Shown here: in pieces, positions 1 through 35,069 of the stretch
How positions within the stretch are numbered: position 1 is the stretch's first letter
Layout: each line of letters starts with the position of its first letter
Virus record (IMG/VR): IMGVR_UViG_3300009184_000015
Span: 1 to 35,069 of that record
Source of the DNA: a virus
Reading direction: 5' to 3' (one strand)
Length of the DNA stretch: 35,069 bases
Notes under the pieces: generated by a model
Databases searched by the model: none
What the model was told of the DNA's origin: nothing
Seen by the model: only the letters and a program-made list of their open reading frames with translations
Made by a program: the position numbers and the translations under genes

Positions 1-123
1 ACTTGACATCGGCGGCAAGATCCTGGACAAAGTATTTCCGGATCCGGCCCAGGCTGAACAGGCAAAACTAAAACTCTTAGAGATGCAACAGAATGGTGAG
101 CTGGCTAAGATCAATGCCGACGC
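1..123. repeat. Direct terminal repeat, left copy
   Basis: These 123 bases are identical to 34947-35069. The holin reading frame continues seamlessly across the join, so the simplest reading is a circular contig whose ends overlap; the unique genome is 34,946 bp. An overlap this short and lying inside a gene is more likely an assembly overlap on a circularly permuted or circular molecule than a physical terminal repeat, but sequence alone cannot separate the two. Confidence 0.95.
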
Positions 124-394
124 GGCGGAGCAACACGAATTAACTGCCAGGCTCCAGGCTGACATGGCCAGCGATTCCTGGTTAAGTAAGAACATTCGCC
201 CAGGCACCTTAGTCTTTATTCTTTTTGTATATTCTGCATTTGCCATGATGTCCGCCTGGGATATTGAGGTCAACAATAATTACGTTGAACTCCTGGGCCA
301 ATGGGGAATGCTGATTATGTCTTTCTATTTCGGCGGACGCACGTTGGAGAAAATCATGGATATGAAGAGAGATAAAAAAGATGAACCTAAGTGA
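2..394 (+). CDS. Holin, 3TM-type (5' end at the other window edge)
   Basis: Holin that makes the inner membrane permeable at lysis so the endolysin can reach the wall. The gene starts at 34927 and continues here after the 123-base repeat; joined, it encodes 137 residues. The N-terminus (LLDIGGKILDKVFPDP) followed by a charged helix rich in Glu, Lys and Gln is typical of the 'holin of 3TMs' family first described in gene transfer agents. Two hydrophobic segments follow: one after the IRPGTL motif and one around WGMLIMSFYFGG. The tail is short and very basic. The endolysin gene overlaps its last 14 bases, as expected of a lysis pair. Family assignment is by motif recognition. Confidence 0.85.
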   Translation, partial: LDIGGKILDKVFPDPAQAEQAKLKLLEMQQNGELAKINADAAEQHELTARLQADMASDSWLSKNIRPGTLVFILFVYSAFAMMSAWDIEVNNNYVELLGQWGMLIMSFYFGGRTLEKIMDMKRDKKDEPK

Positions 395-809
395 GCATTT
401 CACCCTGGAAGAATTAAGCCACACGGACCACCGTGAATTTGACAACACGCCAAACGATGCAGAGATGGCAAACCTGGTGCGCCTGGCTGATTTCTTGGAA
501 GAAGTTAAGAGCGCCCTGGGCGATAAGCCGGTCATCATTAACTCAGCATTTAGATCTAAGCAAGTCAATGACGCAGTAGGATCTAAGGATACAAGCCAGC
601 ATCGTATTGGATGCGCCGCAGATATTCGAGTGCCAGGCATGACACCGGATCAAGTAGTTAAAACAATCATTGCGTCCGGCCTGGGATACGATCAGATCAT
701 TCGCGAGTTTGATCGCTGGACCCATCTCTCTGTACCCAACAAGACGGAAGATAAGCCCCGCCGTCAAGCGCTGATTATTGATAAGGCCGGGACCAGGGCC
801 TACGGATAA
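381..809 (+). CDS. Endolysin, peptidase M15 family
   Basis: Zinc peptidase predicted to cut peptide cross-links of peptidoglycan and release progeny. The 142 residues carry the M15 zinc site: SQHRIGCAAD (His74, Asp81) and the later WTHLS (His115). The opening LSEHFTLEELSHTD is characteristic of the M15A/M15_3 endolysin group. There is no signal peptide or N-terminal membrane segment, so export should depend on the holin encoded just upstream. The start at 381 gives a 14-base overlap with the holin. It is the last plus-strand gene before a convergent minus-strand operon, and a hairpin begins at its stop codon. Confidence 0.92.
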   Translation: MNLSEHFTLEELSHTDHREFDNTPNDAEMANLVRLADFLEEVKSALGDKPVIINSAFRSKQVNDAVGSKDTSQHRIGCAADIRVPGMTPDQVVKTIIASGLGYDQIIREFDRWTHLSVPNKTEDKPRRQALIIDKAGTRAYG

Positions 810-831
810 TTGTGTAACTAATTACACAATT
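808..831. terminator. AT-rich hairpin at the end of the lysis operon
   Basis: A perfect 10-bp inverted repeat (AATTGTGTAA / TTACACAATT) with a 4-base loop begins inside the endolysin stop codon. The stem is AT-rich and the following T-run is only moderate, so it may be a weak bidirectional terminator or a protein-binding dyad. Its place between converging transcription units favours a terminator role. Confidence 0.5.
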
Positions 832-857
832 TAATGCGTACATTTTTTTGAGATTTT

Positions 858-883
858 TATACATATAGGTATCAATATGTATA
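858..883. other. AT-rich dyad in convergent gap
   Basis: Inverted repeat with 9-bp arms, TATACATAT and ATATGTATA, separated by 8 bases. It sits in the 169-base gap between converging operons, just after a T-rich run (T7 at 843-849 and T5 at 854-858). It could be a second weak terminator stem or a binding site; nothing in the sequence decides. Confidence 0.4.
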
Positions 884-904
884 AGCAATCAATACTTTAA
901 GCAT

Positions 905-931
905 AAAAAGATCCCCGCACTAGGCGGGGAT
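905..931 (-). terminator. Rho-independent terminator of the minus-strand operon
   Basis: Read on the minus strand, an 8-bp GC-rich stem (ATCCCCGC / GCGGGGAT, 5-base loop, 911-931) is followed by CTTTTTATGC. It lies 48 bases beyond the stop of the last minus-strand gene. A second small hairpin (GTCCAGG / CCTGGAC, 936-957) lies between that stop and the terminator. Confidence 0.8.
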
Positions 932-978
932 TGAAGTCCAGGTCGTGAACCCTGGACGGGCCTCTGCTAAGAGATACG

Positions 979-1197
979 TTAATCTACCACAATCTCGATT
1001 CCCCTGGTCAAGTATGGTTTGATCCTAATCAATCCGCGGCGCTCTAATCTGTGCATGATGGCATGAACGGTAGAGGGACTGGAGTATCCCAGGGCCGTAC
1101 CAATCTCCCTGGTACTAGGGAATACCCCATGATCTGCATGAAATTTCAATAAGAAATCCAGCAATCTTTTTTGCTTTGGAGTGGGTGAAAGTTTCAT
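979..1197 (-). CDS. LexA-type DNA-binding domain protein, no protease
   Basis: A 72-residue protein matching only the N-terminal winged-helix domain of LexA: TPKQKRLLDFLLKFHADHG, then FPSTREIGTALGYSSPSTV (recognition helix) and ending RGIEIVVD, which corresponds to the end of the LexA DNA-binding domain. The autocleavage site and Ser/Lys protease are absent. The start at 1197 is preferred over an ATG 51 bases upstream because it gives a one-base TAATG overlap with the preceding gene, the rule across this operon. A protease-less form should bind DNA without being cleaved by activated RecA. The target is unknown; I saw no canonical CTGT-N8-ACAG box in the divergent control region. It is the last gene of the operon, next to a terminator. 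Confidence 0.85.
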   Translation of the reverse strand: MKLSPTPKQKRLLDFLLKFHADHGVFPSTREIGTALGYSSPSTVHAIMHRLERRGLIRIKPYLTRGIEIVVD

Positions 1198-1457
1198 TAG
1201 TCGCCCGCCCATCTCACACCTGACCGGCCCATCTTCTCGTTGTACCAACCTTCAAACTCATTGGCCAATTCCCCCAAGGTTTTCTCCCTGGGACACTTAT
1301 GCACTTCGTCAATCTCTAAAGGCTTGCCGCATTGCTCGCAAGTATTGGCATCGAGATCAACCTGGCCAGCAAAAGGAATTGGCTCCAAGTTTTTCTCCGC
1401 CTTCCTGGCCTCGATATGATGCTCTAGTCTTTCCTGAAAGTAGGATTTTATTTTCAT
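1197..1457 (-). CDS. Small zinc-knuckle protein, unknown function
   Basis: An 86-residue protein, not recognised. A probable zinc-binding cluster is visible: CEQC at residues 40-43 and HKC at 53-55, in a C-x2-C-x9-H-x-C arrangement. The N-terminal third is a charged, likely helical segment (SYFQERLEHHIEARKAEK). It starts in a TAATG overlap with the exonuclease gene upstream and ends in another with the LexA-like gene, so all three are probably translationally coupled. A role in recombination or as a nuclease partner is only a guess from the neighbourhood. Confidence 0.75.
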   Translation of the reverse strand: MKIKSYFQERLEHHIEARKAEKNLEPIPFAGQVDLDANTCEQCGKPLEIDEVHKCPREKTLGELANEFEGWYNEKMGRSGVRWAGD

Positions 1458-2425
1458 TATTTCACTCCCAATATTTGTAATGTTTTGGACCGCTCAACGC
1501 GGGCCTCTTTGGCGGGCGTCACCTTCTCAGGCTGGGCCTTGTACGATCTCATTGCCCACTTGATCCGCGCCGCAATAGAACCATCCGGGTTTCTGACGTA
1601 GCCTTCTTCGGAAGTCGTGAGCTGGTCCATCAGTTTGGATTGCAATATGTCAATCTCTTCTTCCAGGATCTTGACGTGCGCCTTGGCATCGATCAAGCGG
1701 CGCGCCTGGTCTGCACTCTCACCAGCTAATTCAACTGGCTCATGCAATCCGTCAACCGTAGGGTATGCCTTAACACCATCGGCCGGACTAGCAACCGGAT
1801 ACCAGGACTGACTATTAACGCGTCGCGTGAACTCTTTGCAAACGTCAATGATCTTGGCCTGGGTGTTACCACTTGCCTGGTAAAAGTAAAGCCGCAACTC
1901 GATCCCGCGATACAAGGTCGCAATCACTCCCCAGGTATAACCGGCACAAAGTAATTGCGCCTGGAGCTGGAGCGGACCACGATATAACGGTGGCTCATCT
2001 TCCGGCATGGCACTCGTTAGTTTTGATTCACAACATCCCAGGCCGTTAAGCGTGATGCTATTTGCGCCGACAACATAGACACCCATCTCCGGGTCGGTGG
2101 TCAAGGTACGCCCGTCGCCTTCCCAAATTGAATCAAGCGAGCATTGCAAAATGATCTCGTCATCTTCCAGGTAAGAGAGCGCGTAGTCCACTTGCAACTC
2201 TTTGATCTTGATGCCCAGGCGCTTGGCCGCCTCTTCAATGATGATCGGCTCTAAAGTATTGCCCCAGTCTGCGGCCTCTACATTAAACGGTGGGCGCGGC
2301 TTGCCTTCCATCGCGTCGATACTGGCCGCCAACTCGTCATTCGGAGTACGGAACGGGGATACGCCCATGATGCTGGGGATCCGGGACCCGGACGGGAGAA
2401 TGTCATTTGTAATTTTTCCAACCAT
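1457..2425 (-). CDS. YqaJ-type phage recombination exonuclease
   Basis: Predicted lambda-exonuclease-fold dsDNA nuclease (YqaJ family, PD-(D/E)XK), producing single-stranded ends for recombination. In 322 residues the conserved elements are in order: GVSPFRTPNDELA near residue 21, WGNTLEPII with Glu59, SLDSIW with Asp98, the catalytic CCESK (Glu133, Lys135), and the glutamines of LQLQAQ at 153-157. The C-terminal third (residues 235-270) is a charged, probably coiled-coil segment. The annealing partner usual for this family (Bet, Erf or RecT-like) is not visible nearby. The ribosome-binding site GGAA lies at the end of the preceding small gene. Family call is confident; polarity of digestion cannot be read. 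Confidence 0.85.
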   Translation of the reverse strand: MVGKITNDILPSGSRIPSIMGVSPFRTPNDELAASIDAMEGKPRPPFNVEAADWGNTLEPIIIEEAAKRLGIKIKELQVDYALSYLEDDEIILQCSLDSIWEGDGRTLTTDPEMGVYVVGANSITLNGLGCCESKLTSAMPEDEPPLYRGPLQLQAQLLCAGYTWGVIATLYRGIELRLYFYQASGNTQAKIIDVCKEFTRRVNSQSWYPVASPADGVKAYPTVDGLHEPVELAGESADQARRLIDAKAHVKILEEEIDILQSKLMDQLTTSEEGYVRNPDGSIAARIKWAMRSYKAQPEKVTPAKEARVERSKTLQILGVK

Positions 2426-2426
2426 T

Positions 2427-2600
2427 TTAATTTCCTTTCGGGAAGTCTAAGAACACGCACTCATTTGGAATCACATTGCCGCGCGAATCAATGTAATACT
2501 CTCCACACCCGACGGCCCACTCAACCAGGAACACGCTGAACAGAACGCCGAACACGAAAACAATTAAACACTCCAGGACCATCTCTTTGATTTTTTTCAT
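2427..2600 (-). CDS. Small single-span membrane protein (57 aa)
   Basis: A short gene starting MKKIKEMVLECLIVFVF. One hydrophobic segment (about residues 8-30) is preceded by lysines, which predicts an N-in, C-out single-pass protein. The tail has GEYYIDSRGNVIPNEC, with cysteines at about 32 and 48 that could form a disulphide on the far side of the membrane. Its ATG overlaps the stop of the upstream 34-codon gene by four bases, and its stop is one base from the exonuclease start, so it is embedded in the operon. Function unknown. Confidence 0.65.
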   Translation of the reverse strand: MKKIKEMVLECLIVFVFGVLFSVFLVEWAVGCGEYYIDSRGNVIPNECVFLDFPKGN

Positions 2601-2701
2601 CGTTGAAATTTCTCCATTAAATAAACTGCCATGATAATAATCAAGATGACTATGACCCCAATGGCCATAAAAAGTAATCCTTGAATTAATGCGTCCATCA
2701 T
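2597..2701 (-). CDS. Tiny membrane peptide (34 aa)
   Basis: A 34-codon gene beginning MMDALIQG that is almost entirely one hydrophobic helix (LLFMAIGVIVILIIIMAVYL) followed by MEKFQR. The start at 2701 is supported by an AGAGGAG ribosome-binding site seven bases upstream, located in the end of the HD-domain gene, and by a four-base overlap with it. A longer upstream reading has no such signal. It overlaps the next small membrane gene by four bases. Toxin-like, holin-like and regulatory roles are all possible; there is no evidence for one. Confidence 0.65.
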   Translation of the reverse strand: MMDALIQGLLFMAIGVIVILIIIMAVYLMEKFQR

Positions 2702-3219
2702 TGCAATACTCCTCTCGCCGCGAGAGATCTCGCTCTTTTGATTAACTGAATATTGCCCCTGGTTAACACGTTGATTGTGTCGATCTTTTCTTCCAGGTAC
2801 ATCGCGGCCCATACTGGATCACACTCAAAGGCCAGCTCGATCGTGCCAAGATTTGAAATGATATCGGCCAGCTTAATCGTCTGCGCCTCTGCACACGCAT
2901 TCGATAGGATCGTGCGATTGATGTACGCCCTGGCCATTCGATCACCGTCTGACTTGTCGGCGGCATTCGTTACTTGGTACACCAGGCGCGCAACTCTTTC
3001 ATTGAACTCGATCACTAGGTCGGTGTAAGTCACGTTGCAATCCTCAATAACATCGTGCAAAACTGCGGCGGCCAGGACATCATCGCTACTACAAACACCG
3101 CGAACAATCTGCATCACTTCCATGGGGTGAGCGATGTAAGGCACCCCGGAAAACTTACGCAACTGGCCATCATGCGCCTGGTCCGCAAACTGCACCGCTC
3201 TAGAAATTAAGTTACTCAT
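2698..3219 (-). CDS. HD-domain small alarmone hydrolase-like protein (SpoT/Mesh1 type)
   Basis: A 173-residue HD phosphohydrolase resembling the (p)ppGpp-hydrolase half of RelA/SpoT proteins and the stand-alone Mesh1/SAH enzymes. The metal-binding residues are all present: YIAHP (His31), LHDVIED (His55, Asp56, with Glu59-Asp60) and KLADIISN (Asp119). The AHDGQLRKFSGVPY stretch is the usual RSH opening. No synthetase or regulatory domain is attached. A hydrolase would lower the stringent-response alarmone in the infected cell, or could act on a related nucleotide. It overlaps the recombinase gene by four bases (ATGA) and is followed by two tiny membrane genes. Family is clear; substrate is inferred. 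Confidence 0.85.
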   Translation of the reverse strand: MSNLISRAVQFADQAHDGQLRKFSGVPYIAHPMEVMQIVRGVCSSDDVLAAAVLHDVIEDCNVTYTDLVIEFNERVARLVYQVTNAADKSDGDRMARAYINRTILSNACAEAQTIKLADIISNLGTIELAFECDPVWAAMYLEEKIDTINVLTRGNIQLIKRARSLAARGVLQ

Positions 3220-3902
3220 GCTAACGCTCCCTCGTATCTATTGACAACATTACGAACTGCACTAATCGACCAGGCTCTTTTGCCGGTGGCCGTTGCAATT
3301 CCCCTGGCACTCAAACCCTGGGCGATTTTCTCCAAGGTCTTGCAACCGAACTCGCGCAACTCTGCAATCACCGGGTAAACCTGGGAAGCGAACTCGTTTG
3401 CTTGCCCCGCCGTAGCCAATCCCCCGGCCTGGGCGCCGTTGGCTGGTGTAGGTGAACCCAATGTCATGCCCCTGGCCTTGCGCGCCGCCAGGGCCTTCTT
3501 AGTACGGTCAGAAATCTGAGCGCGCTCTAGCTCTGCCACGTTGGCCATCAGCTGGAGAATGAATCGGCTCATCGCTGGGTCCTGAAGGTTTGGCATATCG
3601 AGTGCCATGATCGGGACCTGGCGATCCAAGAGCGTAGTCAAGAATCCGACGTTACGGGTTAGACGGTCAAGCTTGGCAATCATCAGGGTCGCGCCTTCTC
3701 TTTCGCATTGCTCCAGGGCCGCGCGCAATTGTGGTCTGCGCTTGTCAGTCTTGCGGCCGCTTTCGATCTCAACATACTCGGACACTAGCTCATAGGGTGA
3801 GCTGGCCAGGAATCGATTGATGGTATTTTTTTGGGCCTCTAAACCCAGGCCGCTCTCGCCTTGTTTCTTGGTACTCACACGGTAATACGCAATTACTTTC
3901 AT
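3216..3902 (-). CDS. Small serine recombinase (resolvase/invertase family)
   Basis: A 228-residue site-specific recombinase. The N-terminal catalytic domain shows AYYRVSTKKQ with Arg8 and nucleophile Ser10, then KLDRLTRN with the active-site arginines Arg80 and Arg83, and the long helix around ELERAQISDRTKKALAARK. A short C-terminal helix-turn-helix (EKIAQGLSARGIATATGKRAW...) should bind DNA. It is close to small resolvases and far shorter than large phage serine integrases, so inversion or multimer resolution is more likely than classical integration, though integration is not excluded. No crossover site was identified. It overlaps its neighbours by four bases on each side. Confidence 0.9.
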   Translation of the reverse strand: MKVIAYYRVSTKKQGESGLGLEAQKNTINRFLASSPYELVSEYVEIESGRKTDKRRPQLRAALEQCEREGATLMIAKLDRLTRNVGFLTTLLDRQVPIMALDMPNLQDPAMSRFILQLMANVAELERAQISDRTKKALAARKARGMTLGSPTPANGAQAGGLATAGQANEFASQVYPVIAELREFGCKTLEKIAQGLSARGIATATGKRAWSISAVRNVVNRYEGALA

Positions 3903-4147
3903 AATTTCACCTCGCTGATTTCTCTACCTGGATCATTGACTGAACTCGCGGCGCGGCAACGGATCTCGTACTCACCGAATGCCGCCTCGTAGTCCCTGGA
4001 ATAAAGGCCCGCGTACATTGCGCCGCCCTGGTCTTGCAAGAACGTCGCGTACTCGCGAACGTCCAAGCGCTTGGCCAGGACAACCGCCATCGGGAGACGG
4101 ACCTCATCTCCCTGGAACACGGTCCGGCGTAGGATCGCCAACTTCAT
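3899..4147 (-). CDS. Hypothetical protein (82 aa)
   Basis: Not recognised. The N-terminus (MKLAILRRTVFQGDEVRLP) looks like a short beta-strand-rich segment and the rest is mixed, with SRDYEAAFGEYEIRCR near the end. There are no membrane segments and no obvious metal site. It lies between the recombinase gene and another unknown, with four-base ATGA overlaps on both sides, which strongly supports translation. Confidence 0.7.
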   Translation of the reverse strand: MKLAILRRTVFQGDEVRLPMAVVLAKRLDVREYATFLQDQGGAMYAGLYSRDYEAAFGEYEIRCRAASSVNDPGREISEVKL

Positions 4148-4398
4148 GCGGCCTCGAATCTAGGAACGACGCCAACCAGTTTCCCGTCCATGATCTCGAA
4201 GAGAATCATCTTGGCCAGGTTTAGAGTTTGCCTGGCCCGCTCATCCATGCCGCTGGCAATCTCTTCCTGGGCGTCGGACATCAAGCCAGCGACAACCATT
4301 GACGCGCCACTTAGCTGGTAAGTCGCGCTACTCTTGACGCTATCCAGGTAAATATCAGGATCGCAACCGAACATTTTTAACGCTACGTCTTTTTCCAT
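4144..4398 (-). CDS. Hypothetical helical protein (84 aa)
   Basis: Not recognised. Predominantly helical by eye, starting MEKDVALKMFGCDPDIYLDS and containing MSDAQEEIASGMDERARQ followed by a hydrophobic LNLAKMILFEIMDG helix. No catalytic motif. It has its own AAGGAG ribosome-binding site and overlaps the next gene by four bases. Its composition matches neighbouring minus-strand genes. Confidence 0.7.
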   Translation of the reverse strand: MEKDVALKMFGCDPDIYLDSVKSSATYQLSGASMVVAGLMSDAQEEIASGMDERARQTLNLAKMILFEIMDGKLVGVVPRFEAA

Positions 4399-4415
4399 AA
4401 TTAAACTCCTTTCAG

Positions 4416-4685
4416 TTAAGAGACAAGGGATTCAAGATTACCGTCGGCGCCAAACTCGCTAACGATTTTGCGAATCGCGATTACGTTACCGAACATAGAC
4501 ACGGCGCTAACGCTTTCTACCTGGTCAAAAGTAGGGACCTGGCCGTCCATAAAATATCTTTCTGACAAGGCTTGCTCGATTGTGAAGCCGGACATTTCCT
4601 CGAAGTACGTGGCGGCGCTGGACAGTTTTGTAAAGGTGCGAACAAAACGTCCATCCGGTGCGCTATTGATGATTTGATATTTCAT
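4416..4685 (-). CDS. Hypothetical protein (89 aa)
   Basis: Not recognised. It begins MKYQIINSAPDGRFVRTFTK, a strand-turn-strand pattern, then a helix AATYFEEMSGFTIEQALSE; a small alpha/beta fold is plausible. An AAGGAG Shine-Dalgarno sits at good spacing before the start. It is second in the minus-strand operon, with 17-20 base gaps on both sides instead of overlaps. Role unknown. Confidence 0.7.
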   Translation of the reverse strand: MKYQIINSAPDGRFVRTFTKLSSAATYFEEMSGFTIEQALSERYFMDGQVPTFDQVESVSAVSMFGNVIAIRKIVSEFGADGNLESLVS

Positions 4686-4705
4686 TTTGATTTCTCCTTA
4701 GTTAA

Positions 4706-5293
4706 TTAAGCGGCCAATCTACCAACACAACCCATTCCGTACCCGTCATCTCCCAGGCTAGAAATTCTTGCCAGGGTCGCGCTCTGCTGGACAGGGAACC
4801 CGGCGTTTGCCTCTTCGATCACGATGCCGAGCTGACGCACGAACTCGTTTGCCAGGCCGTTGCCCATACCTGGGATCTCACGCCCGTACAATCTGCCTTT
4901 GTTGTAATCCTCGACGGTCGCCTTTGGGAGCGGATCGTTGCGGAAGTTACCGGCAAACTTTTCGTAGAGCGCGTCAATCGCCTGGGCCATTGCCGCGTCA
5001 CTTGTGTATCTGTTTACGAACACGAAGTCGGCGCCGAACCGAATCTCTTGGCCGTCAATCGCGGCGTAGTTTTGACCTTTGTAGTCTTGCATCCCGTCGA
5101 AGTAAGAACCCTCGAAGATCCCAACGGCGGCTTTTACTGCGTCGGAATTTGGGCCGTCGTTATACTTGATCGTGATACTAGCGCCGCCGGAGTAAACGCT
5201 GGACCGGACGGAGAACTTAACACCTGGGAATGATTCTTTCAGAACTGACCGAATCATCACGGCGGTTTCTGCACAACTGAGATACTGTTTCAT
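4706..5293 (-). CDS. LPD29-like protein, first gene of the minus-strand operon
   Basis: A 195-residue protein whose first half (LSCAETAVMIRSVLKESFPG, VKFSVRSSVYSGGASITIKY) matches the LPD29 domain named from large polyvalent proteins of mobile elements. Here it stands alone with an unrelated C-terminal part rich in Gly and Ala. LPD domains are thought to travel with DNA into recipient cells or to act early in infection; the specific function is unknown. It is first after the strong-looking promoter at 5329-5357, so it is probably expressed early or in the repressed/derepressed state set by that switch. Ribosome-binding site GAAAGGAAAA. Confidence 0.7.
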   Translation of the reverse strand: MKQYLSCAETAVMIRSVLKESFPGVKFSVRSSVYSGGASITIKYNDGPNSDAVKAAVGIFEGSYFDGMQDYKGQNYAAIDGQEIRFGADFVFVNRYTSDAAMAQAIDALYEKFAGNFRNDPLPKATVEDYNKGRLYGREIPGMGNGLANEFVRQLGIVIEEANAGFPVQQSATLARISSLGDDGYGMGCVGRLAA

Positions 5294-5328
5294 TCTGTTT
5301 TCCTTTCGTTCGTTGTCTGTACGCTTTT

Positions 5329-5357
5329 ATTATGGTCCCATTGCGATACCATTGCAA
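5329..5357 (-). promoter_or_regulatory. Sigma70-like promoter for the minus-strand operon
   Basis: On the minus strand: -35 TTGCAA (5357-5352), exactly 17 bases, then -10 CATAAT (5334-5329; five of six to consensus). Transcription would start about 35 bases before the LPD29-like gene. The -35 lies within a tandem 11-bp repeat, so a protein bound there would block polymerase. Confidence 0.65.
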
Positions 5358-5361
5358 TACC
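5340..5361. promoter_or_regulatory. Tandem 11-bp operator-like repeat
   Basis: Two head-to-tail copies, ATTGCGATACC and ATTGCAATACC, differing at one base and with no gap. The 11-bp period places both on the same DNA face, as in Arc/MetJ/ParD-type operators bound by ribbon-helix-helix dimers. They overlap the -35 of the minus-strand promoter, and the adjacent divergent gene encodes a ribbon-helix-helix protein. An 11-base identical copy (CATTGCAATAC) recurs at 2699-2709. Confidence 0.6.
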
Positions 5362-5393
5362 AAAACAAAAATAATTTGTAAATAAACCACACA

Positions 5394-5585
5394 ATGAGCG
5401 AAAACCCCACAAAACCCACCCAGCTACACCTTACCGAGCGATTGCGCCGCGAACTTCAGGAGCAATCCAGTAAAGAACGCCGCTCAATGTCAAGCCTGGC
5501 GGAAGAGTTAATCGCCCTGGGCCTGGCCGGCCGCCGCACTAGCGTAGAAGATCGCATTGACCAGGTGATCCATGGCCGGGGGTAA
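5394..5585 (+). CDS. Arc-like ribbon-helix-helix regulator
   Basis: A 63-residue protein with the ribbon-helix-helix layout: a short strand TQLHLTERLRREL giving the beta ribbon and first helix, then SSKERRSMSSLAEELIALGL for the turn and second helix, close to Arc repressor. Members dimerise and insert the beta ribbon into tandem operator half-sites. It probably controls the divergent minus-strand operon and perhaps itself through the adjacent 11-bp repeats. No Shine-Dalgarno is visible before the start (ACCACACAATG), so translation may be weak or from a leaderless transcript. It overlaps the next gene by 14 bases. Confidence 0.8.
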   Translation: MSENPTKPTQLHLTERLRRELQEQSSKERRSMSSLAEELIALGLAGRRTSVEDRIDQVIHGRG

Positions 5586-5934
5586 GCGTAACCGCGAGCG
5601 GGGCGCGGAACTAGAACTCGAAGTCGTGCATACCTGGAAGGCCGAGGGCATTGAAGCCCAGCGCGTCCCGTTATCAGGCGGAGCTGGCGGGATGTTTTGC
5701 GGCGACGTTATGCTGGCCGGCTATACGATCGAATGCAAGCGGCGCAAGACAGGATTTGGCGTACTGTATGACGCCCTGGAGCAACAAGGAAGTGACTTCC
5801 TGGTAGTGAGAGCTGACAGGAAGCCGCGCTTGTACGTGATCCCGGAAGAGACAATGCTCTTGTGGCATCGTCAATACGGGCTTTTTAATTTCAACTTAGC
5901 AAATAGCAAGAAGGAGCAAGACAATGAGCTTTGA
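5572..5934 (+). CDS. PDDEXK nuclease, Holliday-junction-resolvase-like
   Basis: A 120-residue nuclease of the PD-(D/E)XK fold. Visible features are RERGAELELE (Glu13), the RVPLSGGAGG loop, GDV (Asp45), and ECK (Glu54, Lys56), followed by a helix and LVVRADRKPRLYVI. The pattern R-x-P-x-S-G then GD(V/I), E-x-K matches small resolvase-like or RecB-like nucleases carried by phages. It could resolve branched replication intermediates before packaging, or nick DNA. It overlaps the regulator upstream by 14 bases and the ssDNA-binding candidate downstream by 11. Confidence 0.75.
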   Translation: MAGGKRNRERGAELELEVVHTWKAEGIEAQRVPLSGGAGGMFCGDVMLAGYTIECKRRKTGFGVLYDALEQQGSDFLVVRADRKPRLYVIPEETMLLWHRQYGLFNFNLANSKKEQDNEL

Positions 5935-6493
5935 CTTAGGACTTACCGGCGAAGGCGGCGGGCAATACATCCGTTACAACGCAAGCACCGGCACCTGGAA
6001 CGTTGATGGCGAACAGATCCAACTAGGGCAATTCCTGGTAGATCCAACGAGCCTGAAAACAGGATGGGGAAAGATCGTGGCCGGATCATCACCGAGCTGG
6101 TCATGGGACACGCGGCCGGGTGTTAAAGGCGATCAGCCTAGCGATGAACACAAGCGCGGATTCTCTTTGCAAATGTATTCCAAAACGATTGGCCAGCGCG
6201 AGTGGTCCACCAACTCAGCTGGTAGCAACAAGGGATTGTCCGCAATTTGGGGGCAGATCTCGGACCAGGCGGTAGCTAACCCTGGCAAGGTGCCAGTCTT
6301 AAAGTTTACCGGCGCAACAGTTATCGCGATCGGCAAAGGATCCACCCAGGTACCGAATTTCGTCCTGGAAAAATGGGTCGATGCACCAGCCGATTTTGCT
6401 TTGTACGATCCACGTGGGTTTACTCAGGAACAAATTTCAAAACCAGCCCCAGCCAAGGCCCCAGCGCCAGCGGCATCTGACGACGAATTTTGA
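5924..6493 (+). CDS. Candidate phage ssDNA-binding protein
   Basis: A 189-residue protein with a beta-rich body (LGLTGEGGGQYIRYNA, FTGATVIAIGKGS) and a flexible Ala/Pro tail ending SDDEF. A disordered linker with an acidic tip and a terminal phenylalanine is the design of T7 gp2.5 and of bacterial SSB, where the tip contacts replication proteins. Position between a resolvase-like nuclease and the primase-helicase fits. An OB fold cannot be proven by eye. Strong Shine-Dalgarno (AAGGAG) before the start. A clear terminator follows the gene. Confidence 0.6.
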   Translation: MSFDLGLTGEGGGQYIRYNASTGTWNVDGEQIQLGQFLVDPTSLKTGWGKIVAGSSPSWSWDTRPGVKGDQPSDEHKRGFSLQMYSKTIGQREWSTNSAGSNKGLSAIWGQISDQAVANPGKVPVLKFTGATVIAIGKGSTQVPNFVLEKWVDAPADFALYDPRGFTQEQISKPAPAKAPAPAASDDEF

Positions 6494-6509
6494 TTAACCT
6501 TTGAGTAGG

Positions 6510-6539
6510 GGCCGCGGCTAATCCCCGCGGTCTTTTTTT
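6510..6539 (+). terminator. Terminator hairpin abutting the helicase start
   Basis: Stem of 8 bp including one G-T pair (GGCCGCGG / CCGCGGTC) with a 7-base loop, then seven Ts. It ends only three bases before the ATG of the primase-helicase. This should reduce transcription into the replication genes, so the helicase depends on read-through or antitermination. Confidence 0.8.
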
Positions 6540-6542
6540 CCC

Positions 6543-8441
6543 ATGACGGAATTGGTACAACACATAGAACAAGTCGCCCAGTATTTTTGGGGCGAACCAA
6601 ATACGAAGTTATCCAAACCTGGTAAAGAGATCCGGTTTGGAACCCATGGGTCCAAGTCAATCGATCTTGAAAAGGGAACCTGGTATGACCACGAACAAAA
6701 CGAAGGCGGCGGCGTATCAGATCTCATCAAGAAAGAAACTGGGGGCGCGAAGATCGAAGCCTGGATGAGTGAAAACTTAGGCATCCATCTCACGCCCAGG
6801 GCAAGCAAGACAGAAGATCTTAGGCCCATCATCCCGCGTCGCATCAAAGAAGTCTATCCGTACGTCAATGCGTACGGCGAGATCGTTTACGAAGTCATTC
6901 GCTTTGAGCCAAAAGACTTCCGGCAAAGGCGCCTGGAGAATGGCAAACACGTATGGAACCTTCAAGGCGTTACGCCCTTACCTTACAACCTTCCAGCTAT
7001 CCTGGAGCATCCGAGAAAGACTATCTTCCTGGTCGAAGGGGAGAAGGATGTCGAGGCCCTAAAGAAACTGGGATTGCTGGCATCTTGCAACTCAGGCGGT
7101 GCCAAGAAATGGACCCAGGATTTGAACCCGCATTTTGCCGGGCGCAAGATCATCGTATTGCCGGACAACGATGAGGCCGGCCGCAATCACGCTAAAGTCC
7201 TGGTCGAGCAATTGGCCAGCGTTGCCCAGGAAGTCCGCATCCTGGAACTGCCGAACCTGAAAGAGAAGGCCGATGTATTCGATTGGATACAGGACGGCGG
7301 ATCGAAGGACCAGCTGGTACAACTGGCCAAGGTCGCGCCCCTGGCAAAAGATTGGCAAGCACCCGTTAGCCCGCCCAGGTTACGCATTCTCACGTTAAAA
7401 GAGATCGCGCAATTGCCGCCAGTCACCTGGCTAGTCAATGGATTGATCCCAAAACAATCCCTGGCCATGATCTACGGCGAACCTGGCGGCGGTAAAACTT
7501 TCACGGCGCTAGATATTGCGCTTACCGTTGCACACGGCGCGCAATGGCATGGCCATGAAGTTACCAGGGGGCAAGTATTCTACGTGGCCGGCGAAGGCGT
7601 TGGCGGATTTAGAAAGCGGATCGGAGCCTGGCATCTGCATCACGAACGCGAAGAGCAAGCGCCATTCTTTCTGATTCCTAAAGCCGTCAACCTACTGGAT
7701 GACAACGAAATCTTGGACCTACTGCAAACGATCGAGACAACCAGGGACCCGGAACTCCCCGTCGCGATGGTGATATTCGATACGGTAGCTCGGTGCATGA
7801 TCGGCGGCGATGAGAACTCCGCCCAGGACATGGGAAAAGCGGTTAAGAACATGGACCTGGTACGCGAGGCCCTGGGGTGCGCCGTACTGCCCATCCATCA
7901 CTCCGGAAAAGATAGCAACAGAGGTGCCAGGGGATCTACTGCCCTCATAGGTGCCGTGGATGTCAGCATCAAAGTAGAGCGCGATAACGATCGCCTACTG
8001 CTCACCACCGAGAAACAGAAGGACGCCGAACCGTTACAACCGATGCAATTTAAGACGATCAGCGTTGAGCTGGCCACCGGTCCCTTGTCCCTGGAAGCGG
8101 AAACCAGCCTGGTATTGGAAGCCACCGACCAGCCAGCGGACATCGTGGCCAGGAAGAAGCTATCGGGCCAGCAAAGACTTATCCTGGACGCGTTGCACGA
8201 TGCGCTATCGAACGCCGGGGAACAGAGATCGATCGGCAACTACATTCCGAAGGGTTACTACTCGGTGAGCGAATCATTGTGGCGCGACTTCTCGATGAGC
8301 AAACAGATCAGCGATGGATCGGAAGATAGCAAGAAGAAAGCATTTTTACGCGCCGCGAAAGCGCTCCAGGAACGCGGCATTGTTGGCAAGTGGGACGATT
8401 ATTGTTGGATATGGAAGGACAGGCATGAACCTAAATTATGA
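6543..8441 (+). CDS. Primase-helicase (TOPRIM plus RepA/AAA_25 ATPase)
   Basis: A 632-residue fusion for replication fork opening and priming. The TOPRIM part has VEGEKD (Glu165) and LPDNDEAGR (Asp208, Asp210). The RecA-type motor has Walker A GEPGGGKT (312-319), a Walker B-like VIFDTVAR near residue 405, and the HHSGKDSNRGARGS motif typical of RepA-like hexameric helicases. The zinc-ribbon seen at the N-terminus of T7 gp4 is absent, so template recognition must differ or priming may be lost. The C-terminus (from about 540) is a helical, winged-helix-like tail. No Shine-Dalgarno is seen: the bases before ATG are the T-run of a terminator. Confidence 0.9.
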   Translation: MTELVQHIEQVAQYFWGEPNTKLSKPGKEIRFGTHGSKSIDLEKGTWYDHEQNEGGGVSDLIKKETGGAKIEAWMSENLGIHLTPRASKTEDLRPIIPRRIKEVYPYVNAYGEIVYEVIRFEPKDFRQRRLENGKHVWNLQGVTPLPYNLPAILEHPRKTIFLVEGEKDVEALKKLGLLASCNSGGAKKWTQDLNPHFAGRKIIVLPDNDEAGRNHAKVLVEQLASVAQEVRILELPNLKEKADVFDWIQDGGSKDQLVQLAKVAPLAKDWQAPVSPPRLRILTLKEIAQLPPVTWLVNGLIPKQSLAMIYGEPGGGKTFTALDIALTVAHGAQWHGHEVTRGQVFYVAGEGVGGFRKRIGAWHLHHEREEQAPFFLIPKAVNLLDDNEILDLLQTIETTRDPELPVAMVIFDTVARCMIGGDENSAQDMGKAVKNMDLVREALGCAVLPIHHSGKDSNRGARGSTALIGAVDVSIKVERDNDRLLLTTEKQKDAEPLQPMQFKTISVELATGPLSLEAETSLVLEATDQPADIVARKKLSGQQRLILDALHDALSNAGEQRSIGNYIPKGYYSVSESLWRDFSMSKQISDGSEDSKKKAFLRAAKALQERGIVGKWDDYCWIWKDRHEPKL

Positions 8442-8559
8442 GCTAAATGTAAGGGTTAACCCTATAAAAGACGGACAAAACGGACTTGTCCGGAGCCTGT
8501 GGATAACTTTGCTGGCGGACATTGACGGACAACACGGACAGACAAGGAGAACCAAATGA
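8425..8559 (+). CDS. Possible small protein across the repeat region (44 aa)
   Basis: Short frame starting MNLNYELNVRVNPIKDG with an AAGGA ribosome-binding site at good spacing. It overlaps the end of the helicase gene by 17 bases and the next gene by four (ATGA), which favours real translation. The body contains DGQ and GQ repeats only because the DNA holds CGGACA repeats. It is basic at the end and unrecognised. It may exist mainly to keep ribosomes moving across a DNA-level element. Confidence 0.45.
   Translation: MNLNYELNVRVNPIKDGQNGLVRSLWITLLADIDGQHGQTRRTK
8498..8506 (-). promoter_or_regulatory. Consensus DnaA box
   Basis: TTATCCACA on the minus strand, identical to the high-affinity bacterial DnaA box, lying inside the CGGACA repeat cluster. 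A single exact match alone could be chance; its location between helicase gene and iteron-like repeats makes recruitment of host DnaA plausible. Confidence 0.55.
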
Positions 8560-9236
8560 ATACAAGGGTTGTAGGGCGACGGACAAAGACGGACAAGGGA
8601 GCGCCAAGCACGGACAGACATTTCTCCTCTCTAGGAGAATGTCCTGTCTTGTCCGGCGGACCAGTTGATGCGTTGGATCGTTGGAAAGATTTAAACCAGG
8701 TGAAGATTTATCGTGATGAGTTGAATCGATTTAATGAAACCTGGGGCTATACAAGATCTTTCACTTTGTGCGGCGATGAGTTGGCAAGCAAGCTCCGCAA
8801 ACAAATGACGCTTATCCAGGAGACGGCCAGGGATGCTAAAGCGGGATATCTTGTCGAGCAGAGATGCGAGGCAATGATCCGGGGATTGCGCCTGGCAGAT
8901 CAAAGGATCCGCGAAGCTGGACACCAACCCGTGGACCGGACCGAGTGGCAAGCGGAACATCCGGCCGGGTTAGTAGTGAAACTGGTACGAACACGGGCCG
9001 CGATACCCCAGGATTCAGATTACGCGTACTTCGCCCTGGAAGATGTGGTCAAGTGGATCCCCAAGGAAGTGATCGAGCTAACCAAGCAATTCCCTGGGTC
9101 GTCAACGGTCAAGGTAACAACGGCCTTCGAGCAGATCCGCAAATCAACCGAAGAACGCCTGGCACGTGAGGCCGCGACGCCGAAGGTCAAGACGGGCGAC
9201 ACAATAATGGACCTGGACGATGACATCCCATTCTGA
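8556..9236 (+). CDS. Replication-block protein with SSB-type C-terminal tip
   Basis: A 226-residue protein of unknown fold. Its last residues, MDLDDDIPF, are nearly identical to the C-terminal tip of E. coli SSB (MDFDDDIPF), the peptide that docks exonuclease I, PriA, RecQ, RecO and other partners. The body does not look like an OB fold: it is mainly helical with DELASKLRKQMTLIQETARD and RCEAMIRGLRLADQRI. Start at 8556 has AAGGAG six to seven bases upstream. It follows the iteron region, and its first codons contain part of the repeats and hairpin. It may be a helicase loader, origin binder or SSB mimic; none is proven. Confidence 0.75.
   Translation: MNTRVVGRRTKTDKGAPSTDRHFSSLGECPVLSGGPVDALDRWKDLNQVKIYRDELNRFNETWGYTRSFTLCGDELASKLRKQMTLIQETARDAKAGYLVEQRCEAMIRGLRLADQRIREAGHQPVDRTEWQAEHPAGLVVKLVRTRAAIPQDSDYAYFALEDVVKWIPKEVIELTKQFPGSSTVKVTTAFEQIRKSTEERLAREAATPKVKTGDTIMDLDDDIPF
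8613..8648. other. Long imperfect stem-loop beside the iterons
   Basis: Arms pair over 15 bp with one bulged base on each side: GACAG-ACA-TTCTCCT against AGGAGAA-TGT-CTGTC, loop CTCT. It lies within the coding start of the SSB-tip gene and directly adjoins the last CGGACA copy. Single-strand initiation or regulation of translation are both possible. Confidence 0.5.
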
Positions 9237-9897
9237 GAAACCAAAGACACGCAAGTATTCGATACTCCCGGCGAGATCCGTCCAGGATGACAGTTTGCAC
9301 CCAACGACCTTCCGGGTCCTGGCCGCAATCTGTTTGCATACGAACGGATACGGCATTTGCTTTCCATCCAGGGAGACACTAGGCAGACACGTCAGCAGAT
9401 CGATTAAAACCGTCTCTACGCACGTCGGACGACTAATCAAGGCCGGGTATATCAGAAAGCTCCAACCAAAGGCCTATCCCTTTGCATTTCGCCGCAGATC
9501 AGCCTACTTCACGAATCGCTACCAGGTACTCTTCGATGGTCCTGGAACACCGATGCCGACCAGGGAGCAATTCCTAGCCGCAAGGCCTCTAATCGCAGAG
9601 GATGACGAATACCGGGAAGAGATGGACGACCTCAATAATAAGAAGGGGGGTATGGGGGGTGATAGCGAGCTAGTTCAGAGTATTGCTCAAGCATTCCGCC
9701 AGGGCGTCGAACGCGGGTCCGGCGTGGTCCGCGACGTGGCGGCAAGCCTGGAATGCGCCAGGCGACTGGCAGATAAGGGCGTGGATGCCGGCAAAGTGCT
9801 GGAGCTGGCAGTCCAGGCGACCATCGACAACCGGAAAAACCGCAAGGATCCACCGATGACGCTGGACCAAGTGGCAAAGTGGGGCGGATTAGAGTGA
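9220..9897 (+). CDS. Winged-helix replication protein (HTH_36-like)
   Basis: A 225-residue protein. Residues 20-80 form a helix-turn-helix of the type common in plasmid and phage replication initiators: HPTTFRVLAAICLHTN, then FPSRETLGRHVSRSIKTVS and HVGRLIKAGYIRK. A linker of Gly/Met follows, encoded by two G6 runs, and then a helical C-terminal domain (ECARRLADKGVDAGKVLELA). It overlaps the preceding gene by 17 bases. It is the best candidate to bind the CGGACA repeats, by analogy with iteron-binding initiators, but this is inference. Confidence 0.75.
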   Translation: MTSHSEKPKTRKYSILPARSVQDDSLHPTTFRVLAAICLHTNGYGICFPSRETLGRHVSRSIKTVSTHVGRLIKAGYIRKLQPKAYPFAFRRRSAYFTNRYQVLFDGPGTPMPTREQFLAARPLIAEDDEYREEMDDLNNKKGGMGGDSELVQSIAQAFRQGVERGSGVVRDVAASLECARRLADKGVDAGKVLELAVQATIDNRKNRKDPPMTLDQVAKWGGLE

Positions 9898-10051
9898 ATT
9901 TACAAAAGCCAATCGAACGTTTGGCCTTTGAAAGTGGCCAGGGGGTGCGTTTTTGCGCAATGCAACAAAAACAGGGTTTTGGGGTCCCCCCCATTGACTT
10001 AACTGTACGGGGCTTTCCCTCTAGATTTTTCAACTTTTTTGGATATAAAAA
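9898..10051. other. Non-coding gap with short dyads
   Basis: This 154-base stretch has small inverted repeats (TGGCC / GGCCA around 9913-9943 and GGGGTCCCC near 9980) and a -35-like TTGACT at 9994-9999, but no matching -10 at usual distance. A T-rich, then AT-rich segment precedes the next gene. I cannot assign a promoter or terminator with confidence. Confidence 0.3.
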
Positions 10052-10204
10052 ATGAGTCCATGGTTAATCATCGTTACTGGTGCAATTTACGCATATATCG
10101 GGGTGGAACAGGGTGTAAAAGGCAACCTGGCAATGGCCATCGTGTATAGCGGCTACGCGTTTAGCAATATTGGCTTGTATTACCTGGCTTTAGCTAAACC
10201 ATGA
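10052..10204 (+). CDS. Small two-span membrane protein (50 aa)
   Basis: A 50-residue protein starting MSPWLIIVTGAIYAYIGVEQ. Two hydrophobic segments (residues about 3-17 and 27-46) are joined by a short polar loop GVEQGVKGN, predicting a helical hairpin in the inner membrane. I have an impression of similar short proteins in other phages but know no function. A weak GGA lies 11 bases before the start. Its last 25 bases overlap the end of the HNH gene on the other strand. Confidence 0.6.
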   Translation: MSPWLIIVTGAIYAYIGVEQGVKGNLAMAIVYSGYAFSNIGLYYLALAKP

Positions 10205-10581
10205 ACACGTCTGCGTCGCAGTTTTGGAGTTTTCTTTTTATCCATAGTCTCTTGCCAATGCAAAATGCGGTGGCAATTAGAGCAAAGGGCAATACATTTG
10301 GTAATAATTTCGTGCATTGCCTTGGCATACGATCCATTTCTAACCAGGCCACTCACGGACTTTTTATCCGTACGAATGACGTGGTGAAAATCAAGGGCGG
10401 CCGGATGATCGAATCCGCAAAACATACATTCTTGCGTTTCTTTGAACTCGGCCCACAATTTGCGGTATGCAACCCTATTTTTTGCGGTGCCGGCCTGGTG
10501 CTTTGCTTTATTTTTTTGGTACCAACGCTTATTAGCCTCGGCGTTTTTGATGCCGCGAATTTTGGGATCTTTATACGGCAT
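10180..10581 (-). CDS. HNH endonuclease
   Basis: A 133-residue HNH nuclease. The zinc-supported site is clear: CMFC (Cys52, Cys55), LDFHHV (His66-His67), and CSNCHRILHW (Cys100, Cys103, His104). The basic N-terminus (YKDPKIRGIKNAEANKRWYQ) and Lys/Arg-rich tail should contact DNA. It is the only minus-strand gene in a long run of plus-strand genes and overlaps the tail of the small membrane gene, which looks like a free-standing homing endonuclease insertion. No intron or split gene is apparent next to it. No Shine-Dalgarno is visible. Confidence 0.8.
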   Translation of the reverse strand: MPYKDPKIRGIKNAEANKRWYQKNKAKHQAGTAKNRVAYRKLWAEFKETQECMFCGFDHPAALDFHHVIRTDKKSVSGLVRNGSYAKAMHEIITKCIALCSNCHRILHWQETMDKKKTPKLRRRRVHGLAKAR

Positions 10582-10613
10582 TTAGTTTTTAGATAGTATT
10601 TCTTAACATAACG

Positions 10614-10817
10614 ATGGAAAATAACATGGAATCAGAAAATCAGTATTGGGAAAAGCGTTGCGAGTTTTGGTGTGCAAATTACCTGAAACTTGCCCAGGCA
10701 GTAGGAAAGCTGATTCCATACGCAGATCGCGTCGATGATTATGGTGAACTTAAATACGAAGTAGAACGAGTAAAAAAAATCTTAATAAAGGATGCGTATG
10801 GACCAAGCGAACAGTAA
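10614..10817 (+). CDS. Hypothetical protein (67 aa)
   Basis: Not recognised. An acidic start is followed by YWEKRCEFWCANYLKLAQAVG and a charged helix YGELKYEVERVKKILIKD. The first ATG at 10614 lacks a Shine-Dalgarno, whereas a second at 10626 has GGAA six bases ahead, so the true product may be 63 residues. It overlaps the DUF3310 gene by 20 bases at its end. Confidence 0.6.
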   Translation: MENNMESENQYWEKRCEFWCANYLKLAQAVGKLIPYADRVDDYGELKYEVERVKKILIKDAYGPSEQ

Positions 10818-11007
10818 TCAAGTAGGCGGCACCCACTACACCAGCAAGTCGATTCAACCCTGGGACTATATCGTGGCTAATGAACTTGGCTACCTGGAAG
10901 GCAACGTAGTCAAATACGTGTCGCGCTGGAAGGATAAGGGCGGAATCGAGGATCTTAGAAAGGCTCGCCATTACCTGGACAAGCTTATTGAGGTTAATTT
11001 AAGATGA
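10798..11007 (+). CDS. DUF3310 protein (T7 gp1.7-like family)
   Basis: A 69-residue member of DUF3310, a family that in T7 is linked to nucleotide metabolism (gp1.7 nucleotide kinase). Family signature: VGGTHYTSKSIQPWDYI, then GYLEGNVVKYVSRWKDKGG and DLRKARHYLDKLI. Length equals the core domain alone. An ATG six bases upstream (10792) touches the AAAGG ribosome-binding site directly, so the start at 10798, with six-base spacing, is preferred. It overlaps the next gene by four bases. Confidence 0.85.
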   Translation: MDQANSNQVGGTHYTSKSIQPWDYIVANELGYLEGNVVKYVSRWKDKGGIEDLRKARHYLDKLIEVNLR

Positions 11008-11180
11008 TTTGCCAATTTTGCGTAGATGATAGTGGCTCTAATTTTTCGAAAACAGAAGTCCTGGAGACGAGAATGTATTGGGATCCTAATGATGAAATCT
11101 ATTACAACGAACGCCGTCGCCAATGCCTGGCTTGCGAGACGCGTTTTGCGACAGTAGAGAGGATGGTAGAGGATGACTAA
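11004..11180 (+). CDS. NrdR-type zinc-ribbon protein (58 aa)
   Basis: A 58-residue protein with the zinc-ribbon of the NrdR ribonucleotide-reductase repressor: ICQFC (Cys3, Cys6), TEVLETR, then RRRQCLACETRFATVE (Cys41, Cys44). In NrdR this part binds NrdR boxes; the ATP-cone domain that senses dATP/ATP is missing here. It could interfere with host control of deoxynucleotide supply or act on phage DNA. It is linked by a four-base overlap to the DUF3310 gene and an eight-base overlap to the small terminase. Confidence 0.75.
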   Translation: MICQFCVDDSGSNFSKTEVLETRMYWDPNDEIYYNERRRQCLACETRFATVERMVEDD

Positions 11181-11589
11181 GCTAACCGTGCGCCAGGCAC
11201 GTGCTTTATTAACGTCCCCGGAGAACCAGGAAAAGGTATCGGCCGAATTGGGCCACATTGCCCAAGCGGATATAACGGACGTCATCAGCTGGACCGGTGA
11301 CGTGGCCGTACTCAACGCCAGCGAAACCCTGGCCCCTCACGTACGTAAAGCAATTAAGAAAGTTCGGATCACTCCTGGCAAATATGGCAACTCTATCGAG
11401 GTAGAGATGCACGATAAACTGGGCGCCTTGCGTATGCTGGCCCGCGCGACAGGCATGATGGACCAAACCCCGGAAGAAAGTAATCGCCCGACGATGATCG
11501 GAATCAAATTGAATTTATCAAAAGTGGAAGAGGTAATCTATGCCAAGGAAAATGGGCGCGACGGGTCGGAACCGACAGACAGGGAATGA
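11173..11589 (+). CDS. terS: Terminase small subunit
   Basis: A 138-residue DNA-recognition subunit of the packaging motor, terminase_2-like. It shows the N-terminal helix-turn-helix region (TVRQARALLTSPENQEKV) and the family stretch IEVEMHDKLGALRMLARATGMM typical of phage small terminases. Its gene overlaps the large subunit by 50 bases. It should bind the pac or cos site, which I could not locate. Assignment rests on motif and context. Confidence 0.85.
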   Translation: MTKLTVRQARALLTSPENQEKVSAELGHIAQADITDVISWTGDVAVLNASETLAPHVRKAIKKVRITPGKYGNSIEVEMHDKLGALRMLARATGMMDQTPEESNRPTMIGIKLNLSKVEEVIYAKENGRDGSEPTDRE

Positions 11590-13090
11590 GTTAGATGCGC
11601 TGGGGGATCTTAGCCTGGACTTCTCGACAAGTCCAACGACTTCGCGATTTCTATCTGACGATTCTTTTTTTCGCGGTCTTATGGGACCGGTCGGCTCCGG
11701 GAAGTCGTATGGATGCGCGTCGGAAATACTCTTGCGCGCGGTGCGGCAAGCGCCTTCCCCGGTGGATAATGTTCGTTACACACGATTTGTGGTCATTCGA
11801 AATACCTACGGGGAACTTCGGACCACAACGATTCGAACCTGGCTTGAAATATTCCCGGAGCATATTTGGGGTCCGATTCGCTGGTCCCCGCCGATTACTC
11901 ACCATCTGCAATTGCCCACTAGAGATGGGGTGCCGGGATTAGATTGTGAAGTAATCTTCCTGGCCCTGGACGATACCAAGTCGGTACGTAAACTCTTGTC
12001 CCTGGAAGTGACTGGCGGCTGGTGTAACGAGGCGCGCGAGTTGCCGCTTGCCGTGATCCAAGGACTGACGGCCCGTGTAGGGAGATACCCTAGCAAAACT
12101 CACGGCGGTTGCACTTGGCGCGGGATATGGGCCGACACGAACCCGCCCGATGATGACGGCTGGTGGTATCGCTTGGCCGAGAAAGAACCGGTCAAAGGTA
12201 AATACAAGTGGAATTTTTATACGCAACCAGGCGGCATGATCGAGGTCCCGGCCGATACTTCGGGCGCGATCTACGCGGCCGGCAAGCATTGGCTTGATAA
12301 CCCGAACGCCGAGAACGTACGCAATTTGCCAATTGGATACTATGAGCAACAGTTAGGCGGCAAGAACCTGGACTGGATTCGTTGCTACGTGGGCGCGCAA
12401 TACGTGTACGTCCAGGAAGGTAAAGCCGTATGGGCAGAGTACGACGATTCCACGATGACGGACGATACCCTGGTCTATACCCCGGAGTTACCGTTACTAA
12501 TTGGATGCGATTTTGGTTTAACTCCCGCGGCGGTAATCGGACAACGTTTGCCGTCCGGCGCCTGGCACATCCTGGAAGAGATTGTCACCGAAGATATGGG
12601 CCTTCAAAGGTTTGGACAGATGCTCTTGCAACAACTCAACATGAAGTACCCGAAGGCCGAGGTAATCTTGACGGGCGATCCGGCCGGCCAGGCTCGCGAT
12701 CCGATCTTCGAGACAACGGCATTCGATCACTTGCGGACCCTGGGCTTTAGCAAGGTCCAACCCGCGCCAACCAATGACTTTGGAGTACGTCGTGAAGCTG
12801 GCGCCGCGCCCATGATACGGCTGATCGATCGAAAACCGGGTTTGAGAGTGGCGCGCACGTGTCCAAAATTACGGAAGGCGCTTGCTGGTGGTTACCATTT
12901 TAAACGAGTAGGCATACCAGGTGAGGAAAGATTTAGGGATGCGCCGAATAAAAACCAGCATTCGCACGTCGGGGACGCGTTTTCGTACTTGATGCTAGGG
13001 GGCGGGGAATATAAGCGCCTGACCAGGAGTGGATCGTCATCTAGTTATGGCCAACAATATACGGCCGAGTTTGATTTTGATATTCTCTAA
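11540..13090 (+). CDS. terL: Terminase large subunit
   Basis: A 516-residue packaging ATPase and nuclease. The ATPase has Walker A GPVGSGKS (49-56) and the Walker B/coupling region CEVIFLALDD...GGWCNEARE. The RNase H-like nuclease shows GCDFGLTP (Asp324), LTGDPAG (Asp380) and HVGDAFSYL (Asp479). A GAGG ribosome-binding site supports the start inside the small-subunit gene. The packaging mechanism cannot be read directly; a circular assembly is compatible with headful packaging. Confidence 0.95.
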   Translation: MPRKMGATGRNRQTGNELDALGDLSLDFSTSPTTSRFLSDDSFFRGLMGPVGSGKSYGCASEILLRAVRQAPSPVDNVRYTRFVVIRNTYGELRTTTIRTWLEIFPEHIWGPIRWSPPITHHLQLPTRDGVPGLDCEVIFLALDDTKSVRKLLSLEVTGGWCNEARELPLAVIQGLTARVGRYPSKTHGGCTWRGIWADTNPPDDDGWWYRLAEKEPVKGKYKWNFYTQPGGMIEVPADTSGAIYAAGKHWLDNPNAENVRNLPIGYYEQQLGGKNLDWIRCYVGAQYVYVQEGKAVWAEYDDSTMTDDTLVYTPELPLLIGCDFGLTPAAVIGQRLPSGAWHILEEIVTEDMGLQRFGQMLLQQLNMKYPKAEVILTGDPAGQARDPIFETTAFDHLRTLGFSKVQPAPTNDFGVRREAGAAPMIRLIDRKPGLRVARTCPKLRKALAGGYHFKRVGIPGEERFRDAPNKNQHSHVGDAFSYLMLGGGEYKRLTRSGSSSSYGQQYTAEFDFDIL

Positions 13091-13095
13091 ACGTT

Positions 13096-13449
13096 ATGAA
13101 TTTAACCCCGGCCATTCTTCGCAACCTATACGCGACAATCTATTGTTGCGAACCGTTTGCGCGTTGGAATATGCCCTTGCCTGAAGCTATTAAATTTGAG
13201 GTGATTAACGATCCTAATGCGTATGGGTATTACCTATATGACGAGGGCGAGGATTATGAACATACGATCCAAATATCGCGAATGCTTTGCGGCCATTTCA
13301 TGACCGTGTTCAGGGCGCTTTGCCATGAGGCGGTCCACATGAGTAGATGGGCGCATTCCAGGGAACGCTGGTCCCATCACGACAAAGTGTTCAAACAACG
13401 GTGTAAGGCCGTGGCGGATGAGTTTGGACTAGATCCACTAGAGCTTTAG
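13096..13449 (+). CDS. SprT-like zinc metalloprotease domain protein
   Basis: A 117-residue protein with the zinc-protease motif CHEAVH (His77, Glu78, His81) followed by WSHHDKVF (His94-His95), the spacing of SprT-like domains. It is shorter than cellular SprT and lacks the C-terminal zinc ribbon. Located between terminase and a GNAT-fold protein, it may process a virion protein or a host target; neither is shown. No Shine-Dalgarno is evident, and it follows terL by five bases. Confidence 0.75.
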   Translation: MNLTPAILRNLYATIYCCEPFARWNMPLPEAIKFEVINDPNAYGYYLYDEGEDYEHTIQISRMLCGHFMTVFRALCHEAVHMSRWAHSRERWSHHDKVFKQRCKAVADEFGLDPLEL

Positions 13450-13457
13450 GGAATGAT

Positions 13458-13961
13458 ATGATCGATACAAGTGGCTTTACATCTAAAGTTCGGATGCCGG
13501 AAGGGGGAAAACTTGTCCCTTTTTTCTACGGACACATCGCTTTAATGAATCTTAACGAGCATGATCTCGATGCCAGGGCGCATATTCCTGATTGGCTGGA
13601 CCGATTAAAGCACCAAACCAGCATGGGACCAGCATTTACTGGACTGTATTACGGCAAACCGATGCTTTCTTTTGGGATTATTCCTATTTGGCCAGGGTTA
13701 GCAGAGGCCTGGATGGTCCCCGATAAGGATATTGATACCGTGACGATACCGTTATGCCGTTGTGCCAGGCAATTTTTTGATTGGGCTGAAACCACTATGC
13801 AACTACGGCGCATTCAAATCATCGTGCGTTCGTCAAATGTACGCGCGACAAAATGGGCAGAGTTCTTATACTTCGAAAAGGAATCCGAGATGAGAGGCTT
13901 TGGCCCTACCGGTGAATCGCATTTTATGTATAGGAGATTAAATCATGGGCGGAGTATTTAG
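13458..13961 (+). CDS. GNAT-fold protein (T7 gp13-like)
   Basis: A 167-residue protein of the acetyltransferase-fold family that includes T7 gp13, a morphogenesis protein (DUF2833). Features include the N-terminal helix/strand AHIPDWLDRL, GLYYGKPMLSFGIIPIWPGLAEAWMV for the central strands, and RRIQIIVRSSNVRATKWAEFLYF for the late strand-helix. The acetyl-CoA loop (Q/R-x-x-G-x-G/A) is not obvious, so it may be non-catalytic. Position just ahead of the portal block matches related podophages. It overlaps the next gene by 17 bases. Confidence 0.75.
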   Translation: MIDTSGFTSKVRMPEGGKLVPFFYGHIALMNLNEHDLDARAHIPDWLDRLKHQTSMGPAFTGLYYGKPMLSFGIIPIWPGLAEAWMVPDKDIDTVTIPLCRCARQFFDWAETTMQLRRIQIIVRSSNVRATKWAEFLYFEKESEMRGFGPTGESHFMYRRLNHGRSI

Positions 13962-14196
13962 CGGTGGTGGGGGTAGCGCACCAGTAGCAAGAGCGGTTGA
14001 AGCGGTAGCGGCACCAGCTCCGGTGGCAGAACCAGTTAAGGCGACACCAGCAGAAACACAAGTAGCGGCCAATACTCGCGCACGTCGCCGTATGGGTACC
14101 AGGCTTTTGTTTAACCAGGATCGTTCAGCTGGCCTGGGTCAAGATCAAACGACATTGGGCGGCGGTGCTGGCCCAGGTCAAAATACTTTAGCGTAA
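13945..14196 (+). CDS. Small Gly/Ala/Pro-rich protein, tandem paralogue A
   Basis: An 83-residue low-complexity protein: GGVFSGGGGSAP start, an Ala/Pro/Val linker, then RARRRMGTRLLFNQDRSAGLG and a glycine-rich end with TTLGGG. Start, RRxG...RLLF core and TLGxG tail are shared with the next gene, so the two are a tandem duplication. Good AGGAG ribosome-binding site. A minor virion or assembly role is possible from position before the portal; nothing more can be said. Confidence 0.7.
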   Translation: MGGVFSGGGGSAPVARAVEAVAAPAPVAEPVKATPAETQVAANTRARRRMGTRLLFNQDRSAGLGQDQTTLGGGAGPGQNTLA

Positions 14197-14206
14197 GGAG
14201 TAAATC

Positions 14207-14473
14207 ATGGGTGGATTATTTGGCGGACCATCAATCCCGGCTCCGGCACCAGCTCCGGAACCGGATCCAGCAATTGCGGCAAATCAGAAAAAGCAAGAAG
14301 AGCGTCTAGCCGCCCAGGAGAAAGCGCAACAAGATCGTCTCCAAGCTACTAAACGCGCCCGTCAAACTGGCGGTATGCGTTTATTGTTTAGCCAGCAACG
14401 CGAAAATCCAGCTCTTGGCATTGTGCCGGAGACACTTGGATCGGGCGGCACCAACACAACTGGCGGAATGTAA
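14207..14473 (+). CDS. Small protein, tandem paralogue B
   Basis: An 88-residue relative of the preceding gene product: it starts GGLFGGPSIPAP, has a Pro/Ala run, an added charged helix (KKQEERLAAQEKAQQDRLQ), then RARQTGGMRLLFSQQ and ETLGSGG. Even the translation signals are similar (AAGGAGTAAATCATGGG against AGGAGATTAAATCATGGG). Function unknown. Confidence 0.7.
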   Translation: MGGLFGGPSIPAPAPAPEPDPAIAANQKKQEERLAAQEKAQQDRLQATKRARQTGGMRLLFSQQRENPALGIVPETLGSGGTNTTGGM

Positions 14474-14475
14474 TC

Positions 14476-14643
14476 ATGCCCGAAGTCTATGACAAAAAGG
14501 GTAACGTCCTAAAGAAATTTGCGTACACAAAGGCCGGTATGGTCGCGGCACGTAACTACGCCAAAGAAGTTAAGGGCCGTGTCGATATGGAGCATAAGAG
14601 CGAGATGGCCAACAAGATGAAACGTAAAAAAGAGTATATGTAA
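14476..14643 (+). CDS. Small basic protein upstream of portal (55 aa)
   Basis: A 55-residue, lysine-rich protein: MPEVYDKKGNVLKKFAYTKAG, AARNYAKEVKGRVD and a KMKRKKEYM end. It is overlapped by one base with the portal gene (TAATG), pointing to coupled translation. Unrecognised; basic charge would allow nucleic acid or scaffold contact. Confidence 0.65.
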   Translation: MPEVYDKKGNVLKKFAYTKAGMVAARNYAKEVKGRVDMEHKSEMANKMKRKKEYM

Positions 14644-16208
14644 TGAAGAAAATGCCAGTAGCCCACGTACTAAAGCGCGCCGAATTAGCGGATTCGCGCA
14701 AAGACTTATGGCGCTCGATCTACGAAGAGTGCTATGAGTTTGCTCTTCCCCAGCGAAACCTCTACTCCGGGCAGTATGAAGGCAAAACTCCTGGTCAACA
14801 TAAGCGCGCCCGCGTGTTTGATTCAACTGCAATCAATTCGACCCAGCGTTTTGCTAACCGTATTCAGTCGGGCCTCTTCCCGCCGTACCGTAAATGGATG
14901 CAACTGACCCCAGGATCCAGCATTCCGAAGGACAAGCGCAAAGATATTGCTGATGCCCTGGATATTTACTCTGATAAATTCTTTGAAGTCTTGCGGCAAA
15001 CTAACTTTGACCTGGCAATCTCGGAAATGCTCCTGGATATGGCCGTTGGTACAGGAGTTTTGCTTATCATGCCAGGCGATAAAGATACACCTATTCGTTT
15101 TACTGCGGTGCCGCAATACCTAGTCTCATTTGAAGAGGGCCAGCACGGCACGGTTGACAACGTTTATCGTAAGTTACGCGTTAAGGGTGAGGCAATCACC
15201 ACACAATGGAAAGATGCCAAGATCCCGCCGGACCTACAAATCAAGATTGACCGTAAACCGGAAGAGGAAATTGATCTCCTGGAAGCCACGATCTACAACT
15301 ATCAAACTGGAGCAGTTTGTTATTACGTTGTTGAACCTAAAGGCAAGAACGAGATCGTTTATCGCGAGCTAAAGAAGAGTTCTCCCTGGGTGGTAGGGCG
15401 TTACATGAAGGTGGCCGGTGAGGTTTATGGCCGCGGACCCCTGGTTAACGCATTGCCTGACATTAAAACACTCAACAAGGTTAAAGAATTACTTTTGAAA
15501 AACGCGTCAATCTCCGTTGCCGGTGTATATACGGCCGCAGATGATGGCGTCTTGAACCCAGCGACAGTTAGGATCGCTCCTGGCGCGATCATTCCGGTGG
15601 CCCGCAACGGTGGCCCCCAGGGAGAGAGTTTGCGCCCATTGAGATCCGGTGGTGACTTTAACGTGTCCCAGCTTGTTATCAACGATCTGAGTAACGCCAT
15701 TAAAAAAATGTTGTTAGATGACACTTTGCCGCCGGATACCATGAGCGCACGGTCCGCAACTGAAGTCGCGGAGCGCATGAAAGAGTTATCTCAGAATATC
15801 GGCCCAGCTTATGGTCGTCTCATTACCGAAGTCATGCAACCTATTGTGCGTCGCACCATGGAAGTCATGGACGAAATGGGTTTAATTGATTTCCCATTGC
15901 GGGTAGATGGCGCAGAAGTTAAGGTAGTGCCTACTGGATCATTAGCCCAGGCTCAGAATATGCAAGAAGTAAATGACGTATTGCAATTCGTCCAGGTCGC
16001 TGGCCAAGTAGGTCTTGGCGCCCAGCTGGCAATCAACCAGGAAGAGCTGGCCGATTACCTGGCAGATCGCCTGGGAGTGCCAAGCTATTTGATTAACTCT
16101 AAAGAGCAACGCCAGGCAATTATGGCGCAAATGGCCCAGGCCGCACAGATGGCCCAGGCCGCCCAGGCACCAGCTGGCACCGAACAACCACAAGCACAAC
16201 AGGTTTAA
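14643..16208 (+). CDS. Portal (head-tail connector) protein
   Basis: A 521-residue podovirus-type portal, about the size of T7 gp8 (536). It forms the dodecameric ring through which DNA is packaged and ejected. Typical parts are WRSIYEECYEFALPQRNLYSG, DSTAINSTQRFANRIQSGLFPP near the start, TAVPQYLVSFEEG in the middle, and a long helix with SARSATEVAERMKELSQNIGP. The last 25 residues are Gln/Ala-rich (AQMAQAAQMAQAAQAP), as in other portals where this end lies inside the capsid. Confidence 0.93.
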   Translation: MKKMPVAHVLKRAELADSRKDLWRSIYEECYEFALPQRNLYSGQYEGKTPGQHKRARVFDSTAINSTQRFANRIQSGLFPPYRKWMQLTPGSSIPKDKRKDIADALDIYSDKFFEVLRQTNFDLAISEMLLDMAVGTGVLLIMPGDKDTPIRFTAVPQYLVSFEEGQHGTVDNVYRKLRVKGEAITTQWKDAKIPPDLQIKIDRKPEEEIDLLEATIYNYQTGAVCYYVVEPKGKNEIVYRELKKSSPWVVGRYMKVAGEVYGRGPLVNALPDIKTLNKVKELLLKNASISVAGVYTAADDGVLNPATVRIAPGAIIPVARNGGPQGESLRPLRSGGDFNVSQLVINDLSNAIKKMLLDDTLPPDTMSARSATEVAERMKELSQNIGPAYGRLITEVMQPIVRRTMEVMDEMGLIDFPLRVDGAEVKVVPTGSLAQAQNMQEVNDVLQFVQVAGQVGLGAQLAINQEELADYLADRLGVPSYLINSKEQRQAIMAQMAQAAQMAQAAQAPAGTEQPQAQQV

Positions 16209-16211
16209 AAC

Positions 16212-16472
16212 ATGATGATGGAAGAAGGATGGGAAGGACTCCGCCCAGCGGAGATCAAGCAAAAAGGCCCTGGTGATAATGAGATTGATCTCCTTGTAAC
16301 CCGTGTCTTTTCTACCGATGATGGCGTAAAGCTCTTGGAATGGCTAAGAGCTACAACCATCGAACAGCCGACCTGGTATCCGGGCGAGGACCCTTCCCAT
16401 GGGTTTGCCCGCGAGGGTCAAAACTCCCTGGTCCGGGAATTAGAGCGGCGAATTAAACGAGCGAGGTCTTAA
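16212..16472 (+). CDS. Bbp19-like small structural-region protein
   Basis: An 86-residue protein located between portal and scaffold. Its pattern, VTRVFSTDDGVKLLEWLRATTIEQPTW... then FAREGQNSLVRELERRI, resembles the Bordetella phage Bbp19 family found at the same place in related podophages. It probably contributes to head assembly, but its mechanism is unknown. The family match is from memory. Confidence 0.65.
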   Translation: MMMEEGWEGLRPAEIKQKGPGDNEIDLLVTRVFSTDDGVKLLEWLRATTIEQPTWYPGEDPSHGFAREGQNSLVRELERRIKRARS

Positions 16473-16474
16473 AC

Positions 16475-17332
16475 ATGAGCGATACCGATAACTTGACCGC
16501 TGAAACTAGCGATAACCAAGCCGGAAACAACGCAACAAGCAACACTAAGGACGATTCAGGTAGCTTACTGAACGTTAAACCAGCTGAAAAATCAACCGCC
16601 AAAATGGATGATCTATCTGCGCCGCACCTTGAAGTAGATCCAAACGACAAAGCCCAGGAAGTAGATAGTTCTGAAGAGCTAGATTTTGTTCGCCCGGAAT
16701 TTTTCCCTGAAAATTTTTGGGATGAAGAATCCGGCCCGGACGTTGAGGGTCTAGCTAAGGCGTACTCTGAATTACGCGCCAAAATGTCAGCTGGTAAACA
16801 CAAGGCCCCAAAAGATGGTAAGTATGAGATTACCAGCTTGAAGGATCGTGGCGTTGCAGATGACGATCCTATGCTCAAAGACTTTGTAGGCCTGGCAAAA
16901 GAGCAAGGGTTAAGCCAGGAGCAGTTTGACCAAATGATTGATCTCTATACCGGCCACATGGGCGCGATGGAAGATCAAGTCAAAACCAGTCGAGATGCAG
17001 AAATGAAAAAACTTGGCCGCAATGCGGACAAGATTGTTCAATCGACCGAGCAATGGTTAACCAAAATGCAAACTTCCGGCACTTTAAACCAGGATGAAAT
17101 CGAAGCTATTGGGCGCGCCAGCAACAATGCGTCTTTTATCTCCGCATTGCATAAGATCCGTGGCTCCTATATGGAAACGGACATCCCTGGACTTGAAATG
17201 CAAGAGAATCAAAAGGTAAGCTTGAATGATGTTCAGTCAATGATGGCCGATCCGAAGTATGGAAAAGATCCGTCCTACACCAAAAAAGTGGAAGATATGG
17301 TCTATTCTATGTATGGAGAGGGAAGCCGTTAG
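16475..17332 (+). CDS. Scaffolding protein
   Basis: A 285-residue acidic, helical protein with no cysteine. A disordered, Asp/Ser/Asn-rich N-terminus (DTDNLTAETSDNQAGNNATS) is followed by VRPEFFPENFWDEESG and GLAKAYSELRAKMS, a motif seen in T7-like scaffolds, then amphipathic helices up to a C-terminal SYTKKVEDMVYSMYGEGSR. It would line the procapsid and leave or be degraded. Its position between portal and capsid genes is canonical. Confidence 0.85.
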   Translation: MSDTDNLTAETSDNQAGNNATSNTKDDSGSLLNVKPAEKSTAKMDDLSAPHLEVDPNDKAQEVDSSEELDFVRPEFFPENFWDEESGPDVEGLAKAYSELRAKMSAGKHKAPKDGKYEITSLKDRGVADDDPMLKDFVGLAKEQGLSQEQFDQMIDLYTGHMGAMEDQVKTSRDAEMKKLGRNADKIVQSTEQWLTKMQTSGTLNQDEIEAIGRASNNASFISALHKIRGSYMETDIPGLEMQENQKVSLNDVQSMMADPKYGKDPSYTKKVEDMVYSMYGEGSR

Positions 17333-17348
17333 ACTTCCCAGTCATGGT

Positions 17349-17388
17349 AAAAAAGAGCGCGAAGCTTGTTGCAACGCGCTCTTTTTTT
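17349..17388. terminator. Strong terminator between scaffold and capsid genes
   Basis: Stem GAGCGCG / CGCGCTC (7 bp, 17355-17361 and 17375-17381) extended by A6 on the left and T7 on the right, so it can work in both directions. It should lower scaffold-to-capsid read-through, implying a separate capsid promoter downstream. Confidence 0.88.
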
Positions 17389-17515
17389 ATTTATAGTGTT
17401 ACGTAATGGATAACCGCAAGGCCCGTTGATCTACGCGTAGCGACCCGCATCGGATAATCGCAAAGCTAAAAAATGATTTTTAACTTTTTAAACTTTGATA
17501 TGAAAGGAAGTCGAG
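17389..17515 (+). promoter_or_regulatory. Capsid gene leader with a 10-bp palindrome
   Basis: The region after the terminator holds the perfect palindrome CTACGCGTAG (17431-17440), a GATAAT hexamer at 17453-17458 that could be a -10 but has no good -35 partner, an AT-rich stretch and the ribosome-binding site GAAAGGAAG. A capsid promoter is expected here; I cannot place it exactly. Confidence 0.4.
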
Positions 17516-18367
17516 ATGAGTATCCAAATCTCTAACGCTTTCGTCACGTTATTCGATAGCGAAGTAAAACAGGCTTATCAAGCGCAACGCGCTTTAGCTG
17601 GTTTAGCTCGCGAGCGTACCAACGTTGAAGGCTCAACTGTAAAATTCCCAAAAATTGGTAAGGGAACTGCATCTGTTCGTGTACCACAAACTGACGTAGT
17701 ACCTTTAAACGTTACTTATGCACAAGTAACTGCCACTATGACAGACTATATCGCCGCAGAATATAGTGATATTTTCAATCAGCAACGTGTTAACTTTAAT
17801 GAGCGTCAAGAACTCGTTCAGGTTGTATCCGGTGCGATTGGCCGTCGTATGGACCAAGTAATCATTGACGCTTTAACTGCCGCATCCAGCACCGGTACAG
17901 TCGCTAAGACTATCGCCGATGACGGTTCGACTGGTTCAGCATCAAACTTAAACGTTGGTAAACTCCGCGCCGCCAAGAAGATTTTGGACGCAAAGAACGT
18001 ACCAATGGAAGGTCGTACGATTGTTCTCCATGCGAACAACTTGTCCGCTCTGTTAGGTCTAACATCCGTGACCAGCTCTGACTACAACACAGTTAAAGCT
18101 TTGGTAACTGGTGAATTGGACACATACTTGGGCTTCAAGTTTGTAACCCTGGGTGATCGCGATGAAGGTGGCTTGCCACTCTCCAGCTCTGATCGTACTG
18201 TTTATGCTTTCCATCGCGATTCCGTAGGCATGGCGATTGGCTTGAATCAAACTAGCCGTGTTGACTATATCCCTGAGAAAACTTCTTTCTTAGTGGCATC
18301 TATGTTCAGCGCCGGTTCAGTAGCAATTGATTCTGAAGGCATTGTTAAAATTACTTGCGCTGAATAA
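17516..18367 (+). CDS. Major capsid protein
   Basis: A 283-residue HK97-fold-type coat protein. The opening SIQISNAFVTLFDSEVKQAYQ, VKFPKIGKGTASVR, and MTDYIAAEYSDIFNQQRVNF followed by the spine-like helix RQELVQVVSGAIGRRMDQ are typical of podophage coats of this group. Middle repeats NVPMEGRTIVLHANNLSALL and GFKFVTLGDRDEGGLP belong to the A-domain. Codon use differs slightly from neighbouring genes (more T-ending codons, few CCWGG sites), as often seen in highly expressed genes. Strong ribosome-binding site. Confidence 0.93.
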   Translation: MSIQISNAFVTLFDSEVKQAYQAQRALAGLARERTNVEGSTVKFPKIGKGTASVRVPQTDVVPLNVTYAQVTATMTDYIAAEYSDIFNQQRVNFNERQELVQVVSGAIGRRMDQVIIDALTAASSTGTVAKTIADDGSTGSASNLNVGKLRAAKKILDAKNVPMEGRTIVLHANNLSALLGLTSVTSSDYNTVKALVTGELDTYLGFKFVTLGDRDEGGLPLSSSDRTVYAFHRDSVGMAIGLNQTSRVDYIPEKTSFLVASMFSAGSVAIDSEGIVKITCAE

Positions 18368-18379
18368 GGAGATTAGATC

Positions 18380-18664
18380 ATGGCATTTACTCGCGACAAT
18401 TTTGGCCCAGTAGGTAACGTATCAAAAAGAGGTAACTCTCCAATTATGTGGGGTTACAAAACTACCGATACAATCGCTGACGTAAACACAGAAGGTTACT
18501 TTAATGCAGTAACCGACTTGGTTAGCGTAGGTGATTTAATTTATTGCGTTACATCAACTGGTAGCACCGCAGTAGGCACTTTAGTTTATGTATTGACTAA
18601 TACTACCGCTGGTGTGGTTGACGTAAATGATGGTACAACACTATCAAATACTGATACTGACTAA
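18380..18664 (+). CDS. Putative capsid decoration protein
   Basis: A 94-residue beta-rich protein (AFTRDNFGPVGNVSKRGNSP, MWGYKTTDTIADVNTEGYFN, VSVGDLIYCV). Proteins with the D-T-x-(A/G)-Y-F-N-x(n)-VGDLIY pattern follow capsid genes in many phages and form surface or fibre domains. It is transcribed with the capsid gene (12-base gap) and ends before a strong terminator. Highly polar, with Thr/Val-rich strands near the C-terminus. Confidence 0.65.
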   Translation: MAFTRDNFGPVGNVSKRGNSPIMWGYKTTDTIADVNTEGYFNAVTDLVSVGDLIYCVTSTGSTAVGTLVYVLTNTTAGVVDVNDGTTLSNTDTD

Positions 18665-18675
18665 GTAGTAGGAAT

Positions 18676-18706
18676 AAATCCAGGCGAGTTTTCTCGCCTG
18701 GATTTT
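18676..18706 (+). terminator. Strong terminator after capsid operon
   Basis: A 13-bp perfect stem (AAATCCAGGCGAG / CTCGCCTGGATTT) with a TTTT loop and further T's. Together with the terminator at 17349-17388 it isolates the capsid and decoration genes as one transcription unit. Confidence 0.88.
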
Positions 18707-18724
18707 CATCATTAAAGGATTACT

Positions 18725-19351
18725 ATGGCGTCGGGTGATACAAAACTATCAATATGTTCTGATGCTCTAATTTATCTAGGGCAAAAACCACTAACGTCAT
18801 TTTCTGAAGTATCTGATTCATCGCAGATCTGCGACCGTCTATATGACGACATCCGGGATATGGTCATTTGTATGTACCCCTGGAGCTTTTCATTTAAGAA
18901 AACCCAATTAGCTCGCCTGGTAGATACCCCAGCATTTGGCTGGAAATACTTGTATCAGTTACCAGGTGATCGTCTTGCTGGAGTACGTGCCGTATATGCG
19001 GACGACACAGTAAATTATCCATCTACCGTAGAGTTTGACGTTCAGCAAGATAAGTTAATGACTAACATTGAAGAGGCCTGGGTCGATTACCAATACCGTA
19101 CGCCTGAAAGCGAAATGCCTTCATATTTTGTCAATTTCTTAAAGTACGTCCTGGCGGCCAATTTTGCACAAATGGTAACTGACCAGCTTACAAAAGCCGA
19201 ATACTATCAGCGCCTTGCTTTCGGACTACCGGAAGAGAATATGCGCGGCGGGTACTTCCGCCAGGTAATGTCAATTGACGCACAAAGCCGTCCGTCCGTG
19301 ACCTTAGATCACCAGGACGCATTCCCACTTATCAATGTACGGTTTGGATAA
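18725..19351 (+). CDS. Tail adaptor (T7 gp11-like)
   Basis: A 208-residue ring protein connecting the portal to the tail nozzle. Starts DTKLSICSDALIYLGQKPLTSF and continues ICDRLYDDIRDMVICMYPWSF, the helical opening typical of the gp11 family; WKYLYQLPGDRL and the late YVLAANFAQMVTDQL helix complete the fold. Length is near T7 gp11 (196). Good AAAGG ribosome-binding site; its stop codon overlaps the next start by one base. Confidence 0.88.
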   Translation: MASGDTKLSICSDALIYLGQKPLTSFSEVSDSSQICDRLYDDIRDMVICMYPWSFSFKKTQLARLVDTPAFGWKYLYQLPGDRLAGVRAVYADDTVNYPSTVEFDVQQDKLMTNIEEAWVDYQYRTPESEMPSYFVNFLKYVLAANFAQMVTDQLTKAEYYQRLAFGLPEENMRGGYFRQVMSIDAQSRPSVTLDHQDAFPLINVRFG

Positions 19352-21330
19352 TGCCACGTTCAGTTTTAATTCAAACCAATTTTGTAGTGGGAGAATTGGA
19401 CCCGCTACTGCGCGGCCGCATTGACTTAAACCAGTATTACAACGCATTACAAAAAGCAACTAACGTAGTTATTCAACCCCAGGGCGGCGCACGTCGTCGT
19501 GAAGGATTGCAATACATTGACACTTTGCCGGCCAACCTGGCAAGCCAGGCCGTTCGTTTAGTGCCATTTCAGTTTAGCGTCAATGATTCATATATGTTTG
19601 CGATCGTGCCTGGGCGCGTTTATATCTATAAGAATAAAACCCTGATTACTAATATCAATGGATCAGGTAATAGTTACCTGGCCGTTGCCGCGTTTACTGC
19701 CGCAATCATTCCAGGACTAAAGGTTACACAATCAGCTGATACGATTATTTTCGTTCAGGAAGATCTTGCTCCAACTAAGTTTGTTCGCGGCGGAACCGAT
19801 GCCAGCTGGACCGTCTCAACAATTACTTTTGATGAGATTCCTTCATACGCCTATACGCTGACAGTATCAACTCCAACTTCCGGTCATCTAACACCATCGG
19901 CGACAAGTGGCAATGTAACCCTTACATCGCAACATTCTGCATTTGCATCTACTGACGTTGGTCAATATATCAATGCCGAACCCCAAGGCCGGGCCAAGAT
20001 TGTTGAATACAAAACAAATTCAAGCGTCAAAGCTATTGTCGAGATTCCATTTTTTGATACTAGCAACATTGCCCAGGGCAGTTGGGAAATTGAGCGTGGA
20101 TACGAACCTTCCTGGAGCGCTGGCCGTGGATGGCCCAGGGCAGTAACTTTCCATGAAGGACGTTTATTCTTTGCTGGTGCAAAGTCCAGGCCGACTACGG
20201 TTTGGGGATCGCGCGTCTCTGATTTCTTTAACTTCCAATATGGCGAAGGATTGGATGATGAGGCCGTAGAGGCGACAATTGATACGTCACAACTGAACAC
20301 TATTACCGATATTTATTCAGGCCGTGACTTGCAGATCTTTAGTATTGGCGGCGAGTTTTATGTCCCCCAGGCAACCTTAGAACCAATTACACCGACTAAC
20401 TTTATTATTCGTACATCAACCAAGATTGGCTCAAAGAATAATTTTCCGGTTATTGGCCTGGATTCAGGAACGCTATTTTTACAACGCCAGGGCAAATCAG
20501 TTAATGAGCTATTGTTTACTGATACCGAGGCGACCTATATTGCCAACAATGTGACATTGTTATCGGGACACCTGGTCAAAAACCCGGTGGACATGGCACT
20601 TAATCGCGCAACATCAACCGATGATACTGATCGGCTATACGTAGTAAACGGTGATGATGGCACAATTATGAATATCTCATTGCTTAGATCACAGAGCGTT
20701 ATTGCTCCATCTGAGCTAATAACAGACGGGTTATTTAAAGCCGTATCCGTTGACGTGAATACGGTTTACGTTATTGTGGCCAGGACAGTTAACGGCGCAA
20801 CCGCATATTACGTTGAAGTGTTTAATCGCGATCTAACTACTGATTGCGCTAAGTACGCCAGCTCCGGGGCCGCATCAGCATCAATGGCGCACCTGGTAGG
20901 CAAGACAGTCAAAACAATTCGCGACGGCATCCTGGAAGCTGATAAGACAGTACCAGGCGGCGGAACAGTAACCTTCTCAACCGCGGCGTCATCTTCCTGG
21001 CAAGTGGGTTTGAATTACAACATTAACCTAAAGACAATGCCAGTCGAAGCAAAGATGGCATCCGGTAATATTCGTGGGTTTAAAAAACGCATGATGGAGA
21101 TCAATGCCGACGTTTATAAAACGCAGTCAATGACTATTAACGACAATCCAATTCAGTTTAGACAATTTGGTGCAAGCGTCCTGGATACTGCAATTCAAGA
21201 ATATACCGGCGTTAAGAAAGCTGGACCATTGCTAGGCTTTGATAAAGAGGGAACAATAACGGTAACGCAAGGCGAACCGTTAAAGTTTAATTTGCTCAAC
21301 ATGGAATTTAAAGTTTCGATAGGACAATAA
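19351..21330 (+). CDS. Tail nozzle (T7 gp12-like)
   Basis: A 659-residue hexameric nozzle protein closing the DNA exit. It opens LIQTNFVVGELDPLLRGRID, then YYNALQKATNVVIQPQGGARRREG, a hallmark of the family, and continues with beta-propeller-like repeats such as PSWSAGRGWPRAVTFHEGRL followed by FFAGAKSRPTTVWGSRV. T7 gp12 is 794 residues. It pairs with the adaptor gene by a one-base overlap. Confidence 0.9.
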   Translation: MPRSVLIQTNFVVGELDPLLRGRIDLNQYYNALQKATNVVIQPQGGARRREGLQYIDTLPANLASQAVRLVPFQFSVNDSYMFAIVPGRVYIYKNKTLITNINGSGNSYLAVAAFTAAIIPGLKVTQSADTIIFVQEDLAPTKFVRGGTDASWTVSTITFDEIPSYAYTLTVSTPTSGHLTPSATSGNVTLTSQHSAFASTDVGQYINAEPQGRAKIVEYKTNSSVKAIVEIPFFDTSNIAQGSWEIERGYEPSWSAGRGWPRAVTFHEGRLFFAGAKSRPTTVWGSRVSDFFNFQYGEGLDDEAVEATIDTSQLNTITDIYSGRDLQIFSIGGEFYVPQATLEPITPTNFIIRTSTKIGSKNNFPVIGLDSGTLFLQRQGKSVNELLFTDTEATYIANNVTLLSGHLVKNPVDMALNRATSTDDTDRLYVVNGDDGTIMNISLLRSQSVIAPSELITDGLFKAVSVDVNTVYVIVARTVNGATAYYVEVFNRDLTTDCAKYASSGAASASMAHLVGKTVKTIRDGILEADKTVPGGGTVTFSTAASSSWQVGLNYNINLKTMPVEAKMASGNIRGFKKRMMEINADVYKTQSMTINDNPIQFRQFGASVLDTAIQEYTGVKKAGPLLGFDKEGTITVTQGEPLKFNLLNMEFKVSIGQ

Positions 21331-21331
21331 T

Positions 21332-21868
21332 ATGGAACTCGCAATTGCCGCAATGGTCGTAGGCGCTTATGGCCAATATGAACAGGGCCAAACGCAACAA
21401 AAGATTTATAACGCCCAGGCTGAACAAGCTAAGATACAGTCAAATTTTCAAGCTCAACAAGCTGAAATGCAAGGACGTACCGAAGCAATTCGCGCCCGCC
21501 AGGAAGGCGTTAAAACATTAACTAACATCAATCGCACTATCTCAACTGTAAGAGCTAGAGCTGGTGCCGGTGCAATTGATCCATTTGGCGGATCAGCTGG
21601 ATCATTACAGACTTACGCATTACGCGAAGGCTATACCGAGTTTGATATATCGCAAGAAAATGCAAAGTTAGCATCTTCATCCGCTGGATTCCAGGCAAAC
21701 GTTTATAGATATTCCGGACAGGCCAATGCAAATATCTTACGTGCATCAGGTGATGCGGCCGCACAAGCTGGTATGTACCAGGCAATTGGAACACTTGGCC
21801 AAGCTGGTGCGATGTATGGACAAAGCGGCGGTCCAAATGGCAAATATTCATTACTGAAGAGTGGTTAA
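21332..21868 (+). CDS. Internal virion protein, gp14-like
   Basis: A 178-residue Gln/Ala-rich helical protein: it starts MELAIAAMVVGAYGQYEQGQ, followed by a long amphipathic helix, RARAGAGAIDPFGGSAGS, and a late Ala/Gly stretch. Size and order (first of three ejection proteins) match T7 gp14, which inserts in the outer membrane after ejection. The T/Q/A composition is typical. It sits one base after the nozzle gene. Confidence 0.75.
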   Translation: MELAIAAMVVGAYGQYEQGQTQQKIYNAQAEQAKIQSNFQAQQAEMQGRTEAIRARQEGVKTLTNINRTISTVRARAGAGAIDPFGGSAGSLQTYALREGYTEFDISQENAKLASSSAGFQANVYRYSGQANANILRASGDAAAQAGMYQAIGTLGQAGAMYGQSGGPNGKYSLLKSG

Positions 21869-21870
21869 TC

Positions 21871-24129
21871 ATGGCAGATAGACTTCCACGTTACCAACAA
21901 ACAGGCGTCGCAATTGACCCATTTCGCCCAGCTGGAATGCCGAGCGTTGATTATGGTCCAATCATGCGCGAAAGCCGTAACCTGGCTGAATCACAACAAC
22001 GCTCGCTTGACGTAGTAATTAAATATGCCAGCAAAATTGGCATGGAGCAAGCCGAAGAACAAGGTCGCGCCGCAGTAAATACACCTGAAAAAGCGCAACA
22101 AGTATTACAGATTACAAAAGAAACTGGAATGCCGCGTACTGCATTCGATAAAGCCGCATACGAACAGGCCAATGAATTAGTAGCCTTGCAGTTACAGAAT
22201 GATGGCCGTCGTCTTTTAAGCGAAAAACTTAATGCTTTTAAGAATGATCCTAATGCTGATCCAATTCAATTCTTATCAGAGGCATCTGATGTACGTGATG
22301 GCCTGGAATCATTAACAGGATTATTGGACCCTAGATTACGTGGCCGTGTTGGTAACGATTTAGATCGCATGAAAAACGTTGCATTCCTGGAAATTTCAGA
22401 AAAGCATAACGATCGCGTAGGACAACAACTTAAAGCAACAACCCTGGCCGGGCTAGAGCAACGTGGCCAGGACGCAATTCGCATTATGAGTAGCGGCATA
22501 TCCAATGCTGAAAATATGCTATTCCAAGAATTACAAACTTTGAGACAAGTAGCTATTGCTGGAAACTTTTCTCCAGTAGAAGTAGAGCGTCAAATGCAAA
22601 GTATTGCAGAGCAAGCTCACATGGCGCGTTTTAGAAAAGAATACGAGAAGGCCCCTAATAAAGCCGCATTCCTAAAAGAAGTCCAGGCCGATCTAGGCCG
22701 TGGTCCTATTGGTGAACTATATGACAAAGAGGGTAATCCTCTAAAACAAAATCGTGTTACCCGCGGCATCGATGTCAATAGAATGGGCGCCCTGGTTAAT
22801 GAAATTGAAGCGGACCTACGCGCCAAGGACGCACAGTTTAGAGCATTGCGTACAGAGTTAAAGACAGACGTAAGCGAATCATTACGCATTATTACTCTTG
22901 GCCAGGTGCCAAGTGAGGGCGTAGTCAATGAAATAGTAGGACGCGCCCGCAACCTGGGATTGCCGGCAAATGATCCAACAATGCGCCAGGTTAATTATTT
23001 AAGTGTATTGCGTCAAAACTCTATTGCATTTAATAAAATGTCACCTATGCAATTGGGAGACTGGGTTCGCGATGCACAATCAAAAACAACTGGCGGCGCA
23101 TCTCTTGAACAAGCAATGCTGATTGATGTAGCGCAAAAATCATTAAGCAACAAAACTGCAATGCTGGAAAAAGATCCAGTCAGCTACATGAATCAAACTG
23201 GATTTACCGAAGTTAAAACACTTAATTTTGCGGCGGCTCCAATAGATTTGACCAAGCAAATTAGTGAGCGCATTACGCAATCTAAAACTTTTGCGGCCAA
23301 TATGAGCATAGCGCCAAAGTATTTCTCCCAGGACGAAGCTGGCGCGTTAACTACGTTTTTGCAAAGCGCTAGTCCTGACCAGCAAATTGCATTGCTTGGT
23401 GTAATGAATCAAGGATTTGGAAAAGAATCAAGAAATGCCATGGGCGAAATCTCAAAGTTTGCACCGGAGTTTGCTCATGCTGGTGGATTAGTGATTGCTG
23501 GTGCCAACAAGCAAACTGTATATGACGCATTAAATGGCATGAAGCAACTTCAGGCTGGCAATAAACCATTCGAAGGTTCAGGCGATGCCGCCGCCAAGAA
23601 AAGTGTTATTGCGGATCAGCTGGGTAGCGCTTACTCTTTTGCACCTAAGACACGTGCCGCAATAATTTCAACGGCTGACAATATCTATGCTCAACGAGCT
23701 ATTGTTGCTGGCAAAACTGTCTTTGATGATGATATGTATAAGCAAGCATTCCAAGAAGCATCCGGAATGACAGTCGCTAAAAATGGAAAAACCTACGGCG
23801 GCATTATTGAATATCAAGGTACACGCATTCCAATTCCAGGCAACGTCGCCCAGGATAGTTTTAAAGACATCATTAAGCGCGCAACGTATGATGATTTTGC
23901 CGCAGTCTCTAATGGTTTACCCGAAGATGACCAGGGCAGAAAGTTTACTATTGAACGTTTACGTAAGGGTTATCCCGCATTTATTGATGCAGATCGCGCC
24001 GTATGGTATTACGAGGATTATCGCGGTAAGACAAGTCCACTAGCATTTACGATCAAAGATAGATCCGCTCTGACAGTTAACTTTAGGGATCTTGCTGAAC
24101 GCGTTAAACAAAGAGAAGGTATCAAATGA
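21871..24129 (+). CDS. Internal virion protein, gp15-like
   Basis: A 752-residue mostly helical protein, close to T7 gp15 (747). It begins RLPRYQQTGVAIDPFRPAG and IMRESRNLAESQQRSLDVVI; similar openings occur in other podophage ejection proteins. A long helical solenoid follows, rich in Ala, Gln and Lys. It probably forms the periplasmic tube for genome entry. No enzymatic motif seen. It overlaps the next gene by four bases. Confidence 0.75.
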   Translation: MADRLPRYQQTGVAIDPFRPAGMPSVDYGPIMRESRNLAESQQRSLDVVIKYASKIGMEQAEEQGRAAVNTPEKAQQVLQITKETGMPRTAFDKAAYEQANELVALQLQNDGRRLLSEKLNAFKNDPNADPIQFLSEASDVRDGLESLTGLLDPRLRGRVGNDLDRMKNVAFLEISEKHNDRVGQQLKATTLAGLEQRGQDAIRIMSSGISNAENMLFQELQTLRQVAIAGNFSPVEVERQMQSIAEQAHMARFRKEYEKAPNKAAFLKEVQADLGRGPIGELYDKEGNPLKQNRVTRGIDVNRMGALVNEIEADLRAKDAQFRALRTELKTDVSESLRIITLGQVPSEGVVNEIVGRARNLGLPANDPTMRQVNYLSVLRQNSIAFNKMSPMQLGDWVRDAQSKTTGGASLEQAMLIDVAQKSLSNKTAMLEKDPVSYMNQTGFTEVKTLNFAAAPIDLTKQISERITQSKTFAANMSIAPKYFSQDEAGALTTFLQSASPDQQIALLGVMNQGFGKESRNAMGEISKFAPEFAHAGGLVIAGANKQTVYDALNGMKQLQAGNKPFEGSGDAAAKKSVIADQLGSAYSFAPKTRAAIISTADNIYAQRAIVAGKTVFDDDMYKQAFQEASGMTVAKNGKTYGGIIEYQGTRIPIPGNVAQDSFKDIIKRATYDDFAAVSNGLPEDDQGRKFTIERLRKGYPAFIDADRAVWYYEDYRGKTSPLAFTIKDRSALTVNFRDLAERVKQREGIK

Positions 24130-27100
24130 GTTTCGTTTTTGACGAAATAAATCCAACGGCAACTCCATTCAAGCCTCTTGGCGGTGGAGAAGATACTGGC
24201 TTTTCTGAAAACTATGATGCGGCATACCAGGCAACTTTAAAGCTTAATCGTAGTGATTCACGCCCCGTAAATTTACGTGAGCAATGGGATCCAATTGTCA
24301 AAGAGATACAACAAAAAACCGGTAAAAAATTTATTAACCCAGGGAACTATCTTGGTGGTTATGCCGCATCTCCTGAGACGCCAATTAGAGGTTATAACTA
24401 TTCATCAAAGCAAATCTTAGATTTTGTAAAAGAACAACCCGATGTATTTCCTGATCTCATTAACCTTGACAATGACGCAATATTTGAAAGAGCAAAAAAG
24501 AGCGCAATCAAATCCGGAGACGTTAACGTTGATGTAGCATCTCGCCAAACCTTTACTGGATTTTTAGGTGAAATGGCTGGCGGCATAGTCTCATCAATAA
24601 CTGATCCGCCAAACCTTGCGGCCATGGTAGTTAGTGGTGGATCAAGCAACATAGCAAAAGAAATATTACGCCAGGCAGTCATTGGAGCTGGATCAGAAGC
24701 GGTCATTCAAACAGAAGTCGCAGACTGGTATAAGCAACTCGATCTTCCGTATGATTACAAAACATTTTTTACTAACGTGGGAATGGCCGCCGCTGGAGCT
24801 GGTGCAGTCACCGGCGTTTTAATGGGTGCAAAACCCGCATTCCAATTTACTAAAAATCAACTTATCAATGGCATTGAAGCGCTAGGCAAAGCCAAGGCCG
24901 CTAAAGAGGGTCGTCCGTATGAGATGGATCCTGATGTAAAGCTGATGAAAGAAATGGATGGTATTTATGACACTACAAATCAAGGCAACGTTTTAAAGGA
25001 TGACACCGGCAACTTAGAACATAATGCCCGCATCGATCAATCCTACAACGCCGTAAATAATGGTGATTCAACTAAGATCACAACTGCGCCGCCTGAAAGC
25101 GCAATCGTTCGCTCTACTGATATTTATTTTCATGACAATTTAAACAATGAGATTTTTGCGTATAAGCCAAAAGATCTTCTAGTCAATGCAGAGCTATTTC
25201 AATTTAAAGCTGGTGGCGATGTCCTGGGCGTTACAGAAAGATTAAAAGACATCAGCAAGTGGGATCCGGTCAAGGCTAATACGGCAATCGTTTATGAATT
25301 TGCAGATGGCCGGACATTTATTGCTGATGGACATCAACGCCTGGCATTGGCAAAACGCTTGCAAGAATCTGATCCGACGCAAGATATTCAGATTTATGCT
25401 TTTAAAATTCGCGAGAAAGATGGATTTGATCCTGGTTATGCCAGGGCAACGGCCGCTGGCAAGAACTTAGCAGAAGGTACCGGCACCCTGGTCGATGCGG
25501 CCAAGATATTAAGAGACGCGCCTGAACTAATTAAGTCATTGCCGCCACGTTCGCAGTTTGTAAAACAAGCAAATGAACTTGCGTCGCTTGGCCCTAAAGC
25601 ATTTAACGCAGTCGTTAATGATGTAGTGCCGCCACACTATGGCGCAATTGTTGGTCGGTACATTACAGAAGAAACTCAGCAACTTGCAATCCTTCAATTA
25701 CTTAAACGCCTGGAACCAGCGAATGCGATCCAGGCAGAGCAAATCGTACGCCAGGCAAGAGAGGCCGGTTTTATAAAAACCGAACAAGGCGGATTATTTG
25801 GCGACGAAGATATTGCAGAAAGCTTATTCCTGGAGCGGGCCAAGATCCTTGATCGCGCCATGAAAGATATGCGTAAGGATCGCGAACTGTTTGCGACCCT
25901 GGTAAAAAATGCAACTGATATTGAGAAGGCCGGCAACACTTTGGCCAAAATGACCAACGAAGAAAAAGAGGCTATTTATGGCAAAGCAATCGCTATCATT
26001 GAAAATAACGCAAACGTCCGGGGACCCATCTCAGACAATCTCACCCGAATCGCCAAGGCGTGGAAAGACGGGGGCGGAACCAAAACTGAAGCTTACGTCC
26101 GCGAGTTTACCGAAAGTGTCCGGAGAGCAATTGAGGACGGGAGTTATGAAAGGGTACCAAATGGCGGAGATCGCGGCGATTTCACAACTCCGGCGCAAAA
26201 CAATCGAATCGCAGAACCAGGTGCAGAAGAGCTAAAAACTTTTGATGAAGGCCCTGGATCAGCTGGTGCAAAAGCCCAGGGCGATCTTATGCAAAACTCA
26301 TTGCTAGATGAGATCCCCGGCGGCGGCAAACCGATTACCGTTGATGAGTATGTTGCTAAGTCATTAAATGAAGATGACATCATTAAGCTTGCGCCACAAG
26401 ATCAGGAAGTATTGCGAAACTTGTACCAGGACGCGGCAATCAGAAAAGAAAATTTTGATAGAGTAAACCGTGAACTTGCTAACCTGGTCAATGCAGAATA
26501 CAAAGGTGCAGATCTAAAAGGATCAAGCCGTGCAGTAGAAAAAATTCTATTTGATTACGCTGGTGATGCAAGTCAAATCAAAGACATACTAAGAGCAACA
26601 TTAGTCGTTGATACATTTCAACAAGCTGGCGTCGCGCTAAAGGAAATACGCAACGTACACAATGTTTTAGATAGTGGATTCAGAAATCTATTAGATCCAC
26701 AAATGAGATCAATGGATGGCGGTTATCGCGACATTAAAATGAATGTTGAGATTGAAGGGCATATTGCTGAGATACAAATTAGCGTCCCGGAATTTATGGC
26801 CGTCAAAGATAAGTATCACGATCTATATGCTGAACGCGACAAAATGTTACGTATGATCTCTAGCGAGAATCGTCAACCTACTAAAGCGGAACAAGCAAGA
26901 ATTGATTCAATGAATGCTGAAATGAAGCCGGCTTACGATGAAGCGTTAGCGGCCGTTCTCAATCGCTCGAACTCGGCCTTATCAATCGGCGCACCGTTAC
27001 GTAACGCTGAATCAGCTGGGAAGGCTCTTGGGGAAGATTTATCCCAGGCGGCGCAAAGGCCAGCAAAACCGGGAACCGAACCTAAAGTCACCGGGATACC

Positions 27101-27347
27101 TTCAACATCGAGAAATTCTACTTTTTTAGATGATTTCATAAAGGACACTCCTGACTTAACATTAGCACAGATCGGCACGAACGGCAAGCGCAATCAGGAT
27201 CTAATGGATTTAGAGATACCGGTAGCGGAAAGAATTGATCCACAAACTGGTGAAAGAGTATCGGAAGTGACAACTGTAAGAGAAATTTTGGCAGACTTTG
27301 AACAAGACAAGTCTATGTTAGAGCGCTTGATAGGGTGCGTAAAATGA
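24126..27347 (+). CDS. Polyvalent internal virion protein with ParB-like and RelA/SpoT-like domains
   Basis: A 1073-residue protein in the place of T7 gp16. Residues 60-260 include hydrophobic, possibly membrane-active stretches (TNVGMAAAGAGAVTGVLMGA). About 315-445 is a ddrB-like ParB superfamily domain with ADGHQRLALAKRL (DGHQR at 401-405). About 770-905 resembles the RelA/SpoT nucleotidyltransferase fold: KGSSRAVEK (798-), IKDILRATLVVD (818-), GYRDIK (866-871) and AEIQI with Glu882 where the synthetase catalytic Glu is expected. Lys871 replaces the usual His of GYRSxH. The C-terminus is disordered. An ejected protein carrying these domains could act in the host early. No lytic transglycosylase motif was seen. 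Confidence 0.72.
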   Translation: MSFVFDEINPTATPFKPLGGGEDTGFSENYDAAYQATLKLNRSDSRPVNLREQWDPIVKEIQQKTGKKFINPGNYLGGYAASPETPIRGYNYSSKQILDFVKEQPDVFPDLINLDNDAIFERAKKSAIKSGDVNVDVASRQTFTGFLGEMAGGIVSSITDPPNLAAMVVSGGSSNIAKEILRQAVIGAGSEAVIQTEVADWYKQLDLPYDYKTFFTNVGMAAAGAGAVTGVLMGAKPAFQFTKNQLINGIEALGKAKAAKEGRPYEMDPDVKLMKEMDGIYDTTNQGNVLKDDTGNLEHNARIDQSYNAVNNGDSTKITTAPPESAIVRSTDIYFHDNLNNEIFAYKPKDLLVNAELFQFKAGGDVLGVTERLKDISKWDPVKANTAIVYEFADGRTFIADGHQRLALAKRLQESDPTQDIQIYAFKIREKDGFDPGYARATAAGKNLAEGTGTLVDAAKILRDAPELIKSLPPRSQFVKQANELASLGPKAFNAVVNDVVPPHYGAIVGRYITEETQQLAILQLLKRLEPANAIQAEQIVRQAREAGFIKTEQGGLFGDEDIAESLFLERAKILDRAMKDMRKDRELFATLVKNATDIEKAGNTLAKMTNEEKEAIYGKAIAIIENNANVRGPISDNLTRIAKAWKDGGGTKTEAYVREFTESVRRAIEDGSYERVPNGGDRGDFTTPAQNNRIAEPGAEELKTFDEGPGSAGAKAQGDLMQNSLLDEIPGGGKPITVDEYVAKSLNEDDIIKLAPQDQEVLRNLYQDAAIRKENFDRVNRELANLVNAEYKGADLKGSSRAVEKILFDYAGDASQIKDILRATLVVDTFQQAGVALKEIRNVHNVLDSGFRNLLDPQMRSMDGGYRDIKMNVEIEGHIAEIQISVPEFMAVKDKYHDLYAERDKMLRMISSENRQPTKAEQARIDSMNAEMKPAYDEALAAVLNRSNSALSIGAPLRNAESAGKALGEDLSQAAQRPAKPGTEPKVTGIPSTSRNSTFLDDFIKDTPDLTLAQIGTNGKRNQDLMDLEIPVAERIDPQTGERVSEVTTVREILADFEQDKSMLERLIGCVK

Positions 27348-29839
27348 GCTTTAGAGAATGTATTGATAACGGCGAGAACGAAGGCAAGATCTCAGCTAAC
27401 CAGGCGGCAAAAGCCCGTGGCCTATTCGATGAGCTAGAGGCAGAGTACGCAACGAAAATGGGTCCTGAACAGGCCAGCAATCAAGCCGCCAAGGATACGT
27501 TTGACGCATTGCAAAAAGAAGCCATTGAAAGTAAGCGCGTAAAAATGTTGCAAATCCGCAACTGGCAGAAGATTAGTTTTGATTTAAACCAGTACGCCAA
27601 TGGTGAAAGCCTGGGTAAAGCGGCCCAGGCACTACTAGATCGAGATGAGTTTGCCAAGTATTCCAACGTGGAAGCCAGGCGCAAAGCCGTACTCGGTCAA
27701 ATCTATTCCAAGATGGATGACGTCCTGGCAACCTTTAGACGTCGCGGCGCAACTGGTAGCCTGGGTAATAAAGCCATGGCCAAGGACCTGGTGCGTGAAG
27801 TATTCGGAGAGGATACCGGATCGGCCGCCGCAAAAGAATTAGCACAATCCTGGTCAACTGCGGCCGATTATGCCCGCCAGCGCTTTAATGCGGCCGGTGG
27901 TGCCATTCCAAATCGTAAGGATTGGGGTATGCCTCAGATCCATGATTCGATGCTTGTACGCAAGGCTGGGCGCGAAGAGTGGACAAACTTTATTCGCGAG
28001 CGTTTAGATCCTGAAAAGATGATCGATGAGCGTAGCGGCCTAAAGTTTACGCCCGAAAGATTAGAGCTGGCCCTGGCACAAGTCTTTGATTCTATTGCGA
28101 CGGAAGGATGGAACAAGGTTAAACCGTCCGGAGCTGGTGGTGGCCGGTCCCTGGCTGGCCGTAACCAGGATCATCGATTCTTGTCATTTAAGAATGCAGA
28201 TTCCTGGATGGAATACCAGGAGAAATTTGGCAACCCTGAACCGTTCGTCACTATGGTTAATCACCTGGAAGGAATGTCACGGGATATATCCATGATGGAG
28301 ATACTAGGGCCTAACCCTAATGCGACTATTCGCTATATCCATCAAACCGTCATGCAAGACGCCAAGATTAAAGAAGCCAACAATCCGGATAGCAAGATGG
28401 TCGATAAGGCCAATTCTCAAATGGGAATGTTTGATTCGATGTACGCGATCCTAAATGGATCAACTGCATCGCCAGTCGATGGCACGGTAGCCAGGGGCTT
28501 TGCCGGCTTGCGTCAAATACTACAATCGGCGCAACTTGGCGCGGCCGCGGTATCTGCATTAACTGACTTAAACTTCCAGCGCATTGCCGCTAAAGCATCG
28601 GGAATACCCGCATCTGACGTTATCAAGCGAGTAATGGATAACCTGGTGCCGCTGAACATTGACGAAAAAGGACGCCTGGCATCGCGCCTGGGATTGATCG
28701 CAGAAAACTGGACCAGCGTTGCGACTGCCCAGGCACGTTTTGTAGGTGATATGACTGGCCCTGAAATTACGCGTCGCATTTCAGATACCGTCATGCGGAT
28801 TACAGGGTTATCGCCATGGACCCAGGCCGGACGTTGGGCCTTTGGTATGGAGTTTATGGGATACCTGGCCGAGAATGCTGGTAAGAAATTCAATGAGTTA
28901 GACAAGCCGCTCCAGGATACTTTAACCAGGTACGGCATGGCCGAGGGTAATTGGGATGTCATCCGTTCTTCCGGTTTATACGAACACGAAGGCGCAACAT
29001 TCCTACGCCCTGAAGAGATTGCCTTACGTAATGATCTGCAACCAGGACGCGCTGACGATCTAGCGACACGTATGCTAGAGATGATTCAGACTGAGACGGA
29101 GTTTGCCGTACCATCGGCATCTGTTCGTGGTCGCGTCATGCTGGTAGGGGAATCGCGCCCTGGTACGTTTGTGGGTGAATTGTCCAGGTCGTTTGCCATG
29201 TATAAGAATTTCCCCGTTACGTTATTGAACACTCACGTAATGCGCGCCGTGAACCAGGAAAACTTTGGCAAGAAGGGCGCGTACTTTGCTGACCTGGTTA
29301 TCTCGACAACTCTGTTCGGTGCCATGGCCATGCAACTTAAAGAAGTTACCAAGGGGCGCGATCCCCGTACGGTAATGACGCCTGAGTTTTGGGGTGCGGC
29401 ATTGCTCCAGGGCGGTGGCCTGGGCATCCTGGGCGACTTCCTGTTTAACGACGTTAACCGTTTTGGTGGTGGCCTAGAGCAAACCGTGGCCGGCCCGGTA
29501 GTAGGATTCCTGGACGATACGCGCCGCTTAACTATCGGCAACCTTCAGGAATTGGCAACTGGCAAGGATACCCACTTCATGCGTGAGCTGATTTCATACG
29601 GTGGACGCTATACCCCAGGATCATCCATTTGGTATTTGCGCCTGGCATTAGAGCGTCAACTCCTGGATCGTTTACAAATTTGGGGCGATCCGGAAGCTAA
29701 ACAACGAATGCGGGAAATGGAAGCGCGTTACAGACGAGAAACTGGCCAACGCTATTGGTGGGCGCCAGGAGATACCGAACCTGAACGCGCCCCGGATTTT
29801 GAGAAAATAACGGCGGAACCCCCGCCAAGAAGGAAATAA
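27344..29839 (+). CDS. Internal virion/ejection protein, gp16-like C-terminal part
   Basis: An 831-residue protein, largely helical, with late hydrophobic stretches (FADLVISTTLFGAMAMQL, WGAALLQGGGLGILGDFLF) and the segment SFAMYKNFPVTLLNTHVMRA found in large podophage ejection and polyvalent proteins. The C-terminus (RYRRETGQRYWWAPGD) is basic and aromatic. A GTG nine bases upstream (27335) is possible, but the ATG at 27344 gives the ATGA overlap used by its neighbour. With the preceding gene it may represent a split gp16. Confidence 0.72.
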   Translation: MSFRECIDNGENEGKISANQAAKARGLFDELEAEYATKMGPEQASNQAAKDTFDALQKEAIESKRVKMLQIRNWQKISFDLNQYANGESLGKAAQALLDRDEFAKYSNVEARRKAVLGQIYSKMDDVLATFRRRGATGSLGNKAMAKDLVREVFGEDTGSAAAKELAQSWSTAADYARQRFNAAGGAIPNRKDWGMPQIHDSMLVRKAGREEWTNFIRERLDPEKMIDERSGLKFTPERLELALAQVFDSIATEGWNKVKPSGAGGGRSLAGRNQDHRFLSFKNADSWMEYQEKFGNPEPFVTMVNHLEGMSRDISMMEILGPNPNATIRYIHQTVMQDAKIKEANNPDSKMVDKANSQMGMFDSMYAILNGSTASPVDGTVARGFAGLRQILQSAQLGAAAVSALTDLNFQRIAAKASGIPASDVIKRVMDNLVPLNIDEKGRLASRLGLIAENWTSVATAQARFVGDMTGPEITRRISDTVMRITGLSPWTQAGRWAFGMEFMGYLAENAGKKFNELDKPLQDTLTRYGMAEGNWDVIRSSGLYEHEGATFLRPEEIALRNDLQPGRADDLATRMLEMIQTETEFAVPSASVRGRVMLVGESRPGTFVGELSRSFAMYKNFPVTLLNTHVMRAVNQENFGKKGAYFADLVISTTLFGAMAMQLKEVTKGRDPRTVMTPEFWGAALLQGGGLGILGDFLFNDVNRFGGGLEQTVAGPVVGFLDDTRRLTIGNLQELATGKDTHFMRELISYGGRYTPGSSIWYLRLALERQLLDRLQIWGDPEAKQRMREMEARYRRETGQRYWWAPGDTEPERAPDFEKITAEPPPRRK

Positions 29840-29889
29840 AATGGTGGCAAAACTTACCAGTTTAAGGTATAAATTATCAGGAGAAAAAA

Positions 29890-31524
29890 ATGGCTGATTT
29901 TCCAATATCACCCGTAGTGCGACGTGTAGTCTATACCGGCTCGGCTGGTACTGGACCCTATGCGTTCACCTTTGAAATATTGGCACAAACTGATATCGAC
30001 GTATATGTTGATTCAACTTTAAAAACGCTGACAACGGATTACACGGTAACAATCAATGCGAACGGTACCGGATCAGTCACTTTTGTTACTGCTCCTGGAT
30101 CCACTAAGCGGATCACGATTGTTGGTGCCAGGGATATTACCCGTGCATCTGACTACGTAACTGGTGGCGACTTTACTGCGGCATCCCTAAATTTAGAGCT
30201 GGACCAGCAAACCATTTTTAATCAGCAAAATGCTGAATCATTGGGTCGTGCGATCTTGGCTCCAGTAACGGACCCGGCCTCTATCAATATGGTATTGCCG
30301 GTGCAAACTTCCCGCGCCGGAAAGATCCTGGCATTTGATTCGACTGGTAATCCTACGGTCGGAGAAGAGATCGGTAACTGGCGTGGTAACTGGGCCGCTG
30401 GTCAAGCTTATACCGTCCGTGACCTGGTAAAAGATTCTAGTAACTCAAACGTATATCGCGCTAATACTGCTCATACTTCTGTTGGCACAACGCCAATCAG
30501 CTCGAATGCTGATTCTGCTAAGTGGGACCTGGTAGTGGACGCGGCATCAGCTGGTGCATCTGCATCTGCCGCCGCGGCATCAGCAAGTGCGGCCGCTAGT
30601 TCAGCGAGTGCGGCCTCTACTTCTGCATCGAACGCCTCAACATCGGCCAGCAATGCGTCAACTTCTGCAAGCTCCGCTAGTACGTCGGCCAGCAATGCGT
30701 CAACTTCGGCAACGAACGCGTCTAACTCAGCAACATCGGCTAGTACGTCCGCCTCAACTGCAACGACACAAGCGAGCAATGCGTCAACTTCTGCGTCGAA
30801 TGCGTCAACAAGCGCAACGTCGGCCAGCAATAGCGCGTCAACTGCTACAACCCAGGCGACTAATGCGGCTACATCAGCAAGCGGCGCATCAACAAGTGCA
30901 ACGAACGCCAGCAACTCCGCTAGTTCTGCCAGCACTTCTGCTACGAATGCGTCTAACTCGGCCAGCTCGGCCAGCACTTCTGCCAGCAATGCGTCAACCA
31001 GCGCAACGAACGCGGCGGCAAGTGCGGCATCTGCCCTGGCCGCTTTAGATGACTTTACCGATACTTACCTGGGCGCGTTTTCTACGGACCCAACTTTAGA
31101 CAATGATGGTAATGCGCTATCTGCTGGTGACTTATATTTCAATACCGTCTCAAATCGTTTAAAGGTATATAGCGGATCTGCCTGGTCATTCGCGATTGTT
31201 GATACAACAACCGTCGTCACAAAAACAAGCTCTACTGGAGCGGCCATTATCCCAGCGGGTACAACTGGCGAGCGTGATGGCTCACCGGCCAATGGTTACT
31301 TTAGATACAATTCCTCGCTCGCATCCTTTGAGGGATATGTTGGTGGCGCCTGGGGTGGAGTGGGTGGCGCACAAGCTGGCGGCGTTATCTTTGAAAACTC
31401 ATTAACGATTAGCGCAAACTACACGCTATCAACCAGCAAGAATGGATTGAGCGTAGGCCCGGTCACAATCAATAGCGGCGTATCGGTAACGGTACCAAGT
31501 GGACAAAGGTGGGTAATATTATGA
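29890..31524 (+). CDS. Tail fibre with T7-like N-terminus and Ala/Ser-rich shaft
   Basis: A 544-residue fibre. Residues 1-150 match the T7 gp17 attachment domain (RRVVYTGSAGTGPYAFTFEI, DYVTGGDFTAASLNLELDQQ). Residues 150-215 form a small beta domain (NWRGNWAAGQAYTVRDLV). About 218-380 is a long Ala/Ser/Thr/Asn repeat built on SASNAST- and SATNASN-like heptads, which predicts a trimeric helical shaft. The end is a short beta tip. It lacks a large receptor domain, so the following genes probably form the distal parts. AGGAGA ribosome-binding site. Confidence 0.88.
   Translation: MADFPISPVVRRVVYTGSAGTGPYAFTFEILAQTDIDVYVDSTLKTLTTDYTVTINANGTGSVTFVTAPGSTKRITIVGARDITRASDYVTGGDFTAASLNLELDQQTIFNQQNAESLGRAILAPVTDPASINMVLPVQTSRAGKILAFDSTGNPTVGEEIGNWRGNWAAGQAYTVRDLVKDSSNSNVYRANTAHTSVGTTPISSNADSAKWDLVVDAASAGASASAAAASASAAASSASAASTSASNASTSASNASTSASSASTSASNASTSATNASNSATSASTSASTATTQASNASTSASNASTSATSASNSASTATTQATNAATSASGASTSATNASNSASSASTSATNASNSASSASTSASNASTSATNAAASAASALAALDDFTDTYLGAFSTDPTLDNDGNALSAGDLYFNTVSNRLKVYSGSAWSFAIVDTTTVVTKTSSTGAAIIPAGTTGERDGSPANGYFRYNSSLASFEGYVGGAWGGVGGAQAGGVIFENSLTISANYTLSTSKNGLSVGPVTINSGVSVTVPSGQRWVIL
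30541..31041 (+). repeat. Degenerate tandem repeat encoding the fibre shaft
   Basis: About 500 bases built of imperfect units such as GCGTCAACTTCTGC and GCCAGCAATGCG, all encoding Ala, Ser, Thr and Asn with Gln rarely. Such repeats can expand or contract by recombination and change shaft length. The opposite strand is also open over this stretch for the same low-complexity reason. Confidence 0.75.
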
Positions 31525-32063
31525 GCATCATTCTTCAAGGAAGTACGTCAGGTAGCATTACATTACAAGAGCCGGCCGTTGCTGGATCTACTGTATTAAG
31601 TTTGCCAGCGGCTTCGGGGACTGTAATGGTTAGCGGTAATATGCCAGCTTTTTATGCTTACTATACGGTAGACGCCTCAATACCAGCATCAACTACAACA
31701 AAACTTACTTTTACGGCAGAGAGCTACGATACTGCAAATTGTTTTGATACTTCTAATGGTCGCTTTACTCCAACGGTAGCGGGTTATTACCAGTTTACCT
31801 TTAGCGGTCAATCAGATTTTCAATCTACTGGAAGAGCGCAAACCTGGATTTATAAAAATGGTTCTCAAAGCGCTTTTAAAGAAGAGAATTTAAATGGGCC
31901 GGCATCCACCTATCCATCAAGATTTGTATCTGCCTTATTGTATGCAAATGGAACAACTGACTATTTTGAAATATATGTAAGACAAGAAAGCGGTATATCA
32001 AAAAGTGTTTATGCCGGTGTTATAGCAACATATTTTTGCGGATTTTTAGCGAGGGCGGCATGA
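31521..32063 (+). CDS. C1q-like trimeric tail tip protein
   Basis: A 180-residue protein. The start is taken at 31521, where ATG overlaps the fibre stop (ATGA); an in-frame GTG at 31509 lacks a spaced ribosome-binding site. After a short N-terminal strand region (ILQGSTSGSITLQEPAVAG, a phage tail hinge), residues 45-180 look like a C1q/TNF jelly roll: FYAYYTVDASIP, CFDTSNGRFTPTVAGYYQF, and YFCGFLARAA at the end. Likely a trimeric receptor-binding tip. It is the last gene with CCWGG sites before the compositional change. Confidence 0.72.
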   Translation: MSIILQGSTSGSITLQEPAVAGSTVLSLPAASGTVMVSGNMPAFYAYYTVDASIPASTTTKLTFTAESYDTANCFDTSNGRFTPTVAGYYQFTFSGQSDFQSTGRAQTWIYKNGSQSAFKEENLNGPASTYPSRFVSALLYANGTTDYFEIYVRQESGISKSVYAGVIATYFCGFLARAA

Positions 32064-32224
32064 GTTTATACGAAAAACTTTTAGCACTATATACAACATT
32101 AAACGCGAATGATTTTAATTTGAAAGATGGAACAATTCTTTTGCAGAACGATGGCGCTGGCGATTACATTGCCAAGTGGGAACACCCAACTTTGCCACGA
32201 CCAACAGATGAGGAGTTAGCATGA
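32060..32224 (+). CDS. Small fibre-associated protein (XkdW-like)
   Basis: A 54-residue protein beginning MSLYEKLLALYTTLNANDFN and ending KWEHPTLPRPTDEELA, with GTILLQNDGAGDYIA between. This IAKW...PxLPxPT pattern is common in small proteins between phage fibre genes (XkdW-like), which may aid fibre assembly. The ATGA overlaps on both sides support this start over an upstream ATG. Function not demonstrated. Confidence 0.65.
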   Translation: MSLYEKLLALYTTLNANDFNLKDGTILLQNDGAGDYIAKWEHPTLPRPTDEELA

Positions 32225-33141
32225 GTTCAACAATAACTGCACTAACTAGCGGTGGTGGATTGGCAATGGCTGGTGATACTAGCGGTCAATTAGAGTTAAA
32301 AACTAATAATGGCACTACTGCGGTAACAGTAGATACATCACAAAATGTTATGGTTAATTCCACTACATTGTTTGACCCTAATGGTTATGCTTCATCAGGT
32401 GGTAAATTTTTACAAGTTAAAACAACCACAACTGATAGAGGTTCTTTTGTAAACATTATTGGTGGTGGTGGTGGAAGCCCTAATTATTGGGTAGGTGGAA
32501 TTAATTATGCTATTTCAGGGCAAACATATCCTGCGGCAACTATTTTTTCATATACAGGTGCTTCATCAACATCAGGAATTTTAGGTTTTACTACTTCTAG
32601 CGATACTACTTCTACACCAACAGAACGGATGCGTATTGATTCTAGTGGCAGATTATTAGTTGGAACAATATCAGTAGGCTATATCAGTGGCTACCAAATG
32701 ACGGTTGCTCATTCGGGTACTGGTGGTGCGGCTTTTAAGTACGATGGAACATCCGAAACAAATGCAATTAGTTTACAAAACGGCAATGGTCAAGTAGGTC
32801 GAATTTATACAAGCGGTTCAAACACTACTTACGCTACTTCTTCTGATTACAGATTAAAAGAAAATATTGCACCAATGACAGGTGCGTTAGCTAAAGTTCA
32901 ATCACTTAATCCAGTTACTTATAAATGGAAATCTGATGGTGCTGATGGTCAAGGATTTATTGCTCATGAATTAGCGGAAGTTGTACCTGATTGCGTTGGC
33001 GGTGAAAAAGATGCCGTTGATGCAGATGGAAACCCAGTTTATCAAGATATTGATACTTCATTCCTAGTAGCTACATTAACTGCTGCAATTCAAGAACTTA
33101 GCGCAGAAGTAGAAGCGCTCAAAGCAAAGGTAGGAGCTTAA
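32221..33141 (+). CDS. Tail fibre/spike with C-terminal S74 autoprotease chaperone
   Basis: A 306-residue receptor-binding candidate. The N-terminal part (ITALTSGGGLAMAGDTSGQL) and beta-rich body rich in Ser, Thr, Gly end in an intramolecular chaperone of the peptidase S74 family: SSDYRLKENIAPM carries the Ser208-Lys213 dyad, followed by NPVTYKWKSDG, GFIAHELAEVVP and a C-terminal coiled coil VATLTAAIQELSAEVEALKA. In this family the chaperone drives trimerisation then cleaves itself off just before the Ser, releasing about 99 residues here. The DNA is AT-richer and free of CCWGG, suggesting recent gain. Confidence 0.88.
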   Translation: MSSTITALTSGGGLAMAGDTSGQLELKTNNGTTAVTVDTSQNVMVNSTTLFDPNGYASSGGKFLQVKTTTTDRGSFVNIIGGGGGSPNYWVGGINYAISGQTYPAATIFSYTGASSTSGILGFTTSSDTTSTPTERMRIDSSGRLLVGTISVGYISGYQMTVAHSGTGGAAFKYDGTSETNAISLQNGNGQVGRIYTSGSNTTYATSSDYRLKENIAPMTGALAKVQSLNPVTYKWKSDGADGQGFIAHELAEVVPDCVGGEKDAVDADGNPVYQDIDTSFLVATLTAAIQELSAEVEALKAKVGA

Positions 33142-33142
33142 T

Positions 33143-33679
33143 ATGGCAATCGTAATCAACGGTACAGGAACAATATCAGGCATTAGTGCTACTGATGGAT
33201 TATCTTCTCCACAGACTGGTAGTGTATTGCAAGTGGTTCAAGGAATTACTACTACTGCAACAACTGTCAGCAGTAGCACTTTTACCGATACAACTTTAAG
33301 TGCAACAATTACACCAAAATTTAACACAAGCAAAATTCTTGTAATGCTAAGTCAAAGTTATCGTATTACTAGAGCATCTGCCGCTTGTTTTGGTGGTTTT
33401 AGATTATTAAGAGGTTCTTCAACTGTTATTTGGACTGCTAATACTGAAAGTTCAGCAAATACAACCCCTTATGGTTTTGGTGTTGGTGCTACTGGTGCTA
33501 CTAATTCACAGCTTTATAATACTTTTTCATTACAATATTTAGATTCTCCAGCAACTACTTCTGCTACAACTTATAAGACACAAGTTGGAACTTATGATGG
33601 TGTTCCAGTTATTATTCTTCAACTTAATGATTTCACAGCTTGTTCTTCACAAATGCAACTTTTGGAGGTAGCAGGATGA
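33143..33679 (+). CDS. Beta-rich tail tip/fibre protein
   Basis: A 178-residue protein that begins AIVINGTGTISGISATDGL, an opening common to short phage tail-fibre modules, then a Thr/Ser-rich beta body. No enzymatic motif. It starts one base after the S74-type fibre gene and is probably an additional or alternative receptor-binding subunit. Composition (T-ending codons, no CCWGG) matches the preceding gene. Confidence 0.65.
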   Translation: MAIVINGTGTISGISATDGLSSPQTGSVLQVVQGITTTATTVSSSTFTDTTLSATITPKFNTSKILVMLSQSYRITRASAACFGGFRLLRGSSTVIWTANTESSANTTPYGFGVGATGATNSQLYNTFSLQYLDSPATTSATTYKTQVGTYDGVPVIILQLNDFTACSSQMQLLEVAG

Positions 33680-33930
33680 TAACCATAAAACAAATTGATG
33701 CACTTTACGAACTTTATCCACAAATAGTTACAACACAAGACAACATTGCTTACGATGCAGATGGCAACGAAGTAACTTATGACATAACTGCCGTCAATGC
33801 CAAAGTTGCACAAAATGAATCAGATAAAGTTGCACAAGAACAAGCACAAGTATCTGCAAAGGCTTCTGCACTAGCTAAACTAGCCGCATTAGGTTTAACC
33901 CAAGACGAAGTTAAGGCCTTGGTGGGGTAA
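33676..33930 (+). CDS. Putative tail fibre assembly-type protein (84 aa)
   Basis: An 84-residue protein: ITIKQIDALYELYPQIVTTQ, then IAYDADGNEVTYD and a helical C-terminus AKASALAKLAALGLTQDEVK. Similar proteins follow fibre genes in many phages and may aid fibre assembly. Start chosen at 33676 because it has GGAGG six to seven bases upstream and an ATGA overlap; a longer frame from 33640 reads into the previous gene. Function inferred from place only. Confidence 0.65.
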   Translation: MITIKQIDALYELYPQIVTTQDNIAYDADGNEVTYDITAVNAKVAQNESDKVAQEQAQVSAKASALAKLAALGLTQDEVKALVG

Positions 33931-33931
33931 T

Positions 33932-34135
33932 ATGACCGACGATCTTAACCAGCAAATTGGCCGCCTTGAAGCGCACGTCGAGCAACTCCAGCGCGACATG
34001 ACAGATATAAAAGGTAGCATTAAAACCATGAGCGATCAGATGAATCGCTGGCGCGGAGCTGGCGCAATTCTCTTAATGGTCGGCGCAGTATGCGGCTGGA
34101 TGATCGACATTGTTTATAAAGCCCTGGGAAAGTAA
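33932..34135 (+). CDS. XhlA-like coiled-coil membrane protein
   Basis: A 67-residue protein with an N-terminal coiled coil (LNQQIGRLEAHVEQLQRDM) and one C-terminal membrane segment (GAGAILLMVGAVCGWMIDIVY). This arrangement is typical of XhlA-type haemolysin/holin-accessory proteins. Native composition returns here: first CCTGG after the gap is at 34123. It probably belongs to the lysis cassette that continues to the holin and endolysin. Confidence 0.7.
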   Translation: MTDDLNQQIGRLEAHVEQLQRDMTDIKGSIKTMSDQMNRWRGAGAILLMVGAVCGWMIDIVYKALGK

Positions 34136-34144
34136 GCTCATGAT

Positions 34145-34597
34145 ATGGTCGATGACTTTGGGATTACTGAGGGGGCCAAGGCTCTTAGTGCATCGCTTGA
34201 TGGGGCGCGAGAAGCCAGTCACAAGCTCAGTAAAAGCATCGAAGGAATCCAAGGCGACGCCTTTGACGTTGCCCAGCGACAAGCCAGCGAACGCAAAGCG
34301 GCCGAGAGGAAGGCCGCGCTCCTCAAAGAGCGCGCCATCTACAAAGCGCTCGAAGAATACAAGCACCGCAAACTCATCACCGACCAAGAATACAAAACCA
34401 AAATAGAGTTTGTAAAGAAGTACGGCACGAAAGAATGGGAAGAAGTTTTGAAGATTAAAAAAGAGATCGAGACTATGGAACAAAATAGCAAAAAGTTTTA
34501 CGACGACCAGGTAAAAGAAGTGCGGCGCGTACAGTTTATTTGTTTTATAGTGGCGGCCTGGATCGCCTGGTATCTTGTTTGGGGAATTAAACCATAA
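34145..34597 (+). CDS. Coiled-coil protein with C-terminal membrane anchor (150 aa)
   Basis: A 150-residue protein. The opening DDFGITEGAKALSASLDGAREASHKLSKSIE is familiar from other podophages between fibre and lysis genes. The middle is a long charged coiled coil (SERKAAERKAALLKERAIY...), and the end has one hydrophobic helix (FICFIVAAWIAWYLVWGI). An inner-membrane spanin is conceivable, but in a spanin the anchor is normally N-terminal, so I leave the function open. Confidence 0.65.
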   Translation: MVDDFGITEGAKALSASLDGAREASHKLSKSIEGIQGDAFDVAQRQASERKAAERKAALLKERAIYKALEEYKHRKLITDQEYKTKIEFVKKYGTKEWEEVLKIKKEIETMEQNSKKFYDDQVKEVRRVQFICFIVAAWIAWYLVWGIKP

Positions 34598-34764
34598 TGG
34601 CAACTAAACCAATATGGGAAAAAGAACGGCCCAAGTCCCTGGGCAAATCAAAGAAGTTATCACCTGGCCAACTCAGCGCGGCCAAGGCAATGGCTAAGAA
34701 AGCGGGCCGCCCTTACCCTAACATGATTGATAACATTCGCGCGAAAGCAATTAAAGGAGAATGA
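34597..34764 (+). CDS. Small basic protein (55 aa)
   Basis: A 55-residue basic protein (MATKPIWEKERPKSLGKSKK, LSPGQLSAAKAMAKKAGRPYPNMID). The LSPxQ...AKxxAKxAGRPYPN pattern recurs in short phage proteins of unknown function. It overlaps the upstream stop by one base (TAATG), and its end provides the AAAGGAG ribosome-binding site for the following gene. Confidence 0.65.
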   Translation: MATKPIWEKERPKSLGKSKKLSPGQLSAAKAMAKKAGRPYPNMIDNIRAKAIKGE

Positions 34765-34765
34765 C

Positions 34766-34927
34766 ATGGCAACAATGAGCGGCAAGCAAATGATGAAGGT
34801 CCAAAAGGTAATGCACGAATGGAAGGGTGGCAAGCTAAAGTCTAGCTCCGGCCAAAAGGTAACGAATCAAAAGCAAGCCGTGGCCATCGCGCTATCTGAG
34901 GCCCGCGCAGTTAAGGGGAAAAAATAA
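34766..34927 (+). CDS. DUF6496-like small protein (53 aa)
   Basis: A 53-residue lysine-rich protein. VMHEWKGGKLKSSSGQKVTN followed by KQAVAIALSEARAVK is the DUF6496 signature seen in phages and bacteria; function unknown. The ATG at 34766 has AAAGGAG upstream; a longer frame from 34727 lacks one. One-base overlap (TAATG) with the holin gene. Confidence 0.7.
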   Translation: MATMSGKQMMKVQKVMHEWKGGKLKSSSGQKVTNQKQAVAIALSEARAVKGKK

Positions 34928-35069
34928 TGTTTCCACTAGGCGCGTTACTTGACATCGGCGGCAAGATCCTGGACAAAGTATTTCCGGATCCGGCCCAGGC
35001 TGAACAGGCAAAACTAAAACTCTTAGAGATGCAACAGAATGGTGAGCTGGCTAAGATCAATGCCGACGC
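34927..35069 (+). CDS. Holin, 5' part (continues at window position 2 after the repeat)
   Basis: The first 47 residues of the holin described at 2-394 (MFPLGALLDIGGKILDKVFP...). The reading frame runs off the right edge inside the 123-base duplicated segment; the complete gene is bases 34927-34946 joined to 1-394. Confidence 0.85.
   Translation, partial: MFPLGALLDIGGKILDKVFPDPAQAEQAKLKLLEMQQNGELAKINAD
34947..35069. repeat. Direct terminal repeat, right copy
   Basis: Exact copy of 1-123; see the left copy. It should be counted once in a circular map. Confidence 0.95.

Follow-up and report, generated by a model that had tools for sequence, protein, structure and literature searches.

A repeat array within the replication operon

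The window analysed here is a whole IMG/VR virus record of 35,069 nucleotides from a podovirus-like temperate phage, with genes for a serine recombinase, a RecE-like exonuclease, an Arc-like repressor and a head-tail connector. On the plus strand, positions 6543–8441 encode a 632-residue primase-helicase (Pfam AAA_25, 5e-41; Toprim_2, 4e-6; PHROG primase/helicase families). It is followed by a gene (8556–9236) for a helical protein that ends in an SSB-like C-terminal tip (DLDDDIPF), and by a gene (9220–9897) for an HTH_36/O-like replication protein (Pfam HTH_36, 8e-11; PHROG O-like).

Across the start codon at 8556 lies an array of short repeats, all of whose elements fall within 8472–8662, with the exact units in 8472–8655. 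Iteron set 1 (8472–8540, plus strand), which is conserved in the related loci L002–L018, contains direct CGGACA at 8472, 8516, 8526 and 8535, the one-mismatch unit CGGACT at 8481 and an inverted TGTCCG at 8487. Iteron set 2 (8580–8616, plus strand) contains direct copies at 8580, 8590 and 8611, giving seven in all. A second inverted copy lies at 8650, and further units with one mismatch are found at 8539, 8615, 8640 and 8657. Spacing within the triple 8516/8526/8535 and within the pair 8580/8590 is 9–10 bp. The first-pass annotation had described such an array, with its variants and spacings, as crossing a gene junction, and both points are borne out. The density is unlike that of chance sequence: counting non-overlapping hexamers per 146 bp, the window has seven copies of CGGACA, against a maximum of five in 200 first-order Markov sequences with the dinucleotide make-up of the window (maxima of three copies in 142/200, four in 57/200 and five in 1/200).

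Other elements accompany the units. An exact DnaA-box-like TTATCCACA lies on the minus strand at 8498–8506, reading TGTGGATAA on the plus strand, as previously annotated. The 45-bp gap between the two sets is conserved, and its spacer (8541–8579, plus strand), which contains AAGGGTT, is tentatively a site of opening or priming; at about 55% AT, against 65% in the flank at 8420–8459, it is not strikingly AT-rich in the window. The array ends in a hairpin (8613–8655, plus strand) with CCTCTCTAGG at its centre (8626–8635), inverted units at 8640 and 8650, and imperfect arms GACAGACATTTCTCCT/AGGAGAATGTCCTGTC at 8613–8648; the stretch folds as single-stranded DNA with z = -4.0. An intrinsic terminator was considered for this hairpin and rejected, as no T run follows it and it lies inside a gene. 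The hairpin was one of two flanking structures in the first-pass annotation, and it stands; the other, a 12-bp palindrome (AGGGTTAACCCT, 8452–8463), is present in the window but reads AGGGTTTACCCT in L004 and is lost in L015–L018, and was therefore left out of the parts of the origin. GC skew along the window is uninformative, with no switch at 8.5 kb and its only change near 5 kb at divergent operons. Clustered TGCGTCAACT-like and GCCAGC repeats also occur at 30654–30983, inside a long ORF (29890–31524); these are probably protein repeats and not an array of the origin kind.

Conservation and common layout

The array is kept in the close relatives L002–L014, and in relatives whose 9220-type protein is 72–76% identical it persists with CCGGACA as its unit and with two to four DnaA boxes. 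Where that protein is 47–55% identical, place and layout are kept and the units are CGCACA, GTGACA, CGAACA or GGGACA. Other units among relatives of the primase-helicase are CGCACG, ATCACA, GTTGCA, CCTTAC, GGTTAA, CGGGAA and TCATCA. Conservation of repeat spacing, which had been suggested as a check, thus holds at about 10 bp though the unit differs by lineage.

Arrays of at least six copies are found at the 3′ end of the primase-helicase gene in 68/90 related loci and in 15/601 control tiles, and arrays of at least eight copies in 59/90 and 4/601, respectively. About a quarter of the related primase loci have no array by this test, which counts against the explanation proposed below. In bacterial genomes 42 of 75 primase-helicase loci have at least six copies in some 3 kb of DNA, a count that comes from a wider stretch with no separate control and in which a few matches are probably coding repeats; the units there include CGGGACA (Ancylobacter), CTGACGCA (Roseomonas) and CGATACG (Bradyrhizobium). 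Cultured phages with arrays include Idiomarinaceae phage 1N2-2 (GGTACA), Alteromonas PB15 (GGTTCA), Rhizobium 16-3 (GTGACA) and RHph_N65 (GCGGAGAT). The E. coli Dhillonviruses also have arrays, all with the one unit GCGGGACA, and so offer no swap; in the Dhillonvirus JLBYU60 the array directly follows the primase-helicase gene. By the same test, no array was found beside the RepA-like gene of Kagunavirus Bas71, Jerseyvirus S119, Vibrio phage 1244, mycobacteriophage Thonko or Microcystis phage Mae-JY30. A Manatee Spring phage genome (L148) has a GGGACA array at about 6550–6810, 1.4 kb from its RepA-like gene.

Across 40 non-redundant groups, which represent 20 unit types, distances between same-strand neighbours peak at 9–12 bp (36, 28, 25 and 20 counts), or about one turn of the helix. 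A CCT N0-4 AGG element is present in 26/40 non-redundant arrays and in 159/1302 control tiles, and the CCT-nn-AGG hairpin is often kept across lineages with different units. GGGTT, seen in the window at about 8564–8570, recurs in the spacers of lineages with different units; it occurs in 25/71 of the longest gaps, a count inflated by kinship, and is a possible priming or opening site.

A predicted winged helix at the primase-helicase C-terminus

The C-terminal domain of the primase-helicase (8166–8411, plus strand) is predicted to be a winged helix. AlphaFold2 modelling with the C-terminal domains of 39 relatives gives a helix, a strand, two helices and a two-strand wing (mean pLDDT 77, core 85–90, pTM 0.66), the wing corresponding to 8382–8411 in the window. 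The best Foldseek matches are the winged helices of the CRP family and of ORC, which are weak (E 0.04 and up), and searching PDB sequences with a profile of the C-terminal domain returned weak, unrelated matches only.

Within this fold the putative recognition helix, SKKKAFLRAAKALQERG (about 8322–8372), carries the motif R-X-[AV]-[FW]-x-R. The residue at X is K in most proteins associated with GGACA units, M in those with CGCACA and CGAACA, and Q in two of the three lineages with GTGACA, the exception being L162, which has K with GTGACA. This correlation between residue and unit bases is a lead, not a result.

Natural exchange of unit and C-terminal domain

In two natural swaps the array unit and the C-terminal domain of the primase-helicase have been exchanged jointly. 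The first involves the complete Roseobacter phage isolates CRP-811, -821, -823 and -831. The primases of CRP-821 and CRP-823 are 97.6% identical over the N-terminal part and 97.4% over the core, falling to 68.4% over the C-terminal ~110 residues; their arrays are 60% identical as DNA, with units GTATAA and CTACAA, respectively. CRP-821 and CRP-831 are only 79.6% identical over the N-terminal part but 99.1% over the C-terminal part, and their arrays are 98.7% identical. The 8556-type protein is ~90% identical throughout these phages. Across these complete Roseobacter phage genomes, primase C-terminus and array form a clean two-by-two mosaic.

The second swap lies between L098 and L109, phages that are otherwise nearly identical. 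Their primases are 94–100% identical to about residue 500 but only 18–24% identical across the ~100 residues beyond about 550. Identity of the DNA is 24–58% from -356 to about +120 and recovers in the next gene. The unit is CCTTAC in L098 and GGTTAA in L109, and the hairpin core CCCTATAGGG is kept. Since both sequences are contigs from metagenomes, this case might reflect a fault of assembly, whereas the Roseobacter phages are isolates.

A pair test over 76 loci agrees with the swaps. Pairs with C-terminal domains at least 80% identical comprise 79 with the same unit and none with different units, while for the helicase core the corresponding figures are 91 and 8, for the 8556-type protein 63 and 7, and for the 9220-type protein, at 70% identity or more, 114 and 0; these are counts, not probabilities, because units were sorted into classes by hand, using the top hexamers, and related loci are counted repeatedly.

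As the coding DNA for the C-terminal domain adjoins the array, a single recombination tract might transfer the two through linkage alone. The two might then move together only through adjacency, with the array serving as a partition, packaging or recombination site for some other reader, and in most loci the array does physically adjoin the primase gene. However, the gene that adjoins the array just as closely on its other flank does not vary with the unit, and in L122, L126, L133 and L136 the array is 0.5–2.4 kb away from the primase. Repeats phased at ~10 bp beside a helicase gene are also a better fit to an origin, and we consider the adjacency explanation highly improbable. The swaps instead point to the C-terminus of the primase-helicase as the seat of origin specificity, and joint exchange together with the predicted winged helix makes this domain the most likely reader of the array.

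Other candidate readers

The 8556-type protein was first suspected of reading the array, which in the rearranged loci L122, L126, L133 and L136 lies at the start of its gene instead of beside the primase. It was rejected in this role since near-identical copies (homologues 85–91% identical) adjoin different units, and since no homologue is present in five of the seven array-bearing phage genomes searched whole. Homologues occur in about 40 loci, with tips DDDIPF or DDEIPF that could recruit partners of host SSB. No Pfam or PHROG name was found for the family, and its predicted helical fold has no match in the PDB. A BFVD entry 92% identical to the protein bears the name terminase small subunit, which is probably an error.

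The position of the array relative to this gene also bears on whether it is an origin at all. An array that extends over the beginning of the 8556 gene, and that in L122, L133 and L136 lies just upstream of its homologue, might serve the operon as an operator or other regulatory site to which the primase-helicase or some other protein binds; initiators commonly repress their own genes. Against this, arrays are found in replication modules where the 8556-type gene is absent, the two iteron sets with a hairpin resemble known origins, and the domain that apparently reads the array is part of a helicase-primase. An array with regulation as its function in place of replication seems quite unlikely.

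The first-pass annotation proposed the 9220–9897 winged-helix protein as initiator. An origin bound by this protein, in the way that lambda O binds its iterons and with DnaA assisting, would accord with its O-like family and its place in the same operon. Its recognition helix varies along with the unit, the unit is always common to the similar pairs counted above, and DnaA boxes are conserved in the clade of the window. However, no HTH_36 protein above the family cut-off was found in any of the seven complete array-bearing phage genomes searched (0/7), and a 9220-type homologue was not detected in many array loci. The Roseobacter unit switch took place without an HTH_36 protein, and it is the primase C-terminus that tracks the array. 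The protein is thus unlikely to be the general reader, and may possibly be an accessory factor or helicase loader.

A part for host DnaA, also proposed earlier, survives in a restricted form. Boxes matching TTATCCACA occur in all 13 of the arrays tested from the clade of the window, with two to four copies in L015–L018, but arrays outside this clade have none, two of them holding a weak variant. DnaA is therefore at most a local, clade-specific addition. The four copies in L018 lie beside its array in about 110 bp (around 4200–4310), two in each orientation.

The proposed origin and its relation to known systems

The repeats at 8472–8655 are very probably the replication origin of the phage. 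That the replication operon contains an iteron-type origin was the central claim of the first-pass annotation, and this claim gains from the comparison, array and spacing being kept while neighbouring proteins diverge. Two marks of such origins can be recognised in the sequence, namely short direct repeats (seven units) at about helical spacing and an adjacent gene whose product, judged by position and joint exchange, would be an initiator specific for them.

It is likely that the primase-helicase binds this iteron origin with its C-terminal winged helix. The sequence itself shows the array, with its spacing and conserved place, and the joint exchange of unit and domain; the fold is predicted, and the steps from binding to replication are a proposal built upon them. 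In this proposal the 6543–8441 protein would bind CGGACA iterons about one helical turn apart, and several copies would gather on the two sets flanking the ~45-bp spacer. The DNA would open at either spacer or hairpin, after which the helicase part would be loaded onto the strands, and the primase part would synthesise the first primers. In the clade of the window, host DnaA may aid opening through the one to four DnaA boxes.

More tentatively, and with rather less confidence than in the origin of this phage, the arrays may represent a very widespread phage and prophage origin type in which reader domain and iterons form one exchangeable cassette of about 450–550 bp. Specificity could diversify rapidly through a simple code relating amino acids of the recognition helix to bases of the unit, of the kind hinted at by the K, M and Q variants of the helix motif, perhaps as an escape from replicon interference when other phages or satellites co-infect. 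Most phage origins are unknown and hard to find by sequence because origins do not align, whereas an origin of this type can be found by place and layout even after complete change of the repeat. Because arrays occur in phages that infect Roseobacter, Rhizobium, Alteromonas, Idiomarinaceae and E. coli, origin function, specificity and replicon incompatibility are open to direct tests in laboratory hosts.

The closest parallels are found among mobile elements and satellites. In SaPI Rep and SCCmec Cch2 the C-terminal domain recognises short iterons just 3′ of its own gene (PMC7581432), and the pri-rep-ori of Gram-negative PICIs, which drives plasmid replication, contains two iteron sets (PMC6092414). 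An initiator helicase whose C-terminal domain appears, from sequence, to act on iterons directly downstream is common to the former and to the phages described here, and two iteron sets around a spacer to the latter. The Rep and Cch2 helicases, however, are of the DUF927 or D5/Primase_Cterm type, whereas here a RecA-fold AAA_25 (RepA-like) helicase is joined to Toprim; PICIs are satellites with another initiator family, whereas the arrays described here are carried by complete phages as well as many prophages and come in a far greater number of unit types. Searches of the literature turned up no account of such an origin, which is weak evidence of novelty as subscription journals lay largely outside the scope of the search, and the main text of the roseophage paper mentions neither the primase nor the repeats (PMC12629253).

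Other systems share parts of this arrangement. The primase-helicase alpha of the satellite phage P4 has a C-terminal origin-binding winged helix that reads short iterons, much as predicted here, but its primase type differs, its helicase is of SF3, and its origin is split into ori and crr. With AAA_25 and Toprim as its best-matching families, and not DUF927, D5 or SF3, the phage protein is therefore best described as working like SaPI Rep, the PICI initiator and P4 alpha without belonging with them; the C-terminal domain as determinant of origin specificity, indicated here by the natural swaps and the predicted fold, is the shared feature. The lambda origin likewise has its iterons in the replication operon and partly within coding sequence, and an O-like protein does accompany the array in the window, but the reader here is apparently not O-like. 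RSF1010 also combines iterons with a RepA-like hexameric helicase; there the iterons are read by a separate protein, RepC, whereas in these phages the reader is apparently fused to the helicase.

Follow-up and report, generated by a model that had tools for sequence, protein, structure and literature searches.

An SSB-type C-terminal tip on a helical protein encoded beside a putative phage replication origin

SSB is seen as both a coat and a recruiting hub because its tip sits on the coat protein. Many host proteins dock on this tip (PMC10018359, PMC5872125). The window examined here, a viral DNA stretch of 35,069 nucleotides (IMG/VR record IMGVR_UViG_3300009184_000015), encodes a protein at 8556-9236 that ends in ...GDTIMDLDDDIPF before its stop codon. 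The last of these residues, IMDLDDDIPF, depart at one position from the MDFDDDIPF of E. coli SSB, which may not be the SSB of this phage's host. Why should a protein without a Pfam, PHROG or NCBIfam match in profile searches carry the docking peptide of SSB? If the hub peptide does operate on another protein, coating and recruiting would be shown to be separable. A preliminary description had noted this ending on a non-SSB protein, and we find that the open reading frame ends as described and that no SSB profile matches it.

The gene belongs to a replication module (Table 1) of fixed order: nuclease, SSB-like protein, Toprim/AAA_25 primase-helicase, a ~110-nt gap bearing iteron-like repeats, and the tip-protein family. 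The primase-helicase matches PF13481 (E 5e-41), Toprim_2 (E 4e-6) and the primase/helicase family phrog_239 (E 4e-41), and the winged-helix call on its tail was made by eye. The SSB-like protein preceding it (5924-6493) has no Pfam match above cut-off and no PHROG, and its Pro/Ala-rich acidic tail ends in ASDDEF, without an IPF tip. It is homologous (E 5e-18) to L049-type proteins, which end in DDDIPF. Its model is beta-rich and of low confidence (pLDDT 47), with weak OB-type matches to eIF5A and Rfa1 (Z 2.1-3.0); position, tail and these weak fold hints make it a probable phage SSB. On the other side of the tip gene, residues 9-85 of the 9220-9897 protein match the replication initiation families phrog_270 (E 6e-9) and phrog_391 (E 1e-7). 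Profiles for DNA polymerases A, B and III-alpha and for PF00436 SSB match their positive controls and find nothing in the window or in the records of three relatives; any of these four records may be a fragment.

Table 1. Coordinates of the replication module and of other features of the window.
Feature	Position	Strand	Basis or remark
RusA-like Holliday junction resolvase / nuclease	5572..5934	+	phrog_244 E 4.4e-11; first module gene
Probable phage SSB, 189 aa	5924..6493	+	homology to L049-type proteins; slot before helicase
Primase-helicase: Toprim + RepA/DnaB-like AAA_25 + C-terminal winged-helix-like tail	6543..8441	+	Pfam, PHROGs
Putative replication origin, six CGGACAA repeats, both orientations	8472..8655	.	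repeat enrichment
Exact DnaA box TTATCCACA inside origin	8498..8506	-	sequence; every close relative aligned has it
AAGGAG ribosome-binding site of tip protein	8544..8549	+	sequence; precedes ATG
Helical replication-module protein with SSB-type tip	8556..9236	+	226 aa
SSB-like C-terminal tip MDLDDDIPF	9207..9233	+	sequence; conserved tail
Winged-helix, O/DnaD-like replication protein	9220..9897	+	PF13730 HTH_36 E 8e-11; start overlaps tip codons
Small-terminase candidate	11173-11589		phrog_51
Large terminase subunit (TerL)	11540-13090		phrog_2 E 2e-25

The body of the protein had been described as helical and without an evident OB fold, with structure prediction and an OB-fold search proposed as the check. 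An AlphaFold2 model built on an alignment of eight relatives contains ten helices and no strand at a mean pLDDT of 56, with values of ~80 at residues 41-120 and below 50 at 1-36, 128-169 and 208-226. An absent OB fold is thus well founded in the N-terminal half, and in the second half, where pLDDT is low, it is likely without being certain. In the model, the tip-bearing tail is disordered, in keeping with a docking peptide. Searching the PDB for similar folds produced no OB-type match (best Foldseek E 1.7), and in structure alignment Z did not exceed 6.4, with common helical bundles as the matches. Sequence profiles against the PDB gave nothing usable, the best match being tankyrase at E 0.029. 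The PF00436 profile, which is positive in 12 of 14 control genomes, has no match in the protein, nor has the gp2.5-like SSB family phrog_112, which the SSBs of CRP phages match at E 6e-16. Pfam and PHROGs also reveal no HTH or winged helix in it, whereas the neighboring 9220-9897 protein has one. The absent profile match and the strand-free model together argue strongly against a canonical SSB.

Conservation of the tip can be followed at two depths. Thirteen close relatives were found in IMG/VR, all 13 ending in D(L/M)DDDIPF, and identity is 81-97% for the 12 full-length sequences. The next gene begins (ATG 9220) within the tip codons, which allows the two reading frames to be compared. In one relative (L012), the tip codons differ from those of the window by two GAC>GAT changes and one CCA>CCC change, all silent in the tip frame, and two of these changes are missense in the downstream gene that overlaps them (T2 to I, H4 to P; MTSH becomes MISP). 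Because the changes are silent in the one frame and not in the other, the tip frame appears to be the constrained one, which points to selection on the tip.

At greater depth, 15 representatives of the tip-bearing clade, each below 50% identity to the others, have a mean identity of 0.28 overall, of 0.09 over the 12 residues preceding the last six, and of 0.66 over the last six, a value that is an underestimate because the gene of one representative (L219) is split in two ORFs. Ten representatives of the other clade have the same overall mean, 0.28, but their last six residues average only 0.07. Endings in the tip clade are mostly (D/N)D(D/E)(I/L)PF, near the bacterial consensus, across deeply diverged phages. 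Persistence of the ending while body identity falls to 28%, together with the L012 changes, silent only in the tip frame, rules out a tip that arose by chance or was imposed by the gene overlap.

Searches with the tip protein alone returned close relatives only. No homolog in an isolated phage was found with the window protein as query, its core segment yielded only E 5 matches in Methylophilales phages, two scans of genome contigs recovered no relative, and the motif VRGWxALDxEA had 0 viral matches. The family was widened by a search anchored on the helicase. Two such scans, in which the tip was not a selection criterion, each covered 80 loci, and iterated profiles detected the helical family at 153 loci and the SSB-like family at 157. 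Phage MW202711 (L177) and the Roseobacter phages CRP-811, CRP-821, CRP-823 and CRP-831 carry a distant relative of the tip protein downstream of the same helicase; the window family and L177 showed no significant similarity in an initial profile comparison, and homology became clear only with the helicase-anchored scans. Homology across the clades is independent of the tip. A tip-clade profile stripped of its last 10 residues recovers every one of the 72 tip-less members from loci with the tip on the SSB-like protein (worst E 1.2e-9) and matches no non-family ORF among 3476.

Members share the order SSB-like protein, helicase, short gap, helical protein, the median gap being 114 nt in one clade and 132 nt in the other. 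They also share a motif series of approximately KWGxDRLxxLVxxxLRxRF ... MxRAYxALExxA ... VVxSxEE ... FPGAxV, followed by a variable linker and, where present, the tip. Comparison of 39 members with PHROGs gave weak single matches only, and the family, which is without a Pfam or PHROG entry, is previously undescribed. A hub peptide operating on the tip protein would assign a likely role to this unannotated family, which is present at the 153 loci gathered here. In MW202711.1, the helical protein ends in SDPIPF and the primase-helicase (L177:3870-6170) ends in ...FDDIPFD, which resembles the SSB tip extended by a single residue.

The preliminary description also placed an origin directly ahead of the tip gene, and the window bears this out with an exact DnaA box and a cluster of repeats. 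CGGACAA occurs 11 times in the window against 4.8 expected, and the six copies at 8472-8655 extend into the first 35 codons of the tip gene. The repeats and the DnaA box are conserved in close relatives. Three of these (L006, L007 and L009) carry 1-nt and 8-nt deletions in the repeat-bearing start of the gene that sum to 9 nt, and because the frame is kept, the N-terminus of the tip protein is probably translated. The arrangement recalls the lambda O-type initiators, since lambda ori lies within gene O and its origin repeats likewise enter the start of a gene. Unlike those initiators, the tip protein has no detected winged helix; that domain sits in the next gene, 9220-9897.

Repeat-rich gaps (p<=0.01) occupy the same position in 44 of 68 representative loci and in 0 of 68 control stretches within the helicase. 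Exact DnaA boxes are ~24-fold denser in these gaps (8 in 25.8 kb) than elsewhere in the loci (7 in 533 kb), and the repeat sequences vary from lineage to lineage. The gaps of CRP phages (L180-L183) contain two repeat types, CTACAAA and GTATAAA, which pair with two versions of the helicase C-terminus that are 97-100% identical within a type and ~71% identical between types; the helicase region just before the C-terminus is 97-100% identical in all. This pairing is consistent with a helicase tail that reads the origin repeats in CRP phages, although linkage by itself could also account for it. At 8452-8465, just ahead of the window repeats, lies a palindromic AAGGGTTAACCCT-type element, and a related sequence, AACCCTTTAGGGTTT, occurs in the CRP phage gaps; the two are possibly a conserved origin element. 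A second exact DnaA box (TTATCCACA) is found at 33714-33722, near the right end of the record and outside the replication module.

The distribution of the tip between the two proteins of the module is mutually exclusive. Of the 140 loci in which both proteins are complete, 62 carry the tip solely on the helical protein and 72 solely on the SSB-like protein; 6 have it on neither and 0 on both. Tip-less SSB-like proteins in the window's clade mostly end in DLF, DDEF or similar. In CRP phages, a gp2.5-like ssDNA-binding protein takes the SSB slot immediately ahead of the helicase; it ends in LDDDIPW or LDDALPF and is unrelated to the window SSB-like protein except in its tail (profile comparison), and the helical protein of these phages is without the tip. 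On a helicase tree, a deep, weakly supported branch sets apart the loci whose SSB-like protein bears the tip, and the state with the tip on neither protein arose three times, always inside the helical-tip side. The long branches of CRP and MW202711 leave their position uncertain, and an independent-pairs test had no power. Because the swap amounts to one split, possibly two, the exclusion has little independent replication; it is best read as one old, well-preserved relocation, perhaps with a second in the Roseobacter CRP phages, and not as many independent events.

We tentatively propose, at somewhat less than even odds, that in a large group of uncultured phages the tip moved between two proteins of one module. 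The SSB-like protein would have kept it in one clade, and an origin-adjacent non-SSB adaptor would have acquired it in the other, where the SSB-like protein was given a different tail, so that coating and recruiting became separated with one tip carrier per module. The tip is dispensable in some phages because six loci (L185, L186, L187, L191, L192 and L194), representing three losses, have it on neither protein; their helical proteins have tails such as NDEI, DDEIK and DDISL. These natural losses are useful for probing tip function.

What might such a protein do? We give a probability of about 0.55 to the reading that it serves as an adaptor at the replisome or origin, with a tip that brings in host proteins able to bind SSB. 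Its folded part, comprising the helical N-terminal domain and the conserved second part, would act at the origin or fork with the primase-helicase encoded upstream. The disordered C-terminal tail would display the tip to host proteins that normally use it to reach SSB-coated DNA. The phage SSB-like protein would coat ssDNA without a tip, dividing coating and recruiting between two proteins, whereas in the sister clade one SSB-like protein carries the tip and the helical family goes without. Binding of the chi subunit of the Pol III holoenzyme to the SSB tip is an established route for Pol III. Because no phage DNA polymerase was found in the window or the three relatives' records, chi is favored as the first docking partner, with PriA next: a phage with a helicase-primase and an SSB-like protein and no polymerase must capture that of its host. 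If correct, the adaptor would offer a simple test of the host factor captured by a polymerase-less phage. We infer docking, partner and site of action, as well as the SSB role of the 5924-6493 protein.

An appreciable but clearly smaller chance goes to the reading that the tip serves the phage replisome itself, binding a phage partner such as the primase-helicase, an annealase or a nuclease, or a basic surface of its own protein, with the likeness to the host tip being secondary. The tails of SSB and gp2.5 can fold back on the basic surface of their own protein. The tip gene adjoins those for the phage helicase and the O-like protein, and the SSB-like proteins of the module retain acidic tails of their own that end in F. 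A precedent exists in phage HK620, another case in which the last six residues of a phage protein recruit a partner: the SSB tail NDYPPF is required for binding phage Sak4, the partner studied, although its carrier, unlike the tip protein, is a bona fide SSB (PMC5928155). However, endings near the bacterial consensus across diverged phages are what a conserved host pocket would be expected to maintain, and the helicase is present in both clades, whichever protein bears the tip.

The preliminary description left open whether the phage hijacks or titrates host proteins. As a decoy, the tip would occupy host SSB-binding proteins, such as ExoI, RecQ or PriA, and weaken host replication or repair, and its near identity to the host type, judged from E. 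coli SSB, which may not be the host's, suits this role. However, the gene is a fixed member of a replication module rather than part of a variable early region. Recruitment is favored over titration because the SSB-like protein of the same module bears the tip in sister phages, which recruitment fits better. Host hijack by the proposed adaptor is therefore plausible, and titration is less likely, indeed improbable.

There is very little chance that the protein is an ordinary phage SSB with an unrecognized OB domain, a reading that draws on its SSB-type tip, its location in the module and the poor modeling of residues 128-169. Against it stand the missing strands, PF00436 match and OB-type fold match, together with a separate SSB-like gene in the module at 157 loci, replaced by the gp2.5-like SSB in CRP phages. 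Its top BFVD match, the 89% identical UniProt A0A6J5NZ37, is named a small terminase subunit, an identity that is scarcely credible and that we reject by gene location and by the better TerS candidate directly ahead of the large subunit (Table 1), given also that TerS profiles in PHROGs do not match the protein and that the family goes with the helicase and not with the terminase.

Comparison with known systems helps to separate what is familiar from what is new. The last six residues are the same as those of the bacterial SSB tip (SSB-Ct, DDDIPF), which is likewise acidic and located at the extreme C-terminus after a variable linker. In contrast with bacterial SSB, the carrier has no detectable OB fold or PF00436 domain, and the module has a separate SSB-like protein. 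The T7 gp2.5-like proteins (phrog_112), which in CRP phages precede the same helicase as the occupants of the SSB slot and bear the tip there, are unrelated to the window tip protein. The preliminary claim of a non-SSB replication-module protein with an SSB-type tip stands, with the tip conserved and the origin adjacent, although the case is less isolated than described.

A census of viral ORFs ending in DDDIPF found at least 114 proteins of at least 60 aa, with an SSB domain in at least 30. Among the matches listed, others belong to ResIII, DEAD and Helicase_C models (at least six each), DUF669, Pam3 gp34, ERF and DnaB-like proteins. These non-SSB proteins are of other families, and only L132, a distant member, matches the tip-protein family among the matches listed. 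Carriage of the SSB tip outside SSB thus looks widespread in phages, and we found no description of it on a non-SSB phage replication protein in the open-access literature. The docking peptide was already known; the carrier family and the coat/adaptor swap are not known from that literature.

Several further observations were made along the way. Small helical proteins of 73-80 aa and a DnaB-like fragment, all ending in DDDIPF and without an SSB domain, are also present among L026-L145. Elsewhere in the window, two genes lie on the minus strand: an HNH endonuclease gene at 10180-10581, opposite to the gene direction, and at 3216-3902 a gene for a serine-recombinase-like DNA invertase or integrase (phrog_125, phrog_95).
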